From the NCBI RefSeq assembly GCF_002205675.1, contig NZ_NISK01000004.1, positions 1-64,000 on the forward strand: a stretch of DNA of 64,000 bases, written 5' to 3'. The notes beneath the pieces were generated by a model. The model was not told where the DNA came from. It searched no databases and saw only the letters and a program-made list of their open reading frames with translations. Position 1 is the stretch's first letter. Each line of letters begins with the position of its first letter. Of the stretch, positions 1 to 64,000 are shown in pieces. A program made the translations under genes and the position numbers. The stretch is from Sphingopyxis bauzanensis (lineage in GTDB: Bacteria > Pseudomonadota > Alphaproteobacteria > Sphingomonadales > Sphingomonadaceae).

Positions 1-227
1 AAGTCGATCGTCCGACTGTCTTCGTACCAGGATCGCCGCGCGTAGGGACCGATCAGGATGATGCGTTTGATCCGGCCCGGCTCGGGCGCCTGCACCTGAT
101 TTGGATCGAAGAAACTTCGCAGGATGCACGTGATCCGCTCGATCTCGCGCTGCTTGCGGCGGACAAGATGGCCGACGCGCGCCATTACGACTTCGCGCGC
201 GTAAACGTCGTTCGTTGGGGTGGTCAT
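1..227 (-). CDS. Nucleotidyltransferase-domain protein, N-terminal part only (runs off the left edge)
   Basis: Reading the minus strand from the ATG at 227 gives an open frame of about 75 residues that is still open at position 1, so only the N-terminus is visible. It contains IKRIILIGPYARRSW followed by TID, which lines up with IILFGSHARGDW and SDYD in the neighbouring nucleotidyltransferase-HEPN gene (445-1365). The stretch before it (HLVRRKQREIERI) also matches the neighbour (HLPAAKQRELERI). The two genes therefore look like tandem paralogues. Active nucleotidyltransferases of this fold need a Gly-Ser pair in the first motif; here Ser is replaced by Pro, so this copy may be inactive. Assignment to the fold is fairly safe; the function is unknown. 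Confidence 0.6.
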   Translation of the reverse strand, partial: MTTPTNDVYAREVVMARVGHLVRRKQREIERITCILRSFFDPNQVQAPEPGRIKRIILIGPYARRSWYEDSRTID

Positions 228-444
228 GGTAAGCTCGCACAGCGGCGGTCCGCGCGTTGTCGCGCGGACGTGCAAGCGGTGTCCGCTGGGCCGCTATTGC
301 GGCGATCAGCAACTGCCCGACCGTGATGGCCGAACCTACATGATGCCTGGCAGGGTTATCCTCGGGATGACCGCCAGTCACTCCATCCCGTGGGCGAGGT
401 TATGCCAGAATCTGGGAGTCCCGGCAAGCTACCGGCGCACGCGC

Positions 445-1365
445 CTATTTGCGCGCCGCTGCCTCCAGTTCGGCGATGCGCTCCGAACAAACCTGATGGA
501 CGACGCGGCCCAATTCTTCGACGCGCGCACCGAGCCAGGACAACTCCTCTTCGCTGATCCGGTAATGTTTTGAGTACCTCGCCTTCGTGTAGGCTTCTTT
601 CAGCTTCTGGAACATCGCGCGCTCGCGATGGGTGTCCGCCGGCCAGATGCCATAGAGGCGACGATCAAGCCCTTCTGCGAGCGAGCGCAGGAAGGCGATA
701 TTATGGTTGTACGGCGTGTAATAGGTCAACGTGAGCAACAGGCCTTGGTATAAGCTCTCGGCAGCTTGATGAAGGTTGAACGCGGCCTTTTTCCAACTCC
801 GACGCTCAATGCAAAATTTGTAAATTTCGAGAAGTTCGGCGGCGCTCGCGACATGCTCCTCAAAATATTCTCGTGCCGTGTCCACCCCCTGCTGCGGCGT
901 CTTTGGCTTCGGCGCGACCAATTCGGAACCGTCGACTTCGTAGAGGGCGACGCCATCCTTTGCGACTTCCATGAAGAAGACACGGCCATGCGCGAGGCCG
1001 TCGTTCACCTCATGCAGCGAATGGACGATGAAATTCACCGGCGTGCGCAGCGTCTTCTCGATCGTGTAAGCGCGGATCAGCCGTTCCTCTGCTTTCGCCC
1101 AATACGCAGCGCGGTCGGTCAGTTCCTTCTGGCTGACGATGACGAGGATGTCGTAGTCGGATTTATATTGGTTCGCCGACAACGGCGCATCGATCCAATC
1201 GCCGCGCGCGTGCGAGCCAAACAGGATGATCTTGAGGATGCGGGCGCCCTTGCGGCGCCCGGTCGCGTTTTCCGTTGCCTGCCCGAACTCGTCGAACAAA
1301 ATCTCGACAATGCGCTCAAGCTCGCGCTGCTTCGCGGCAGGAAGATGATCGATGTCGGTGCGCAT
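445..1365 (-). CDS. Nucleotidyltransferase and HEPN domain fusion protein
   Basis: This 306-residue protein joins an N-terminal MNT-type nucleotidyltransferase domain to a C-terminal HEPN domain. The first 140 residues carry the nucleotidyltransferase signature GSHARGDW with a downstream SDYDILVIV supplying the acidic metal ligands. The C-terminal 150 residues are helical and hold KARYSKHY, close to the HEPN R-x(4-6)-H motif but with one residue fewer between Arg and His. In two-gene HEPN/MNT modules HEPN is an RNase toxin and MNT a nucleotidylating antitoxin; fused versions are common but mostly uncharacterised. The ATG at 1365 was chosen because the 31 residues upstream are not family-like. 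The paralogous gene follows downstream at 227. A defence or toxin-antitoxin role is inference. Confidence 0.8.
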   Translation of the reverse strand: MRTDIDHLPAAKQRELERIVEILFDEFGQATENATGRRKGARILKIILFGSHARGDWIDAPLSANQYKSDYDILVIVSQKELTDRAAYWAKAEERLIRAYTIEKTLRTPVNFIVHSLHEVNDGLAHGRVFFMEVAKDGVALYEVDGSELVAPKPKTPQQGVDTAREYFEEHVASAAELLEIYKFCIERRSWKKAAFNLHQAAESLYQGLLLTLTYYTPYNHNIAFLRSLAEGLDRRLYGIWPADTHRERAMFQKLKEAYTKARYSKHYRISEEELSWLGARVEELGRVVHQVCSERIAELEAAARK

Positions 1366-2022
1366 ATTGGGGAGAATCTTCGGGAAGTTCGCCCACTTTG
1401 GCAAGGACAGATTACCGCGCACAATGGGATGGGCATAATTTCCGGTGGTGATCCGCACCGCAACGACTTGAGCGGATATGCGTGACTAACCAAACGCCAT
1501 CTAGCTTCTCATTTTGGTCAAAAGTGGCCGGAACGAGACTGTCCGGTTCAGGGCGGAGAATCTGGTCTAGCTGCCGTTGGCACAGCGATGGCTACCGACA
1601 AGAATACGTCATTCAACTATGGGAGCGCGAACGCCGCTTCGCATGAAGTGCCGCCGTTGTAAGATCACCATCTATGGATCGAAACGTGCGCTCCCGTCCT
1701 GCTTTCGTTCGGGGTGACCGCCGTCCCGGCGACGCGGTGTCGAATTCTGACCGGCATGGCAGAAGAAGACTCAATTTCCGTCGATAAAACTATTTTATTG
1801 ATAAAATCAGATTTGGTTTTCAAATTGACCCCGTTTGTGACCCGCAAAAAATCCAGTTGAGCGGTTCGAGTACCAAATCCGGGCGAAAAGGACCCATATC
1901 CAATTTTCTGGCGATGCTCAATCGGGAGGCCAACCCGGGTTTCGGCGCGCGCTTAACATGTCCGTAGCCGCGGACATGGTCCTCTTGCCTTCCGAGCGGA
2001 TATACCCTACCTAGGTTCCCTA
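1366..2022. other. Intergenic region of about 650 bp with two palindromes, no supported gene
   Basis: No credible coding sequence was found. Around 1780-1830 the DNA is unusually AT-rich for this genome and contains a perfect 7-bp inverted repeat (ATTTTAT-TG-ATAAAAT, 1792-1807). A second inverted repeat lies at 1957-1978, just ahead of the metal-sensor gene. The base composition break and lack of genes suggest this is a junction between an accessory segment (the nucleotidyltransferase genes) and the metal-resistance block. Confidence 0.5.
1957..1978. promoter_or_regulatory. Inverted repeat upstream of dmeR, candidate operator
   Basis: CATGTCCG at 1957-1964 and CGGACATG at 1971-1978 form perfect 8-bp arms around a 6-bp spacer, 45-66 nt before the dmeR start codon. 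A palindrome here could bind a dimeric regulator. It lacks the G/C tract typical of RcnR sites, so the C-rich stretch ATACCCTACC closer to the start (about 2000-2012) is an alternative site for the RcnR-type protein. Function is inferred from position only. Confidence 0.4.
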
Positions 2023-2295
2023 ATGAGCCATCTGAAAGATAATTCCGAACTTGTCGCGAGGGTCAGGCGCATCGCCGGACAAGTGACCTCTGTCGAGAAA
2101 GCGCTGGTATCCGACTCGCCATGCGCGACGGTTCTTCATCGCGTCGCCGCTGTTCGCGGCGCGGTGAATGGGCTGCTGGACGAAATCATCGCCCAGCACC
2201 TCACCTCGCACGTTGCTGCGGATGGACTTTCCCACGAGGAACGCGCGACCGGCGCCGATGAGCTGCTTGCCGTTATCCGTCGATATTCCAAATAG
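2023..2295 (+). CDS. dmeR: CsoR/RcnR-family metal-sensing repressor, DmeR-like
   Basis: This 90-residue all-helical protein belongs to the CsoR/RcnR/FrmR family. It has the family's VRRIAGQV stretch and the metal-ligand pattern of nickel/cobalt RcnR-type members: His3, Cys34, His59 and His63, each one residue off or equal to the RcnR ligands His3, Cys35, His60 and His64. FrmR-type formaldehyde sensors differ at these positions. The gene ends 10 nt before the start of a His-rich CDF exporter, the same arrangement as the dmeR-dmeF operon described in rhizobia. The likely role is repression of the exporter, and perhaps of the whole downstream block, relieved by Ni or Co. The metal identity is inferred. 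Confidence 0.85.
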   Translation: MSHLKDNSELVARVRRIAGQVTSVEKALVSDSPCATVLHRVAAVRGAVNGLLDEIIAQHLTSHVAADGLSHEERATGADELLAVIRRYSK

Positions 2296-2305
2296 GCGAT
2301 ACCGC

Positions 2306-3274
2306 ATGACTGCTTCGACAAACGCTGAATATCCGGCACATGATCACGTCTTTCTGGGCGCAGCCCACGATCGAAACGCCCAGCGAACGCTCTGGGTAGT
2401 CGGTCTTACGGCCGTGATGATGGTCGCCGAAATCATTGCCGGTTACGTCACCGGCTCCATGGCCCTTCTCGCCGATGGCTTCCACATGGCGACCCATGCC
2501 GGTGCTCTCGGCCTTGCGGCGGCCGCCTATAGCTATGCCAAAAAACACCGCAATAATCCCAAATTCAGTTTCGGCACCGGAAAGGTCGGCGACCTGACCG
2601 GCTTCGCATCGGCTCTGATTCTCGGCATTTTTGCGCTCGGTATCGCGAGCGAATCCGTCACGCGATTGATCGACCCGGTGCGCGTCGATTTCGGCAATGC
2701 CGCGCTGGTTGCGGTGCTGGGCCTCCTGGTCAACATCGTAAGCGCGCTGCTGCTGATGGGAGGTTCCGATCACCATCACCACCACCATCATCACGAACAT
2801 GCGCACCCTGAGGACGATCATCATCACCCCGGTCACGATCATGCCTGCGGCCACGACAATAATCTGCGCTCGGCCTATATGCATGTCCTTGCCGACGCAC
2901 TGACGTCGGTTCTCGCGATCGCGGCTCTTCTCGCAGGGCGGTATCTTGGCCTCCATTGGATGGACCCTGCGATGGGGATCGTCGGCGCGGTCGTGATCGC
3001 TCGCTGGTCCTGGTCCTTGATGCGCGACACGGCTGCCGTTTTGCTCGATCGAACCAATAAGCGGATGGATAAGGCGATCCGCGACCGGGTCGGAAAATTC
3101 GCAGACGTTCGTCTTACGGACCTTCATGTGTGGCGTGTGGGACCGGACGCCAATGCGGCGATTGTCGAAGTCGAGGGAGCGATCGATTCGGCCGATCTGC
3201 GACACGAACTAGCCCATATCCGCGGGATCGCCCATCTTACGATCGGGGTGCATGAACCCCGGCAAAGCGCATGA
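2306..3274 (+). CDS. dmeF: CDF-family divalent metal exporter, DmeF-like
   Basis: This 322-residue inner-membrane cation diffusion facilitator has six predicted helices. The metal site in helix 2 is visible as LLADGFHM and the matching site in helix 5 as VLADALTS. A long His-rich loop (about residues 155-185) between helices 4 and 5 contains eight consecutive His and then several HH/HD clusters, which is typical of Ni/Co/Zn exporters. The C-terminal cytoplasmic domain has the ThxH-like DLHVWRVG. The ATG at 2306 was chosen because the long upstream extension overlaps dmeR and is not family-like. The operon position after dmeR suggests efflux of Co/Ni, driven by the proton gradient. DmeF is more likely than a Zn-specific ZitB. 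Confidence 0.88.
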   Translation: MTASTNAEYPAHDHVFLGAAHDRNAQRTLWVVGLTAVMMVAEIIAGYVTGSMALLADGFHMATHAGALGLAAAAYSYAKKHRNNPKFSFGTGKVGDLTGFASALILGIFALGIASESVTRLIDPVRVDFGNAALVAVLGLLVNIVSALLLMGGSDHHHHHHHHEHAHPEDDHHHPGHDHACGHDNNLRSAYMHVLADALTSVLAIAALLAGRYLGLHWMDPAMGIVGAVVIARWSWSLMRDTAAVLLDRTNKRMDKAIRDRVGKFADVRLTDLHVWRVGPDANAAIVEVEGAIDSADLRHELAHIRGIAHLTIGVHEPRQSA

Positions 3275-3357
3275 GGTCGTCGGCAGGACAGTCGAAAGAG
3301 ACACGATCCCTGGCGCTTCGCTTGTCAATGCAGTCGTGCGCAGTTACACGCGGGCGC

Positions 3358-3789
3358 ATGCCGAAGCCGCGCTCCTCTCTGCCGAGCCGTCTGATCCTGT
3401 TGCTCTGCGCGCTGCTCATGACGCTCTATGCGACCACGATTCCCGCCAAGGCAGCGAATCAACTTCAGCATGCGCCGTCCTTCATTATGACGCACGATCA
3501 TAAGGACGCCGCCGATTTCTCCGTCGATGTCATTCATGACAGTGTCGATCACCATGCCGTTCATCACGACGATGTGCCCGATGGTGACGAAGAACCGGGC
3601 GACCCTGCCTCGAGCGGCCATCATCATCATGGCGATAATGGTCCGAATCTGCTCGTTCCCGATGCGGCAACCGCCCCCACGATTCTATCGCCTCCCCATA
3701 TGCAGGTAGCCGAAAAGGACCGACATGTTGCCGGCCTGCGATCCATCGGACCCGAACGCCCGCCCAGAACCGCCTCGCTGAACGCCTGA
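3358..3789 (+). CDS. Secreted His-rich protein between dmeF and czcC, possibly CzcI-like
   Basis: From the ATG at 3358 this encodes 143 residues. A signal peptide is clear: a basic start, a hydrophobic core (LILLLCALLMTLYA) and cleavage near AKA. The mature part is strongly enriched in His and Asp (HDHKDA, DHHAVHHDD, GHHHHGDN), so it probably binds metals in the periplasm. The tail GPERPPRTASLNA resembles the Arg-Pro-Pro ending of CzcI/DUF2946-type proteins that sit before czcCBA in other proteobacteria. An upstream ATG at 3271 overlaps the dmeF stop and would allow coupling, but would place 50 residues before the signal core. A role as periplasmic metal buffer or regulator of efflux is inferred. 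Confidence 0.7.
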   Translation: MPKPRSSLPSRLILLLCALLMTLYATTIPAKAANQLQHAPSFIMTHDHKDAADFSVDVIHDSVDHHAVHHDDVPDGDEEPGDPASSGHHHHGDNGPNLLVPDAATAPTILSPPHMQVAEKDRHVAGLRSIGPERPPRTASLNA

Positions 3790-3851
3790 GTTCCCGCGCC
3801 CTCTGACGAGGCGTGGGATGTTTCCACGCCTTTCAGCGAGGCTGCTATCAC

Positions 3852-5131
3852 ATGTTTTCAAAATCTCGTGCGCGCTCCGGCGCGCGTGCCACCCGCAGAG
3901 CCCTGCTCTGCGGAGGCGTACTACTGGCTGCCGCCGCGCAGCCCGCATGGGCACAAAATCTAAGTCTCGACGAGGCACTTTCGCGGGTCGCGACACGGGA
4001 TCCCGCCATCGCCGCCGGCGCAGCGCGTCTCGAATCCGCTGATGCCGCCGTCTTGCAGGCCGACGTCCGGCCGCGCGATGTCGTTGGCGCAGACTTCGAG
4101 GATTTCGCGGGCACCGGTCCCTATTCGCCGCTAAACAGGTCACAAGCCACCGGCTGGTACGAGCGAACATGGGAGCGCGGCGGCAAGCGCGAGGCGCGCA
4201 TCGGCGCCGCGCGCGCCGATGTCGCCGTGGTCGGCGCACAGAACCGCGTCCGCCTGCTCGACCGCCTCGCGCGCGTGCAGGCAGCGTGGGTCGATGCCCT
4301 TGCCGCCGAAGCGGCGATCTCGATCGCCGAGACGCGGCTCACCGACCTCCAGCGTGTCGAACTCGACGTCGTAAAGCGCGTCATCGGCGCGCTCGATCCC
4401 TGGTTCGCTGCCGAGCGTGCGCGGACCAACGTCGCGCAGGCCGACATCGCACTCGAACAGGCGCGCGAAGCCGCGCGCATCGCGCGCAAGAACCTCGCGG
4501 CGTGGTGGGGCGGGAGCGGCGATTTCAGGCTCGATCCAACGATATTCCAGACGGTCGATATCTCGGTGCCGCCCGCGCGCGAGTCCGCCGATGTCGACCT
4601 GCTCGTGGCAGAGCGCGCGGCAGCCGGAGCGAAGGTCAGGCTCGCCGAGACCGGCAATATCGCCGATCCGAGCGGCCGTGTCGGGCTTCGTCACTTCGGC
4701 GAAGGAAATGACTTCGCCATCATGGTGGGTGGCTCGGTCCCGCTTGGCACCAAGGGGGCCAACCGTGGCAATGTCGTGCGGGCTCAAGCCGAGCAACGTG
4801 CCATCGAGGCAGACATCGCCGTGGCCCGCGTCGAGATCGATCGCGAGATCGACAGGCTCGTCGCCGAGCGCCAGCTCATCGCCTCCGAGATCAGGCGCAT
4901 CGATGCCGAGGTGCTGCCCAGCGCGACGCGCGCAGTTCGGCTGATCCGCGACGGTCTGGCGCGGGGCGGCACCGCCTTCACTTTCCTCGAATTTTCGCAG
5001 GCGCAGGCGGCGGTTTCCGATGCGCGCGCGCGGCGGATCGAGCTGCTGCGCCGCTTCCACCTTCTGGGGGTCCGGCTCGACCGTTTGACCGGTCGCCACG
5101 CACCCCTGCTTGCTAATATGGAGACGATACG

Positions 5132-5135
<4 letters not shown>
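3852..5135 (+). CDS. czcC: CzcC-like outer-membrane factor of an RND metal efflux system
   Basis: This 427-residue TolC-family protein has a signal peptide ending in PAWAQ and then the usual start of outer-membrane efflux proteins (LSLDEALSRVATRDP). Two long Ala/Arg/Glu-rich coiled-coil repeats follow, matching the trimeric tunnel architecture. The ATG at 3852 gives a normal signal peptide; the in-frame upstream Met adds an unlikely leader. The stop overlaps the start of czcB by the sequence ATGA, showing translational coupling. It should form the outer-membrane channel for the CzcA pump, exporting Co, Zn, Cd or Ni. The exact metal cannot be read from the sequence. Confidence 0.87.
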
Positions 5136-9602
<4,467 letters not shown>

Positions 9603-9608
9603 CCGCTC

Positions 9609-9637
9609 GCCCCGCGCGCCCTCGCGGTGCGCGGGGC
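9609..9637 (+). terminator. GC-rich hairpin after czcA
   Basis: GCCCCGCGC at 9609-9617 pairs perfectly with GCGCGGGGC at 9629-9637, and the stem extends three more pairs inwards to a 5-nt loop. It lies 7 nt after the czcA stop. There is no T-run, so it may be a weak or Rho-assisted terminator or a stabilising 3' hairpin. Confidence 0.55.
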
Positions 9638-9856
9638 ACCCGAGTATAAGGATGCTATCTACATGTTCACGCAAACGATCGCCCCGCTAGGGACGCACAC
9701 CCATGATCGACGAACAGCATCCCAATTGGCCGGCGCTGTAACACACGGCGGCTCGTAAACCCCGCAAAGCTGACACGTCGGTCGAAGCCTCGACCGCGCC
9801 CGGCCCTCCCATTTGAAACGTCGGGAATCGATCGCCCGGACCTGTGAGGAAAGTTT

Positions 9857-10657
9857 ATGGATTCTCGCTCTCCCTCGACCGGCCGCCGATCAGGCGTTTC
9901 TAACGATCCGGCAACCGCTCGGCAAAGCCGCCCGGATCGCAAGGACACCCGGTCGCCGCCGCGCTATGCGGCGATCAAGCAGAGCATTCGGGACGCCGTC
10001 CGGCGCGGGTGTTTGAAGCCCGGCGACCGCGTCCCTTCCGAAGCCGAACTGGTTGACCAATTCGGTGTATCGCGCATGACCGCGAACCGAGCACTTCGCG
10101 AGCTTCAGGCAGCAGGCATCCTGGTCCGCCGCGCTGGCAGTGGATCGTTTATCGCCGAAGCAAAGCCGATCGGCCAGACGATAGAGATTCGGAACATCGC
10201 CGACGAAGTCCGCGGGCGTGGTCATGATTACCGCGCCCGCGTCATCCAGAATCGCGAAGTACGTGCCAGCATCGAAACGGCGCCACTCCTCAACGTTCGT
10301 GTAGGAACGAAGTTGTTCCACTCGATCATTGTCCATCATGAGGACGAATTTCCGATCCAGATCGAGGAGCGGTTTGTCCTCGCATCGATCGCACCTGCCT
10401 ATGGTAAGCTCGATTTTACCCAGATGACGCCGAACGCGTATCTCATGCGCATCGCACCCCTGGAGCGCGTCGAACATCGCGTTTGCGCGACGATGCCCGA
10501 TGGGCGGATGCGGAGCATGCTCGGGCTGTTCGAGGGTGAACCCATATTGCAGATGACGCGGCGGACTTGGAGCCACTCGCGCCTTGTCTCCCATGCCTTG
10601 CTAACGCACCCCGGTACGCGGTTCGAGCTTTCAGCCACCTTTTCGGCCGGCGAGTGA
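9857..10657 (+). CDS. GntR-family regulator with UTRA ligand domain (HutC subfamily)
   Basis: The 266-residue protein has a disordered N-terminus of about 35 residues, then a GntR winged helix (IKQSIRDAVRRGCLKPG, PSEAELVDQFGVSRMTANR) and a C-terminal UTRA domain. The UTRA part includes FPIQIEERFV, which corresponds to the same stretch in the two other HutC-type proteins in this window. A good ribosome site (GAGGAAAG) precedes the ATG at 9857. It stands alone between the czc block and the PepSY gene. Its effector could be urocanate or another small acid, but this is not shown. The target is unknown; the PepSY/TonB receptor pair or the hut genes are candidates. Confidence 0.85.
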   Translation: MDSRSPSTGRRSGVSNDPATARQSRPDRKDTRSPPRYAAIKQSIRDAVRRGCLKPGDRVPSEAELVDQFGVSRMTANRALRELQAAGILVRRAGSGSFIAEAKPIGQTIEIRNIADEVRGRGHDYRARVIQNREVRASIETAPLLNVRVGTKLFHSIIVHHEDEFPIQIEERFVLASIAPAYGKLDFTQMTPNAYLMRIAPLERVEHRVCATMPDGRMRSMLGLFEGEPILQMTRRTWSHSRLVSHALLTHPGTRFELSATFSAGE

Positions 10658-11026
10658 CCGCGGCAATTGGCATGAGCGATCGGAGACGTTTGCGGCGGGG
10701 TGGCGCAGCCGCTACGCCGCGGCGAACCCCACTCGGTGATTCATCAGCCTGACGGCCAGTTATCGCTCGATCCTTCCCACGCCCCCCTTTGGATGCTGAA
10801 CTGCTTCTGCATCCGCAAGGCGCGCATGCGCAGCCTGGAGACGCCAGTTGCGGCCTTCGCCAATCATCGCAAGAAAGCAAGCGCACCTCGTTAAAGCGCA
10901 CAGTCCAACGCACGGGTGTTCATCGACGAACCGCATCCGAGTTGGCGAACTAACCGCCTCAACAAACCTCGATCCCTGCAAATAGGTCCGATCCTCGATG
11001 GGCCCGATCGTTCAGAGCGATTTCCA
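10658..11026. other. Gap of about 370 bp with no recognised feature
   Basis: This stretch separates the GntR gene from the convergent PepSY gene. Short open frames exist on both strands, but none has a ribosome site, a family-like sequence or a plausible length. No strong hairpin with a T-run was seen. Confidence 0.4.
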
Positions 11027-12493
11027 CTAGGATATGGATTTGCGTAGTCTCTGGACGCCTATTATCGCCCCAGTCAAGCTGAACGCAAAACCAGCGCCTA
11101 GAAGAATGAGCACCAATATTTTCCGGAGGACGGGACGATCTATGAGGCCCGGAACCTTGAGTGTGTGCAGGCCATAATAAAGCCAGGAATAGGCCAATCT
11201 GCTTTCATCCATCGACGCCACAATCGAGCCAGTCGTCATATCGATATAGAGAAACAAGGTTGTATCGCCCTGTAACTCGTATTTGCGTACCGTTCCGGGC
11301 ATGGCTTCCGCCAAAGCGTAGAAATCTGACGGGTGCACGTCTGCCGCGCCAGTGAGTTTCATATCCGGCCAGCCTTTGGATATTGCACTTCGAACTCGCT
11401 TATCGAGCGATGCGACGGACAAGGGCATCCCGTTGGCGTCGAATCTAGTCATCTCCTCGGTGCCCTGCACGGTCATCAATGCCTGACCGTCGACCGCCGA
11501 GAACTTAATCTCTTTTGCCGAGCCAATGCGCCGGAGCGCGGTCGCACTAATTTGGGAAACCGCTTCACCGATTGGCCGCCCTTGATAGGCACTCAACTCG
11601 CTGGCAGTTGGTTGCCCGCGTGAAAATAGTCTGCCGTGGTCCATGGACAGCCAGCCGCTCGCAGCCCAGCTGATGACCGCTATTCCTATAAAGAGTCCGA
11701 GGATGTGATGGTACTTTAGCCATTTCAGACGAAAGAATGTCAGCTGTTTGCGCCCCGCCTTTCGAGCGGCGAAAGTCCGGATCAAGCCCAACGTCATGCC
11801 AGCAACAGCCACCAATGTCGTGAGCAGGGACAGTGACCAGACGAGCGTATCCCAGATCGAGAAGCTGGCGCGCAAGGGCGTGAAATAGACCCAGTGGAGC
11901 ACTGCGCCTACCCAATTCCACCCGCGCTCGGACGTGGTCGTACGCTGCGCGATTTCGCCGGTACGAGCAGAGATATAGATCTGCGTTCCAGCCTGATCGT
12001 TCGCTGCGACACGATAAAATGGCCTCCCGGCATCATAGCCGTTGTCGACGATCCATTGATCATATTCGATTGGACCATGCGTGGTGGGCGCCTCTAGATG
12101 CAAGAACGCCCGCGCGGATGCGGATGCAATAGCGGCATTGATCGGAGGCAGGACGTTGCCGTCCCGCGCTCCGATCGCGACCGTCTCAGCGCCGGATTGA
12201 ACAAGATAGGCGGGGACATCGGCGCGTTGGATCAGCCGCACGCTCTCTGAGTCCAAGTCAGTCTTGGCGGCTGCCTGCGCCGGTGAAATTGCTATCGCGT
12301 TCATGTCCAGCATGGGCGCGGCGGCAATCTGCGCGCTCTTTGGAAGCGACGGAAAAGGCTGAAAGACCAGCACCGCGCCGCTCGCGAACCACATCGCCAA
12401 GATCAAGCATGTCGCGACCCCCAGCCAGCGATGAAACCAGACGAGCGCGCTAGTGCCTCCTGCCTTCCATCTCTGCCAATTAGAAGCGGCCAA
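11027..12493 (-). CDS. PepSY-associated transmembrane protein, probable partner of the adjacent TonB receptor
   Basis: This 488-residue inner-membrane protein belongs to the PepSY_TM family. It opens with WFHRWLGVATCLILAMWFASG, a His-containing first helix typical of the family, followed by periplasmic PepSY modules, then HWVYFTPLR, a helix pair, HHILGLFIGIAVISWAASGW and a final C-terminal helix. Family members often sit next to siderophore receptors and are thought to reduce or release metal from the imported complex. The conserved His residues could hold haem. It begins with TTG at 12493, overlapping the end of the TonB receptor by 14 nt, so the two are one operon. Confidence 0.8.
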   Translation of the reverse strand: MAASNWQRWKAGGTSALVWFHRWLGVATCLILAMWFASGAVLVFQPFPSLPKSAQIAAAPMLDMNAIAISPAQAAAKTDLDSESVRLIQRADVPAYLVQSGAETVAIGARDGNVLPPINAAIASASARAFLHLEAPTTHGPIEYDQWIVDNGYDAGRPFYRVAANDQAGTQIYISARTGEIAQRTTTSERGWNWVGAVLHWVYFTPLRASFSIWDTLVWSLSLLTTLVAVAGMTLGLIRTFAARKAGRKQLTFFRLKWLKYHHILGLFIGIAVISWAASGWLSMDHGRLFSRGQPTASELSAYQGRPIGEAVSQISATALRRIGSAKEIKFSAVDGQALMTVQGTEEMTRFDANGMPLSVASLDKRVRSAISKGWPDMKLTGAADVHPSDFYALAEAMPGTVRKYELQGDTTLFLYIDMTTGSIVASMDESRLAYSWLYYGLHTLKVPGLIDRPVLRKILVLILLGAGFAFSLTGAIIGVQRLRKSIS

Positions 12494-14696
12494 GAACGCT
12501 CACCTCAAAGCGACGCGGCTCGCCCATAAGCACCTGGGCCGGATAGTAGATGTCAGCCCACTGCACATAGGTCTTGTCAAACACGTTGTTGATCCGGCCG
12601 GTGAGCGAGATGTTAGGTGTCAGTTCATAGGACGCATAGACGATGCCGGTCGCGTAGCTGTTGAGCTTGAGCGTATTGGCAGTGTTGCCGTAACTGCTGG
12701 CGACATATTTCATCCCGCCGCCCATCTCTAGCGGTAGGCCGCCAATATCGCGGACGGTGGTCCAGATGCTGCCCACCCACTTCGGTACATTCGGCGGCCT
12801 GTTGCCCGAGGCGGCGATGCCGAAGAACGGATCGACAAATTCGCCGAACTTGGCGTCGACATACGAACCGCTGGCGATCAAGGTCCAGTTGTCGGTTACT
12901 TTCATCTCGCTTGTAAACTCGATGCCCTTCGATTTCTGGCTGCCGATGTTGCTCAACTGATCGAGCGCAACTTGGGTCAGAATATTCTTGCGCTTGATGC
13001 TATAGGCGGAAAGCGTGAACGACGCGCGACCGCCAAGCGCATCGGCTTTCAGGCCGATTTCGTACTGACGCGAGCTGCTCAATCCGAAATCTTCGTTGGC
13101 GTCGACCAGAAAGATGTCGGAACCGACCGGATCCTTGCCGGTGCTGAAGGAGGCATAAGTGGTGATATTCGGCGTCACGTCATAAACGGCACCCAGTCGC
13201 CAATTCAGCAGCTTGTACGTACGCGTGAAACTCGTATCTGCCTCAAAGTTGCCCGCAAAATCGAAATTCTCGCGTGTCAGATACAATCGTTCGGCGCGTA
13301 CTCCAGTGACCAGCTTGAAGCCATCGGCCAAGTCGAGGGCATCTTCAGCGAAAAGGGCGACTTGGTCCCATCGGGTGGGGCTGACACGACCGACCAGTGG
13401 ACCGAACAGGCCGCGCGACGGATTCAGCGGATCGACGCTGTCACCGTCCGGAAAGCCGCGCTCACGCTTAAAATCGAGGTGGCTGTAGTCGATGCCCGCC
13501 ACCAGCCGATTATCAAGCCCGAACAGCTTGTGTTTGAAGGTTACGCTAAACTGATTGCCGGCGAGATCCTGGTTGTGCAAGACGAAGAAACGATCGCGAT
13601 CGATCAGGTTGGTCGCTTCATTGAAAATGAAATTCTCGGCGTTGAGCCACTGCCGGGTTGCATGAAAGTAATAGGCTGTATTCGAGATGCTCACCGAGTC
13701 CGAAGGCGCCCAATTTATCACCATGCGAGGCCAAAAATGCCTCGAATGCGCGCGACTGTCTTCGACATTATAGTTCTTGAAGCGGGTCCGGCGATCGACA
13801 ACATAACCATTGGCGGTCGTAAGTATGCCGTCAATCGGGTCGGTCGCGAACGACGTAGGCACCAGCGGGGTGCCGAAGTATGGTGAAAGATTATCTTCGA
13901 GGAAATCCATCCCGATCTCGATCGAGAAATCTGCGCTGGGTTCGAACAGCAATGCCGCCGTTGCGTTAAACGAGTCGGCGGGCGCATCTTCAACAAAACC
14001 ACCGGTGCGGTGGTAGCTGACATCCAACCGGGCGGCGAGATTATCGGACAGAAGCTTGTTGCCGCCGACCCCGACGCTGACCGTGTCGAAGGTCGCATAT
14101 GATCCAAGAACCTGCAGGCTATCTTCCTTGAAATCAGGACTTTTGTTGACGATGTTGACTGCACCGCCCACCGCTCCCTGACCGAAAAGCACTGATGCTG
14201 GCCCCTTCAGGATGTCGATGCTCTCGATGTTGAATGTGTTGCCTGGCCGGTTGATCGTTTGTGCGGGTCCGAGATAGAGGCCGTTGTGCAGCACCGTCAC
14301 CTGCCCGCCGGTAAAGCCCCTCATCGAGAATAGCGATGGTGCTCCGGGCGAACCCCCGGAAGTCACGCCCGGCAGACTGACCGTTGCTTCCTCGACGGTA
14401 CGAAAGCCGCGGGTCAAAATCTCGTTCGACGTAATCTGATCGACTGTCGCCGGGGTCTCCCGGATCGTAAGCCCAAGCCGGCTCGCCGTCTCGCTCTCCC
14501 GGTCGAGCTGACGCAAGCGCCAGCCCGTGACCGTAATTTCATTCGCTTCATCGGCGGCTTGCGTATCGGCACTGGACTGATCGGTTTCGACGGTCGTATC
14601 CACCGCCGAGTCTTGCGCCAAACCAGACGTGGACCACAGCAACGCGATGACCGAAAGAGAAGCGTACAACGGTCGGTTTCCGGCAAAGCCACGCAT
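12480..14696 (-). CDS. TonB-dependent outer-membrane receptor, siderophore-receptor type
   Basis: The 738-residue protein has a signal peptide (LWSTSGLAQ cleavage region), a TonB box (EITVTG), a plug domain (IRETPATVDQITSNEIL, SMRGFTGGQVTVLHNG, ESIDILKGPASVLFGQ) and a beta-barrel ending in the expected terminal Phe (VSVLGRF). It resembles ferric-siderophore receptors. The ATG at 14696 has the ribosome site AGGGGAGAA; the longer frame adds a non-signal leader. It is divergent from a GntR/UTRA regulator, and its promoter region contains a box like that of the hut operon. The substrate could be a metal chelate, possibly histidine- or imidazole-containing; that link is inference. Confidence 0.9.
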   Translation of the reverse strand: MRGFAGNRPLYASLSVIALLWSTSGLAQDSAVDTTVETDQSSADTQAADEANEITVTGWRLRQLDRESETASRLGLTIRETPATVDQITSNEILTRGFRTVEEATVSLPGVTSGGSPGAPSLFSMRGFTGGQVTVLHNGLYLGPAQTINRPGNTFNIESIDILKGPASVLFGQGAVGGAVNIVNKSPDFKEDSLQVLGSYATFDTVSVGVGGNKLLSDNLAARLDVSYHRTGGFVEDAPADSFNATAALLFEPSADFSIEIGMDFLEDNLSPYFGTPLVPTSFATDPIDGILTTANGYVVDRRTRFKNYNVEDSRAHSRHFWPRMVINWAPSDSVSISNTAYYFHATRQWLNAENFIFNEATNLIDRDRFFVLHNQDLAGNQFSVTFKHKLFGLDNRLVAGIDYSHLDFKRERGFPDGDSVDPLNPSRGLFGPLVGRVSPTRWDQVALFAEDALDLADGFKLVTGVRAERLYLTRENFDFAGNFEADTSFTRTYKLLNWRLGAVYDVTPNITTYASFSTGKDPVGSDIFLVDANEDFGLSSSRQYEIGLKADALGGRASFTLSAYSIKRKNILTQVALDQLSNIGSQKSKGIEFTSEMKVTDNWTLIASGSYVDAKFGEFVDPFFGIAASGNRPPNVPKWVGSIWTTVRDIGGLPLEMGGGMKYVASSYGNTANTLKLNSYATGIVYASYELTPNISLTGRINNVFDKTYVQWADIYYPAQVLMGEPRRFEVSVLGRF

Positions 14697-14748
14697 GATG
14701 TTCTCCCCTGTTGAATGGATCGCCTCTCCCAAGGCCATCGACTCGTAT

Positions 14749-14760
14749 TTGTATAGTCAA
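14749..14760. promoter_or_regulatory. HutC-like operator in the TonB receptor promoter
   Basis: TTGTATAGTCAA lies 53-64 nt before the receptor start codon. Its core TGTATAGTCA differs by one base from TGTATAGACA, found on the minus strand of the hut control region at 17892-17901. Both sites lie beside UTRA-type GntR genes. The similarity was found by eye; binding is predicted, not shown. Confidence 0.5.
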
Positions 14761-14924
14761 TTGAGGTTGATCTTAAACTTTTATTACGTCAAGAGGGGTT
14801 CTCACATTTTTTTCCTGCTCGTAAATCGCGATGGGGGACGCCATGGAAGTGTCGGAAATTTGGGGTATTTCGCGCGCTAAAAATAATCTGCGTTACGTAC
14901 GGCGGATGCAAATCCTGCAAATTG

Positions 14925-15695
14925 ATGGGAGTAGCGGTGGCCGTGAGTGAGGCGAAAGTTAGCATCAGCGCCATTCCGCCGTTGGACGGCGAGGGTCCCT
15001 TGTGGTTGCAGATTCGACGATCGCTTTCGCTGCCGATTGTCAGCGGACGGTGGCCTTCAGGTACACGTATCCCGACTGAGATATTGCTGACCGCTCATTT
15101 TGAAACATCGCGCATGACGGTGAACAAGGCGATCCAGAGCCTGGCGACCGAAGGTTTGGTCCAGCGACGCCCAAAAATCGGGACAATTGTAACCGAAAAG
15201 GCGCGAGAGCGCCCCGTTTTCGAGATATGGGATCCGGCCGATATGGTTCACCAGTCAGGAGCTCACTACAGCTACAGGCTGATCGATACTGCAATCATAT
15301 CAAGCGCGTCCGAACTTAGCCGGCAGTTTAACTGCGATGAAACAACGCCGCTTTTTCAGGTCCAGTGCCTGCATTTATCAAACAAGCGTCCATTTCAGTT
15401 CGAGGAGCGGGTCATCAACCTCGAGGCTGCACCCAAGATTGCGCATGAAAATCTGCACGCAGTCAGTCCTGGGCAATGGCTGCTAGCGCATGTAGCGTAT
15501 ACCGAGGCCCGTCACCTAATCTCCGCGCGCGCGGCTAGCGAGAAGGTAGCCAATTTCCTTGAACTGACGGTTGGCGACCCATGCCTAGTCGTCGAACGCA
15601 GGACTTGGAACGCCAACGTCCCAGTGACTCTTGGTCGGTTTTGGTACCCTGGGGGCGATCATAGCCTGCATGGGAGTTTCAAGCCGTCCTGGTAA
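14925..15695 (+). CDS. GntR-family regulator with UTRA domain, divergent from the TonB receptor
   Basis: This 256-residue protein has a GntR winged helix (WLQIRRSLSLPIVSGRWPSG, PTEILLTAHFETSRMTVNKAI) and a UTRA domain with FQFEERVIN and a C-terminal LVVERRTWN. The last motif closely matches LFIERRTWR of HutC at 15728-16492, so the two are HutC-type paralogues. Start choice is open: ATG at 14925, a TTG directly before it, or GTG at 14943 which has GGGAG at a good distance. It is transcribed away from the TonB receptor and probably controls that promoter. Codon use is a little more AT-rich than in the hut genes. Confidence 0.85.
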   Translation: MGVAVAVSEAKVSISAIPPLDGEGPLWLQIRRSLSLPIVSGRWPSGTRIPTEILLTAHFETSRMTVNKAIQSLATEGLVQRRPKIGTIVTEKARERPVFEIWDPADMVHQSGAHYSYRLIDTAIISSASELSRQFNCDETTPLFQVQCLHLSNKRPFQFEERVINLEAAPKIAHENLHAVSPGQWLLAHVAYTEARHLISARAASEKVANFLELTVGDPCLVVERRTWNANVPVTLGRFWYPGGDHSLHGSFKPSW

Positions 15696-15727
15696 CAGCC
15701 ACAGCTGATTTCCGTCAGCCCTGGCGG

Positions 15728-16492
15728 CTACTCTTGTGCCGAAGCATCGCCATTTTGAACGGATTGCTTCTTAACTTCCGCCATGCTCCGCGCCGAACCA
15801 AAGCGAGCGATCAGGTCGTACGCCGATCCGACAAAATGCTGGCGCACCAGGGTGATGCCCTCATCACCACGCCAAGTGCGCCGTTCGATGAACAGGCAAG
15901 CCGATCCCGGGGGCAAATTCAGGCGCGCGGCGACCTCGCGGTTGGCGGGGACCGCACCGATTCGCGTTTCCGCTTCGGTCCAGGGGACGTAGCGTATCAG
16001 CCAGGCGCCGGGTGACGAGCGATCGAAGGCTTGTGCCGCGATCTCCGGCACCGCCGTCAGGCTGACCAGTCGCGCCTCAACGGCCAGAGGTACATCGTCG
16101 GCAAAATGGACCCCCTCGATCAGCAACAGGTCGCCGCTCCCGGCGAGCTGAATTTCCTCGTCATGGCCTATGTCCGGCCGTTTCACGATCCGCTTCGCCA
16201 GTTCAAAGCGGTAGCGCTGTCCGCGCTGGGTCACCTCCTGCTCGAGATCGGGAACGTCAAGCACCATCGAATGGACTTTGGGGCGTGCTACAAACGAGCC
16301 TGCTCGTTTGCGCCGGTCTATCAGGCCTGCCGCAGCAAGCGACGACAGCGCCTTGCTGACCGTCATCCGCGCGCAATCATACTCGCGCATCAATTCATGT
16401 TCGGTGGGTAAGCGGGCTCCTGGACGTAGCGCCCCCGACAAGATCGCCGCCTCGATCTTGCTACGGATACGTTCGTGCAGCGGCAGGGTCAC
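15728..16492 (-). CDS. hutC: Histidine utilisation repressor HutC
   Basis: The 254-residue protein has a GntR winged helix (PLHERIRSKIEAAILSGALR, PTEHELMREYDCARMTVSKA) and a UTRA effector domain (PLAVEARLVS, LFIERRTWRGDEG). HutC represses hut genes and is released by urocanate in other bacteria. The GTG at 16492 was chosen because it overlaps the hutF stop as GTGA and begins right at the conserved domain; the longer ATG frame would overlap hutF by 100 nt. It forms an operon with hutF and should bind the hutF-hutI control region. Confidence 0.9.
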   Translation of the reverse strand: MTLPLHERIRSKIEAAILSGALRPGARLPTEHELMREYDCARMTVSKALSSLAAAGLIDRRKRAGSFVARPKVHSMVLDVPDLEQEVTQRGQRYRFELAKRIVKRPDIGHDEEIQLAGSGDLLLIEGVHFADDVPLAVEARLVSLTAVPEIAAQAFDRSSPGAWLIRYVPWTEAETRIGAVPANREVAARLNLPPGSACLFIERRTWRGDEGITLVRQHFVGSAYDLIARFGSARSMAEVKKQSVQNGDASAQE

Positions 16493-17865
16493 GCGACCAG
16501 TAGTTGCAAAGCGCGGCGATAGCGATCGGATATCGCATCGCGCGCGACATGTTTGCCGCTGCGAACTACCATCGTGCCGCGCCGCCATACTCCATCGATC
16601 GCGCTGCGTCCGGCGGCAAACAGAAAGCTATCCATAATCTGCGCACCTTTTCGTTCAACGAGCGAGACGTGACTGCTGTCGAGACTAATCATGTCAGCGG
16701 CATGGCCGACGGCGAGTCCGCCTGCAACCCCCAACGCCTGCGCACCGCCCCGCACCGCAGCGTCGAACATCTCCTGTCCCGTCGATTGACCTGGCGCCGC
16801 AGTCATGATGTTACGCGCGCGCGCCAAGAGACGCTGGCCATATTCGAGCAGCCGCATTTCTTCCGACATGTCGATCAGCACGTTGGAATCGGTGCCGATT
16901 CCGAAGCGCCCGCCTGCCGCTTGGTAGGTGACGGCGGGAAACAGGCCGTCGCCCAGATTGGCCTCGGTTATAGGGCACAGTCCGACCACCGCGCCGCTTT
17001 GTGCCAGCGCCACCGTTTCCTCGCCGGTCATGTGAGTTGCATGGACGAGGCACCAGCGTGCGTCGATGTTAGCGTGATCCATCAGCCATTCGACTGGTCG
17101 CTGCCCGCTCCACGCCACGCAATCCTCGACCTCCTTCAGCTGTTCGGCAAGATGAATATGTATCGGCCCGGTACCGGCCAGCGTCTGCAGATGTCCAAGC
17201 TCGTCGGCCGTGACCGCGCGCAGGCTGTGCGGCGCAATGCCGACGATCGCATCGGGTAATGCGGCCGTGCCCGCGCGCACTGCATCAAGCAAGCGCGCAA
17301 AGCCATCGAGGTCATGGACAAAGCGGCGCTGCGCATGGCGGGGCGCGGTACCGCCGAAACCGGAATGAGCATAGAAGACCGGCAGATGCGTCAAGCCTAT
17401 TCCGGTGTCGGCGGCAGCCGCGATAATCGCGTGCGACAGTTCCGCAGGGTTCGCATAGGCCACTCCCGCAGGATCGCGATGCAGATAGTGAAACTCGCCA
17501 ACGCGGGTGAAACCGGCTTCCAGCATTTCCGCATAGGCCAGCGCCGCGATGGCGCGCAGGCCATCTGGATCGATTCGATCGACAAACCGGTACATGATAT
17601 CCCGCCAAGTCCAAAAACTGTCGCTGCCGGGACCCCGCACCTCGGCGAGCCCCGCCATGCCGCGCTGGAAGGCATGGCTATGCACATTGGACATGCCGGG
17701 AAGGCCGATGGCGTGACGATCATCATTGCCCTGGGCTTCTACGTCGACCGTGATAGTCGCGATCAACCCGCCGCTGATGGCGACGCGGACCTTCTCCGCC
17801 CAGCCGGTAGCCAGCAGCGCTTGGCCGAAATGCACTGTTTTCTCGGCATTATTTTGATCAATCAT
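16489..17865 (-). CDS. hutF: Formimidoylglutamate deiminase HutF
   Basis: This 458-residue amidohydrolase converts N-formimino-L-glutamate to N-formylglutamate and ammonia, the fourth step of the five-step histidine pathway. Metal-binding residues are visible in NVHSHAFQRG, in HIHLAEQ and in GTDSN, all typical of HutF rather than of other guanine-deaminase relatives. Its presence, with HutG, indicates the pathway that runs through formylglutamate and ends in glutamate and formate. It is transcribed away from hutI and overlaps hutC by 4 nt. Confidence 0.93.
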   Translation of the reverse strand: MIDQNNAEKTVHFGQALLATGWAEKVRVAISGGLIATITVDVEAQGNDDRHAIGLPGMSNVHSHAFQRGMAGLAEVRGPGSDSFWTWRDIMYRFVDRIDPDGLRAIAALAYAEMLEAGFTRVGEFHYLHRDPAGVAYANPAELSHAIIAAAADTGIGLTHLPVFYAHSGFGGTAPRHAQRRFVHDLDGFARLLDAVRAGTAALPDAIVGIAPHSLRAVTADELGHLQTLAGTGPIHIHLAEQLKEVEDCVAWSGQRPVEWLMDHANIDARWCLVHATHMTGEETVALAQSGAVVGLCPITEANLGDGLFPAVTYQAAGGRFGIGTDSNVLIDMSEEMRLLEYGQRLLARARNIMTAAPGQSTGQEMFDAAVRGGAQALGVAGGLAVGHAADMISLDSSHVSLVERKGAQIMDSFLFAAGRSAIDGVWRRGTMVVRSGKHVARDAISDRYRRALQLLVA

Positions 17866-17881
17866 CCCGATTCCTCTCAGT

Positions 17882-17903
17882 AGACAATTAATGTCTATAC
17901 ATT
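17882..17903. promoter_or_regulatory. Overlapping palindromes in the hutF-hutI control region, candidate HutC operator
   Basis: Two palindromes overlap here: AGACA-N5-TGTCT at 17882-17896 and AATGT-CTAT-ACATT at 17890-17903. The second reads AATGTATAGACATT on the minus strand and resembles HutC operators, which are built around TGTATA. The site lies 17-38 nt from the hutF start and 44-65 nt from the hutI start, so one bound repressor could shut off both directions. The role is inferred. Confidence 0.65.
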
Positions 17904-17946
17904 AAAGCTGATCGATGCAATGATCGCTCCCAGGGAGATTCGAACG

Positions 17947-19146
17947 ATGCGATGCGACAAAGTGTGGCGCGACGCGCGGCTGGCGACAATGGCCGGCGAC
18001 GGTATGGGCCTGATCGAACAGGGTCTGGTCGCCGCAACCGACGGCGTCATAGTCTACGCCGGTGCCGCGGCGGAAGCCCCCGAGCTCGACCCCGCCGAAA
18101 CCATCCACTGCGACGGGCGCTGGATGACGCCGGGACTGATCGACTGCCACACCCATCTGATCCACGCCGGCGACCGCGCCCGCGAATTCGAAATGCGGCT
18201 CGACGGCGCATCTTATGAAGCGATCGCGCGGGCCGGGGGCGGGATCGTGTCGACAATGCGCGCGACCCGCGAAGCCAGCGAGGACGAACTCGTCGCGGGC
18301 GCCCTGCCGCGGCTTGACGCGCTGATCGCCGAGGGGGTCACGACGGTCGAGATCAAATCGGGCTATGGGCTCGATACCGCCAGCGAAATCCGGATGCTGC
18401 GCGCTGCCCGCCGGCTCGGCGGCAAGCGCCCGGTCCAGATCGCGACTACCTTCCTCGGCGCCCACGCACTGCCGCCCGAATATGCCGCCGATCCCGACGG
18501 TTATATCGCGCTTCTGGTCGAGGAGATGCTGCCCAAAATCGCGCGGCTCGGTCTCGCCGACGCGGTCGATGCCTTTTGCGAAGGGATCGGTTTCAGCACC
18601 GCGCAGACCGGGCGGGTGTTCGATGCGGCGCAGCGCGCCGGGTTGCCGGTCAAGCTCCACGCAGAACAGCTAACGAACCAGCATGGCGCGGCGCTCGCGG
18701 CGAAATATCGCGCGCTGTCGGCCGATCACCTCGAATATCTCGACAATGCGGGCATCGCCGCGATGGCGGCGGCGGGCACGGTCGCGACGCTGCTGCCCGG
18801 CGCTTATTATTTCATTCGCGAAACGCACCTGCCACCGATTGACGCGTTGCGCCTCGCGGGTGTGCCGATCGCGCTTGCAACCGATTGCAACCCCGGCACC
18901 TCGCCGCTCACCTCGTTGCTGCTGACAATGAACATGGGCGCGACGCTGTTCCACCTGACGGTCGCCGAATGTCTTGCGGGGGTGACGCGCAATGCCGCGC
19001 AGGCGCTCGGGCTGACCGACCGCATCGGGACGCTCGAGGCCGGCAAGCGTTGCGACCTGGCGATCTGGGACGTCGAACGCCCCGCCGAACTTGTCTATCG
19101 CATGGGGTATAACCCGCTCCATGCCCGTATCTGGAGTGGTCGATGA
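17947..19146 (+). CDS. hutI: Imidazolonepropionase HutI
   Basis: The 399-residue amidohydrolase opens the ring of 4-imidazolone-5-propionate to give N-formiminoglutamate, step three of histidine degradation. The metal site shows as [12 protein letters not shown], with further ligands in KLHAEQ and in [10 protein letters not shown]. The ATG at 17947 follows a good ribosome site (AGGGAG, 9 nt away); an upstream ATG would add nine unneeded residues. It is the first gene of the hutIHGUD operon and its stop overlaps the hutH start by ATGA. Confidence 0.94.
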
Positions 19147-20672
19147 CCGACATTTTGCTTGTTCCCGGCGCCGCCTCGCTCGCCGACTGGCGCGCCATCT
19201 ATCGCGGCGCCGTGCCCCGGCTCGACCCGGCATCAGCGCCGCGCATCGCCGCCAGCGCCGCCGCGGTCGGCCGCATCCTCGCGCATGGCGAGCCGGTTTA
19301 CGGGATCAACACCGGCTTTGGCAAGCTGGCGAGCGTCCGCATCGACGACGCCGACCTCGCAACCTTGCAACGCAATATCGTGCTCAGCCATGCGGCCGGG
19401 GTCGGCGATCCGTCGCCGGTGCCGGTCATCCGGCTGATGATGGCGCTCAAGCTCGCCAGCTTGGCGCAGGGCGCGTCGGGGGTGCGGCCCGAAACCGTCG
19501 CGTTGCTCGATGCGATGCTGGTCCACGAGCTGACCCCGGTGATCCCGGCGCAGGGATCGGTCGGCGCGAGTGGCGACCTGGCGCCGCTGTCGCACATGGC
19601 GGTGACGATGATCGGCATGGGCGAAATCTTTGTCGCGGGCGAACGTCTGCCCGCCGCCGAAGCTCTGGCAAAAGCCGGCCTGACGCCGATCGAACTCGCC
19701 GCCAAGGAAGGACTCGCGCTTCTCAACGGCACGCAATTTTCGGCCGCCAATGCGCTCGCGGGATTGTTCGAGACCGAATTGCTGTTCCGGTCGGCGCTGG
19801 TCACCGGCGCGCTGTCGACCGAGGCCGCCAAGGGATCGGACACCCCGTTCGACCCGCGCATCCACGAACTGCGCCGCCATAGCGGCCAGATCGAGGTCGC
19901 GGGCGCACTGCGCTGCCTGATGGCGGGATCGCCGATCCGCGCCAGCCATCTGGAGAACGACACGCGGGTGCAGGACCCCTATTGCCTCCGCTGCCAGCCG
20001 CAGGTGATGGGCGCGGTGCTCGACCTGTTGCGGCAGGCCGCGACGACATTGGCGATCGAGGCGAATGGCGTTTCGGACAATCCGCTGATCTTTCCGGACA
20101 CCGATGAAGCTTTGTCGGGTGGCAATTTCCACGCTGAGCCCGTCGCCTTCGCCGCCGACATGATCGCGCTCGCGATCTGCGAGATCGGATCGATTTCCGA
20201 GCGTCGCATCGCGATGCTCGTCGACCCCGCCTTGTCGGGGCTGCCCGCGTTTCTGACACCGCGGCCCGGCCTCAATTCGGGCTTCATGATCCCGCAGGTC
20301 ACCGCCGCGGCGCTGGTCAGCGAAAACAAGCAATGCGCCTATCCCGCCAGCGTCGATTCGATCCCGACCTCGGCAAATCAAGAGGACCATGTGTCGATGG
20401 CGGCGCATGGCGCGCGGCGCCTGCACGGCATGGCGGCCAACGCCGCCGCGGTGATCGCGATCGAATGGCTCGCCGCGGCGCAGGGGGTCGATTTCCACGC
20501 GCCGCTGCAATCGAGCGCGGCGCTCGGACGCGCGCATCGCCTGCTGCGAGAAAGCGTCCCGACGCTCGCCGACGACCGCCATTTCCACCCTGATATCGCG
20601 GCGGCAAACGCGCTCGTCCGGTCGGGCGCGCTGGCGGCGACGGCAGGCGACCTGCTCCCCGGCATCGCATGA
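19143..20672 (+). CDS. hutH: Histidine ammonia-lyase HutH
   Basis: The 509-residue enzyme removes ammonia from L-histidine to give trans-urocanate, the entry step of the pathway. The Ala-Ser-Gly triplet that forms the MIO cofactor is visible in [25 protein letters not shown] and QFSAANALA are other family blocks, and its length is normal. It overlaps hutI and hutG by 4 nt each, so its translation is coupled to both. Confidence 0.96.
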
Positions 20673-21490
20673 CCGACTGGCTCGACATCAGGCGCGGCGA
20701 GGCGCCGCTCGTAGTCGCGTTTCCGCACACGGGAACCGACTTGGCCGATATCGGCGCCGCCTTTCGTTCGGAATGGCTCGCGCGCCGCGACGCCGACTGG
20801 TGGGTCGATCGGCTCTATGATTTTGCTGCCGACCTCGGCGCGACGACGATCCGCACCGGCATTTCGCGCAGCGTCATCGACGTCAACCGCGATCCGTCGG
20901 GGGCGTCGCTCTACCCGGGGCAGGCAATGACCGAGCTGTGCCCGGCGACGACCTTCGACGGTGAACCGCTGTACCCCGATGCCGGCCCCAACGCCGCCGA
21001 AATTGCGCGGCGCCGGGCGCGGTGGTTCGACCCCTATCATGCCGCCATCGAAGCCGAGATCGCGCGGCTGAAAGCGCTGTACCCCCGCGTCGTGTTCTAC
21101 GATGCCCATTCGATCCGCAGCCATGTCCCGCGCCTGTTCGACGGCGAATTGCCGCAATTCAATATCGGCACCAACGGCCGCGTGACCTGCGATCCCGCCT
21201 TGGCGGCGGCAATCGAAGGCGTCTGCGCCGCGAGCGGGCATAGCCATGTCCTCGACGGCCGTTTCAAGGGCGGCTGGACCACGCGCCATTATGGCCGTCC
21301 GGCCGACGGCATGCACGCGGTGCAGATAGAACTGGCAATGCGCGGCTATCTGGTCGAGCCCGCCGCCATCGATGAAGCCAACTGGCCACAGCCGCTCGAC
21401 CCGACACGCGCTGCCAGCCTCACCCCTATTCTCCATGACATTCTGCGCGCGTGCCTCGTGTTCGCTGCGCCCACGAAAGGAAAGACATGA
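20669..21490 (+). CDS. hutG: N-formylglutamate deformylase HutG
   Basis: The 273-residue protein is an N-formylglutamate amidohydrolase, which releases formate and L-glutamate in the last step. [13 protein letters not shown] near the start, [14 protein letters not shown] and [17 protein letters not shown] are typical blocks with likely zinc and substrate residues. It starts with ATGA overlap to hutH and ends with ATGA overlap to hutU. Pairing with HutF is consistent with the pathway through formylglutamate. Confidence 0.93.
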
Positions 21491-23154
21491 CCCGCCTCGA
21501 CAACAGCCGCATCATCAAGGCGCCCACCGGGACCGAACTGTCGGCCAAAAGCTGGCTGACCGAGGCCCCGCTGCGGATGTTGATGAATAACCTCCATCCC
21601 GACGTCGCCGAGCGTCCCGAAGAACTCGTCGTCTATGGCGGCATCGGCCGCGCCGCGCGCGACTGGGAAAGCTATGACAAGATCGTCGAAACGCTGCGGC
21701 GGCTCGAGCCCGACGAGACCCTGCTCGTCCAGTCGGGCAAGCCGGTCGGGGTGTTCCGCACCCATGAAAACGCCCCGCGCGTGCTGATCGCCAACTCCAA
21801 CCTCGTCCCGCACTGGGCGAACTGGGAGCATTTCAACGAACTCGATAAGCGCGGGCTCGCGATGTACGGCCAGATGACCGCCGGATCGTGGATTTACATC
21901 GGTACCCAGGGCATCGTGCAGGGCACTTATGAAACATTTGTCGAGATGGGCCGTCAGCATCATGGCGGCAGCCTCGCGGGCAAATGGCTGCTCACCGCCG
22001 GGCTTGGCGGCATGGGCGGCGCCCAGCCGCTTGCGGCGGTGATGGCGGGGGCGTCGTGCCTGGCGATCGAATGTCAGCCGAGCCGCGTCGAAATGCGGCT
22101 GCGCACCGGCTATCTCGACGCTTCGGCCGCGACGATCGAGGAAGCGATGGCGATCATCGAACAGAGCTGCGCCGACCAGAAGCCCGTCTCGGTCGGGCTT
22201 CTCGGCAACGCCGCCGAAATCCTGCCCGAATTGTATCGCCGCGGCATCCGTCCCGACCTGCTCACCGACCAGACGAGCGCCCACGACCCCGTCAACGGCT
22301 ATCTTCCCGCCGGCTGGAGCGTCGCCGAGTGGATCGACAAGCGCGAAAGCGATCCCGCCGCGGTCGCCAAAGCCGCCAAGGCGTCGATGGCGGCGCATGT
22401 CCGCGCGATGCTCGATTTCCAGGCCGCGGGAGTGCCGACCACCGATTATGGCAATAATATCCGTCAGGTCGCGAAGGACGAGGGGGTCGAGAATGCGTTC
22501 GATTTCCCGGGCTTTGTCCCCGCCTATATCCGCCCGCTGTTCTGCCGCGGCATCGGTCCGTTCCGCTGGGCCGCGCTGTCGGGCGATCCCGAGGACATCT
22601 ACAAGACCGATGCCAAGGTGAAGGAGCTACTACCCGACCACCAGGATCTCCACCGCTGGCTCGACATGGCGCGCGAGAAGATTCAGTTTCAGGGGCTGCC
22701 CGCGCGCATTTGCTGGGTCGGGCTGGGCGACCGCCACCGGCTGGGTCTCGCGTTCAACGACATGGTCGCGAACGCCGAGCTGAAGGCGCCGATCGTCATC
22801 GGCCGCGATCATCTCGATTCGGGATCGGTCGCCAGCCCCAACCGCGAAACCGAAGCGATGCGCGACGGCAGCGATGCGGTTTCGGACTGGCCGCTGCTCA
22901 ACGCCCTGCTCAACACCGCCAGCGGCGCAACCTGGGTGTCGCTCCACCATGGCGGCGGCGTCGGCATGGGCTTTTCGCAGCATAGCGGCATGGTCATCGT
23001 CGCCGACGGCACCCCCGAAGCCGCCGAACGGCTGGGGCGCGTGCTGTGGAACGACCCGGCGACGGGGGTGATGCGTCACGCCGACGCGGGATATGACATC
23101 GCGCTCGATTGCGCCCGCGCCAAAGGTCTCGACCTGCCCGCCATCACCGGGTGA
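21487..23154 (+). CDS. hutU: Urocanate hydratase HutU
   Basis: The 555-residue enzyme adds water to urocanate to make imidazolonepropionate, the second step, using tightly bound NAD. The dinucleotide-binding segment is [13 protein letters not shown], and the active-site Cys lies in [15 protein letters not shown]. The ATG at 21487 overlaps the hutG stop; an upstream in-frame ATG lies inside hutG and is rejected. The gene ends with a GTGA overlap to hutD. Confidence 0.96.
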
Positions 23155-23708
23155 CCGGCGTCCTGCACCTTGCCAGCCGCGCCTACATCGCGCGGCCGTG
23201 GCGGAACGGCGGCGGCATCACCCACGATATCGTCACCGTTCCGGCGGGCGCGGGCGAAGATGATTTTTGGTGGCGCGCGAGCATCGCGACGATTGCTGCC
23301 GCCGGGCCCTTTTCATTCTGGCCCCAGGTTGATCGCGCGTTCCTGCTGTTGCGCCGCGAACTGTTGCTAACGATCGGCGACTCCGGTGAACAGCGGATCT
23401 CCCCCGGCGCGCGCGCCATCCGGTTCGCCGGTGAGGCGGCGGTTGCGGCCCGCCCCGTCGAAGGCCCCTGCACCGTGTTCAACCTCATGGCACGTCGCGG
23501 GCGCAGCCGGATAGCGGTGGACTGCTGGACGACAGCGCGGCCGAGCACCGCGGCGCAATGCCTGTTGCTAGCCGAGCAGCCGACGACGGTGCGCGTCCAC
23601 GGCGATGCGATCGCGCTGGCGCAGCAGGACGCGCTGCTTCTGACCGGCGGGATTCCCGCCGGGCTGACATTCGATCGCCCGCTGATCGCCGTCGAAATCT
23701 TCGTCTAA
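23151..23708 (+). CDS. hutD: HutD/Ves family cupin protein
   Basis: The 185-residue protein belongs to the HutD (Ves) family of two-domain cupins. [17 protein letters not shown] and [16 protein letters not shown] are typical. HutD does not catalyse a known step; in pseudomonads it has been proposed to limit hut expression by buffering a pathway metabolite. The GTG at 23151 overlaps the hutU stop (GTGA) and begins at the conserved region. It is the last gene of the operon. Confidence 0.88.
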
Positions 23709-23739
23709 CCAGGCGAGGCGGAGCGCAATCCGCCGCTCC

Positions 23740-24283
23740 GCGGATATGCGCGCGCTCGATCAGCGCGCTGTCCGCCCCGAGACCATGAACCGCGTCAGCC
23801 ATATGTTCGTCGAAGCGCTGGGACAGATGTATCACACGCGGTTGCCGCGCACCTTTCTGAAAGGCGCGACGCCTTTCATCGGCACGCAGTGGAAAGTGGT
23901 GAGCGCAGCTTCTGCCAGTTCGCGGTGCATCACCCCAGCGCCGCGCGTTTCAAGGCCTTCTATCGTCGTAGTTTCCTCCCTGACGAGGCCTTTTTCCAGA
24001 CCCTGATCATGAACAGCCCAACCAGGGCGAGGTGGTGAACGATGATCTACGCACGATCGACTGGATACCTGACGGCGATATCAAGCTGCGTCCGCGCACC
24101 TTCGTCACTGCCGATGCGCTCCGCCTGACGCTCAGCCCTGACCTGTTCGCACGCAAATTCAACCTCGAAGAAGATGCGGTGATCTTCGATCTGCTCGAGG
24201 CCCATCTGAAAACTCCGGCAGCCAAGACCTATGCTGGCGACCCGACTCCCATACCGCGGCGACCTGCGCTCGAACCGGCCTGA
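23740..24283 (+). pseudogene. Frameshifted remnant of a family-14 (core-2/I-branching-like) glycosyltransferase
   Basis: Pieces of one protein can be read across three frames. From about 23785 the frame gives FIGTQWKVV, like the GSQW motif of GT14 enzymes. After a shift near 23896-23900 it continues as FAVHHPSAARFKAFYRRSF and LPDEAFFQTLIMNS, matching the GT14 block with PDExFFQT. After a second shift near 24014 it reads NDDLRTIDWIPDG and ends as LFARKFNLEEDAVIFDLLEA, the usual GT14 end. The 5' half of the gene is missing. It lies directly downstream of hutD and is likely a decayed gene beside the integrated element. Confidence 0.7.
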
Positions 24284-25339
24284 TAAGTCACGTAACAGCG
24301 CAGGCGCCGAGCCTCCGGCAATCGCAATTGCGGCGACGGCGGCTCTATCGCGTGATTTTTCATGACAATCGAGCAGGCGTTCTTCGTTTTCGTCCTCCCG
24401 GCTCGGCCAGATTTGCGCCCGATCAATCGTGAAGGCGATGCCAGTCGTCTTGATATGCAGCCATTGCGGCCACTTTCCGCCAACCTGCCGCCAATGCGAG
24501 GTAGGACAGGCGAAGGGAGTCTGTCTGGCAAATGCTCGCCTGATCAGCGAAGCCCGCAGCTCTCGCAAGGCATTGAATCTCCGTCAGCATCGACCGGGTC
24601 TAGGCCTTTGTCGGCCTTATATCTAATGGCTTCTCGTCCGCCCTCTCGGCCGACTTATAAACTGCGACATCGCCGGACACTGTCATGTTGACATCCATAG
24701 GGATTGGGTAGACCGCACCTTGGCGCCATCCGAAGAAGTTATTCCTCCGGTCAGCGGACCCGTCTTGGCGGCGTCTGCCTTGCCTCTTTGAGGCCAGCAT
24801 CCTGCCCCGGCATTGATATCGGTGCCGGGGCGGTGTGTGGCGGGACCAGCGAGAAGACGGGATCGGGTCTCTTGGCAATTCCACTTAAATGCTTGGAGCG
24901 CTGCATTTGCAGCAGACGCACCATGCGGCGGAGTGTTGATTTTAAGTGCGTACCTCTCGTCTTGTTCCGCAATACGCTCACGCAGGTCGGACAGCCGTCT
25001 TGCGGCCGGCCAAGACTTAGCCGAGGCGCTAAGCTGCCGATCTCCACTCGGAAAACAGATTATGCCGCCCAAGAGACACAGCCGATTCGGATCGGCCCTT
25101 TCGATCTAGGGGGGACGTGAGAGGGTGCAAATCTTGGCACCAAAGCTCTTCGCTGGGACAGCATGGGAGATTAATTTCGCCCAAAAATCGCACGCCGGGA
25201 GCCGAAAGAAAACGCCAAGAAACGACAGGACACGACAGAGGCGAATGGCACCATTTTTGGCACTCTTGCGCGATTTTTTCGTATCGCCAATTATACATCC
25301 AGGGGAGCCCAACCGAAGCCAGCCGATGGAGTGTTTGCC
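24284..25339. other. About 1 kb without a recognisable gene, between a pseudogene and the AlpA gene
   Basis: Several open frames of 90-140 codons occur on both strands here, but they overlap one another, lack ribosome sites and resemble no family I know. One minus-strand frame (25072 to 24683, starting with TTG) has a fairly natural composition and could be a relic. The GC content falls around 25150-25300, just before the AlpA gene. The left end of the integrated element is probably inside this stretch, but no attachment repeat was identified. Confidence 0.4.
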
Positions 25340-25567
25340 ATGCCCGTCTCCGAAAGGATCATCCGCCTACCCACCGTTCTCAATCGCACCGGACTGTCAC
25401 GTTCCACCCTCTATCGTAAGATCGCCGAGGGCACCTTCCCCGCGCAGGTGCAGATCAGCGTGCATGGTGCCGGGTGGTGGGAGTCCGCCATCAATCGGTG
25501 GATCGCCGACCCGCCCGGCTACCGCGCCGAAAATGACAATCGGCCCATTGGCGATGGGCCGGTATGA
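25340..25567 (+). CDS. AlpA-family (MerR-like) DNA-binding protein of an integrated element
   Basis: The 75-residue protein has an AlpA/excisionase-type winged helix: IIRLPTVLNRTGLSRSTLYR followed by FPAQVQISVHGAGWWESAIN with its RW ending. Such proteins regulate or assist excision of prophages and integrative elements. The ATG at 25340 fits the family start; a GTG three codons upstream is possible. Its stop overlaps the next small ORF by ATGA, and a serine recombinase follows. Confidence 0.85.
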   Translation: MPVSERIIRLPTVLNRTGLSRSTLYRKIAEGTFPAQVQISVHGAGWWESAINRWIADPPGYRAENDNRPIGDGPV

Positions 25568-25743
25568 AAAAGGACGAAGCGCCGCGTTCGCGGCCGCTCA
25601 CGGCCGCGAATGACAACTCTTCCGCACTTGCTCCTGCCGCGGTTGACGCGGCCCTGACGCGCATCGCCGAGGCGATCGGACGACACATCGCGCGCGAGCA
25701 TGTGCGGGCGCGGAAAGCCGCCAACGACAATGATCTTTCGTAA
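25564..25743 (+). CDS. 59-residue protein coupled to alpA, unknown function
   Basis: An ATG overlapping the alpA stop (ATGA) opens a 59-codon frame ending in TAA at 25741-25743. The product starts MKKDEAPRSRPLTAANDNS and has an Ala/Arg-rich helical region (ITRIAEAIGRHIAREH-like, about residues 30-45) and an AANDND tail. No family is recognised. The tight overlap and its location between alpA and the recombinase support a real gene that may help control recombination. It is short enough to be missed by automatic annotation. Confidence 0.6.
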   Translation: MKKDEAPRSRPLTAANDNSSALAPAAVDAALTRIAEAIGRHIAREHVRARKAANDNDLS

Positions 25744-25850
25744 ATATGCGAAGGCCCGCGAGCGTTGACCCTAGGGGCATGGCGCGCGAGACCGTCATAG
25801 GGGAGCAAGCGGGCCGGTGTCCGCTTGCCTCTACTCCAAAGGAAGATGTC

Positions 25851-27485
25851 ATGATCCGCGCCGCGCTCTATGCCCGCTATTCCTCCGATCAACAGAGTTC
25901 GGCCTCGATCGCCGACCAGCAGCGCATCTGCCGCGAACGCGCAGCGTGCGAAGGGTGGCAGATCGAAGGCGCCTATGAGGATGCCGCGATCTCGGGCGCG
26001 AGCATGATTCTTCGCCCCGGCATTCAGCGGCTGCTTGCCGACGCGCAGGCGGGCAAGTTCGATATCGTCCTCGCCGAGGCGCTCGACCGCGTGTCGCGCG
26101 ATCAGGCCGATGTCGCGACACTGTTCAAGCATTTGCAGTTTGCGCGGGTGCCGCTGGTTACGCTCGCTGAAGGGGAAATCTCCGAACTGCACGTGGGGCT
26201 CAAGGGAACGATGAACGCGCTGTTCCTCAAGGACCTTGCGAAGAAAACCCATCGCGGCCTGCGCGGGCGCGTTGAGAAGGGCTTCTCGGCTGGGGCGGTG
26301 GGCTATGGCTATCGCATGATCCGGCGCCTTTCGAGCGAAGGCGAGCTGGTGCGCGGCGAGCGCGAGATCGACCCCGCCGCGGCGCTGATCGTCGAGCGCA
26401 TCTTCCGCGAATTCGCGGCGGGCAAGAGCCCGCTCGCAATCGCGCGCGGCCTCAACGCCGATGGCATATCGGGGCCAGCGGGCAAGGCTTGGCGCGATAC
26501 CAGCATCCGCGGCGATGTTCGCCGGGGGACCGGTATCCTCAACAACGAGCTTTACGTCGGCGTCCGGGTCTGGAACCACAAGCATTCGGTCAAAGACCCG
26601 AGCACCGGCAAGAGCGTCATGCGCCTCAATCCCGAAGGCGAATGGGTGCGGAAAGCGGCTCCAGAGCTTCGCGTCGTCAGCGATGACCTCTGGGCAGCGG
26701 TCAAGCGCCAGCAGGCGGCGCTTGCCGAGCGCCACACAGCGGTCAAGGAAGCCGCACAGGCGCGCGCGCTGCATGGCGCTCGTCGGCCCGCCTATCTTCT
26801 CTCGGGGCTCCTTGAATGCGGCGCCTGCGGCGGTGTCTATGCGATCGTCGTAGCAGACCGCTATGGCTGCGCCGGTCATCATCGCGGTCGTGCCTGCACC
26901 AACGGTCGGACGATCCGGCGCGAGCTATTAGAGCGAAGGGCGCTGGCAGGCATGACCGACAAGCTCGTGTCGGCGGACAAGATCGAGGCAGCGGTCGCAG
27001 CCTATACAGCGCACATCAACCGCGAGAACCGCGAGCGGCGGATTGAGGCCGATACCGATCGGCGCGCGCTCGCGAAGATCGACAAGGCCGTCGCGGGCAT
27101 CATGGCTGCGATCGAGGACGGACTATACCAGCCTGCCATGAAGGCGCGCATGGCCGAGTTGGAACGCGAAAAATCCGAAATCACCGCGCGCCTTGCCGAG
27201 GCGCCGCAGGATGTTCCAGACATCCATCCCGGCATCGCCGAAATCTACAAGCGCAAGGTGGAACGGCTGACCGAGACACTCGCTGACCCTGAAACGCGGC
27301 TCGATGCTTCGAGCGACATTCGCTCGCTCGTTGGAAAGATCGTGCTGCATCCCGGCGCGAAGCGCGGGGAAATCCATGCGACCCTTCACGGGTCGTTGAT
27401 GGGGATACTCGACTTCGCTAACGACAACCCGTCGCCCGACGCCAGCCGAGTTATAACATCGGTGGCCTCGGGTTCGCGGGGATGA
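25851..27485 (+). CDS. Large serine recombinase (site-specific integrase)
   Basis: The 544-residue protein has an N-terminal resolvase domain with the catalytic Ser in ALYARYSSDQQ and the arginine helix around EALDRVSRDQADVA. A recombinase domain (GFSAGAVGYGYRMIRR) follows. A zinc ribbon has LLECGACGGVYAIV with two later Cys, and the C-terminal region is coiled-coil. This is the layout of phage-type large serine integrases. The ATG at 25851 has AAAGGAAG in front; the upstream frame is not family-like. It lies at the right side of the element, 65 bp from the stop of the carboxyltransferase gene. Confidence 0.92.
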   Translation: MIRAALYARYSSDQQSSASIADQQRICRERAACEGWQIEGAYEDAAISGASMILRPGIQRLLADAQAGKFDIVLAEALDRVSRDQADVATLFKHLQFARVPLVTLAEGEISELHVGLKGTMNALFLKDLAKKTHRGLRGRVEKGFSAGAVGYGYRMIRRLSSEGELVRGEREIDPAAALIVERIFREFAAGKSPLAIARGLNADGISGPAGKAWRDTSIRGDVRRGTGILNNELYVGVRVWNHKHSVKDPSTGKSVMRLNPEGEWVRKAAPELRVVSDDLWAAVKRQQAALAERHTAVKEAAQARALHGARRPAYLLSGLLECGACGGVYAIVVADRYGCAGHHRGRACTNGRTIRRELLERRALAGMTDKLVSADKIEAAVAAYTAHINRENRERRIEADTDRRALAKIDKAVAGIMAAIEDGLYQPAMKARMAELEREKSEITARLAEAPQDVPDIHPGIAEIYKRKVERLTETLADPETRLDASSDIRSLVGKIVLHPGAKRGEIHATLHGSLMGILDFANDNPSPDASRVITSVASGSRG

Positions 27486-27550
27486 CGAAATCAGGCAATG
27501 TCTCTACGCCTAAACTGCACCCTGCAACTACGTATCTGTTCATCAGCCGC

Positions 27551-29068
27551 CTATCGCAACACCCGCCATGCCAAGTCCGCAAACTCGCACAGCAACGGCC
27601 GTGTGTCGCGCGGATCGATAATATCCTCGACCCCGAATTTCTCCGCCGTCCGGAACGGCGAACGCACCCGATTCAACCGCTCGCGAATCGCCTCCAGATG
27701 CGCGGCCGGATCCTTGGCCGCCTCGAGCTCGCTCTTGTACGCAACTTCGACCCCGCCCTCGATCGGCAGACTCCCCCAATCGCCCGACGGCCACGCGAAA
27801 CGGTACTGGAACCGCTCGGCATTCGACATCGCGCTGCCCGCGATCCCATAGGCGCGGCGCACCACCACCGACGCCAGCGGCACCGTCGCGCGGTAGATCG
27901 CGTTCATCGCCTGCACCCCGTAACGGATCGTCCCCGTCCGCTCGGCCTCGCCGCCGATCATGAAGCCCGGATTGTCGACGAGGTGCACGATCGGCAGTCG
28001 GAACTGGTCGGCCAGCTTGACGAACCGCTCGGCCTTCTCACTCGTCTTCGCATCCCACGATCCGCCAAGATAGGAGGGATCGCTAGCGAGCACCGCGACC
28101 GGATAGCCATCGAGCCGCGCAAACGCGGTGATCACCGCCCGCCCCCAACGCGCACCCATTTCGAAAAAGCTCCCGCGATCGAACACCGCGTCCGCGATCC
28201 GCCGCATCGCATAAACCTGCTTGGCTTCGCGCGGTACCGCCGCCAGCAAGCTCTCCTCGCGCCGGTCGGCCGGATCGCTGCATTCGGTCCGCAGCGCCCG
28301 ATCATGGATCGACGAGGGCAAGTACGACAGGAAGCGCCGCGCCGCCGCAAACGCGTCGGCCTCGCTCGCGACCTCGTCGTCGACAACGCCGTTGCGCGTA
28401 TGCACGCCGGTGCCGCCCAGTTCCTCGCGGTCGAGCGTATCGCCGATTACCGCCGCGACCGCCGGCCCCGCCGCGAACAGCTGCGACAGCCCGCGCACCA
28501 TAACGCTGTAGTGGCTCGCCACCACCCGCGCGGCGCCGAGCCCCGCCGTCGGCCCCAGCGCGAGCGCCACCACCGGCACCGTGTCGAGATTGGCGATGAT
28601 CTCCTGCCAGCCCGGCACATGCGGGATATAGGTGTAGCCCATATCCTCCAGCGTCTTGACCGACCCGCCACCGCCGGTGCCGTCGATCATCCGGATCAAC
28701 GGCAGCCGATATTCATGCGCCATCGCCTCGCACTGCACGAACTTGCGGTGCAGCGCCGCATCCGCCGCGCCGCCGCGCACCGTGAAATCGTCGGCGCTGG
28801 CAACCACTGGCCGCCCGTTGATATTCGCGCGGCCAAAGATGAAATTACTCGCGGCGAGGTCTTCCAGCTCGCCGTCCGGGCCATATTTGCCGCGCCCCGC
28901 GATCTTGCCGATCTCGCGAAAACTACCCGCATCGACCATCCCCGCGAGCCGCGCCCGCGCGTCCATCTTGCCGCGGCTGTGCTGGCGCGCGACCTTTTCC
29001 TCGCCGCCCATCTTCTCGGCCAGCGCGCGCCGCGCCGCGAGTTCGTCGATCTCTTTTTTCCAGCTCAT
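27551..29068 (-). CDS. Acyl-CoA carboxylase beta subunit (carboxyltransferase)
   Basis: The 505-residue protein is a carboxyltransferase of the propionyl/methylcrotonyl-CoA type, transferring CO2 from biotin to an acyl-CoA. Both halves are present: the N-terminal half with MIDGTGGGGSVKTLEDMGY and GPTAGLGAARVVASHYSVM, and the C-terminal half with LVDNPGFMIGGEAERTG and RRAYGIAGSAM. The ATG at 29068 matches the usual start (MSWKKEIDEL). No biotin carboxylase subunit is adjacent, so its partner must be elsewhere. The substrate cannot be fixed from sequence alone. Confidence 0.88.
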   Translation of the reverse strand: MSWKKEIDELAARRALAEKMGGEEKVARQHSRGKMDARARLAGMVDAGSFREIGKIAGRGKYGPDGELEDLAASNFIFGRANINGRPVVASADDFTVRGGAADAALHRKFVQCEAMAHEYRLPLIRMIDGTGGGGSVKTLEDMGYTYIPHVPGWQEIIANLDTVPVVALALGPTAGLGAARVVASHYSVMVRGLSQLFAAGPAVAAVIGDTLDREELGGTGVHTRNGVVDDEVASEADAFAAARRFLSYLPSSIHDRALRTECSDPADRREESLLAAVPREAKQVYAMRRIADAVFDRGSFFEMGARWGRAVITAFARLDGYPVAVLASDPSYLGGSWDAKTSEKAERFVKLADQFRLPIVHLVDNPGFMIGGEAERTGTIRYGVQAMNAIYRATVPLASVVVRRAYGIAGSAMSNAERFQYRFAWPSGDWGSLPIEGGVEVAYKSELEAAKDPAAHLEAIRERLNRVRSPFRTAEKFGVEDIIDPRDTRPLLCEFADLAWRVLR

Positions 29069-29146
29069 GGGATAAAGGCTATCTGACGTTGACGGAAACG
29101 TCATGCAAAACCTTGCCCGCCTCTGCCCCGCTGCTATCGTTGTCCG

Positions 29147-29617
29147 ATGATCCGCAAATTCTTCGCTACCCTGGCCGCCTCGCTGCTCCTGATGGCGCCC
29201 GCACTCGCCGCTGACAGCGCCGTCCCACGCACCCTCACCGGCATCGAAGACGCCTATAAAAGCGACGCCTTCAACGCCGACCCAATGCCCGCCATCGACA
29301 TCACCCTCGCCGCGGCAAAGGCGTCGGGCAAGCGCGTGTTACTGGTGATGGGCACCGGCGGTTGTCACGACAGCGCCTGGTTTGCGGCGGTGCGCGACCG
29401 ATACGAGATCGTCTATGCCGACATCGGCATGCCGCACGTCCGCGGGCTTGGTCGCAACCCCCAAGTGCCCAAGCGCTTCCGCTTCCGCATCAAGGGCACG
29501 CCCACCGTCGCCGTGCTCGACACCGAAGGCCGCGTGCTCAATCGCAAGGCGGCGCCCAAATGGCGCAACGCCGCCAGCCGCAGCGACGACGGCATCTATA
29601 ACGAGCTGATGAATTAG
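29147..29617 (+). CDS. Exported thioredoxin-fold protein with a single Cys at the active site
   Basis: The 156-residue protein has a signal peptide ending in PALAAD and a thioredoxin-like fold: KRVLLVMGTGGCHDSAWF, then RFRIKGTPTVAVLDTEGRV with the conserved cis-Pro (TPT). A normal thioredoxin has CxxC, but here only GGCHDS remains, so dithiol redox activity is unlikely; it may be a binding or scaffold protein. It is divergent from the carboxyltransferase gene and is followed 10 nt later by an SDR gene with a good ribosome site. Confidence 0.75.
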   Translation: MIRKFFATLAASLLLMAPALAADSAVPRTLTGIEDAYKSDAFNADPMPAIDITLAAAKASGKRVLLVMGTGGCHDSAWFAAVRDRYEIVYADIGMPHVRGLGRNPQVPKRFRFRIKGTPTVAVLDTEGRVLNRKAAPKWRNAASRSDDGIYNELMN

Positions 29618-29627
29618 GAAGAGAGAC

Positions 29628-30407
29628 ATGGCCGATATGAACCTTGCGGGGCGCGTCGCGCTCGTCACCGGCGCGTCGCGCGGGATCGGTCGCGGCATCG
29701 CCATCGGGCTCGCCGAGGCGGGCGCCGACGTCGCGGTCAACTTCACCCGCGGCGAGGAGGCCGCCGCCGAAACCGTCACCGCAATCGAAACGATCGGGCG
29801 CAAGGCAAAAGCCTATCAAGCGTCGGTCACTGACGAAGCCGCCTGCGCCGCGATGATTGCTGCGGTCGAAGCCGACTTCGGTCCAATGTCGATCCTGATC
29901 AACAACGCGGGCATCGCGAGCCGCGGCCAGTCGGTCGCCGACACCAGCCCCGAAGAAGTCGACAAACTCTTCGCCGTCCACGCCGGTGGCCCGCACCGCC
30001 TGTCGCGCCTCGCGCTGCCGCAGCTTCGCACCCACGCACGCAGCGACATCATTTTCATCTCCAGCATTGCGACCTATGTGAACTCGCCCAATGGCGCCCC
30101 CTACACGATGGCGAAAGCGGCGGGCGAAGCCCTCGCGCTGACGCTGGCCAAGGAGGAACTCGCGTACGGCGTCCGCGTCAACATCGTCGCGCCCGCGCTC
30201 ACCGTCAGCGATATGGGTGAAAAACTCTCGCGCGCGATCACTGGCCAGGACGACATCCAGCATCTCGCCGCCAAAATGCCCTTCGGCCGCGTCGCCGTCC
30301 CCGCCGATGTGGCCGCGGCGGTGCTGTGGTTCGTCAGCGACGCGAACAGCTATTGCTCAGGCCAGAAACTCAATATCGATGGTGCGGGACAAGCGACGTT
30401 TCGATAA
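29628..30407 (+). CDS. Short-chain dehydrogenase/reductase, FabG-like
   Basis: The 259-residue protein is a classical SDR. The cofactor site is VTGASRGIGRGIAIG, the NNAGIAS motif follows, and the catalytic residues are Ser in FISSIATYV and Tyr/Lys in YTMAKAA. It resembles 3-oxoacyl-ACP reductases, but many SDRs look the same and the substrate is unknown. A GAAGAGAG ribosome site precedes the ATG. It is probably co-transcribed with the thioredoxin-fold gene. Confidence 0.85.
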   Translation: MADMNLAGRVALVTGASRGIGRGIAIGLAEAGADVAVNFTRGEEAAAETVTAIETIGRKAKAYQASVTDEAACAAMIAAVEADFGPMSILINNAGIASRGQSVADTSPEEVDKLFAVHAGGPHRLSRLALPQLRTHARSDIIFISSIATYVNSPNGAPYTMAKAAGEALALTLAKEELAYGVRVNIVAPALTVSDMGEKLSRAITGQDDIQHLAAKMPFGRVAVPADVAAAVLWFVSDANSYCSGQKLNIDGAGQATFR

Positions 30408-30413
30408 AAACAA

Positions 30414-30526
30414 TCCTCCTCGTCGCGCAGCGATGGGGAGGCGGCAGCCCGAAGCGCTGACGGAGGGTCATTGGCGCGACTGTCGCAGCCCCTCCACCCC
30501 TCCCCGTGAATTCGTCACAGGGAGAA
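30414..30526. repeat. Intergenic repeat, family A (copy 1)
   Basis: This copy begins with TCCTCCT, includes CGCAGCGATGGGGAGG and the core GAAGCGCTGACGGAGGG, and ends with CACAGGGAGAAT. The same blocks recur at 55615-55678, 60051-60183 and 62782-62915. The two ends are roughly inverted, so the element can form a long hairpin. It lies between two convergent genes. Confidence 0.75.
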
Positions 30527-30534
30527 TAAAAAGC

Positions 30535-31098
30535 TCACACCATCCCATGCTCCGCCGGAATCCCCGACGGTGGCCCCACCGGCATTCGCATCAATTCGGC
30601 CTCGCTCGCGCCCGCCTCATAACGCGCTAGCAATTCGTCTGGATCATATTCGATCCCGATGGGATTGCCGCCGAACGCTTCGCTCTGCATATAGGCGACC
30701 GCGTCCGCCACTGTGCCGTGATCGACCTGAAACTCCATCCGGTTGCCGTCGGGGTCGGTATAATAGAGCGACAGCGTCGTCCCGTGGTGGATCGGCCAAT
30801 AGGGTGTGATCCCCGCCGCCTTCAGCCGTTTGTAAACCTCCATCAGATCGCCCGCGCTAGCATAGGTATAGGCGACATGATTGACCCCGACATCGCCGCG
30901 CCCGCCATCGCCGCCCGGTTTCAGCAACTCGAGGTTCGCGAACGCAAAGCGGTGATGCTCGTCGTCATAGGTCAGGAAAGCGAGCGCCGGGTCCTGATGC
31001 ACGACCTCGGCCTCGAACACCTGTTGGTACCAGGCGATCATCGCGTCATAGCGCCGTGTCATATAGACGACGTGCGCGAACTTGCTCGGTTTCGTCAT
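30535..31098 (-). CDS. VOC-family (glyoxalase/extradiol dioxygenase-like) protein
   Basis: The 187-residue protein has one VOC module: FAHVVYMTRRYDAMIAWYQ at the start, GVNHVAYTYA in the middle and YTDPDGNRMEFQVD at the end. The likely metal ligands are His in AHVV, His in NHVAY and Glu in RMEFQ. This resembles ring-cleavage extradiol dioxygenase single-module proteins, but the substrate is not predictable. The ATG at 31098 follows GGAGTGGGG. It converges on the SDR gene and diverges from the DMT transporter. Confidence 0.8.
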   Translation of the reverse strand: MTKPSKFAHVVYMTRRYDAMIAWYQQVFEAEVVHQDPALAFLTYDDEHHRFAFANLELLKPGGDGGRGDVGVNHVAYTYASAGDLMEVYKRLKAAGITPYWPIHHGTTLSLYYTDPDGNRMEFQVDHGTVADAVAYMQSEAFGGNPIGIEYDPDELLARYEAGASEAELMRMPVGPPSGIPAEHGMV

Positions 31099-31183
31099 AG
31101 CCCCACTCCACCCATGACCCGGCGCGATGCTGCGCGCGTTAGTTTCGTTGTGCAAGCCCGAATCCCTCGGCTAGTGGCGGGTC

Positions 31184-32086
31184 ATGCGCCCCGATTCGGC
31201 CTCTCCCGTCATCCCGTTCCTGATCGCATGCGCGGGTATTGCGACCTTTTCGGCGATGGACGTGCTCATGAAGGGGCTGTCGATCGACATCGGTGCCTAT
31301 AACGCTGTCCTGTGGCGCACCGGCGCCGGTACGATCCTCAGCGGCGCGATCTATTTCGCCAGTCGCCCCGCAATGCCCGACCGCGCAACGCTACGTATTC
31401 ACGCCATTCGCTCACTGTTCGTCGCGGGCATGGCGGTCAGCTTTTTCTGGGCGCTCGCGCGGTTGCCGATGGCCGAGGCGATCGCGATCGCCTTCATTGC
31501 CCCGCTCGCGACGCTCTACATGGCCGCGATCTTCCTCGGCGAGAAGATCGGGCCGCGCTCGATCATGGCGTCGGTGCTCGGCATCGCCGGGGTGCTGGTC
31601 ATCGTCGCGGGCAAGCTCGGCCGCGGCGACTATGCGCCCGAAGCCCTGTGGGCGGTCGGCGCGGTCGTCGCCTCGGCGCTGCTCTATGCCTATAACCTCA
31701 TCCTCGCGCGGCGGCAGGCCAAGATGGCCGAGCCGATGGAGATCGCCTTTTTCCAGAACGGCTTCGTCGCGCTGATCCTCGCGCTCGGCGCCCCTTGGTT
31801 CCTCGCGGTTCCCGGCAGCGATCAGGCGATCCCGCTCGTCGGCGCCGCCTTCCTCGCGGTAACGTCGCTGCTCCTGCTGAGCTGGGCCTATGCCCGCGCC
31901 GAAGCGCAAATCCTGGCGACCACCGAATATACCGGCTTCCTGTGGGCGATGCTGTTCGGCTGGATGTTCTTCGATGAAGCGGTAACCTGGCCGACGATCG
32001 TCGGGGCGGTACTGATCGTCGTCGGCTGTCTGATCGTGGCGCGCAAAACCCCGCAGCTCGATCCGATCGAACCGGCAGCGGCTTAG
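31184..32086 (+). CDS. DMT-superfamily transporter (EamA type)
   Basis: The 300-residue protein has about ten hydrophobic helices in two EamA repeats. The first repeat ends with PLATLYMAAIFLGEKIG and the second with GFLWAMLFGWMFFDEAVTW, the typical pattern of a conserved Glu near the end of each repeat. This family exports or imports small metabolites such as amino acids or purines; the substrate is unknown. It is divergent from the VOC gene. A long inverted repeat follows at 32093-32230. Confidence 0.85.
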   Translation: MRPDSASPVIPFLIACAGIATFSAMDVLMKGLSIDIGAYNAVLWRTGAGTILSGAIYFASRPAMPDRATLRIHAIRSLFVAGMAVSFFWALARLPMAEAIAIAFIAPLATLYMAAIFLGEKIGPRSIMASVLGIAGVLVIVAGKLGRGDYAPEALWAVGAVVASALLYAYNLILARRQAKMAEPMEIAFFQNGFVALILALGAPWFLAVPGSDQAIPLVGAAFLAVTSLLLLSWAYARAEAQILATTEYTGFLWAMLFGWMFFDEAVTWPTIVGAVLIVVGCLIVARKTPQLDPIEPAAA

Positions 32087-32092
32087 ATTAGT

Positions 32093-32230
32093 CTCACACG
32101 AAGACACAAAGACGGCCGTCGACACCCCGCGCGTGGGCTCGTCGCCGCAGGCGATTTCATGAAAGAGCTACGCGCAACCGACGAACGACATCGGCGTACC
32201 TGCCCCGCCCTCTTTGTGTCTTTGTGTGAG
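32093..32230. repeat. Inverted repeat of 19 bp with 100 bp between the arms
   Basis: The left arm at 32093-32111 (CTCACACGAAGACACAAAG) and the right arm at 32212-32230 are inverted copies with one mismatch. The enclosed 100 bp has no coding sense. It fills the gap between two convergent genes. The layout resembles a small non-autonomous mobile element or a bidirectional terminator region. Confidence 0.75.
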
Positions 32231-32238
32231 TCAAAAAA

Positions 32239-33186
32239 TCACACCGCGGCGCGCGAAAGCCGATCATTGATCGCCGCGCCCAACCCCTCGCCGGGAATCC
32301 TCGCCACCGCAATCTTCGCCTTCGCGCCCGCTGCCCCCGCGTGCAGCGCATCGAACAGGCGCGCCGCCGCCTCGGTCAGATCGCCTTTTGCGCTCAACTG
32401 GTAATCGCCCGTCGCCGAACCAAACCCGATCCCGAACTCGTCGTCCGCAAAATCCACCGCGCCCAGCCGCACCGGCTTGCCCGGCGCATAATGGCTCTCA
32501 AGCATCCCTGGCGCGACGATCTCTGATCCCGTCACCCCGATCACCGGTAACCCGCTTGCCGCGGCCAGCATCTCCGCTGTCACCGGCCCCGGACGCAGCA
32601 CCTCAACGGCGTCATCCTTCACCCGCCCGATCGTCGATTCCACCCCCGCCATGCAGGGACCATCGTCGATCACCAGCGCGATCCGGCCGTGCAGCGTCGC
32701 CAACACATGTTCAGCTTTCGTCGGGCTCACCCCCCCGCTCGCGTTGGCGCTCGGCGCCGCCAACGGTGCGCCGGTTTCCGCGAGCAGCGCCTGCATCGCG
32801 CGATGACCCGGCACCCGCAGTGCGATCGTGTCGAGCCCCGCAGTCGCGACGCTTGCGACCGGACAGTCGGTCGTCCTCGGCACCACCAAAGTCAGCGGCC
32901 CCGGCCAGAACCGTGCCGCCAGCGCGCATTCAACCGCACCGAAGACCCCTAGCCGCTTGGCTGCCGCCAGATCCCGCACATGCACAATTAGCGGGTTGAA
33001 ATCGGGCCGCCCCTTCGCCGCATAGATGCGCGCCACCGCCTCCGCATTGCGCGCATCGGCAGCCAGGCCGTAGACGGTCTCGGTCGGCACCGCGACCGGT
33101 TCGCCCGCCGCCACCAATTCGGCAGCGTGCGCAATAGCTGCGCTATCGAACGCACGAACAAGACTGGGCTTTGAGGCATCGGCCAT
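32239..33186 (-). CDS. tsaC: L-threonylcarbamoyladenylate synthase (Sua5/YrdC family)
   Basis: The 315-residue protein makes threonylcarbamoyl-AMP, the precursor of the t6A modification in tRNAs reading ANN codons. The YrdC domain is clear: PVAVPTETVYGLAADA at the start, KGRPDFNPLIVHV, RFWPGPLTLVVPR and SANASGGVSPTKAEHV. The C-terminal 110 residues form the extra Sua5 domain (LESHYAPGKPVRL). The gene is divergent from the acyl-CoA dehydrogenase, and the two start codons lie only 55 bp apart. Confidence 0.92.
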   Translation of the reverse strand: MADASKPSLVRAFDSAAIAHAAELVAAGEPVAVPTETVYGLAADARNAEAVARIYAAKGRPDFNPLIVHVRDLAAAKRLGVFGAVECALAARFWPGPLTLVVPRTTDCPVASVATAGLDTIALRVPGHRAMQALLAETGAPLAAPSANASGGVSPTKAEHVLATLHGRIALVIDDGPCMAGVESTIGRVKDDAVEVLRPGPVTAEMLAAASGLPVIGVTGSEIVAPGMLESHYAPGKPVRLGAVDFADDEFGIGFGSATGDYQLSAKGDLTEAAARLFDALHAGAAGAKAKIAVARIPGEGLGAAINDRLSRAAV

Positions 33187-33241
33187 GCCGCGCTATAGCG
33201 CCCGCGCAACGAGATTCACCAGCAAAGTCGGAACCCTCACG

Positions 33242-34984
33242 ATGACCTATACGCCACCGACCACCGAACAACTCTTCGTTCTCGATCATATCGCGCGCAT
33301 CGACGCGATGGCTGCGCACGACAAATTCGCCGCCGCGACCCCCGACATGGTCGAGGCGATCGTCAACGGCATCGGCGAGTTCGCCGCCGAGGTTTACGCT
33401 CCGCTCAACCGCGTCGGCGACGTTCAGAACCCTAAATGGGAGGACGGCAAAGTCACGATGCCCCCCGGTTTTAAGGAAGCCTATCAGGCATTCGTCGACG
33501 CAGGCTGGGGAAGCATCGACGCACCCGAAGCATATGGCGGCCAAGGCCTGCCCTTCACGCTGGCAACCGTGATCATCGAGGCGCTCGGCACCGCCGACAT
33601 GGGCTTTACCCTCTGCAACATCCTGACCCCCGGCGCGATCCACGCGTTGATGGCCTATGGCACCGAAGAGCAGCGCCAGACTTGGCTCCCGAACCTCGTC
33701 TCGGGCGCATGGAACGGCACAATGAACCTGACCGAGCCCGCCGCGGGCAGCGATGTCGGCGCGCTGCGTTCGACCGCCGAGAAGGTCACCGAAGGCGAAC
33801 ATGCCGGGCTCTACCGGATCAAGGGCCAGAAAATCTTCATCACCTTTGGCGAGCACGACCTCACCGACAATATCGTCCACCTTGTCCTCGCGCGCACCCC
33901 AGGCGCGCCCGAGGGGACGCGCGGCATCTCGCTCTTCCTCGTCCCCAAATACCGCCTCGATGCCGATGGCAAACCCGCGCATTCGAACGGCGTGCGCTGC
34001 GCGTCGATCGAGCACAAGCTGGGCATCCATGGCTCGCCGACCGCGGTGATGATCTATGGCGAGGACGAGGATTGCCTAGGCGAAATCGTCGGCGCCGAAA
34101 TGGGCGGCATGCGCGCGATGTTCGTGATGATGAACGCCGCGCGCCTGCTCGTCGGCTGTCAGGGCGTCCAGATCGCCGAACGCGCCACGCAGCAGGCGCA
34201 GCGCTTCGCCGCCGAGCGCGTCCAGTCGGCGCTCGTGGGCGGCATCGACCGCTCCCCGGTGACGATCGACCAGCACCCCGACGTCCGCCGCATGCTGTGG
34301 CGGATGCGCGCCCAGACCGAGGCGGCGCGCGCGCTGACCTATTACGCCGCGGCGCAGACCGATTTCGGCAAGCTCGGCGACGAAGCCGCCGCGATGCGCG
34401 CCGAAATCCTGATCCCACTGGTCAAGGCGCACGCGACCGACATCGGCTGCGAAGTCGCCAGCCTCGGCATCCAGGTCCATGGCGGCATGGGCTTTATCGA
34501 GGAAACCGGCGCCGCGCAGCACTATCGCGACGCGCGCATCGCCCCGATCTATGAAGGTACCAACGGCATTCAGGCCGCCGATCTGGTCGGCCGTAAGCTT
34601 GGCATGGCGGGCGGCGATCTTGTCCGCGGGCTGATCGATGATATCGCGCACGGCGCCGCGGATTTCCCCGAGCTCCAGCAGCTCGCCGATGCCTGCCGCG
34701 CAGTGACTGACTGGATGGTCGGCGCAATCACCGGCGATCGTCTCGCGGGCAGCTATCCATATCTCACGATGCTAGCCACTGCGACCTGCGGCTGGCTGAT
34801 GGCGCTGCAACATCAGGCGGCAAAGGCGGCACTCGACGAAGGCAGCGGCGACCGCGCGTTTCTCGAGGCCAAAATCGCCTCGACACGCTTTTACCTTGGG
34901 CAGATTGTCCCCGCAGCGACAGGCCTTGCTCCCTCGGCGCTGGCGGGCGACGCGGCGCTCGCGCCGCTGCCGAGATTGGCCTGA
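33242..34984 (+). CDS. Acyl-CoA dehydrogenase, long form with C-terminal extension
   Basis: The 580-residue flavoprotein belongs to the longer acyl-CoA dehydrogenase class of about 590 residues found in alphaproteobacteria. GTMNLTEPAAGSDVGALRS is the flavin-binding signature, IHGGMGF-type sequence (IQVHGGMGFIEETGAAQHYR) follows, and the catalytic Glu is in APIYEGTNGIQ. It should oxidise acyl-CoA to trans-2-enoyl-CoA in beta-oxidation. The ATG at 33242 was preferred over an upstream ATG that lies in the short shared promoter region. Confidence 0.9.
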   Translation: MTYTPPTTEQLFVLDHIARIDAMAAHDKFAAATPDMVEAIVNGIGEFAAEVYAPLNRVGDVQNPKWEDGKVTMPPGFKEAYQAFVDAGWGSIDAPEAYGGQGLPFTLATVIIEALGTADMGFTLCNILTPGAIHALMAYGTEEQRQTWLPNLVSGAWNGTMNLTEPAAGSDVGALRSTAEKVTEGEHAGLYRIKGQKIFITFGEHDLTDNIVHLVLARTPGAPEGTRGISLFLVPKYRLDADGKPAHSNGVRCASIEHKLGIHGSPTAVMIYGEDEDCLGEIVGAEMGGMRAMFVMMNAARLLVGCQGVQIAERATQQAQRFAAERVQSALVGGIDRSPVTIDQHPDVRRMLWRMRAQTEAARALTYYAAAQTDFGKLGDEAAAMRAEILIPLVKAHATDIGCEVASLGIQVHGGMGFIEETGAAQHYRDARIAPIYEGTNGIQAADLVGRKLGMAGGDLVRGLIDDIAHGAADFPELQQLADACRAVTDWMVGAITGDRLAGSYPYLTMLATATCGWLMALQHQAAKAALDEGSGDRAFLEAKIASTRFYLGQIVPAATGLAPSALAGDAALAPLPRLA

Positions 34985-35099
34985 AACTGGCAGATTCAAG
35001 CCGCTTTTCCTCGCGTCGCCAACGGCAAGAATTTGTTCATGATTAACGCGATGATAACGATCTGGGACTAGGCACAACCGGCAATTGCTGGAGACGTGG

Positions 35100-37391
35100 G
35101 TGCCCATTCCGGTCAAAAATCTGATCATCAGCTGGCGCACGCTCGCGCTGTCGCTGCTACTAAGCGTAGCAGCGGGACTTTCGTCGATCGCCGAACCTGC
35201 CGATCGCATCATCGAAGCGGCGATCGGGCGCCTCGCGTGGCGGGCGGTTTCGGGCGATATCGTCGTGGTTGCGCTCGACGAAAAGACGCTCGCCAAATAT
35301 GGCAAAAACGACTTTTCGATGCGGCGGCACGCCGATGTTGTCGATGCAATAAAAAACGCTGGTGCTAAGCGCCTGTTTATCGACTTCACTTACGAACGAC
35401 GCCAGAATGATCCGGACTTGGCGCTGCTGGCCAATGCCGTGAAGCGGTGGCAAAATCGGGTCGTGCTGGCTGCCTCGGCAAAAAATGCCCAGGGAGGCAA
35501 AGCCGAACTTACCAACCTACCGGGCCCCGCTTTCGGGACTCAAGCGTTGATTGCGTGCATCGGATGGCAGTATGAATTCTGGCAGGTGTGGCGCATTCCA
35601 ATTACGTTGGAAGTCGACGGAAAACCGGTGCCTAGCTTTTCCTCGCTTCTGGCCCACCGGTCCTCCGACAAGGGCGGAGTTTATGCTCTCGACTATTCGT
35701 ACAGGACCGACACGATCCCATATGTCAGTGCTGCGGACGTTCTGTCTGGTGATGCTGGCCGCCGCGAACTTGAAGGCAAAGACGTGGTCTTCGCACCGAC
35801 GGCAGCCACTTTTCAAGACAATCATTATCTTCCGGGCAGTGATCGTGTACCAGGAGCCTACATCCATGTGGTTGGCGCCGAGACGCTGAAACGTGGCATG
35901 CCCATCGACATTGGATGGCTGCCGGGCCTGCTTTTCGCAGTAATTGCGCTGCTCGTTGGCATGGCTTTCCGGCGGGCGCGTTGGTTCAACGCTGCTGCAC
36001 TGGCAACCGTCGGAATCATGATAATAGGCAAGATCCTCCTGACGACCATTTTGGTCAGCAGTTCGATCGGGGCCGGCCTGTTTCTGGTGGCGACAATAGG
36101 TGCGAACGTATCGCGCACGAATCGTCATCGTTCAGCCCAGCGCGAAAACCCGGTATCGGGTCTCCCCAATTTCGAAGCGCTGCGATCGCAGGCGCCGTTT
36201 GGCAGCACGACGGTCGTCGCCGCTAAGGTCGTCAATTTCGAGGATCTCGCTGCTTTCATCCCAGGTGACGGGATTGGCAAACTGATCGAGCAGGTCACGC
36301 GCCGCCTGTTGCTCGCGTCACAAGGTACGGCGCTTCATCACGACCTAGATGGCACTTTTGCCTGGCTGGTTCCTTATTATCAGCACAGCCAGATCGAGGG
36401 ACAGCTTGCCGGGCTTGCCGCGCTGTTCAACGCGCCGCTGACGATTGGCGAATTGCGGGTCGATGTCGCGATCGCTTTCGGGGTCAACGACGAGTTTGAA
36501 GGCTCGAACGCCCAGCGTCTGGCTGCCGCGCTCGTCGCCGCCGAACGAGCGATCCGCACCCGCGCGCTGTGGACCAAATATGTGCCGCGCCAAAAGGACG
36601 ACGCCGGTTGGCAGCTCTCTTTCCACTCGCAGCTTGAGGACGCGCTTACCGGCGGCGATATCTGGGTCGCGTTCCAGCCGCAATATGCGCTTTCGACGGG
36701 CCGGCTGGTCGGGGTCGAGGCGCTGGCGCGCTGGACGCATCCGACGCGCGGTCCGATCCCGCCCGACGAGTTCATCGTCCAGGCCGAAAAGAGCCAGGAC
36801 ATCTATCGCCTGACTTTGTTCGTGATGGACCAGGCGATCCGGTCGGCGGCGCAGTTGCACGAGCGCGGCCACCGCATCAACATGTCGGTCAATCTGTCCG
36901 CGACGCTGCTTGATCATAGCGACCTGGTCGGCACGATCCGCGTGATGCTCTCGGCGCATCATTTGCCGCCGGAGATCCTGACAATCGAGATCACCGAAAC
37001 CGCCCAGATCGAAAACAGCCGCCAGGCGCGCCTGACGCTCGCCCAGCTCCGCCGCACCGGCATCCGCCTGTCGATCGACGATTATGGCACCGGCCAGTCA
37101 AACCTTGAATATCTGACAGAAATCGAGGCCGACGAAATCAAGATCGACAAGCGATTCGTGATGACCATGCGCGATTCGCAGCGGAACCGCGAAGTGGTGA
37201 AATCGACCATCGACCTAGCCCATCGCCTGGGCGCGGTTGCGGTCGCCGAAGGCATTGAAGATGCCGAAACCATGGCCCTTTTGGGCCAGCTCGGTTGCGA
37301 CGTTGGCCAAGGCTATCATCTTGGCAAACCACAATTATTTTCCGAACTCGCTGCGACCCTCTCCGCCCCATCGCAAAACCGAACCGCATAA
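35100..37391 (+). CDS. CHASE2 - degenerate GGDEF - EAL cyclic-di-GMP phosphodiesterase
   Basis: The membrane protein has an N-terminal helix, a periplasmic CHASE2 sensor (DIVVVALDEKTLAKYG, RLFIDFTY), two or three helices near residues 280-340, then a GGDEF-like region and a C-terminal EAL domain. The GGDEF signature is absent (HHDLDGTFAWL in its place), so no cyclase activity is expected. The EAL domain looks active: VEALARW, NLSATLL, EITETAQ, IDDYGTG, KIDKRF and AEGIED hold the metal and catalytic residues. It should degrade c-di-GMP in response to a periplasmic signal. A GTG at 35100 with GGAG nearby is preferred; a TTG at 35085 is possible. Confidence 0.87.
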   Translation: MPIPVKNLIISWRTLALSLLLSVAAGLSSIAEPADRIIEAAIGRLAWRAVSGDIVVVALDEKTLAKYGKNDFSMRRHADVVDAIKNAGAKRLFIDFTYERRQNDPDLALLANAVKRWQNRVVLAASAKNAQGGKAELTNLPGPAFGTQALIACIGWQYEFWQVWRIPITLEVDGKPVPSFSSLLAHRSSDKGGVYALDYSYRTDTIPYVSAADVLSGDAGRRELEGKDVVFAPTAATFQDNHYLPGSDRVPGAYIHVVGAETLKRGMPIDIGWLPGLLFAVIALLVGMAFRRARWFNAAALATVGIMIIGKILLTTILVSSSIGAGLFLVATIGANVSRTNRHRSAQRENPVSGLPNFEALRSQAPFGSTTVVAAKVVNFEDLAAFIPGDGIGKLIEQVTRRLLLASQGTALHHDLDGTFAWLVPYYQHSQIEGQLAGLAALFNAPLTIGELRVDVAIAFGVNDEFEGSNAQRLAAALVAAERAIRTRALWTKYVPRQKDDAGWQLSFHSQLEDALTGGDIWVAFQPQYALSTGRLVGVEALARWTHPTRGPIPPDEFIVQAEKSQDIYRLTLFVMDQAIRSAAQLHERGHRINMSVNLSATLLDHSDLVGTIRVMLSAHHLPPEILTIEITETAQIENSRQARLTLAQLRRTGIRLSIDDYGTGQSNLEYLTEIEADEIKIDKRFVMTMRDSQRNREVVKSTIDLAHRLGAVAVAEGIEDAETMALLGQLGCDVGQGYHLGKPQLFSELAATLSAPSQNRTA

Positions 37392-37447
37392 CTGCCAGAT
37401 TGGCGGCAATTATATGGTTAAGACTCGATTTACCTTACAAAAGATGG

Positions 37448-37462
37448 TAAACGCTCCGTTAA
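37448..37462. promoter_or_regulatory. CtrA-like box upstream of the mini-ORF
   Basis: TAAA-N7-TTAA at 37448-37462 matches the alphaproteobacterial CtrA consensus TTAA-N7-TTAA at seven of eight positions. A further half-site, TTAACCAT on the minus strand, lies shortly upstream near 37412-37419. The box ends 36 nt before the start codon of a 20-codon ORF. The CtrA inhibitor SciP is encoded in this window, so the regulator should exist in the organism. Binding is predicted only. Confidence 0.45.
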
Positions 37463-37498
37463 CTGTTCTTCGTGGGCAGTGCCGACAGGAGATTTCAC

Positions 37499-37561
37499 AT
37501 GGGTTGGTTTTGGAAATTTCTGGGTGGCGGCGGCACCGGTAACGGTGGTGCATCGGCCTAA
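37499..37561 (+). CDS. 20-residue mini-ORF with ribosome site and terminator
   Basis: The ATG at 37499 follows ACAGGAGATTTCAC, a strong ribosome site at good spacing, and opens 20 codons ending in TAA at 37559-37561. The peptide has a Trp/Phe-rich start (MGWFWKFLGGG) and a Gly-rich end. A very good intrinsic terminator follows 22 nt later. The three signals together suggest an independent short transcript making a membrane-active or regulatory peptide, or a small RNA containing it. No family is recognised. Confidence 0.5.
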   Translation: MGWFWKFLGGGGTGNGGASA

Positions 37562-37583
37562 CCTGGATGTAAATTCAGAGAGA

Positions 37584-37615
37584 GGGCTCCGGCATTGCCG
37601 GGGCCCTTTCTTTTT
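37584..37615 (+). terminator. Intrinsic terminator after the mini-ORF
   Basis: GGGCTCCGGC at 37584-37593 pairs with GCCGGGGCCC at 37597-37606 (one G-U pair) around the loop ATT, and is followed by TTTCTTTTT. This is the clearest intrinsic terminator in this part of the window. Confidence 0.85.
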
Positions 37616-38092
37616 GTCCGCGGCCCGCGCGACCGCTTGATGCTCGCTGCGGCAGTGGGACCATCGGCCCAAGGCGCCACTACAGCCGTCTGGCTTCCGA
37701 GAAAAAATTCCGTTCACATCGCTGTTGCACAGAGATCCGGGCAATCCCTCGGAAACGCGGGCGCGACCCCGCCTGATCGCGCCTTGCACGCGACGAGACG
37801 AATCAAAATATCGACGAACCGAGTCCCTAAACCGTCATTTACTGTCTTGCATCGTCGCGCCGACGTGGCACTATAGATGGTGGGTCGGCCGAGGGGGCAC
37901 CCCAAGAATTAGTGCTTGGCCAAAATTGGCAGATTTCCGTCGCCCATATCACATGGGCTCGGAAAACTGCTTCGTGCGGCCAAAAATATGTGCCCCCACG
38001 GATCGAATAGATGCTAGGCTGGGGCTTCGTCCCGAGTCGAACAAGACAGGAACATATGCGCTGCGGCGCATGGGCAATCGGGGACGAACAAG
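37616..38092. other. Long leader region before nrdA, about 480 bp
   Basis: No supported ORF lies here. Such space before a ribonucleotide reductase operon usually holds the promoter and NrdR boxes. I looked for the NrdR consensus (ACAC-ATATATAG-GTGT type) and did not find a convincing pair. A short palindromic stretch TTGGCCAAAATTGGC occurs near 37918. A cobalamin riboswitch was not recognised. Confidence 0.35.
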
Positions 38093-40033
38093 ATGGATTT
38101 TCGCGAGACAGAACGGGTGGAGACGAGCGACGTGGCGACGGTGGAATTGACGAAGAACGAAGTGCCAGTAGCGAACGAATCGGCCCCCGAAGCGGCCCCG
38201 ACCGCTAAGCTTAACGACAGCAGCGAGGCGAAGGTCCACGCGCGCCGATTCGATATCATCACCGACAAGAGCCGCGACGCGCTGCTCACCGACTTCGGCA
38301 AGGAAACGCTCGAGGATCGCTACCTGCTTCCTGGCGAATCCTATCAGGATCTCTTCGCCCGCGTCGCGTCGGCCTATGCCGATGACCAGGAGCATGCGCA
38401 GCGCCTCTATGATTATATCAGCCGCCTGTGGTTCATGCCCGCGACCCCCGTGCTGTCGAACGGCGGCACCGGCCGCGGCCTGCCGATCAGCTGTTACCTC
38501 AACTCGGTCCCCGACAGCCTCGAAGGCATCGTCGAGACGTGGAACGAGAATGTCTGGCTCGCATCACGCGGCGGCGGCATCGGCACCTATTGGGGCAGCG
38601 TGCGCGGCATTGGCGAGCCCGTTGGCCTCAACGGCAAGACCAGCGGCATCATCCCCTTCGTCCGCGTCATGGACTCGCTCACGCTCGCGATCAGCCAGGG
38701 CAGCCTGCGCCGCGGTTCGGCCGCCTGCTATCTCGACATCTCGCACCCCGAGATCGAGGAGTTCCTCGAAATCCGCAAACCGTCGGGCGACTTCAACCGC
38801 AAGGCGCTCAACCTGCACCACGGCGTGCTGATCACTGACGAGTTCATGGAAGCGGTGCGCGACGGCACCGAATTCGACCTGCGTAGCCCCAAGGACCAGA
38901 GCGTCCGCGGCAGCGTCGATGCGCGCTCGCTGTTCCAGAAGCTCGTCGAAACCCGCCTCGCGACCGGCGAGCCCTACATCATCTTTATCGACCAGGTGAA
39001 CCGCATGATGCCCAAGCATCACCGCGATCTCGGCCTCAAGGTCACCACCTCGAACCTGTGCAGCGAAATCACCCTGCCCACCGGCCGCGACCATCTCGGT
39101 AACGATCGCACCGCGGTCTGCTGCCTCTCGTCGCTCAACCTCGAAACCTGGGACGAGTGGAACGGTGACAAGGGCTTTATCGAAGACGTGATGCGCATGC
39201 TCGACAACGTTTTGCAGGATTATATCGACCGCGCCCCGCCCGAAATGACGCGCGCCAAGTACAGCGCCAGCCGCGAACGCTCGGTCGGCCTCGGCGTCAT
39301 GGGCTTCCACAGCTTCCTCCAGGCGCGCGGCCTGCCGTTCGAGGGCGCGATGGCGAAATCGTCGAACCTGCGCGTCTTCAAGCATATCCGCGCCCAAGTC
39401 GATCAGGCGTCGATGCTCCTCGCCAAGGAACGCGGCCCCTGCCCCGACGCCGCCGATCAGGGGGTGATGGAGCGCTTCAGCTGCAAGATGGCGATCGCGC
39501 CGACCGCGTCGATCTCGATCATCTGCGGCGGCACCAGCGCCTGCATCGAGCCGATTCCGGCGAACATCTACACGCACAAGACGCTCTCGGGCAGCTTCTC
39601 GATCCGCAACCCGCACCTCGAGGCGCTGCTCGTCGACAAGGCGAAGAACAGCGACAATATCTGGAACTCGATCCTCGAACGCGGCGGCAGCGTCCAGCAC
39701 CTCGACTTCTTGACGCAGGACGAAAAGGACTGCTTCAAGACCAGCTTCGAGATCGACCAGCGCTGGCTGCTCGAACTGTCGGCCGACCGCACCCCGTACA
39801 TCGATCAGGCGCAGTCGCTGAACCTGTTCATTCCCGCCGACGTCGAGAAATGGGATCTGCTCATGCTTCATTACCGCGCGTGGGAACTCGGCATCAAATC
39901 GCTCTATTATCTGCGGTCCAAGTCGGTGCAGCGCGCCGGCTTCGCGGGCGGGGTCGAGGCCGACAACACCGCAAAAGCTCCGGTCTATGAATTGCAGACC
40001 ACCGACTACGACGAGTGTCTGGCCTGCCAATAA
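38093..40033 (+). CDS. nrdA: Class Ia ribonucleoside-diphosphate reductase, large subunit
   Basis: The 646-residue subunit reduces ribonucleotides to deoxyribonucleotides together with NrdB. Catalytic residues are visible: the first redox Cys in GLPISCYLNSV, the Asn-Cys-Glu triad in TSNLCSEITLP, the second redox Cys in VCCLSSLNL, the Tyr pair in LYYLRSKS, and the C-terminal CLACQ that exchanges electrons with thioredoxin. The protein is short and lacks the N-terminal ATP-cone, so dATP shut-off through that domain is not possible here. nrdB follows after a 124-bp repeat-containing gap. Confidence 0.94.
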   Translation: MDFRETERVETSDVATVELTKNEVPVANESAPEAAPTAKLNDSSEAKVHARRFDIITDKSRDALLTDFGKETLEDRYLLPGESYQDLFARVASAYADDQEHAQRLYDYISRLWFMPATPVLSNGGTGRGLPISCYLNSVPDSLEGIVETWNENVWLASRGGGIGTYWGSVRGIGEPVGLNGKTSGIIPFVRVMDSLTLAISQGSLRRGSAACYLDISHPEIEEFLEIRKPSGDFNRKALNLHHGVLITDEFMEAVRDGTEFDLRSPKDQSVRGSVDARSLFQKLVETRLATGEPYIIFIDQVNRMMPKHHRDLGLKVTTSNLCSEITLPTGRDHLGNDRTAVCCLSSLNLETWDEWNGDKGFIEDVMRMLDNVLQDYIDRAPPEMTRAKYSASRERSVGLGVMGFHSFLQARGLPFEGAMAKSSNLRVFKHIRAQVDQASMLLAKERGPCPDAADQGVMERFSCKMAIAPTASISIICGGTSACIEPIPANIYTHKTLSGSFSIRNPHLEALLVDKAKNSDNIWNSILERGGSVQHLDFLTQDEKDCFKTSFEIDQRWLLELSADRTPYIDQAQSLNLFIPADVEKWDLLMLHYRAWELGIKSLYYLRSKSVQRAGFAGGVEADNTAKAPVYELQTTDYDECLACQ

Positions 40034-40051
40034 GTACGCGCCCTCTTTGAT

Positions 40052-40119
40052 CCCCGGCGAAAGCCGGGGCCCGGAGCGGCCTTACGCCAAGCCAGACTGG
40101 ACCCCGGCCTTCGCCGGGG
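40052..40119. repeat. Pair of inverted hairpins between nrdA and nrdB (REP/BIME-like)
   Basis: CCCCGGC-GAAA-GCCGGGG at 40052-40069 and CCCCGGC-CTTC-GCCGGGG at 40102-40119 each form a 7-bp stem with a 4-nt loop. The second hairpin is an inverted copy of the first. The arrangement is that of a bacterial interspersed mosaic element. In an nrdAB transcript it could also stabilise RNA or set the subunit ratio. Confidence 0.75.
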
Positions 40120-40157
40120 CACACGAAACAAGAGACAAGAACCGAGGATAGCCCGCC

Positions 40158-41222
40158 ATGCCCTTGTTAGAATCCCGCAACACCTACAAGCCCTTCGAAT
40201 ACCCCTGGGCGTTCGATTTCTGGAAGCGCCAGCAGCAGATCCATTGGGTTCCCGAGGAAGTGCCGCTGGGCGAGGATTGCCGCGACTGGGCGCAGAAGAT
40301 CAGCGACCACGAACGCAATCTGCTCACCCAGATTTTCCGCTTCTTCACCCAAGCCGATATCGAGGTGCAGGATTGCTACCACGACAAATATGGCCGCGTG
40401 TTCAAGCCGACAGAAATCAAGATGATGCTGACCGCGTTCAGTAACATGGAAACCGTGCATATTGCGGCGTACAGCCACCTGCTCGACACCATCGGCATGC
40501 CCGAAAGCGAGTACGGCATGTTCCTCGAATATGACGAGATGCGCGCCAAGCATGATTATATGCAGCAGTTCGGCGTCGACAATGACGAGGATATTGCACG
40601 CACCCTCGCGATGTTCGGCGGCTTTACCGAAGGGCTTCAGCTCTTCGCCAGCTTCGCGATGCTGATGAACTTCCCGCGCTTCAACAAGATGAAGGGCATG
40701 GGCCAGATCGTCAGCTGGTCGATCCGAGACGAAAGCCTGCATTGCGAAGGCATCATCAAGCTGTTCCACACCTTTACCAAGGAACGCGACTGCCTGACCA
40801 AGGCGGTGAAGGAAGACATCATCGACACCTGCCAGAAAACGGTGCGGCTTGAGGATGCGTTCATCGACCTGGCGTTCGAACAGGGGCCGGTCCCCGGCAT
40901 GACGCCGAAGGAAATCAAGCGCTACATCCGCTACATCGCCGACTGGCGGCTGGGGCAGCTCGGCTTCGCGCCGATCTACATGATCGAGGAACACCCGCTC
41001 CCTTGGCTCGCCCCGCTGCTCAACGGCGTCGAACACGCCAACTTCTTCGAAACGCGCGCCACCGAATACAGCAAGGGCGCCACCCGCGGCGAATGGAACA
41101 ATGTCTGGTCCAGCTTCGACAACCGCAAGAAAGCCAAGGCGAACGACGATACCGCCCCGGTGATCACCGCCGAAACCGACGGCGAAGACATGTTCGCCAA
41201 GGCAGGGATCGCCGCAGAGTAA
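40158..41222 (+). CDS. nrdB: Class Ia ribonucleoside-diphosphate reductase, small subunit
   Basis: The 354-residue subunit holds the di-iron tyrosyl radical. The radical Tyr and metal ligands show as NMETVHIAAYSHLLD (Glu-x2-His-x3-Tyr), with further ligands in GGFTEGLQLFASFAM and SWSIRDESLHCEGI. The N-terminus begins near the catalytic domain and has no ATP-cone. The ATG at 40158 is preceded by a GAGGATAG site. It is followed by a long perfect hairpin. Confidence 0.95.
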   Translation: MPLLESRNTYKPFEYPWAFDFWKRQQQIHWVPEEVPLGEDCRDWAQKISDHERNLLTQIFRFFTQADIEVQDCYHDKYGRVFKPTEIKMMLTAFSNMETVHIAAYSHLLDTIGMPESEYGMFLEYDEMRAKHDYMQQFGVDNDEDIARTLAMFGGFTEGLQLFASFAMLMNFPRFNKMKGMGQIVSWSIRDESLHCEGIIKLFHTFTKERDCLTKAVKEDIIDTCQKTVRLEDAFIDLAFEQGPVPGMTPKEIKRYIRYIADWRLGQLGFAPIYMIEEHPLPWLAPLLNGVEHANFFETRATEYSKGATRGEWNNVWSSFDNRKKAKANDDTAPVITAETDGEDMFAKAGIAAE

Positions 41223-41225
41223 ACC

Positions 41226-41261
41226 TCGCTGCCCCTCCCGCAAGCGGGAGGGGCAGCGAGA
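41226..41261 (+). terminator. 17-bp perfect hairpin after nrdB
   Basis: The arms at 41226-41242 and 41245-41261 are perfect inverted copies of 17 bp with only AA between them, 3 nt after the nrdB stop. The core CCTCCCGC-AA-GCGGGAGG also occurs in similar form after lysA (59203-59222). There is no T-run, so it may be a repeat element as well as a terminator. Confidence 0.65.
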
Positions 41262-41342
41262 CTTAGGGGCTTGCTCCTTGGTCGTAGCGGGAGGGTAGCA
41301 ACACCACCCCCGCCGCAAACCAATCAAATCAAGGCCAACCAA

Positions 41343-41567
41343 ATGACCGAAAAACAAAAACTCATCATCCTCAGCCAGCCGCAGCGCTCGACACTCGAGG
41401 GCCTGTCGAACCGCCGCCCGCAACTCCCCACCGACCCGATCCGCGACGAACTCGTCACGCTGGGACTGGTGGTGAAGCAGGGCGCGAAGTGGGCGCTGAC
41501 GCCGCAGGGCAAGAAGGTGCTGGCGGCGAGCTCAAACCGGCGCAATGCGGGCGGATTTTCGGTTTGA
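41343..41567 (+). CDS. 74-residue conserved-looking protein of unknown function
   Basis: The product begins MTEKQKLIILSQPQRSTLEG and contains IRDELVTLGLVVKQG and WALTPQGKKVL, which reads like a small winged-helix fold in which the last strand pair forms the wing. No specific family is recognised. The ATG at 41343 was chosen over a longer frame that enters the repeat region. Its stop lies 1 nt from the end of an IS5 transposase fragment, so the natural C-terminus may have been changed by the insertion. Confidence 0.6.
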   Translation: MTEKQKLIILSQPQRSTLEGLSNRRPQLPTDPIRDELVTLGLVVKQGAKWALTPQGKKVLAASSNRRNAGGFSV

Positions 41568-41568
41568 T

Positions 41569-41912
41569 TTAGGTCGTGTTGACAAAAGATTTCAGCAATA
41601 GTCGCGTGGCGGCGAGGTTGAGGAAGCTCTCGAACGAGAGCAGGGTTTTGTCCATAGCGGGTTGCAATGCGTCGTTGCTGTTTTAGCTTGCTGAACATGC
41701 GCTCGACGCGGTTGCGGACCTTGTAGCGGGGATAGTCGGGATGCTCTGGCACCTTGCGGTTCGAGCGAGGCGGGATGCCCCGGACCAGGAGACTTTCCCG
41801 GAAGCGATCACCATCATAGCCCTTGTCCGCGAGCAGCGCCTTGAGTGTGGCGACGGGGATCGCCATCAGCGGTTCGGCAGTGGTGTAATCGGAGGCCTCG
41901 CCGCCGGTCAAA
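41569..41912 (-). pseudogene. IS5-family transposase fragment, truncated and frameshifted
   Basis: The minus strand reads LTGGEASDYTTAEPLM, LLADKGYDGDRFRESLLVRG, then NRVERMFSKLKQQRRIATRY, which is the C-terminal half of an IS5-type DDE transposase including the YREK-like stretch. One extra base near 41652-41653 breaks the frame; the other frame then restores DKTLLSFESFLNLAATRLL and ends at 41569. The N-terminal half and one inverted repeat are missing: at 41912 the sequence passes straight into a GIY-YIG gene fragment. Confidence 0.85.
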
Positions 41913-42260
41913 ACGCTCGTCTGGTTCGAACTCGCCGGGACGATGCACGCCGCGATCACGCGCGAGAAACAGATCAAGAACTGGCAGCGCAAGTGAAAGA
42001 TCGAGTTGATCGAGGCGGTTAACCCCGAATGGCGCTTTTTTGCCGAGGAACTGGGGTTGCCGCCGCCAGGCGGGCGACGGCCGCGACCGCGCAACTCCCC
42101 CTCCTTCGTCATGCCGGACTTGATCCGGCTTCCATTCCGGCAGCGGCGGCATCGACCCCGGATCAAGGCGGACGAGCCGCGAGTCTCCTCCGCGGGTGAC
42201 GACCAAAGCGTGGCCAAACGACCATCCCCCCCCATCCGAACCATCCCCGCAGGGCGCTGA
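41913..42260 (+). pseudogene. 3' fragment of a GIY-YIG endonuclease gene with an internal stop
   Basis: From the IS5 junction the plus strand reads LVWFELAGTMHAAITREKQ, then IKNWQRK, a TGA at 41994-41996 where the family has Trp, and then KIELIEAVNPEWRFFAEEL. This is the C-terminal half of a GIY-YIG domain protein of the UPF0213 kind. The 5' half, with the GIY and YIG motifs, is lost. The frame then runs through an intergenic repeat (CGTCATGCCGGACTTGATCC, 42108-42127) to a stop at 42258-42260. Confidence 0.75.
42108..42172. repeat. Dispersed intergenic repeat (GCCGGACTTGATCCGGC type)
   Basis: The block GCCGGACTTGATCCGGC at 42114-42130 is a palindrome with a central TT mismatch, and CCCCGGATCAAG follows about 30 nt later as a partial inverted copy. 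Sequences of this kind are widespread between genes of many alphaproteobacteria. Here it lies at the end of the broken GIY-YIG frame. Confidence 0.6.
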
Positions 42261-42345
42261 TTATTAACGACATTGACGGCTCGCGCATTTCCTGTTCTTC
42301 ACCGTGAACGGCGCGCAGGGGGCGTGCCGATTTGGGGGTATAATC

Positions 42346-43071
42346 ATGAAATCGAAATTGCTCGCGGGCGCCGTTGCGCTCGCGCTCGTCACGCCTGCCT
42401 TCGCTCCGGTCGCGGCGCAGGACGCGCCCGCTGTGCCCGCATCGGTCGATGCCGCGCCGGTGCTGGTCGCTGTCCCCGTCGCGGCGCCGACCGCGAATCC
42501 GGCGCGCATGCTGCCCGCCAACACCGAAATACTGCTGAGCATGAATGAGGAACTGTCAACCAAGCGCAACCAGGAAGGCGACACCTTTCACATGTCGGTC
42601 GTCCACAATGTCGTCCAGGACGGCTTCATCGTGATTCCAAAGGGCACGCGCGCGACCGGCGAGATCACCTGGCGCACCGGCAAAGGCGCGTTCGGCAAGT
42701 CGGGCAAGATGGACATCGAGCTGCGCTATGTCGAAATCGGCAATAACCGCGTGCCGCTGACCGGCACCTTCCGTCAGGAGGGCGAAGGCAATACCGTCGC
42801 GACCATTGGCGGCGTCATCCTCGCGGGGGTATTCGCGGCGTTCATCACCGGCAAATCGGGCCGGATTCCGGCGGGCCGCGAACTCAGCGTCCGCACCAAG
42901 GAAGCGCTGGCCTTTGCGGTGCCGGCAGGCACCCCGACCGCGGCGCCCGCGCCGATGGCGGTCGCCGTCGAAACCGCGCCGGTGGCCGCAACCCCCGCCG
43001 CCGCGCCTTTACCCGCGCCCGTCGCGGATCCGGCGAAAAGTCCCGCCCCGGCGCCCGTGACCGCGAACTGA
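42346..43071 (+). CDS. Secreted protein of unknown function, Ala/Pro-rich ends
   Basis: The 241-residue protein has a signal peptide (LLAGAVALALVTPAFA), an Ala/Pro/Val-rich linker, and one central domain of about 120 residues: LPANTEILLSMNEELSTKR, FIVIPKGTRATGEITWRTG and VEIGNNRVPLTGTF. The glycine zipper GGVILAGVFAAFITGKSG suggests a membrane-associated stretch. The C-terminal 50 residues are low-complexity Ala/Pro. The domain has a beta-rich character with a loose resemblance to VirB10/TrbI C-terminal domains, but I cannot assign a family. The ATG at 42346 follows GGGGGTA. Confidence 0.65.
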   Translation: MKSKLLAGAVALALVTPAFAPVAAQDAPAVPASVDAAPVLVAVPVAAPTANPARMLPANTEILLSMNEELSTKRNQEGDTFHMSVVHNVVQDGFIVIPKGTRATGEITWRTGKGAFGKSGKMDIELRYVEIGNNRVPLTGTFRQEGEGNTVATIGGVILAGVFAAFITGKSGRIPAGRELSVRTKEALAFAVPAGTPTAAPAPMAVAVETAPVAATPAAAPLPAPVADPAKSPAPAPVTAN

Positions 43072-43502
43072 TGGTCCGGCGGGTTCCGGCGCTGCCGCCG
43101 GGACCCGCCATCGGCCTCGCTGCATCACCGACGAGCCGGAACGGCGCCTGCCGCGTGGAATCCTATTTCGCACGCGCCACCCCAGAACCCCTTTCCTACT
43201 ATTCTCTACCATGCCGCGCTCGCGGTCTGGCTCTTTTACTCGTCATAACCTGCTGTTCCCCTGCGCGCCAGCATCGCGCCCGCGTGCGACCTTTGCGATG
43301 TTTCATGCCCCCGCCGCGCTGGGTAACCTTGGCGATCTTGGCCCGTGCCTAGCCGCCAACTCCTTGTTTCCGGGGTCGATGCGGTGGCAAGTTTGAAACC
43401 TTCCGTCGCCACGACGTCCCGTCGGCAACCGGTGGCCGTAATTCGGGCGCGTTGGGCTGAGCTTTCCTGAACTTTGGCGCCACAGATTCCGCCGCGCACC
43501 GG
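43072..43502. other. Gap of about 430 bp without a supported gene
   Basis: Two convergent genes flank this gap. Open frames here have no ribosome site or family-like content. No clear terminator with a T-run was found. Confidence 0.35.
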
Positions 43503-44000
43503 CTAATACAGCGCCGACCCGCTCGGAAACCCGCGCACTCCCGCGACCGCGAACATCACCCCGTCGCGCACCGCCTCGGGCGGGTCGGCGAGCAGCGCCA
43601 GCTTGACCAGCTCGCGCGTCACTTCGCTGTCGTCGTCGACGACCAGCCGCAGCGATTCGATGCCGATTTCGTTGCGCGAAACCACGACATCGCGGATCAG
43701 GCTCAGCGGCCAGCTATCCGCGCTGCCGCGGTACAACCGCGAACCGTCGTGAAAAATATAGGCGTCGCGCTGGCGCCACAGCCGGTGAAAATGCGTCAGT
43801 CCCAGCGCCGCCGCCACGATCAGCGCGGTCACCAGCAGGTTGCCGAACAATATGCTGCCGACGATTTCCAGCGCGCTGCTGCCGCGTGCCTGCCGCGCCA
43901 GCAGCCCGGTCAGCGTCAGCGCGCACAGCAATTGCCCGGCCGCCAGTGGCTTCGCCTGCAACCGCCCGATCACGACTATCCTGTGGTCCCACTGCGCCAT
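43503..44000 (-). CDS. Small membrane protein of unknown function
   Basis: The 165-residue protein has two probable transmembrane segments (about residues 23-38 and SILFGNLLVTALIVAAALGL) followed by a cytoplasmic part with FHDGSRLYRGSADSWPLSLI and a beta-rich end. It reads like a membrane-anchored PH-like domain protein. No family is named. ATG at 44000 is preferred; a GTG at 44018 is possible. Confidence 0.6.
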   Translation of the reverse strand: MAQWDHRIVVIGRLQAKPLAAGQLLCALTLTGLLARQARGSSALEIVGSILFGNLLVTALIVAAALGLTHFHRLWRQRDAYIFHDGSRLYRGSADSWPLSLIRDVVVSRNEIGIESLRLVVDDDSEVTRELVKLALLADPPEAVRDGVMFAVAGVRGFPSGSALY

Positions 44001-44055
44001 CGCCGAGCCTATAGGCACAGCGGCGGCGCGGCGCCAGTCGCTATGGCGCTGCCCC

Positions 44056-44832
44056 TTATCGGCAGCGCGGGTGGGTGCCGATGTCGCGGATGTCGTAAAA
44101 GCGCCCGTCGGCGACCGTCATCTGCACGCACTGGCGGCTCGCGCGGCGGTTCCACACGCTGTACGCGGTGTTGCCCGATTTGAAGCTGTCGACATTGCTG
44201 AACCCGCGGTCACGCATCGCGCTGTCGGCGCTCGACGCGCGCGCGCCGTTCAGGTCCATAAATTGCCCGACCTCGGCATAACCGCCGCCGCCATAATGAT
44301 GGCCCAGGTTCGAACTGCGCTCGTTCACCCCCGCCTGATAACCGCTCGAATAGGCGTCGGACCGGCCATAATTGTGATAGGGCGCGTGATACAGGCCGTC
44401 GCGGTATCCGCGGTCGAAATCGCTGGCCCCCTGCTGGTCATATTCCTTGTCCTTGTGATGCTTCTTGCTTGCCAGCGCCGCAATCAGCGCGATCCCCGCA
44501 ACCGCCGCAACCGCGGCCCCGGCATTGTCCTCGCTACCACCCTGGTTGCAATCGGACTTCGACGCGGTCTCGACCGACTGGTACCGGCCGTCCCACGTGA
44601 CGATATGCACGCATTGCTTGTTGTCGCGGTTCCACCAATAACTATGCTTGCGGTCACCATCATGGTGGGTTTCGATATGCGTGTAGCCGCGCATCTCCAG
44701 CTGCGTCTCGCCGCCGGCGCCGCGCGCGCCGACCAGGTCCTGCAATCCCGGCACCTGCTTCGCCAGCACCGGTGTCGCCAGCATCGACGCCGCCACCAGC
44801 GCCGCGACAGAATTCATCGAAAAACTCTTCAT
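44056..44832 (-). CDS. Secreted protein with two copies of a Trp/Cys domain
   Basis: The 258-residue protein has a signal peptide (VAASMLATPVLAK) and two related domains of about 60 residues. Copy one (near residues 25-80) has LVGARGAGGETQLEMRGYTH, YWWNRDNKQCVHIVTWDGRY and a closing Cys. Copy two (near residues 200-258) has LNGARASSADSAMRDRGFSN, YSVWNRRASRQCVQMTVADG and a closing Cys. Each copy could form one disulfide. A glycine/alanine helix and a Tyr/Gly/His-rich linker separate them. The ATG at 44832 follows AGGGGAAAG. The family is not known to me by function. Confidence 0.7.
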   Translation of the reverse strand: MKSFSMNSVAALVAASMLATPVLAKQVPGLQDLVGARGAGGETQLEMRGYTHIETHHDGDRKHSYWWNRDNKQCVHIVTWDGRYQSVETASKSDCNQGGSEDNAGAAVAAVAGIALIAALASKKHHKDKEYDQQGASDFDRGYRDGLYHAPYHNYGRSDAYSSGYQAGVNERSSNLGHHYGGGGYAEVGQFMDLNGARASSADSAMRDRGFSNVDSFKSGNTAYSVWNRRASRQCVQMTVADGRFYDIRDIGTHPRCR

Positions 44833-45010
44833 TCGCTTTCCCCTAATGCATTGCCACATGGGGGATGGCGCGGCGCTTTTGGCCTGTCGCACAGCCCGAA
44901 CGACCCGATCGGGGACGCCGTCCGGTGCCGGCCCGATTGCAGCATGCTTGTAGCGCAATTCGCGGGGGGAGTCTTTGAACTTGCACAAAATCCCCGCGCG
45001 CTTGTCGGGC

Positions 45011-46600
45011 CTATTCGCGGTCGGTGCCCGGAAAATCGGAGCTCGCGGTGACCGACACCGTACCGCCCTCGGCAGACGGGATCACGGTGCGGCCGAACCA
45101 CACGTAGCGCGCGGTCGGGCGGGTCAGGTCGTGGTCGTACCGCGCCTTGGCCGCCGCCGTATCATAGCCCATCCACCCCAAAGTTGCCGGAAAGATCTGG
45201 CTGACCGAATGGCCGGAGCGGGGGCTGGCGGTATAGCGCGCCGCCTGTCGTTCGGGAAGGAACGCCAGCAGCGGAACGCGAAATTCGTCGGCCACCCCTT
45301 CGCGGCTGCAATGCGGCAGCGCGCCGGGGGTCAGGTTCTGGCCATGGTCGGATGTATAGACGATTGCAACCGCTTCGCGGTCGATGCCTGACAGCAAGCG
45401 ATTGAAAAACCGCGCTTTCGACCAGCGCAGCGCGGTGCCATATTGCAGCGAGACCGGGCTGTCGGCGGGGATCGCACCTTTCGGATAATGGTCGCGATAC
45501 TGGAAGTGGACGCCGCGCAGGACGGCATAGGTAAAGCTTTCGCCGCCGCCTTTCATCTGGGCGTTCAGCGCGTCGGCAATCTTCAGGTCGGTGTCGATGC
45601 CACCGACCATCGGGCGATATTCGTCGATCATGGCACGTTCGGGTGCCAGCAACAGGTTCTGCGGCGCGCCGGCGGTCTGTCCGTCGATCAGCATGGTGCG
45701 ATAGCCGGCGCGCTTCGCATAGCCCCAGATTGACGGCGTTCGCCTTAAATCAGTGTCTTTTCTAACATTTAGGACATCGACCCCGGATCGGAGCGCCACC
45801 TGCGCCGGTGCGCTGCAATGCCCCATCGCCGCCGCAATCCCAAAGTCGCTGTGCGGCACGTTCGCCAACGTCGGCGCAATCAGACGACGAAAGGGCGCCT
45901 CCGCCACACTCTCGTCGATCACCCAGACAATATGCCGCGGTACTTCGGCCCGTGAATATGGGGTCAGCGGCGGCGCGGCGCGCGGCGGCGGCGGCGGCGC
46001 GCTGACAAGATCCCAGCCGAGGCCATAGAGGCTCCGCTCCGTCCCCTCGGGCCAGACTTCGGCATGGCGATAGATCAGGCTAGGCGCGACCAGCATCGCA
46101 AGGCTGACAGCGGCAATTCCCCGGCTCCACGGAATCGCGACCACGCTTCGCGCCACCCGGCGCGCACCGACAAACAGGGCCAGCGACGCCGCCACCTGTG
46201 CACCGACAAACAGAAACTCACCGCCGAACTCGCCTGCCGCATTGCCAAACTGGCGTACCTCAGCGAGCATCCACGCCAGCGTCCCGCCGCTTAGCAGCTC
46301 GGGAATGATCTGGGTGTAACCGATATTGATCAGGATCGAGAGCGCCGCGAGTAGCAGCAGTAATACGACCCAGCGGCGCGAGAACAACAGCAGCGCCACG
46401 AGAAATGCGCTCGCTTGCAACGCTAGGAAGCTCAGCGCGATAATCGCGCTCCGGGGATCACCTGCCGCCAGTCGATAGGCGACGTCATGGGTCAGCTGGA
46501 ACCGGTTTGCGATGGCATAGCCGACTGCGAAAAGCAGCACCGACACCGCCAACCGCGCGAACCGCCTGCGCAGCGCTCTATCCCCTCGCTCCAAACTCAT
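45011..46600 (-). CDS. Membrane-anchored sulfatase/phosphoethanolamine-transferase-fold enzyme
   Basis: The 529-residue protein has about five N-terminal transmembrane helices, then a periplasmic alkaline-phosphatase-fold domain. HIVWVIDESVAEAPFRR is the first metal-site block, AMGHCSAPAQVALRSGV is typical of EptA-like enzymes, and IVYTSDHGQNL holds the conserved Asp-His pair. EptA-type enzymes use Thr or Ser as nucleophile; Ser in DESVA is a candidate. It probably transfers a phospho-group to lipid A, a glycan or a lipid, but the substrate is uncertain. The ATG at 46600 follows GGGGATAGAG. Confidence 0.78.
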   Translation of the reverse strand: MSLERGDRALRRRFARLAVSVLLFAVGYAIANRFQLTHDVAYRLAAGDPRSAIIALSFLALQASAFLVALLLFSRRWVVLLLLLAALSILINIGYTQIIPELLSGGTLAWMLAEVRQFGNAAGEFGGEFLFVGAQVAASLALFVGARRVARSVVAIPWSRGIAAVSLAMLVAPSLIYRHAEVWPEGTERSLYGLGWDLVSAPPPPPRAAPPLTPYSRAEVPRHIVWVIDESVAEAPFRRLIAPTLANVPHSDFGIAAAMGHCSAPAQVALRSGVDVLNVRKDTDLRRTPSIWGYAKRAGYRTMLIDGQTAGAPQNLLLAPERAMIDEYRPMVGGIDTDLKIADALNAQMKGGGESFTYAVLRGVHFQYRDHYPKGAIPADSPVSLQYGTALRWSKARFFNRLLSGIDREAVAIVYTSDHGQNLTPGALPHCSREGVADEFRVPLLAFLPERQAARYTASPRSGHSVSQIFPATLGWMGYDTAAAKARYDHDLTRPTARYVWFGRTVIPSAEGGTVSVTASSDFPGTDRE

Positions 46601-46672
46601 CGCGCGACCAATATGCCTCGCGTCTTGAAAAATCGCAAACGGCCCCGTCGCTGCCAAAGCGCTACACGAAAA

Positions 46673-46705
46673 TGGCCCGCTCCGACGGACGCCGAGAGCG
46701 GGCCA
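46673..46705 (-). terminator. Intrinsic terminator of the DUF2171 gene
   Basis: TGGCCCGCTC at 46673-46682 and GAGCGGGCCA at 46696-46705 are perfect inverted copies. Read on the minus strand the hairpin is followed by TTTTCG. It lies about 55 nt after the stop of the minus-strand gene at 46759-46998. Confidence 0.75.
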
Positions 46706-46758
46706 GTTTCGGTCCCGGTGCGCGCTATCGCGCTACCGATGCCGGATGATCTTGCGGG

Positions 46759-46998
46759 CTATTCCGCCTCTTCGAACAGGTCGACCGCGGTCGCGCCGGT
46801 CGCCGAAAGACGGATCGTGTCGCCTTCGACGGTCGCGACGAGGCCGGCGGGCAGATAGCGGTGCTTGCCGTCGACGCTGTCGCTCTTCGCCATCTTGATG
46901 CGCTCGCCCTCGAGATGATCGACCGTACCGACATGGACGCCGTCAGCCCCAATGATCTTCATATGTTCCTTGATCGCGCTATGGTCATGCTCAGCCAT
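46759..46998 (-). CDS. DUF2171-domain protein
   Basis: The 79-residue protein has the DUF2171 pattern: IKEHMKIIGADGVHVGTVDH, then RIKMAKSDSVDGKHRYLPAG. These proteins are PRC-barrel-like and of unknown function, often linked with stress genes. The ATG at 46998 has AAGGAG at 9 nt; two upstream in-frame Mets are less well placed. A terminator follows. Confidence 0.85.
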   Translation of the reverse strand: MAEHDHSAIKEHMKIIGADGVHVGTVDHLEGERIKMAKSDSVDGKHRYLPAGLVATVEGDTIRLSATGATAVDLFEEAE

Positions 46999-47144
46999 CG
47001 TCATTCTCCTTGCTGCTTTGCGGGGCAACCCGCGAAGTACGGGACTTATACGCCCGGTGGCGGCATTCGATCCAGTCCCACCGACGAGCCGCCCTAATGC
47101 ATCGGTTGCTTCCCAACCACCCCGCCGCGCTCTACCTTACCCCG

Positions 47145-47822
47145 ATGCGTATCCTGCTCTTGTTCGCCGCAGCGGCACTGGTCGCCGCGCCGCTTCCCGC
47201 CATCGCCTGTTCAGTCGTGCCCGGCTACCGCGTGCCGACGAATGTGGAGCTAGTGGAAAGCGCCGACCTGATCCTGCTCGCAACCGTTGCGGACGGCGAT
47301 GCTGCGCCCGATGCAATTCCCGAACAGCGAATCGCAGTGCAACCCGTTGCGGCGATAAAGGGCGATTTGCCATCCGGCCCGTTCGCGATGCCGGGATGGA
47401 TCGCCAGCCGCGACGAAGCGCTGCTCAGCAATCCCTACGAGCTGAAGGACGCGCATCCGCAAAGCCTGGCGGGCGCATGCTATCGTCTCGGCTTCCCACG
47501 CGGCTCGCGCGTCCTGTTCTTCCTGAAATGGGAGGGCGATCACTGGCGCGCCGCCGGCGGGCCGTTCAGCCGCTGGGCCGAAGATGTGCTGACCGACAAC
47601 GCACCGTGGCTACAAGTCGTCCGCCTCTATGGCGAAGCCGCAGCGCTGCCGCCCGGCGAACGCACTGCCTATCTGACCGCCCGACGCGACAAATATGCTG
47701 CCGAACTCGACAATCCCGTGGCGCAGCTGCTGGCCGCTGACATCGCCCGCCAACTCACCGGTCCGAACGCGCTGCTGCGTGAAGACTTGCCGTCGGCCCC
47801 GGACGAACCCACGGACCATTAG
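47145..47822 (+). CDS. Secreted protein of unknown function
   Basis: The 225-residue protein has a signal peptide (ILLLFAAAALVAAPLPAIA) followed by CSVVPGYRVPTNVELVESAD. One or two Cys are placed to form a disulfide (ACSVV and GACYRLG). The fold seems beta-rich in the middle, like TIMP/netrin-type or CbiX-like secreted domains, but this is weak. ATG at 47145 gives the normal signal; an ATG at 47097 is possible. It converges on the DsbA-like gene. Confidence 0.65.
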   Translation: MRILLLFAAAALVAAPLPAIACSVVPGYRVPTNVELVESADLILLATVADGDAAPDAIPEQRIAVQPVAAIKGDLPSGPFAMPGWIASRDEALLSNPYELKDAHPQSLAGACYRLGFPRGSRVLFFLKWEGDHWRAAGGPFSRWAEDVLTDNAPWLQVVRLYGEAAALPPGERTAYLTARRDKYAAELDNPVAQLLAADIARQLTGPNALLREDLPSAPDEPTDH

Positions 47823-47842
47823 GCGCGCGCTGGCCTCGCCAA

Positions 47843-48535
47843 TCAGGCCGCCGCGGCGAGCACCTTGTTCTCGATGATGCGTATAAACACCTCGGGATCC
47901 TGCGCACCGGGGATCAGCATCCGGCCGTCCAGGATGAAGGCCGGGACGCCGGTGATATTCCGGTCCGCCCAATAGGTCTCCTCGGTGCGGACCATCTCGC
48001 CGAACTCGCCCGATGCCAGGATCGCCTCGGCGCGGGCGCGGTCTAGGCCGACCGAGGCTGCGACGTCTGCTAGCACGACATGATCACTGACATCGCGATT
48101 GTCGGTGAAATGCGCTGCAAATAGCGCCAGCTTCAGCGCGGTCTGCACGCCGATCGCTGCCGCCTGCTCGGGCTCTTCCAGCGCACCCGCCCACGTCAGC
48201 AGGCGGTGTGCGTCGAAACTGTTGCGCATCCGGAAATCGGGGCCGCGGTTAAACACAAAGCCGAGGTTTGCGGCGACGCCCGCCATCTTACCACTATTCG
48301 CGCGGCTCTGTTCGGCGGTGATACCATATTTACGCATTACATGCTCTGCGGCATCTTCGCCTTCCGGCGGCATATCGGGATTGAGCTCGAACGGGTGCCA
48401 CTGGACGCGGAAATTCAATCGACCTTCAAAATGCGCCAGTACGGCCTGAAATTTCAGCCAGCCGATGATGCACCAGGGGCACATGACGTCAGACACGATG
48501 TCGACGCTTAAGCGCGGAATGTTCGGTTCGGTCAA
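47843..48535 (-). CDS. DsbA-family oxidoreductase, FrnE-like
   Basis: The 230-residue protein has the thioredoxin-like start VDIVSDVMCPWCIIGWLKF with a CPWC active site and the DsbA helical insert, ending with TGVPAFILDGRMLIPGAQ, which holds the cis-Pro. It has no signal peptide, so it is a cytoplasmic FrnE/2-hydroxychromene isomerase-like member. The best ribosome site (AGGAGA) lies 7 nt before a TTG at 48535; a GTG at 48556 is less well placed. The gene for a short Arg/Asp-rich protein ends 17 nt upstream of this TTG. Confidence 0.85.
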   Translation of the reverse strand: MTEPNIPRLSVDIVSDVMCPWCIIGWLKFQAVLAHFEGRLNFRVQWHPFELNPDMPPEGEDAAEHVMRKYGITAEQSRANSGKMAGVAANLGFVFNRGPDFRMRNSFDAHRLLTWAGALEEPEQAAAIGVQTALKLALFAAHFTDNRDVSDHVVLADVAASVGLDRARAEAILASGEFGEMVRTEETYWADRNITGVPAFILDGRMLIPGAQDPEVFIRIIENKVLAAAA

Positions 48536-48552
48536 CGAAAGTCTCCTGCCCG

Positions 48553-48699
48553 TCACGCCCCGTCGGGTAACCGGCGATCCTTGCCCGTGCGCCGGTCGTC
48601 CTTGCGACGCTCCGGACCCTTGTAACCGGGATCATCAGTGACACGCCGATCCGTGGACCGTCTGTCCGACCGTGCCCGCTTGTCGTCGTCCGCTGCCAT
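48553..48699 (-). CDS. 48-residue Arg/Asp repeat protein, unknown function
   Basis: The product starts MAADDDKRARSDRRSTDRR and continues with GPERRKDDRRTGKDRR, so it contains four or more copies of a D-R-R unit. Charged repeats of this kind occur before PilZ domains in other proteins, but no such domain is present here. The ATG at 48699 follows GGAGGGGAG. It lies directly upstream of the FrnE-like gene and is probably co-transcribed. Confidence 0.65.
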   Translation of the reverse strand: MAADDDKRARSDRRSTDRRVTDDPGYKGPERRKDDRRTGKDRRLPDGA

Positions 48700-48806
48700 G
48701 CGCTCCCCTCCACCATTAAAGGAAAAAGAAGCGACCCGGCACACATGTGCTCACAGAAAAGCGAAAAATACAATAACTGCCCCGTTTGAGGCGCGGCCGG
48801 TGCACT

Positions 48807-49244
48807 TCAGCTTGGTATATCGTCGGGATTACCCGGGTTGTTCGCGGCGCTCACCGTTTCCCCCGGGCGCGACAAGGCCCACCAACTGGCCAGCATCAGC
48901 ACTACCGTCAAAGCCTCGACAATCATGCCTTGTATAATGCCCCAATTGGTCGGATCGCCCATCGCCGCGCCGATCAGACGGCCAACGAGCGCCGTTCCGA
49001 ACAGCGCTGCGGGCACAAGCAACGCGCGCACCCAGCCGGGAACCAGCGCCCCCAACACCGCGGCACCCGACGCAACGATGAAAAAGGCTGACAGATCAGC
49101 CCGCAGCGTGTTGATCGCGACCCCGGTGATGGAGAAATTGAAGGTCTCGGAATAGCTCGCCGGATCAATGACTCCCCGCAAACCAACGATCGCAAAAAAA
49201 GCGGCCCACAGAAGCACCGCGCCGCGCCATATCCAGTTGGTCAT
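48807..49244 (-). CDS. DUF4345-like four-helix membrane protein
   Basis: The 145-residue protein has four hydrophobic segments (AVLLWAAFFAIVGLRGVIDP, LSAFFIVASGAAVLGALVPG, LLVPAALFGTALVGRLIGA and AL TVVLMLASWWAL). The pattern with GRLIGA fits the DUF4345 family. The function is unknown. The ATG at 49244 follows GGGGAGG. Confidence 0.7.
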   Translation of the reverse strand: MTNWIWRGAVLLWAAFFAIVGLRGVIDPASYSETFNFSITGVAINTLRADLSAFFIVASGAAVLGALVPGWVRALLVPAALFGTALVGRLIGAAMGDPTNWGIIQGMIVEALTVVLMLASWWALSRPGETVSAANNPGNPDDIPS

Positions 49245-49310
49245 CATTGCCTCCCCGTTGTTGTCGTCCAAGCTGAACCAACAGGCGGGAATGTCAATGG
49301 TTGCATCGGC

Positions 49311-50450
49311 TTATCCGGCGCCGGCAGCAAATGTCTCTTCGATCCAGCCGCCACCCAGCACACGGCTTTCATCCACCGCATCGTAAAGCACCGCCGCCTG
49401 CCCCGGCGCGACGCCATATTCGGCATTGTTAAAGATCAGCCGGTCGTCCGAAACGCGCGCTGACACCGGCCGCGCCATGCTGCGCACCTTAGCGAGCACC
49501 TCGCGGCTCTCGACCGAGGCCAGCCAGTTCGCTTCGCCCAGCCGTGCGCCCGCCACTGCCAGCGCGCGCCGCGGCCCGACGATCACCTGTTTTGCCGGTG
49601 CGTCGAGGCGCACGACATACAGCGGTTCGGCCTGACCGCCGATCTCGATCCCGCGCCGCTGGCCGACGGTATAATGGATCAATCCCTTGTGCGCGCCAAG
49701 CACGGTCCCGTCGACATGGACAATCTCACCCTGATCGTCGGCCTCGGGACGCAGTTTGCGCACCAGTGTCGCGTAATCGCCGTCCGGGACGAAGCAGATG
49801 TCCTGGCTGTCGGGCTTCGTAGCAACACCTAGCCCCAGTTCGCGCGCGATCTCGCGCACGACGCTCTTCTCCATGCCGCCTAGCGGGAAACGCAGGAAGT
49901 CGAGCTGATCTTGCGTGGTCGCAAACAGGAAATAGCTCTGATCGCGCGCCGGATCGACCGCGCGGTGGAGTTCGGCACCGTTCGGTCCCATCATGCGACG
50001 GACATAGTGGCCGGTCGCAAGGCAGTCGGCTCCAAGCTCTTTGGCCAGCGCAAACAGGTCGGTAAACTTCACCCCCATGTTGCAGCGCACGCACGGGATC
50101 GGCGTCCTCCCGTTCAGATATTCGTCGGCGAACTGGTCGATCACCGTGTCGCGAAACCGGCTTTCATGGTCATAGACATGATGCGCAAACCCCAGCCGGT
50201 CGGCGACCGCGCGCGCGTCCTTGATGTCTTGCCCCGCGCAGCAGGCGCCAACGCGCTTTGCCTTCGCGCCATGGTCGTAAAGTTGCAGTGTCACGCCAAT
50301 GACTTCGGCGCCCGATCGCGCGGCGAGCGCGGCGACGACGCTCGAGTCGACTCCGCCCGACATCGCGACCACGATTCGCCGATCTTTCATCGGCATCGCC
50401 AGCTGGAAGTCGGCCTGGGCAAGCCCGGCAGGAGAAATAATCGTCGCCAT
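49311..50450 (-). CDS. mnmA: tRNA-specific 2-thiouridylase MnmA
   Basis: The 379-residue enzyme thiolates U34 of tRNA for Lys, Glu and Gln. The ATP pyrophosphatase P-loop is [16 protein letters not shown]. The catalytic Cys pair is in [12 protein letters not shown] and [21 protein letters not shown] and [14 protein letters not shown] are other family blocks. The ATG at 50450 gives the alphaproteobacterial N-terminal extension; the start is not certain. Confidence 0.95.
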
Positions 50451-50594
50451 GATGCGCGCCATCTAGGGACGAGACGCCAAAAATGCCAGCTTTTCCGCCA
50501 TCACTGTCAAGATATTGACGCGGGTTAAGCTTCGCTAACAAGGCATGAAATAGGCATTTACGTGACCTTAGGCGGTCGGCGCTAGACCAGCCTC

Positions 50595-50975
50595 ATGAAC
50601 ATCGCCCCGTCCGAATTTCCGCGCCTTGCCGGTGCGGCCAGGCTGTCGAAGCCCGGCTTTGACATCATTCTGGCCGTGTCCAGCGCGCGGCAGGCGGCGC
50701 AGCCGACCGTCCGCCTGTTGCAAGCGGACGCGACTCGCCAGGCGCACGCCGCAACCCTTAACGCGCTACGGCAAATGCTTGGAGGATCGCGCCGTCCGAC
50801 GGAGCAAGATGCGCCGCATATCGTTCGCTTCTTCGATCTGTCGGACGGTGTGAACGCCTTGCCGAAAACTATGAACAGCCTGTTTACCAGAGGATTTCAG
50901 CCGATGTTGAGTCCCTCTGATTTAGAGACAATTGCGTCGGACCACCCCCCCCCCGACGTAGAAACCATGGAATGA
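50595..50975 (+). CDS. Protein of unknown function upstream of sciP
   Basis: The 126-residue protein begins MNIAPSEFPRLAGAARLSKP and contains IILAVSSARQAAQPTVRLLQ and HIVRFFDLSDGVNALPK. No known domain is recognised. A run of nine C residues at 50945-50953 encodes three Pro near the C-terminus. The gene ends with an ATGA overlap to sciP, so the two are translated together and the protein may belong to the same cell-cycle circuit. Confidence 0.55.
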   Translation: MNIAPSEFPRLAGAARLSKPGFDIILAVSSARQAAQPTVRLLQADATRQAHAATLNALRQMLGGSRRPTEQDAPHIVRFFDLSDGVNALPKTMNSLFTRGFQPMLSPSDLETIASDHPPPDVETME

Positions 50976-51277
50976 ATATGATCGAGAATCAGAAAATCCG
51001 GCCCGCTCAGGTCATCGGTCCGCTCGGCGAACCCCTGACGATCGATTCGTTGCCGCCACCGTCGACAACGCGCTGGGTCGTGCGCCGCAAGGCAGAGGTT
51101 GTCGCGGCGGTCAATGGCGGCTTGCTCAGCGTGGACGAAGCGTGCGAACGCTACAGCCTGACGCTCGAGGAATTTGCCAGCTGGCAGCGTTCGATTGATC
51201 GCAGCGGCATGCCCGGGCTGCGCGTTACGCGTATCCAGCACTATCGTGACCTTTACGAGCGCCAACAGCGCTTCTGA
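50972..51277 (+). CDS. sciP: CtrA inhibitor SciP (DUF1153)
   Basis: This 101-residue protein matches SciP: VIGPLGEPLTIDSLPPPSTT, RWVVRRKAEVVAAVNGGLLS and EEFASWQRSIDRSGMPGLRV. SciP binds CtrA and blocks transcription of CtrA-activated genes in Caulobacter. ATG at 50972 overlaps the upstream stop (ATGA); an in-frame ATG at 50978 is the more usual family start. A strong terminator follows. Confidence 0.92.
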   Translation: MNMIENQKIRPAQVIGPLGEPLTIDSLPPPSTTRWVVRRKAEVVAAVNGGLLSVDEACERYSLTLEEFASWQRSIDRSGMPGLRVTRIQHYRDLYERQQRF

Positions 51278-51304
51278 CCGCGATTGCGCGAAGATCAAAC
51301 GAAA

Positions 51305-51332
51305 GAGGGCGCTTCGGCGTCCTCTTTTTTTT
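51305..51332 (+). terminator. Intrinsic terminator of sciP
   Basis: GAGGGCGC at 51305-51312 pairs with GCGTCCTC at 51317-51324 (one G-U pair) around a TTCG tetraloop and is followed by eight T residues. It begins 28 nt after the sciP stop codon. Confidence 0.95.
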
Positions 51333-51462
51333 GCGCGCAATAAGCGCAGTCAGCGCGCGAACACCCAAAATTCCAACCCATTTCCGCAATTTGACGTTTT
51401 CGTTGCAACCCTATTGTTCACCCCGCGTTAAGCCCCGGAGTCAACTTTGGGAGTCACTCAAT

Positions 51463-51735
51463 ATGCGTAAGATGTTCATTACCCTCGCCGCCACTTCGGC
51501 CCTCGCGCTCGGCGCTTGCCAGAGCCCCGCCGCCGACAAGGTCGAAGATCAGGCCGAAGCTCAGGCTGACGCGATCGACGAGCAGGCCGACGCCATGCCC
51601 GAAGGTCCGGCCAAGGAAGCCATGGAAAACAAGGCTGACGTCGTCGAAGAAATGGGCGAAGAGAAGGCTAACGCCATGGACGATAATGGCGAGATCGCTC
51701 CGTCGGAAACCGGCGTCGGCGACACGCAAAAATAA
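51463..51735 (+). CDS. Small acidic lipoprotein
   Basis: The 90-residue product has a lipoprotein signal (lipobox LGAC, Cys19), after which it is very rich in Glu, Asp and Ala (VEDQAEAQADAIDEQADAMP). It is probably helical and anchored in the envelope. No function is known. The ATG at 51463 is the start that gives a proper signal; the longer frame runs into the sciP terminator. Confidence 0.75.
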   Translation: MRKMFITLAATSALALGACQSPAADKVEDQAEAQADAIDEQADAMPEGPAKEAMENKADVVEEMGEEKANAMDDNGEIAPSETGVGDTQK

Positions 51736-51762
51736 TACTGCCGTCCCTAAACAGGCAGGGTG

Positions 51763-51793
51763 AAGGGCGCTGGAACCTGGTTCCGGCGCCCTT
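51763..51793 (+). terminator. Terminator hairpin after the acidic lipoprotein gene
   Basis: AAGGGCGCTGGAACC at 51763-51777 and GGTTCCGGCGCCCTT at 51779-51793 pair over 15 bp with one G-U pair. The T-run after it is short (TTTG). Confidence 0.65.
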
Positions 51794-51952
51794 TGTCGTG
51801 TGCTCCAGTTTTTTCAGCGTTTCGTGCCACATGTGACGCCCGTCACCACTTTGTAATCCTATCGCCGCTATGGGGCGGTGTGGACGGAGCGTTTTGGCGT
51901 TCTTGCACCACGGCCTACCGGCGCCGGTAGCGACCCCCGGCGGCGGGAGGGA

Positions 51953-52600
51953 CTAGGCTGAACCTGCTGCATCGCCGTCGAGTGCGCGCAGGACATCCTG
52001 CACCCCGGGCGCTTCGGTATCGGCGCGGAGAGCTGCCAGCCCTGCCGCCACGTCGAGCCGATATTCGGCCACCCCGGCCGACTCTCCGGTCCATTCGGCA
52101 TTAAGCGATTTGATCAGTCGTTTCGCGGCGGCATTTTCCGACAATATGTGTACGTCAAGCACCGCCAACCCCTCCGACAGACAGTGGACGAGCAACGCCG
52201 CAGTCATCATCCGCGCCAGCCCTTGCCCCTGAAATTCATCGACCACTGCGACCGAAAACTCGCCCGCGCGGCCGCCGTCGTCATAACGCACCGCATGGAC
52301 CGCGCCGATCGCCGGTTGCCCTTCGCACTCGGTGCAGATGGCGCCCCACGCGATATGGTCGTGGCCGTCGACATCGACCAGCCGCTCGATCACCGCGTCG
52401 GGCAATACTGCCACCGGCGAGAAAAAGCGCAGATAGCGCGACTCTGCGGACAATTGCGCGATCCCTTCGCGAAGCAACTGCTCGTCGTCGGGCGTGATCG
52501 TGCGCAGGCATATGATCGTGCCGTCGTTCAGCGCGCTATGCACTGCGATGTCCGCGATCGCCTTTGCTCGCCGTGGCGCCTTTCCGTCCGTCGCGGTCAT
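51953..52600 (-). CDS. GNAT-family N-acetyltransferase
   Basis: The 215-residue protein has a GNAT domain with the acetyl-CoA loop in VVDEFQGQGLARMMTAALL and the beta-4 region FSVAVV. The N-terminal part LRTITPDDEQLLREGIAQLS and SAESRYLRFFSP are like PatA/Pat-type protein acetyltransferases. It lacks the CoA-binding part that Pat enzymes carry. The substrate is unknown. Confidence 0.8.
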   Translation of the reverse strand: MTATDGKAPRRAKAIADIAVHSALNDGTIICLRTITPDDEQLLREGIAQLSAESRYLRFFSPVAVLPDAVIERLVDVDGHDHIAWGAICTECEGQPAIGAVHAVRYDDGGRAGEFSVAVVDEFQGQGLARMMTAALLVHCLSEGLAVLDVHILSENAAAKRLIKSLNAEWTGESAGVAEYRLDVAAGLAALRADTEAPGVQDVLRALDGDAAGSA

Positions 52601-52669
52601 CGCAGCCTCCCAATCGGGATATGATAAGCACCGTACGCCCGGCTGGCAAATCCCGTCCGGTGCGGATCG

Positions 52670-53578
52670 TTATCGAGATGCAGGCGCGGCGACCGATCGC
52701 CCCAGCGCTGTCAGGATCGCGCCGCGCTGCTTCGCCCAGCTGGCGCTGTCGGGCGCGATCAGTTCGACATGGCCCTCACCTCGGGTCACCTCCATCGGCA
52801 CCGTCACGCCGCGTTTGGCCATCGCGGCACTGTAGGCGGCACCGGTTGCAGGCGGAGTCACATGGTCGCGGTCGTTGTTGAACTGGACCTCGCGGGAGGT
52901 GCCGAGCGGCATTTCGGGGGGCGAGGTGCGGGCATAGTCGCCGCGCGCCATTGCGGCGGGGGCGTCGGCGCCGCAGGCATGGCCGACACTTGCTGCGCCC
53001 GCGCGCAGGTCGGGCAAGCCGCCCTGGCTGATCGCGAGATCAACGTGGATCGGATCAGCTCCTCGCAGCGCATCGTCCGCGGCCAGCGCGGGGCGCCGCG
53101 CCAGCCAAAACGCCAGATGTCCGCCCGCGCTATGGCCGATCGCGATCCGGATACCGCTGGTGTCGAAGCCGTGCTTTGAGCCCTCGGTAACGAACAGGTC
53201 GGCGGCGCGGGCGACATCTTCATAGGTTCCCGGCAACCCGCCGCCGCGGTCGGCGCCGCGATATTCGATGTTCCACACGCCGACTCCGTGCGCGCGCAGG
53301 TCGTCCGCGATCCAGTTCATGATGTCGCGCTCGGCGACGGCGGTCTGCCAGCAGCCGCCGTGGATCATGATTACTGCGGGGTACGGTCCCCTCCCCTTTG
53401 GCACCCACACATCGACGATCTGCAACGCGTCCTCGCCATAGCGGACGGTCGCATCGGCGATGGGTTTGGCGCGGGTCAGCAGATCGGGCCAGCTCATGAT
53501 CGGCTTGTCGTTCACCGCCCGTTCTCCATTCACCGGTCCGGTAGTTGCCGCGGCGCAGGCGGCCAGGAGCAGCGCCAA
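52670..53578 (-). CDS. Alpha/beta-hydrolase lipoprotein (esterase type)
   Basis: About 302 residues from TTG at 53578, with a lipobox (LLLAAC) and an esterase domain: oxyanion site HGGCWQTA, nucleophile GHSAGGHLAFWL, and a His near the end (GEGHVELI). It resembles the BD-FAE/kynurenine-formamidase-like esterases. The n-region before the hydrophobic core is very short with this start; the sequence just upstream has a Lys and could be included if translation begins earlier. It lies downstream of lepA, 29 nt from its stop. Confidence 0.75.
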   Translation of the reverse strand: MALLLAACAAATTGPVNGERAVNDKPIMSWPDLLTRAKPIADATVRYGEDALQIVDVWVPKGRGPYPAVIMIHGGCWQTAVAERDIMNWIADDLRAHGVGVWNIEYRGADRGGGLPGTYEDVARAADLFVTEGSKHGFDTSGIRIAIGHSAGGHLAFWLARRPALAADDALRGADPIHVDLAISQGGLPDLRAGAASVGHACGADAPAAMARGDYARTSPPEMPLGTSREVQFNNDRDHVTPPATGAAYSAAMAKRGVTVPMEVTRGEGHVELIAPDSASWAKQRGAILTALGRSVAAPASR

Positions 53579-53607
53579 CCCGACAACCGCACTTTTGCCA
53601 AGCCCGA

Positions 53608-55431
53608 TCAGGTGTCGTCGCCCATCCGCAGCGCAGCGATGAATGCTTCCTGCGGGATGTTCACATTACCATATTCGCGCATCCGTTTTTTGCCCTCTTT
53701 CTGCTTTTCGAGAAGCTTTTTCTTGCGGGTCGCGTCGCCGCCATAACATTTGGCGGTCACATCCTTGCGCAGCGCGGCGATGGTTTCGCGGGCGATTACC
53801 TTGCCGCCGATCGCGGCCTGGATCGGGATCTTGAACATGTGGCGCGGGATCAGGTCTTTGAGCCGCTCGCACATGCCGCGGCCGCGGGTTTCGGCGGTGC
53901 CGCGATGGACGATCATCGACAGCGCGTCGACCGGCTCGTTGTTGACGAGGATGCTCATCTTGACGAGGTCGCCGGGGCGGTGACCGATCTGGTGATAGTC
54001 GAACGACGCATAACCGCGGCTGATGCTTTTCAGCCGGTCGTAGAAATCGAACACGACTTCGTTGAGCGGCAGTTCATAGGTGATCTGCGCGCGGCCGCCG
54101 ACATAGGTCAGGTTCTTCTGCACCCCCCGGCGGTCCTGGCACAGCTTCAGGATCGAACCGAGATATTCGTCGGGGACATAAATCACCGCCTCGATCCACG
54201 GCTCCTCGATCTCGTCGATGCGGTTCGGGTCGGGCATGTCGGCAGGGTTGTGGAGCTCGATTTCCTTTGCCGCCTCATTCTTCGTGTGGCCGAGCTTCAA
54301 CTTGTACACCACCGACGGCGCGGTAGTGATCAGGTCGAGGTCATATTCGCGGGTCAGCCGCTCCTGGATGATCTCGAGGTGGAGCAGGCCGAGGAAGCCG
54401 CAGCGGAAGCCGAAGCCGAGCGCCGCGCTGCTCTCCATCTCGAAGCTGAACGACGCGTCGTTGAGGCGCAGCTTCTGGATGCTCTCGCGCAGTTTCTCGA
54501 AGTCGTTCGCGTCGGTCGGGAACATGCCACAGAACACGACCGGCTGGACTTCCTTGAATCCCGGCAGCGCAGCCGCCGCGGGGCGCTTGGCGTCGGTCAC
54601 GGTGTCGCCGACGCGCGCCTGAGCGACGTCCTTGATCTGCGCAGTGATGAAGCCAATTTCGCCGGGGCCAAGCTCGGCAAGCTGCTCGATCTTGGGCGTG
54701 AAACAGCCGACGCGGTCGATCAGGTGGGTGGTACCCGCCTGCATGAACTTGATCTGCTGGCCTTTTTTCAACACCCCGTCGATGACGCGGATCAGGATGA
54801 CGACGCCGAGATAGGGGTCATACCAGCTGTCGACGAGCATCGCGGTCAGCGGCGCATTGGCGTCGCCCTTGGGCGGCGGGATGCGCGTGACGATCGCCTC
54901 GAGCGCTTCCTCGATCCCGATCCCCGATTTCGCCGAGGCGAGCACGGCGTTGTCGGCAGGTAGCCCGATGATATCCTCGATCTCGGCTTTCACCTTGTCG
55001 ACGTCGGCGGCGGGCAGGTCGATCTTGTTGATCACCGGGACGATTTCATGGTCGTGCTCGATCGACTGATAGACGTTGGCCAGCGTCTGCGCCTCGACAC
55101 CCTGCGCCGCGTCGACGACCAGCAACGCGCCCTCGCACGCCGCCAAGGACCGCGACACTTCATAGGCGAAGTCGACATGGCCCGGGGTGTCCATCAGGTT
55201 GAGCTCATAGGTCTCGCCATCATGCGCTTTATATTTCAGGCGCACCGTCTGCGCCTTGATGGTGATCCCGCGCTCTTTTTCGATGTCCATATTGTCGAGC
55301 ACCTGCGCCGACATTTCGCGCGCGGTCAGCCCGCCGGTGAACTGGATCAACCGGTCGGCGAGCGTCGATTTGCCATGATCGATATGCGCGATGATGGAGA
55401 AGTTACGGATGTGGGACATGGGCGTGGTCAT
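53608..55431 (-). CDS. lepA: Elongation factor 4 (LepA)
   Basis: The 607-residue GTPase acts on ribosomes to assist translation under stress. G1 [11 protein letters not shown]3 DTPGHVDF, G4 NKIDLPAAD and the LepA-specific C-terminal domain ([13 protein letters not shown]-like [20 protein letters not shown]) are all present. ATG at 55431 gives [14 protein letters not shown]; the second Met at 55419 is possible. Confidence 0.96.
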
Positions 55432-55676
55432 GCGGGCGCGTTAGCAGGGGAAATGCGCGCTGTCAGCAGGGAGCGGACCGGTCGGCAGGGGCGCGCGCGG
55501 AAGTTGTCAAACTTGTCGCCGCATCGCCCCCGGAAACAAGGGGTTAGCGGCCGGTCATGGGCCGAGATCGCCAAGGTCGCCCAGCGCGGCGATGGCGTGC
55601 GCGCGGATGGGTGCGCCAAGGCCCGTCCGTCAGCGCTTCGCGCTTCCACCTCCCCATCGCTACGCGACAGTGAGGA
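55432..55676. other. Gap of about 245 bp holding part of a family-A repeat
   Basis: The upstream side of lepA has a GC-rich promoter region without clear motifs. The far part (55615-55678) is a partial copy of the intergenic repeat, in inverse orientation, and reaches into the last codons of the next gene. Confidence 0.45.
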
Positions 55677-55678
55677 TC
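55615..55678. repeat. Intergenic repeat, family A (copy 2, partial, inverted)
   Basis: CCGTCAGCGCTTCGCGC and TCCACCTCCCCATCGCT are the reverse complement of the repeat blocks seen at 60071-60105 and 62801-62840. Only half of the element is present, and it reaches into the stop-codon region of the gene at 55677. Confidence 0.75.
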
Positions 55679-56297
55679 AGTTCGCCTCCGCCAGCAACGC
55701 CTGCGCTTCCTTACCCTGCCAGTCGATCGCGCCGATGACACGCCACAGCTCGCGCCCCTCGGCGTCGTAAAAGATGCTTGTCGGCAACGCGCTGTTCGCG
55801 GCATCGAGCAAGCCGTTTTCGGGATCGAGATAGGGTTGCAATGCCTTCAACCCCGCCTTTTGAAACCACGGATCGACCACCTCGGCGCCCTGCAAATCCT
55901 GCGCCACTGCGATCACCGTCATCGCCTCGCCGCTCTTGGCCGCCAATGCATCGAGCGTCGGCATCTCCGCGACACACGGCGCGCACCAGGTCGCCCACAG
56001 ATTGACCAGCAGCGGACGCCCGCGAAATGCCGCCAGCGTCACCGCCGCGTCGTCGGGGCCGGTGAAGGCCGCGGTCGGCGCCGCTTCGCCATTGTGGCTG
56101 CGGTCGATCATATATTCGAACTGGCCGACGCCCTCCGCTTGGCCCGCCGAAATATTTGCTTGGCCGTCTGCGGGTTGCCCGCCGCCCGCCTTTTCCCTAT
56201 CGCAGCCCGCGATTGATCCGGCCAGCAGGACGGCGAGGATCGCTAGATACGGGTTTGGGACGCGGCGAATGACGGATACTCCGGACAAGAGCAGCAT
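55677..56297 (-). CDS. TlpA-like thioredoxin lipoprotein
   Basis: About 206 residues with a lipoprotein signal (AGSIAGC) and a TlpA-type thioredoxin domain: [20 protein letters not shown] holds the CxxC. Such proteins keep periplasmic Cys pairs reduced, for example for cytochrome c maturation. The start is uncertain: the first in-frame ATG is at 56297, inside the 5' end of argH, and a TTG at 56288 is possible. The 5' ends of the two divergent genes overlap or touch. Confidence 0.82.
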
Positions 56298-57672
56298 GTG
56301 GGGTGGCCGTTTCGGTGGCGGTCCCGCCGCGATCATGCAAGAGATTAATGCCTCGATCCCGATCGACAAGCGCCTGTGGGAAGAAGATATCGCCGCCAGC
56401 CGCGCGCATGCCGCGATGCTCGGCGCCGCCGGAATCATCGGCGCCGACGATGCGGTCCAGATCGATCGCGGCCTCGCCCAGATCGCCGAAGAATTCGCCG
56501 CGAACGGCGTCCCCGTCGACCTCGCGCTCGAAGACATCCACATGACCGTCGAATCGCGGCTGAAAGAGATCGTCGGCGAAGCCGCGGGACGCCTCCACAC
56601 CGCGCGCTCGCGCAACGACCAGGTCGCAACCGACTTCCGCCTGTGGACGCGCACCGCGTGCGAGCGCATCGACGTCGGGCTCGCCGCGATGCAGGCCGCG
56701 CTGCTCGCGCGCGCCGACGAACATGCGGACAGCATCATGCCCGGCTTCACACACCTGCAAGTCGCGCAGCCGGTGACGCTCGGCCATCATCTGCTCGCCT
56801 ATGTCGAAATGCTCGGCCGCGACCGCAGTCGCTTTGCCGATGCGCGCCGCCGCCTCAACGAATCGCCGCTCGGCGCCGCCGCGCTCGCGGGGACCGGCTT
56901 TCCGATCGACCGCGCCGCGACTGCCGCCGCTTTGGGTTTCGACCGCCCGATGGCGAACAGCATCGACGCCGTGTCCGACCGCGATTTCGCGCTCGAATTT
57001 TGTGCCTCCGCCTCGATCGCTGCGATCCACCTGTCGCGCCTCGCCGAAGAAATCGTCATCTGGGCCAGCCAGCCCTTCGGTTTCATCAGCCTGCCCGACG
57101 CCTGGTCGACCGGCAGCTCGATCATGCCGCAAAAGCGCAACCCCGACGCCGCCGAACTGGTGCGGGGGCGTGCGGGGCTGTTGCTCGGCGCCTTTCAACG
57201 GCTCGCGGTGATCGTCAAAGGTCTTCCGCTGACCTATTCGAAGGATCTGCAGGACGACAAGGAAACCGTGTTCGGCGCCTTCGACGCGCTGGCGCTGTCG
57301 CTCGCCGCGATGACCGGCATGGTCGAAACGCTGGCCTTCCGCACCGACCGCATGCGCGCGCTCGCCGCGTCGGGCTATTCGACCGCGACCGACCTCGCCG
57401 ACTGGCTGGTGCGCGAAAACGGGCTGCCGTTCCGCGAGGCACACCATGTCGTCGGCGCCTGCGTAAAGCGCGCCGAGGAATTGGGCGTCGAGCTGTCGGC
57501 ATTGCCTGCCGCCGATGCCACCGCAATCCACCCCGCGGTAACATCCGAGGTGCTCGCGGCGCTGACCGTCGAGGCATCGGTCGCCAGTCGCACCAGCTAT
57601 GGCGGCACTGCCCCCGAACGGGTAAGGCAGGCGATCGCTGCGGCCCGCGCCGCGCTGGAAGGAACGAATTGA
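56269..57672 (+). CDS. argH: Argininosuccinate lyase
   Basis: The 467-residue enzyme splits argininosuccinate to arginine and fumarate. The superfamily signature [12 protein letters not shown] and the early block [11 protein letters not shown] are clear, along with [17 protein letters not shown] at 56269 adds nine residues before MWGGRF; an ATG at 56296 is the alternative and would remove the overlap with the divergent TlpA-like gene. The stop overlaps the next gene (TGATG). Confidence 0.95.
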
Positions 57673-57923
57673 TGGCGACCAAGCGCCTCATCATAACAAC
57701 GCTCGTTGCTACCGCGCTGCTTGGCGCGTGTGGTAGCAAGGAAGATCTGAAGCCGGTGGCAGGTCAGCCCGCCGCGGTCGTTCCCGTCGGCGCGCCCCGC
57801 GCCCCGACTACAGAGGAGCTTACGACGCCCGACGCGCAGGCCCGGCCCGCGCGCAGCGACGACCTTCTCAAACGGTCCGAACAACGCGAACCCGATGATT
57901 TCGACTTGCCGCCTCCGGGCTGA
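57672..57923 (+). CDS. Small lipoprotein between argH and lysA (LptM-like position)
   Basis: The 83-residue lipoprotein has a lipobox ALLGAC (Cys20) followed by GSKEDLKPVAGQP and a Pro-rich tail. LptM/YifL-type lipoproteins, which help assemble the LptD translocon, often lie next to lysA or dapF and start CGxKGPL after the lipid. The start here resembles that but is not identical, so this is an inference. Its start codon overlaps the argH stop. Confidence 0.7.
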   Translation: MATKRLIITTLVATALLGACGSKEDLKPVAGQPAAVVPVGAPRAPTTEELTTPDAQARPARSDDLLKRSEQREPDDFDLPPPG

Positions 57924-57940
57924 GCTTCAGGACTAAAATA

Positions 57941-59200
57941 ATGGATCAATTTGCACTTCGTGACGGCGTCCTTCACGCCGAAGACATTCCGCTGCCCCGT
58001 ATCGCCGAAGAAGTCGGCACCCCCGTCTATGTCTATTCGCGCGCGATGCTCGAACGCCACGCGCAGGAATTTCGTGACGGGTTGAAGGACGTGCCGCGCA
58101 AGCACCTTGCCTTTGCGATCAAGAGCAACCCCAACCTCGGCGTGCTGCGTGTGCTGGCGCGGCAGGGCTATGGCGCCGACGTCGTGTCGGGCGGCGAGCT
58201 CGAACGCGCGCTCGCGGCGGGCATGGCGCCCGAGGACATCGTCTTCTCGGGCGTCGGCAAGACCCGCGCCGAGCTGGCGCAGGGGCTTGACCGCGGCATC
58301 GGTCAGTTCAACATCGAACATGAACCCGAAGGCATCGCGCTCGCCGAAATCGCGCTGGCGAAGGAAATGACCGCGCGCGCGGTGCTGCGCGTCAATCCCG
58401 ACGTCGACGCGGGCACCCACGCCAAGATTTCGACCGGCAAGGCCGACAACAAGTTCGGCGTCGGCATCGACGTCGCGCCGGCGATGTTCGACCGTCTCGC
58501 CGCGCTCCCCGGGCTCCAGATGCGCGGCATTGCAGTGCATATCGGCAGCCAGCTGACCAGCCTCGACCCGCTCGAATCTGCGTTCACCCGCGTCGGCCGC
58601 CTCGTCGCTGATCTCCGCGCTGGGGGGCACAACATCACCCATGTCGATCTCGGCGGCGGTCTTGGCGTGTCGTACAAGCCCGGCGACAATCCGCCCAGCA
58701 TGGCCGACTATGGCGCCATGGTCGCGCGCGTAACGAAGGATTGGGACGTCACGCTGATGTTCGAACCCGGCCGCGTCATCGCGGGTAACACCGGGGTGCT
58801 GCTGACCGAAGTGTTGTGGGTCAAGCCCGGCGCGACCAACCCGTTCGTCATCGTCGATGCCGCGATGAACGACCTCGCACGCCCGGCGCTGTACGACGCT
58901 TACCACGACTTCGTTGCGGTCCAGCCGAGCGGCGAAAAGATGACCGCGTCGATTGTCGGCCCAGTGTGTGAAACCGGCGACACCTTCGCGCGCGACCGCG
59001 TCACCGACAAGGTCGAGGCCGGCGACCTCGCAGTGTTCCGCACCGCGGGCGCCTATGGTGCGACGATGGCCTCGACCTACAACAGCCGCAGCCTGGTGCC
59101 CGAGGTGCTCGTCGACGGCGATCGCTACATCAAAGTCGCCGACCGCATCGCCGCCAGCACGATCATGGCTGCCGAACGCGTGCCGGACTGGATCGACTAG
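57941..59200 (+). CDS. lysA: Diaminopimelate decarboxylase
   Basis: The 419-residue PLP enzyme converts meso-diaminopimelate to L-lysine. The PLP Lys is in HLAFAIKSNPNLGVLRVL, the Gly-rich phosphate loop is DLGGGLGVSYKPGD, and the dimer-partner residues are in GPVCETGDTFARDR. It begins 17 nt after the lipoprotein stop, so argH, the lipoprotein and lysA form one operon. A terminator hairpin follows. Confidence 0.96.
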   Translation: MDQFALRDGVLHAEDIPLPRIAEEVGTPVYVYSRAMLERHAQEFRDGLKDVPRKHLAFAIKSNPNLGVLRVLARQGYGADVVSGGELERALAAGMAPEDIVFSGVGKTRAELAQGLDRGIGQFNIEHEPEGIALAEIALAKEMTARAVLRVNPDVDAGTHAKISTGKADNKFGVGIDVAPAMFDRLAALPGLQMRGIAVHIGSQLTSLDPLESAFTRVGRLVADLRAGGHNITHVDLGGGLGVSYKPGDNPPSMADYGAMVARVTKDWDVTLMFEPGRVIAGNTGVLLTEVLWVKPGATNPFVIVDAAMNDLARPALYDAYHDFVAVQPSGEKMTASIVGPVCETGDTFARDRVTDKVEAGDLAVFRTAGAYGATMASTYNSRSLVPEVLVDGDRYIKVADRIAASTIMAAERVPDWID

Positions 59201-59202
59201 AC

Positions 59203-59227
59203 CCTCCCCGCAAGCGGGGAGGATTTT
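59203..59227 (+). terminator. Intrinsic terminator after lysA
   Basis: CCTCCCCGC at 59203-59211 and GCGGGGAGG at 59214-59222 pair perfectly around AA, followed by ATTTT. It starts 2 nt after the lysA stop codon. Confidence 0.8.
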
Positions 59228-59253
59228 AGCCGCATTTCTGCTAGGATCTTCCC

Positions 59254-60033
59254 ATGCACCAACTCCCCATCTTCCTGAACCTCACCGGCCGCACCGTCGT
59301 GCTGGTCGGGGAAGGGGAGGCTGCCGAGGCCAAGGCCCGCCTGATCGGGCGCGCAGGCGGACGGATCGTCCAGGCATGGGAACAAGGCGCTACCATCGCC
59401 TTCGTCGCGCTCGACGATGAGGCAGAAGCGCGCACCGCCGCCACCGGCCTCCGCGCCCGCGGCCTGCTCGTCAACGTCGTCGACCGCCCTGACCTCTGCG
59501 ATTTCACCACCCCCGCGATCGTCGACCGAGCCCCCGTCACTATCGCCATCGGCACCGGCGGCGCGTCGGCGGGGCTGGCGAAAGCCGTCCGCCAACGCAT
59601 CGAGGCGCTGCTCCCTGCCCGCCTCGGCGCGCTGGCGTCGGCGCTCTACACCACGCGCGACGCGATGAAGGCGCGCTGGCCCACCCCCGCCGACCGCCGC
59701 CGCGCCATCGACACTGCGCTGGCTCCGGGCGGAGCGCTCGACCCGCTCGATGGCGCAGCGGCGGACAAGGTCGATGCCTGGCTGGCGAGCGAAGTCGCCA
59801 GCCAACCGCCGCGCCTCGAAACAATCCGCCTGACCAGCCCCGACCCCGACGACCTAACCCTCCGCGCCGCGCGCCTGCTGGGCGAGGCCGACCATATATT
59901 CCACCCCGCCGACGTTGCGCCCGCAATCATCGCCCGCGCTCGCGCCGATGCCGTGCGGCATGTCGCGGATGCGACGCCGCAGGAGGCTCCGGCAGGTTTG
60001 TCGCTGTGGCTGGAAATGCCGGACGACTGCTAG
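59254..60033 (+). CDS. Siroheme-synthesis dehydrogenase/ferrochelatase with a vestigial C-terminal domain
   Basis: The 259-residue protein corresponds to the N-terminal half of CysG (Met8p-type): LPIFLNLTGRTVVLVGEGEA is the NAD site and VTIAIGTGGASAGLAKAVRQ the next block. It should oxidise precorrin-2 and insert iron to make siroheme. The last 60 residues (IRLTSPDPDDLTLRAARLLG and IIARARADAVRHV) resemble the beginning of the uroporphyrinogen methyltransferase domain but stop before its catalytic part. The methyltransferase step must be supplied elsewhere. Confidence 0.82.
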   Translation: MHQLPIFLNLTGRTVVLVGEGEAAEAKARLIGRAGGRIVQAWEQGATIAFVALDDEAEARTAATGLRARGLLVNVVDRPDLCDFTTPAIVDRAPVTIAIGTGGASAGLAKAVRQRIEALLPARLGALASALYTTRDAMKARWPTPADRRRAIDTALAPGGALDPLDGAAADKVDAWLASEVASQPPRLETIRLTSPDPDDLTLRAARLLGEADHIFHPADVAPAIIARARADAVRHVADATPQEAPAGLSLWLEMPDDC

Positions 60034-60050
60034 CGACCGGAAGTGGATGT

Positions 60051-60183
60051 TCCTCCCTATGGTGTAGCCATGGGGAGGTGGCAGCGCGAAGCGCTGACGG
60101 ACGGGCTTTGGTGCCTGCGTTTCTGCCCTTCCACCCCTCACTTCGCGAGCGGCCCCCTCCCCTTCGCTCCGCGACAGGGAGGC
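60051..60183. repeat. Intergenic repeat, family A (copy 3)
   Basis: It starts TCCTCCCTATGGTGTAGCCA, includes GGGGAGGTGGCAGCGCGAAG and CGCTGACGGACGGGCTTTGG, and ends with GCTCCGCGACAGGGAGG. The ends are inverted copies. It lies between the siroheme gene and the convergent YncE-like gene. Confidence 0.8.
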
Positions 60184-60221
60184 TCGGCTTCGTCGGCTCC
60201 ACACCCCCGCACTCTCGCCCC

Positions 60222-61181
60222 CTAAGGCGCAATCGCCAACCCATCCCCCTGCTTCCCCGCAGCGATCCGGCGCAGCACAGTGCCGCTCGCAACCTCGATC
60301 TCCGCGACCTTGTCCACCCCTGTTTCCGCCGCATAGAGCCGCTTCGAATCGGGGCTGAACAGCAAGGTCACCTGCCGCGCCGCGCCGCCCTCCGACACCT
60401 GGATCTTCCGCACCGGTGTGCGGGTTTCGGCGTCGAACAGGCTGATCGTTCCCGCGCCGATATTGCTCGTCGCGATCAGTCTGCCGTCGGGGCTCGCCAG
60501 CACGCGGATCGCGACCGGATCGACCGGCTGCTCGGCCACCTTACCGCCCGTCGCCACATCCCACACCGACACACGCGCCGCCGCCAGGTCGCCGACCCAA
60601 AGCTCGCGCCCGCCCTTCGCTAGCGCCAGCCCTTCGGGCCGCCCGCCGACCGCAAGATCGCCCAGCTTCGTCCCCGCGTTCAGGTCCAGCACGCTGACCG
60701 TCCCCGACCCGATATTGGCGACATAGGCAGTGCGGTTGTCAGGTGCGACGACGACCATGTGCGATCCCTGCTGCCCCGTCGCGATCGACGTCACCGTGCC
60801 ATCGGGGGCGACCACCGCGACCGACTGGCTGCCCTCGGTCGTCGCGACCAGCCTCCCGTCGGCCAGCCACAACAGCCCGTGCGGCCGCTGGTTCGGGCTG
60901 AGGTCGATCGTCTTGACCTTCGTCCGCGCCGCGACATCGAACACGTCTATCGTCGTCCCGCCATAAGCGACCACCGCCGCCTGCTGGCCGTCGGGCGACA
61001 CCGCGATCTCGTGCGGCATCTTGCCCGTCGGCAATCGCGCCAGCTCCTCGCCCGACGCCAGCGCGACCAAACTCAACGTATCCTCGCCCTTGTTGCCGAT
61101 CAGCAGCGTTTCGGCGGCGGCGGGCGCGGACGGCAGCTGGGCGAGGGCGGCGACCAGCGCGGTGGTAAGCGTGCGGCGCAT
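60222..61181 (-). CDS. YncE-like secreted beta-propeller protein
   Basis: The 319-residue protein has a signal peptide (ALAQLPSAPAAAE) and about six or seven propeller blades such as MPHEIAVSPDGQQAAVVAYG, VVVAPDNRTAYVANIGSGTV and IRVLASPDGRLIATSNIGAG. YncE-like proteins bind ligands or DNA in the periplasm; no catalytic role can be assigned. The ATG at 61181 follows GGGAG and gives the signal peptide. Confidence 0.82.
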   Translation of the reverse strand: MRRTLTTALVAALAQLPSAPAAAETLLIGNKGEDTLSLVALASGEELARLPTGKMPHEIAVSPDGQQAAVVAYGGTTIDVFDVAARTKVKTIDLSPNQRPHGLLWLADGRLVATTEGSQSVAVVAPDGTVTSIATGQQGSHMVVVAPDNRTAYVANIGSGTVSVLDLNAGTKLGDLAVGGRPEGLALAKGGRELWVGDLAAARVSVWDVATGGKVAEQPVDPVAIRVLASPDGRLIATSNIGAGTISLFDAETRTPVRKIQVSEGGAARQVTLLFSPDSKRLYAAETGVDKVAEIEVASGTVLRRIAAGKQGDGLAIAP

Positions 61182-61269
61182 AGAAATCTCCCGATTCGAT
61201 CCCCGCCATCCTATGCCGCGCCGCCGCCGGGGCAAGCCGCGTACGACCAGCGACATCGCGGTAAGTTAA

Positions 61270-61685
61270 CTGACACACCGCGTCCCGCCGCCTAGCCTCG
61301 ATCCCCGGCGGCTGGCCCCCGAAAACCTGTCGGTCAGCCTGAACATCATGGACGAGGGCGAGCATGTCCCCTGGCGCGCCAGTATAGTCGTCGCCCTGGG
61401 CCGGGAAGCGGGCGAGCCCGCGGACAAGGCCCCCGCCATCGCCCGCCGCCCGACGCTGACCAGCGGCGAACTGCTCCTCCGCTGCGCCGTCCACCTGAGC
61501 GCCGAGGCGCACGACATCGCCGACCATGTCGCGCAGACGCACCCCGTCCCCCGCGTCCGCGCGGGCGCCATTGCCGCGCTGGCGGCGGTGAGGAAGGGCG
61601 CTGGCCGGCCGCGGTGCTGGAGCGGGGGATGCGGGATCGCGATGCGCGGGTCCGGGACGTTTGCGCGCGGTGGCTGGCAACCTGA
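61270..61685 (+). pseudogene. Possible decayed gene with HEAT-like repeats
   Basis: A plus-strand frame reads NLSVSLNIMDEGEHVPWRAS, HLSAEAHDIADHVAQTHPVP and RVRAGAIAALAAV, and after a one-base shift near 61597-61605 continues as WPAAVLERGMRDRDARVRDV, ending CARWLAT at a TGA (61683-61685). Repeated helical units of this kind resemble HEAT repeats. No start or ribosome site is visible at the 5' end, so it looks like the tail of a lost gene. This is a low-confidence reading. Confidence 0.4.
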
Positions 61686-61715
61686 TCCTCCCTGTCGTCG
61701 CGCGACAGGGAGGAT
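61685..61715 (-). terminator. 13-bp perfect hairpin after gpsA
   Basis: ATCCTCCCTGTCG at 61685-61697 and CGACAGGGAGGAT at 61703-61715 are perfect inverted copies with a 5-nt loop, just after the gpsA stop on the minus strand. The arms are the same sequences that end the family-A repeats, so this may be a minimal copy of that element. Confidence 0.7.
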
Positions 61716-61718
61716 TGA

Positions 61719-62720
61719 TCAGCCCGGATGCGCTTCGTCGCCGACCGCCGAGCGGAGCAGGCCGCGAAACACGTCCTGCGCGCTGCGTTTGCCCTGTGTC
61801 ACGTCGAAGACGTCGCGCGCGATCGGCATGGCGAGATCATAGCGTTCGGCGAGCGCGATGACGGTCGGCGCGCTCTTTACCCCCTCGGCCACCATGTTCA
61901 TGCCCGCGATGATCTCGTCGATTGGGCGGCCCTTGCCGAGTTCGACCCCGACGTGGCGATTGCGGCTCAAGGGGCTGGTGCAGGTCGCGATCAGGTCGCC
62001 CATGCCGGTGAGGCCCGAAAAGGTTTCGGGGCGGCCGCCCATCGCGACGCCGAGCCGGGTGATTTCGGCGAGGCCGCGCGTCATCAGCGCCGAGCGGGTG
62101 TTGTCCCCTGCCCCCAGCCCGTCGCCCATGCCGACGGCGATCGCGATGATATTCTTGAGCACCCCGCCGAGTTCGCAGCCGAGCAGGTCGGTGTTGGTAT
62201 AGACGCGGAACAGCCCCGAATGGAACACCGGCTGGAGCGCGCGGACGACGATCTCATCCTCCATCGACAGCACGCTGGCCGCCGCCTGCCCGGTCATGAT
62301 TTCGCGCGCGAGATTGGGGCCGGTGAGGACGCCGACGGGGTGGCCGGGGAGCACCTCCTCGATCAGTTCGGTCATGCGTTTGCCCGAGGAAAGTTCGAGG
62401 CCTTTGGTCAGACTGATGACGGGTACCCAGGGGCGGAGGTGCTGGCGTGCCTCCTCGAGTACGCTGCGAAAGCTGTGCGAGGGGACGCCCATGATCAGGA
62501 CGTCGGCACCGGCAACGACTTCGGCCATGTCGCCGGTCGCACGCAGCGTCGTCGGCAGCTTGATGCCGGGCAGATAATTGCGGTTCTCGTTGTCGCGGTT
62601 GATGCCCTCGACCGTCTCGGCATCGCGCGCCCACAGGGTGATCGGCGCATTGCGCGACACCACCGCCGCGACCGTCGTCCCCCAGCTGCCCCCACCGAGC
62701 AGGCCGACCTTCAGGCGCAT
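61719..62720 (-). CDS. gpsA: NAD(P)-dependent glycerol-3-phosphate dehydrogenase
   Basis: The 333-residue enzyme reduces dihydroxyacetone phosphate to sn-glycerol-3-phosphate for phospholipid synthesis. The NAD site is VGLLGGGSWGTTVAAVVSRN; LTGPNLAREI, GCELGGVLKNIIAIAVGMGD with the catalytic Lys, and RSALMTRGLAEI are conserved blocks. The ATG at 62720 has AGGGGAGAG in front; the longer frame reads through a repeat and is rejected. Confidence 0.95.
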   Translation of the reverse strand: MRLKVGLLGGGSWGTTVAAVVSRNAPITLWARDAETVEGINRDNENRNYLPGIKLPTTLRATGDMAEVVAGADVLIMGVPSHSFRSVLEEARQHLRPWVPVISLTKGLELSSGKRMTELIEEVLPGHPVGVLTGPNLAREIMTGQAAASVLSMEDEIVVRALQPVFHSGLFRVYTNTDLLGCELGGVLKNIIAIAVGMGDGLGAGDNTRSALMTRGLAEITRLGVAMGGRPETFSGLTGMGDLIATCTSPLSRNRHVGVELGKGRPIDEIIAGMNMVAEGVKSAPTVIALAERYDLAMPIARDVFDVTQGKRSAQDVFRGLLRSAVGDEAHPG

Positions 62721-62781
62721 ATCTCTCTCCCCTGTTTTTTGGGCAGAGTGGCGGGGGAATGGCGGGTTGGCAAGGTGCTCA

Positions 62782-62915
62782 TCCTCCCTGTCGCGCAGCG
62801 ATGGGGAGGTGGCAGCGCGAAGCGCTGACGGAGGGGCTTTGGGGCGAGGTCGCGGCCCCTCCACCACTTGCTTCGCAAGCGGTCCCCCTCCCCATGGCTT
62901 CGCACAGGGAGGATT
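62782..62915. repeat. Intergenic repeat, family A (copy 4)
   Basis: The element runs from TCCTCCCTGTCGCGCAGCGA through GGGGAGGTGGCAGCGCGAAG, CGCTGACGGAGGGGCTTTGG and CCACTTGCTTCGCAAGCGGT to GCTTCGCACAGGGAGGATTA. The two ends are inverted copies. Its right end reaches the stop codon of the hydrolase gene at 62914. Confidence 0.85.
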
Positions 62916-63846
62916 AGTGTTTGGCAATAAAACCCTTCATCACCGCAGCGGTCGCCTTGGGATCCTCGATCATCGGGACATGGCCGACATGTTCGAAAAT
63001 ATGGCTCTGGCTGCCCGCGATGCCCGCTTCGAGCACCGGCACACAGCTGACGTCAAGCAGGCGGTCGTGGCGTCCCCAGATGATCAGCGTCGGCGCCTTG
63101 ACCTCGCCCAGCCGGTCATTGAGCGGATGGTCGCGGCCTTCGTTCGCGATGACCCAGAAAATGCTGTCGAGCTGGTCGCGATATTTGAGCGCGTCGGCGT
63201 AGAGCACGGGTTTGAGGCGCGCCGGGATATAGGGCGGTTTGTGGACAACCATGCCGACCAGCCGGTCAGCGTCCTCCAGCCCCGCAAGGACGAGCGGGTT
63301 ATAATCCTCGTTCGCCGCCTGTTTCTGCAGATCGCTTTCGTTGGCGCCGTTGACTCCGGCGTTGTTGAGCAGGATTAGGCTGGCGAGCGCGCCCGGATAG
63401 TCGATCGCGTAACGCAGCGCGATCCAGCCGCCCATGCTGTTGCCACCGACATGCGGGCGGTCAAGACCGAGGGTATCGGCGAATTGCTTGAGCCGCGCGG
63501 TCTGCGCGCCAAGGTCATAGGCGAGGTCGGGGTTGCGCTCATTCTCGCCGAAGCCCGGCAGGTCGGGAGCGATGAAATGATAGTCGCGCGTCAGGTACGG
63601 CGCGATCATCGACCAATTATCCTTGTCGCCGGCAAAGCCATGGACGAGCAGCAGCAAGGGTTTCGCGGGGTCGCCGCCCTCCAGATACGGCCAGTTGCGG
63701 CCATCGACGGTGACGCTTTTCTGTACCATCCGCCCACGCTGGCGCAGCAACGCGCGACCGAGCGCGACGAGGCGGCCAGGGAAGATGAAATACATCAGCG
63801 CCAGCGCGATGAGCGGAGCGAAGAGGAGGATGAGGAGGATTTTCAT
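62914..63846 (-). CDS. Alpha/beta-hydrolase with N-terminal membrane anchor
   Basis: The 310-residue protein has an N-terminal hydrophobic segment (LLILLFAPLIALALMYFIF), then an alpha/beta hydrolase: oxyanion region LLLVHGFAGDKDN, nucleophile GGNSMGGWIAL, the acid in IIWGRHDRLLD and the His in FEHVGHVPMIE. It belongs to the lipase/esterase-like group of membrane-anchored hydrolases. The substrate is unknown. The stop codon lies at the edge of a repeat. Confidence 0.85.
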   Translation of the reverse strand: MKILLILLFAPLIALALMYFIFPGRLVALGRALLRQRGRMVQKSVTVDGRNWPYLEGGDPAKPLLLLVHGFAGDKDNWSMIAPYLTRDYHFIAPDLPGFGENERNPDLAYDLGAQTARLKQFADTLGLDRPHVGGNSMGGWIALRYAIDYPGALASLILLNNAGVNGANESDLQKQAANEDYNPLVLAGLEDADRLVGMVVHKPPYIPARLKPVLYADALKYRDQLDSIFWVIANEGRDHPLNDRLGEVKAPTLIIWGRHDRLLDVSCVPVLEAGIAGSQSHIFEHVGHVPMIEDPKATAAVMKGFIAKH

Positions 63847-63861
63847 GGTCTGGTCCTTTGG

Positions 63862-63883
63862 CCCCTCCCCTTCAGGGGCGGGG
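63862..63883 (-). terminator. Hairpin after the last hydrolase gene
   Basis: CCCCTCCCC at 63862-63870 and GGGGCGGGG at 63875-63883 pair with one mismatch around TTCA. It lies directly downstream of the stop of the minus-strand gene that runs off the right edge. No T-run follows. Confidence 0.5.

Positions 63884-64000
<117 letters not shown>

Follow-up and report, generated by a model that had tools for sequence, protein, structure and literature searches.

KdpF, CydX, MgtS and SpoVM are small regulatory membrane proteins that act on a membrane partner, and the leader peptides of Trp operons are encoded by short open reading frames (ORFs) with closely spaced tryptophan codons and a terminator. 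Genes of this length fall under the usual annotation length limits; therefore, such genes can stay unseen even when they form a family conserved throughout a large bacterial family. In sphingomonads, CtrA is said to control motility and biofilm formation, a result attributed to Francez-Charlot and dated 2015. In Sphingomonas melonis, growth is reported to be unharmed by the loss of CtrA (PMC8116508). The CtrA consensus, TTAA-N7-TTAA, is located at -35 in most CtrA-induced promoters (PMC11264516), and Sphingopyxis granuli expresses both ctrA and ccrM (PMC6472365).

The window, that is, the whole 64-kb stretch of Sphingopyxis DNA that was analysed, contains a micro-gene that resembles KdpF, CydX, MgtS and SpoVM in being a tiny single gene with an aromatic and hydrophobic product and an association with a membrane protein, but differs from them in that many family members are far shorter (10–14 amino acids), are linked to a predicted c-di-GMP phosphodiesterase and have no Pfam or NCBIfam model. 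With the Trp-operon leaders it shares the short ORF, the close tryptophan codons and the terminator but, unlike them, it lacks a conserved downstream gene. The candidate box upstream of the ORF is similar to those of CtrA-activated promoters (PMC11264516) in sequence, in spacing and in its probable place near -35, but in Sphingopyxis it departs from the consensus by one mismatch and carries a GANTC site in the spacer. Our main reading, to which we assign a probability of about 0.6, is that the locus represents an independently transcribed, Trp-rich micro-gene of the Sphingomonadaceae (in the wide sense, a family assignment based on named relatives), paired with a single orthologue group of CHASE2-EAL enzymes. 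The features are as follows.

35085..37391, + strand: CHASE2-EAL partner gene (Pfam CHASE2, 3e-18; EAL, 2e-65)
37416..37434, + strand: candidate CtrA-type box GGTTAA-GACTCGA-TTTACC (GGTTAAGACTCGATTTACC; alignment, spacing and matrix tests)
37443..37465, + strand: second conserved promoter block, GATGGTAAACGCTCCGTTAACTG in the window (genus alignment; putative role)
37487..37492, + strand: ribosome binding site AGGAGA (sequence and genus alignment)
37499..37561, + strand: micro-ORF of 20 amino acids, MGWFWKFLGGGGTGNGGASA, with ATG at 37499 and TAA at 37559-37561 (sequence and conservation)
37579..37615, + strand: intrinsic terminator, a 15-pair GC-rich hairpin followed by a T-run (ViennaRNA and our own scan)
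from 38093, + strand: nrdA, about 480 nt 3′ of the terminator

The AGGAG site, the 20-codon ORF and the terminator of the original prediction are all present, and the compact complete gene that it proposed is borne out by a conserved reading frame for which there is no Pfam or NCBIfam model. The terminator hairpin has a predicted free energy of -28.6 kcal/mol by ViennaRNA, in agreement with our own scan, although a simple scanner reported 0 terminators in 37300-38100; the same scanner returned 0 matches to a sigma-70-type promoter in this interval.

When 60 genomes were searched at the DNA level, the micro-ORF was matched in 33 of the 35 other Sphingopyxis genomes, and its length is 20 codons in every one of the 35 loci that were read (own genome included; one genome contributes two loci; 33 were located by script, L013 separately and L034 by eye). 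The usual peptide conforms to MGWF[WY]x[FW][LMV]GG.G, with a glycine-rich tail and a final A, and that of L034 is MAWIWKWVGGGGTGGGGLPA. The ORFs contain two or three tryptophan codons each, tyrosine replacing one tryptophan in some members. The pN/pS ratio is 0.41 in frame vs 1.39 and 1.08 for the two alternative frames (35 distinct sequences; L034 stands outside this count and those of the box-spacing and matrix tests). The micro-ORF evolves as a protein, under frame-specific purifying selection; conservation of the frame among relatives, the check that had been proposed at the outset, thus holds, and by these comparisons the product is almost certainly a translated, conserved peptide. Codon 2 is GGT in 34 of the 35 sequences; hence there may be an extra RNA or initiation constraint at this position. 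One of the genomes, G031 (73% complete), has the micro-gene on two contigs, in copies that differ from each other (L013 and L031), and is perhaps a mixed assembly.

A profile of the 20-residue genus peptides, searched against 149 genomes of the family, detected above noise only the own genome and two genomes of the same genus. The notion of a genus-only family was nevertheless rejected: a weak match, L041 (16.2 bits), lies behind the same EAL gene and is followed by a terminator, and it was this synteny that revealed the wider family. Outside the genus, the slot downstream of the CHASE2-EAL gene contains an ORF of 10–38 amino acids with a Shine-Dalgarno (SD) sequence and usually a terminator, and most members share the core [F/I]WxW[L/I/V][F/L/M]G. 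Such a micro-ORF was present at 24 of 28 loci read behind CHASE2-EAL genes of the family and at five of the seven loci that were read out of a set of 80 from named organisms (the exceptions being L280 and L282). A second profile, A2, built from the micro-ORFs beyond the genus, was searched against 249 genomes of the family and, at E values up to 1, matched 105, many of them by chance. Among 60 A2 matches that were inspected, 53 combine an upstream EAL gene with the micro-ORF and one (L124) has the micro-ORF alone; the remaining six, with neither an EAL gene nor a terminator, were taken as chance matches. Of 30 loci that belong either to families other than this one or to three members of the genus, 20 were read and showed no clear micro-ORF; at L246 a candidate ORF lies inside the apparent next coding region.

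The ten-residue members include MWNFWRWMFG, MFNFWRWMFG, MWDMWKWLLG, MFDFWNWLFR and the divergent MWYILFRRFL, and the longest member has 38 residues; MYSWLWGGLGR, MKKWPWAGWNW and MTGFFKEFWDSLRGSSGR depart widely from the core. In L278 (Novosphingobium fuchskuhlense), MWYILFRRFL occupies the slot with box, SD and a terminator-like hairpin present and the W-x-W core absent. Beyond the genus, the core is kept with differing codons: in 82 micro-ORFs, phenylalanine is encoded by TTC and TTT 39 and 19 times, respectively, aspartate by GAC and GAT 26 and 13 times, and leucine by four codons. All 145 ORFs of the curated set, which excludes L137 and L139, start with ATG, in part through selection because the set was curated, and the SD is seen at the aligned and read loci. 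A terminator-like element occurs at most 120 nt from the micro-ORF in 140 of 144 cases, compared with 78 of 300 random stretches of the window at the same loose threshold.

The census of the order rests on a CHASE2-EAL profile that, at E values up to 1e-140, matched 103 of 246 genomes at 117 places, all in one family; the other 143 genomes had no match at this threshold. The micro-ORF is found beside 90 of the 117 places and is absent from 27. The 90 micro-ORFs are distributed one each over 90 of the 103 genomes, so that 13 have none beside a CHASE2-EAL gene, and where a genome has two CHASE2-EAL places, as 14 genomes do, exactly one is accompanied by a micro-ORF. For a subset of 80 places, an automatic core pattern identified 43 micro-ORFs and inspection by eye 12 more (55 in total, with 25 places lacking one); the calls by eye relied on the presence of an SD, the location of the ORF, its content of aromatic residues and, in most cases, a terminator, and L278 and L360 are among the few such calls made elsewhere. 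The locus L172 extends past the end of its retrieved sequence. All 39 places that score at least 850 bits have the micro-ORF, although one of these ORFs is truncated where its sequence stops. Among 289 genomes of the class, full-length matches to the enzyme at E values up to 1e-110 come only from Sphingomonadaceae in the wide sense, and the single match outside this family covers the EAL half only.

In an unrooted tree of 68 EAL regions, the 48 enzymes with a micro-ORF (L368, L370 and L381 by eye) and the 20 without are separated by a single branch, implying one change; this branch has support of 99/97 and is present in 98% of 200 bootstrap trees. The tree is a sample, because its rows were limited to those with enough EAL sequence, and it includes two short rows and two long branches. 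Six of the 13 genomes without a micro-ORF are represented, and their enzymes all fall on the side that lacks it, a pattern suggestive of a joint loss of the other enzyme and the micro-ORF. Three genomes of the genus itself, G015, G017 and G365, have no full-length enzyme (best E values of about 1e-82 to 1e-84, for the EAL half only), and the two of them covered by the DNA search for the micro-ORF, G015 and G017, are the two genomes that also lack it. In G214, the box, micro-ORF and terminator remain beside the downstream neighbour common to relatives, with no adjacent EAL gene, and the enzyme is on another contig without a micro-ORF. The micro-gene accordingly is a unit of its own that is nonetheless kept with this enzyme group, and the linkage is no proof of contact because the two genes stand apart in G214. 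Within the compared part of the EAL half, only two positions, R478 and W509, passed the cut-off for marking the micro-ORF group; W509 is present in 45 of the 47 filled rows of this group vs three rows of the other.

The partner protein comprises 768 amino acids as called from TTG, a putative start codon. Its CHASE2 domain belongs to a type that is typically extracytoplasmic and located between membrane helices, and the region between the two domains resembles a degenerate GGDEF domain, a call made by eye, Pfam giving no GGDEF match in this protein. Residues E545, N603, E635, D665, D666, K686, E722 and Q742, which we take to be the catalytic residues of the EAL domain, are invariant in all 15 aligned proteins; with these residues conserved, the partner is a predicted c-di-GMP phosphodiesterase.

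The original prediction placed a CtrA-like box at 37448-37462. The motif TAAA-N7-TTAA does occur there, and its two occurrences in the 64-kb window, against 0.07 expected, are both at this locus. Nonetheless, the TAAA half is found in only 3 of 33 aligned genus rows (the window, L002 and L021), most others having TATA, so that this copy was rejected as the conserved box for its poor conservation, unlike the copy at 37416-37434. A CtrA-type box is thus supported by the sequence, but the wrong copy had been singled out. The conserved copy has, in the window, one mismatch (TTTA) to TTAA-N7-TTAA. The block at 37443-37465, which contains the copy at 37448-37462 and reads AAGGTATATGCTCCGTTAACTG in many genus members, perhaps represents the -10 region and start or a further half-site.

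Outside the genus, TTAA-N7-TTAA ranks first among 12 spacings (N3 to N14), with perfect matches in 14 of 95 non-redundant upstream regions vs 0.45 in shuffles and matches with at most one mismatch in 56 vs 8.7. Spacings N3, N4, N6, N9, N12 and N13 are likewise enriched, owing to the tandem arrangement of several TTAA-like elements. L081 has a perfect pair at N9 and an N7 box with one mismatch. Within the genus, where at most one mismatch is seen in 18 of 19 regions at N7, 19 at N8 and 16 at N9, and N13 is perfect in 15, these other spacings rival N7 because the rows share one sequence. A trained matrix has the consensus GGTTAA-N7-TTAACC and separates the regions from shuffles partly by construction, since it was trained on the same sequences. 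Without training, TTAA-N7-TTAA with at most one mismatch is found in 74 of 114 upstream regions vs 1 of 24 EAL controls that lack a micro-ORF (24 of 25 such places, L195 being left out; AT content of 0.43 vs 0.52 for the micro-ORF regions). The promoter pattern of the genus, applied family-wide, matched 2 of 199, both in the genus, and missed the window, which reads GGTAAA. The spacer of the window box holds GACTC, a GANTC (CcrM-type) site; GANTC is present in all 19 genus regions (5.8 expected; GACTC is common to the aligned rows) but in 40 of 95 regions outside the genus, barely above the 32 expected. A GcrA gene is present in this genome. From the TTAA-N7-TTAA patterns, control of the micro-gene by CtrA is likely, and direct binding of CtrA to the box is quite probable.

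The aromatic residues W, F and Y make up on average 23% of the 132 distinct peptides vs 6% of the proteins of the window, and 123 of the 132 are neutral or positively charged. On an interface free-energy scale, the median of the best 9-residue segment is -5.6 kcal/mol for these peptides vs 0.2 for 1106 ordinary 20-mers. Such a composition fits membrane binding, and we lean towards a membrane location, although with somewhat less confidence than we attach to the binding of CtrA; peptides of 10–14 residues are too short for a membrane-spanning helix, and the core would most likely reside in the membrane interface. The flanks of the core vary and its middle residue is D, E, K, R, S, G, N or T; therefore, no fixed charged contact is evident. 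The simplest reading is that the product might be a small accessory peptide of the membrane phosphodiesterase. Under such a scheme, phosphorylated CtrA would bind the box near the -35 region, a transcript of about 120–150 nt would start there and end at the hairpin, and the AGGAG site would drive translation of a peptide of 10–38 residues (20 here), the aromatic core of which would insert in the interface of the inner membrane, where the peptide could contact the membrane-bound phosphodiesterase and tune c-di-GMP breakdown when CtrA is active. That the peptide acts directly on the enzyme is a tentative proposal at somewhat less than even odds. The full version, in which a c-di-GMP phosphodiesterase would have a peptide regulator dedicated to it, down to 10 residues in some lineages and under a CtrA cell-cycle promoter, is more doubtful still. 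If true, few conserved regulatory proteins made by ribosomes would be smaller than these peptides, and the breakdown of a second messenger at the membrane would be coupled to the cell cycle.

The main rival to this scheme, which we consider unlikely though deserving serious attention, is an independent micro-protein with a role in the cell cycle, motility or the envelope, its adjacency to the enzyme reflecting inherited chance or shared regulation. The box and terminator that the micro-gene has to itself and the separation of the two genes in G214 speak for such independence; in the sampled tree, however, its presence coincides with one group of enzymes, and in G015 and G017 it is absent jointly with the full-length enzyme, both of which weigh against this reading. 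Rather less probable is a dual-function or regulatory small RNA, in which a short transcript would base-pair and the ORF would be secondary. The size, promoter and terminator are typical of a small RNA gene, the segment 37470-37616 folds better than shuffles (z of -5.5, in good part via the terminator), and the first codons of the genus ORFs, ATG GGT TGG, are near-invariant even at a synonymous site (GGT in 34 of 35). Between genera, by contrast, the peptide core, the start codon and the SD persist despite divergence of the DNA, and no Rfam family reaches its gathering score in the window. Four below-threshold matches cover 37549-37621, over the hairpin: ctRNA_p42d (21.6 of 50 bits), suhB (the SuhB/MmgR small RNA, RF00519, over the ORF end and terminator, 18.6 bits vs a gathering score of 41), BjrC68 (16.2 of 39 bits) and BSnc120 (15.6 of 114). 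The retention of the peptide core from genus to genus under changing codons, together with the lack of an Rfam family at gathering score, makes a noncoding RNA unlikely.

A type I toxin or other membrane-damaging peptide would fit a product that is short, aromatic and hydrophobic, but the gene occurs once beside one fixed enzyme and is inherited with the enzyme group, the members of 10–14 residues are, as noted above, too short for a membrane-spanning helix, and a known RNA family at gathering score is absent from the window; we regard this explanation as very improbable. The poorest prospect is that of a leader-peptide attenuator, in which the tryptophan codons and terminator would respond to the level of charged tRNA and so regulate the gene that follows, here nrdA. 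The two or three tryptophan codons of the genus ORFs and a terminator that begins about 20 nt past the stop codon have the appropriate arrangement, but nrdA starts some 480 nt past that terminator, tyrosine takes the place of one tryptophan in some genus members, and nrdA-, rpoB- and rpoA-like genes (named by eye) are among the downstream neighbours, which may lie on either strand. Comparison of 23 loci revealed downstream similarity in two pairs only, and it is this lack of conservation of the downstream gene that makes attenuation unlikely. The partnership of an independently transcribed micro-gene with one CHASE2-EAL group thus remains our preferred reading.

The micro-proteins appear to constitute an undescribed family. 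Pfam (two peptides) and NCBIfam (three peptides) gave 0 matches at E values up to 1, a result to be read with the fact that peptides so short score poorly on any model; a PDB sequence search gave nothing meaningful (four matches, best E value of 2.8), and no published description of the micro-gene was found in the literature searched, which covers few subscription journals. Compared with the original prediction, the family-wide spread, the one-to-one link with the CHASE2-EAL enzyme and the members down to 10 amino acids are new. The pairing with one phosphodiesterase group provides a hypothesis that would tie c-di-GMP turnover to CtrA in sphingomonads, and the natural range of 10 to 38 residues, in 132 distinct sequences, makes the minimal working peptide directly testable.

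Nine ORFs of 8–45 amino acids with SD and ATG are present in the 64-kb window, six on the + strand and three on the - strand, and the micro-ORF at 37499-37561 is the sole bearer of the aromatic core among them. Two of the nine, this micro-ORF included, have a terminator on their 3′ side; the other one, at 51622-51735 on the + strand, encodes a strongly acidic product of 37 amino acids, MENKADVVEEMGEEKANAMDDNGEIAPSETGVGDTQK, and likewise combines an SD with a terminator.
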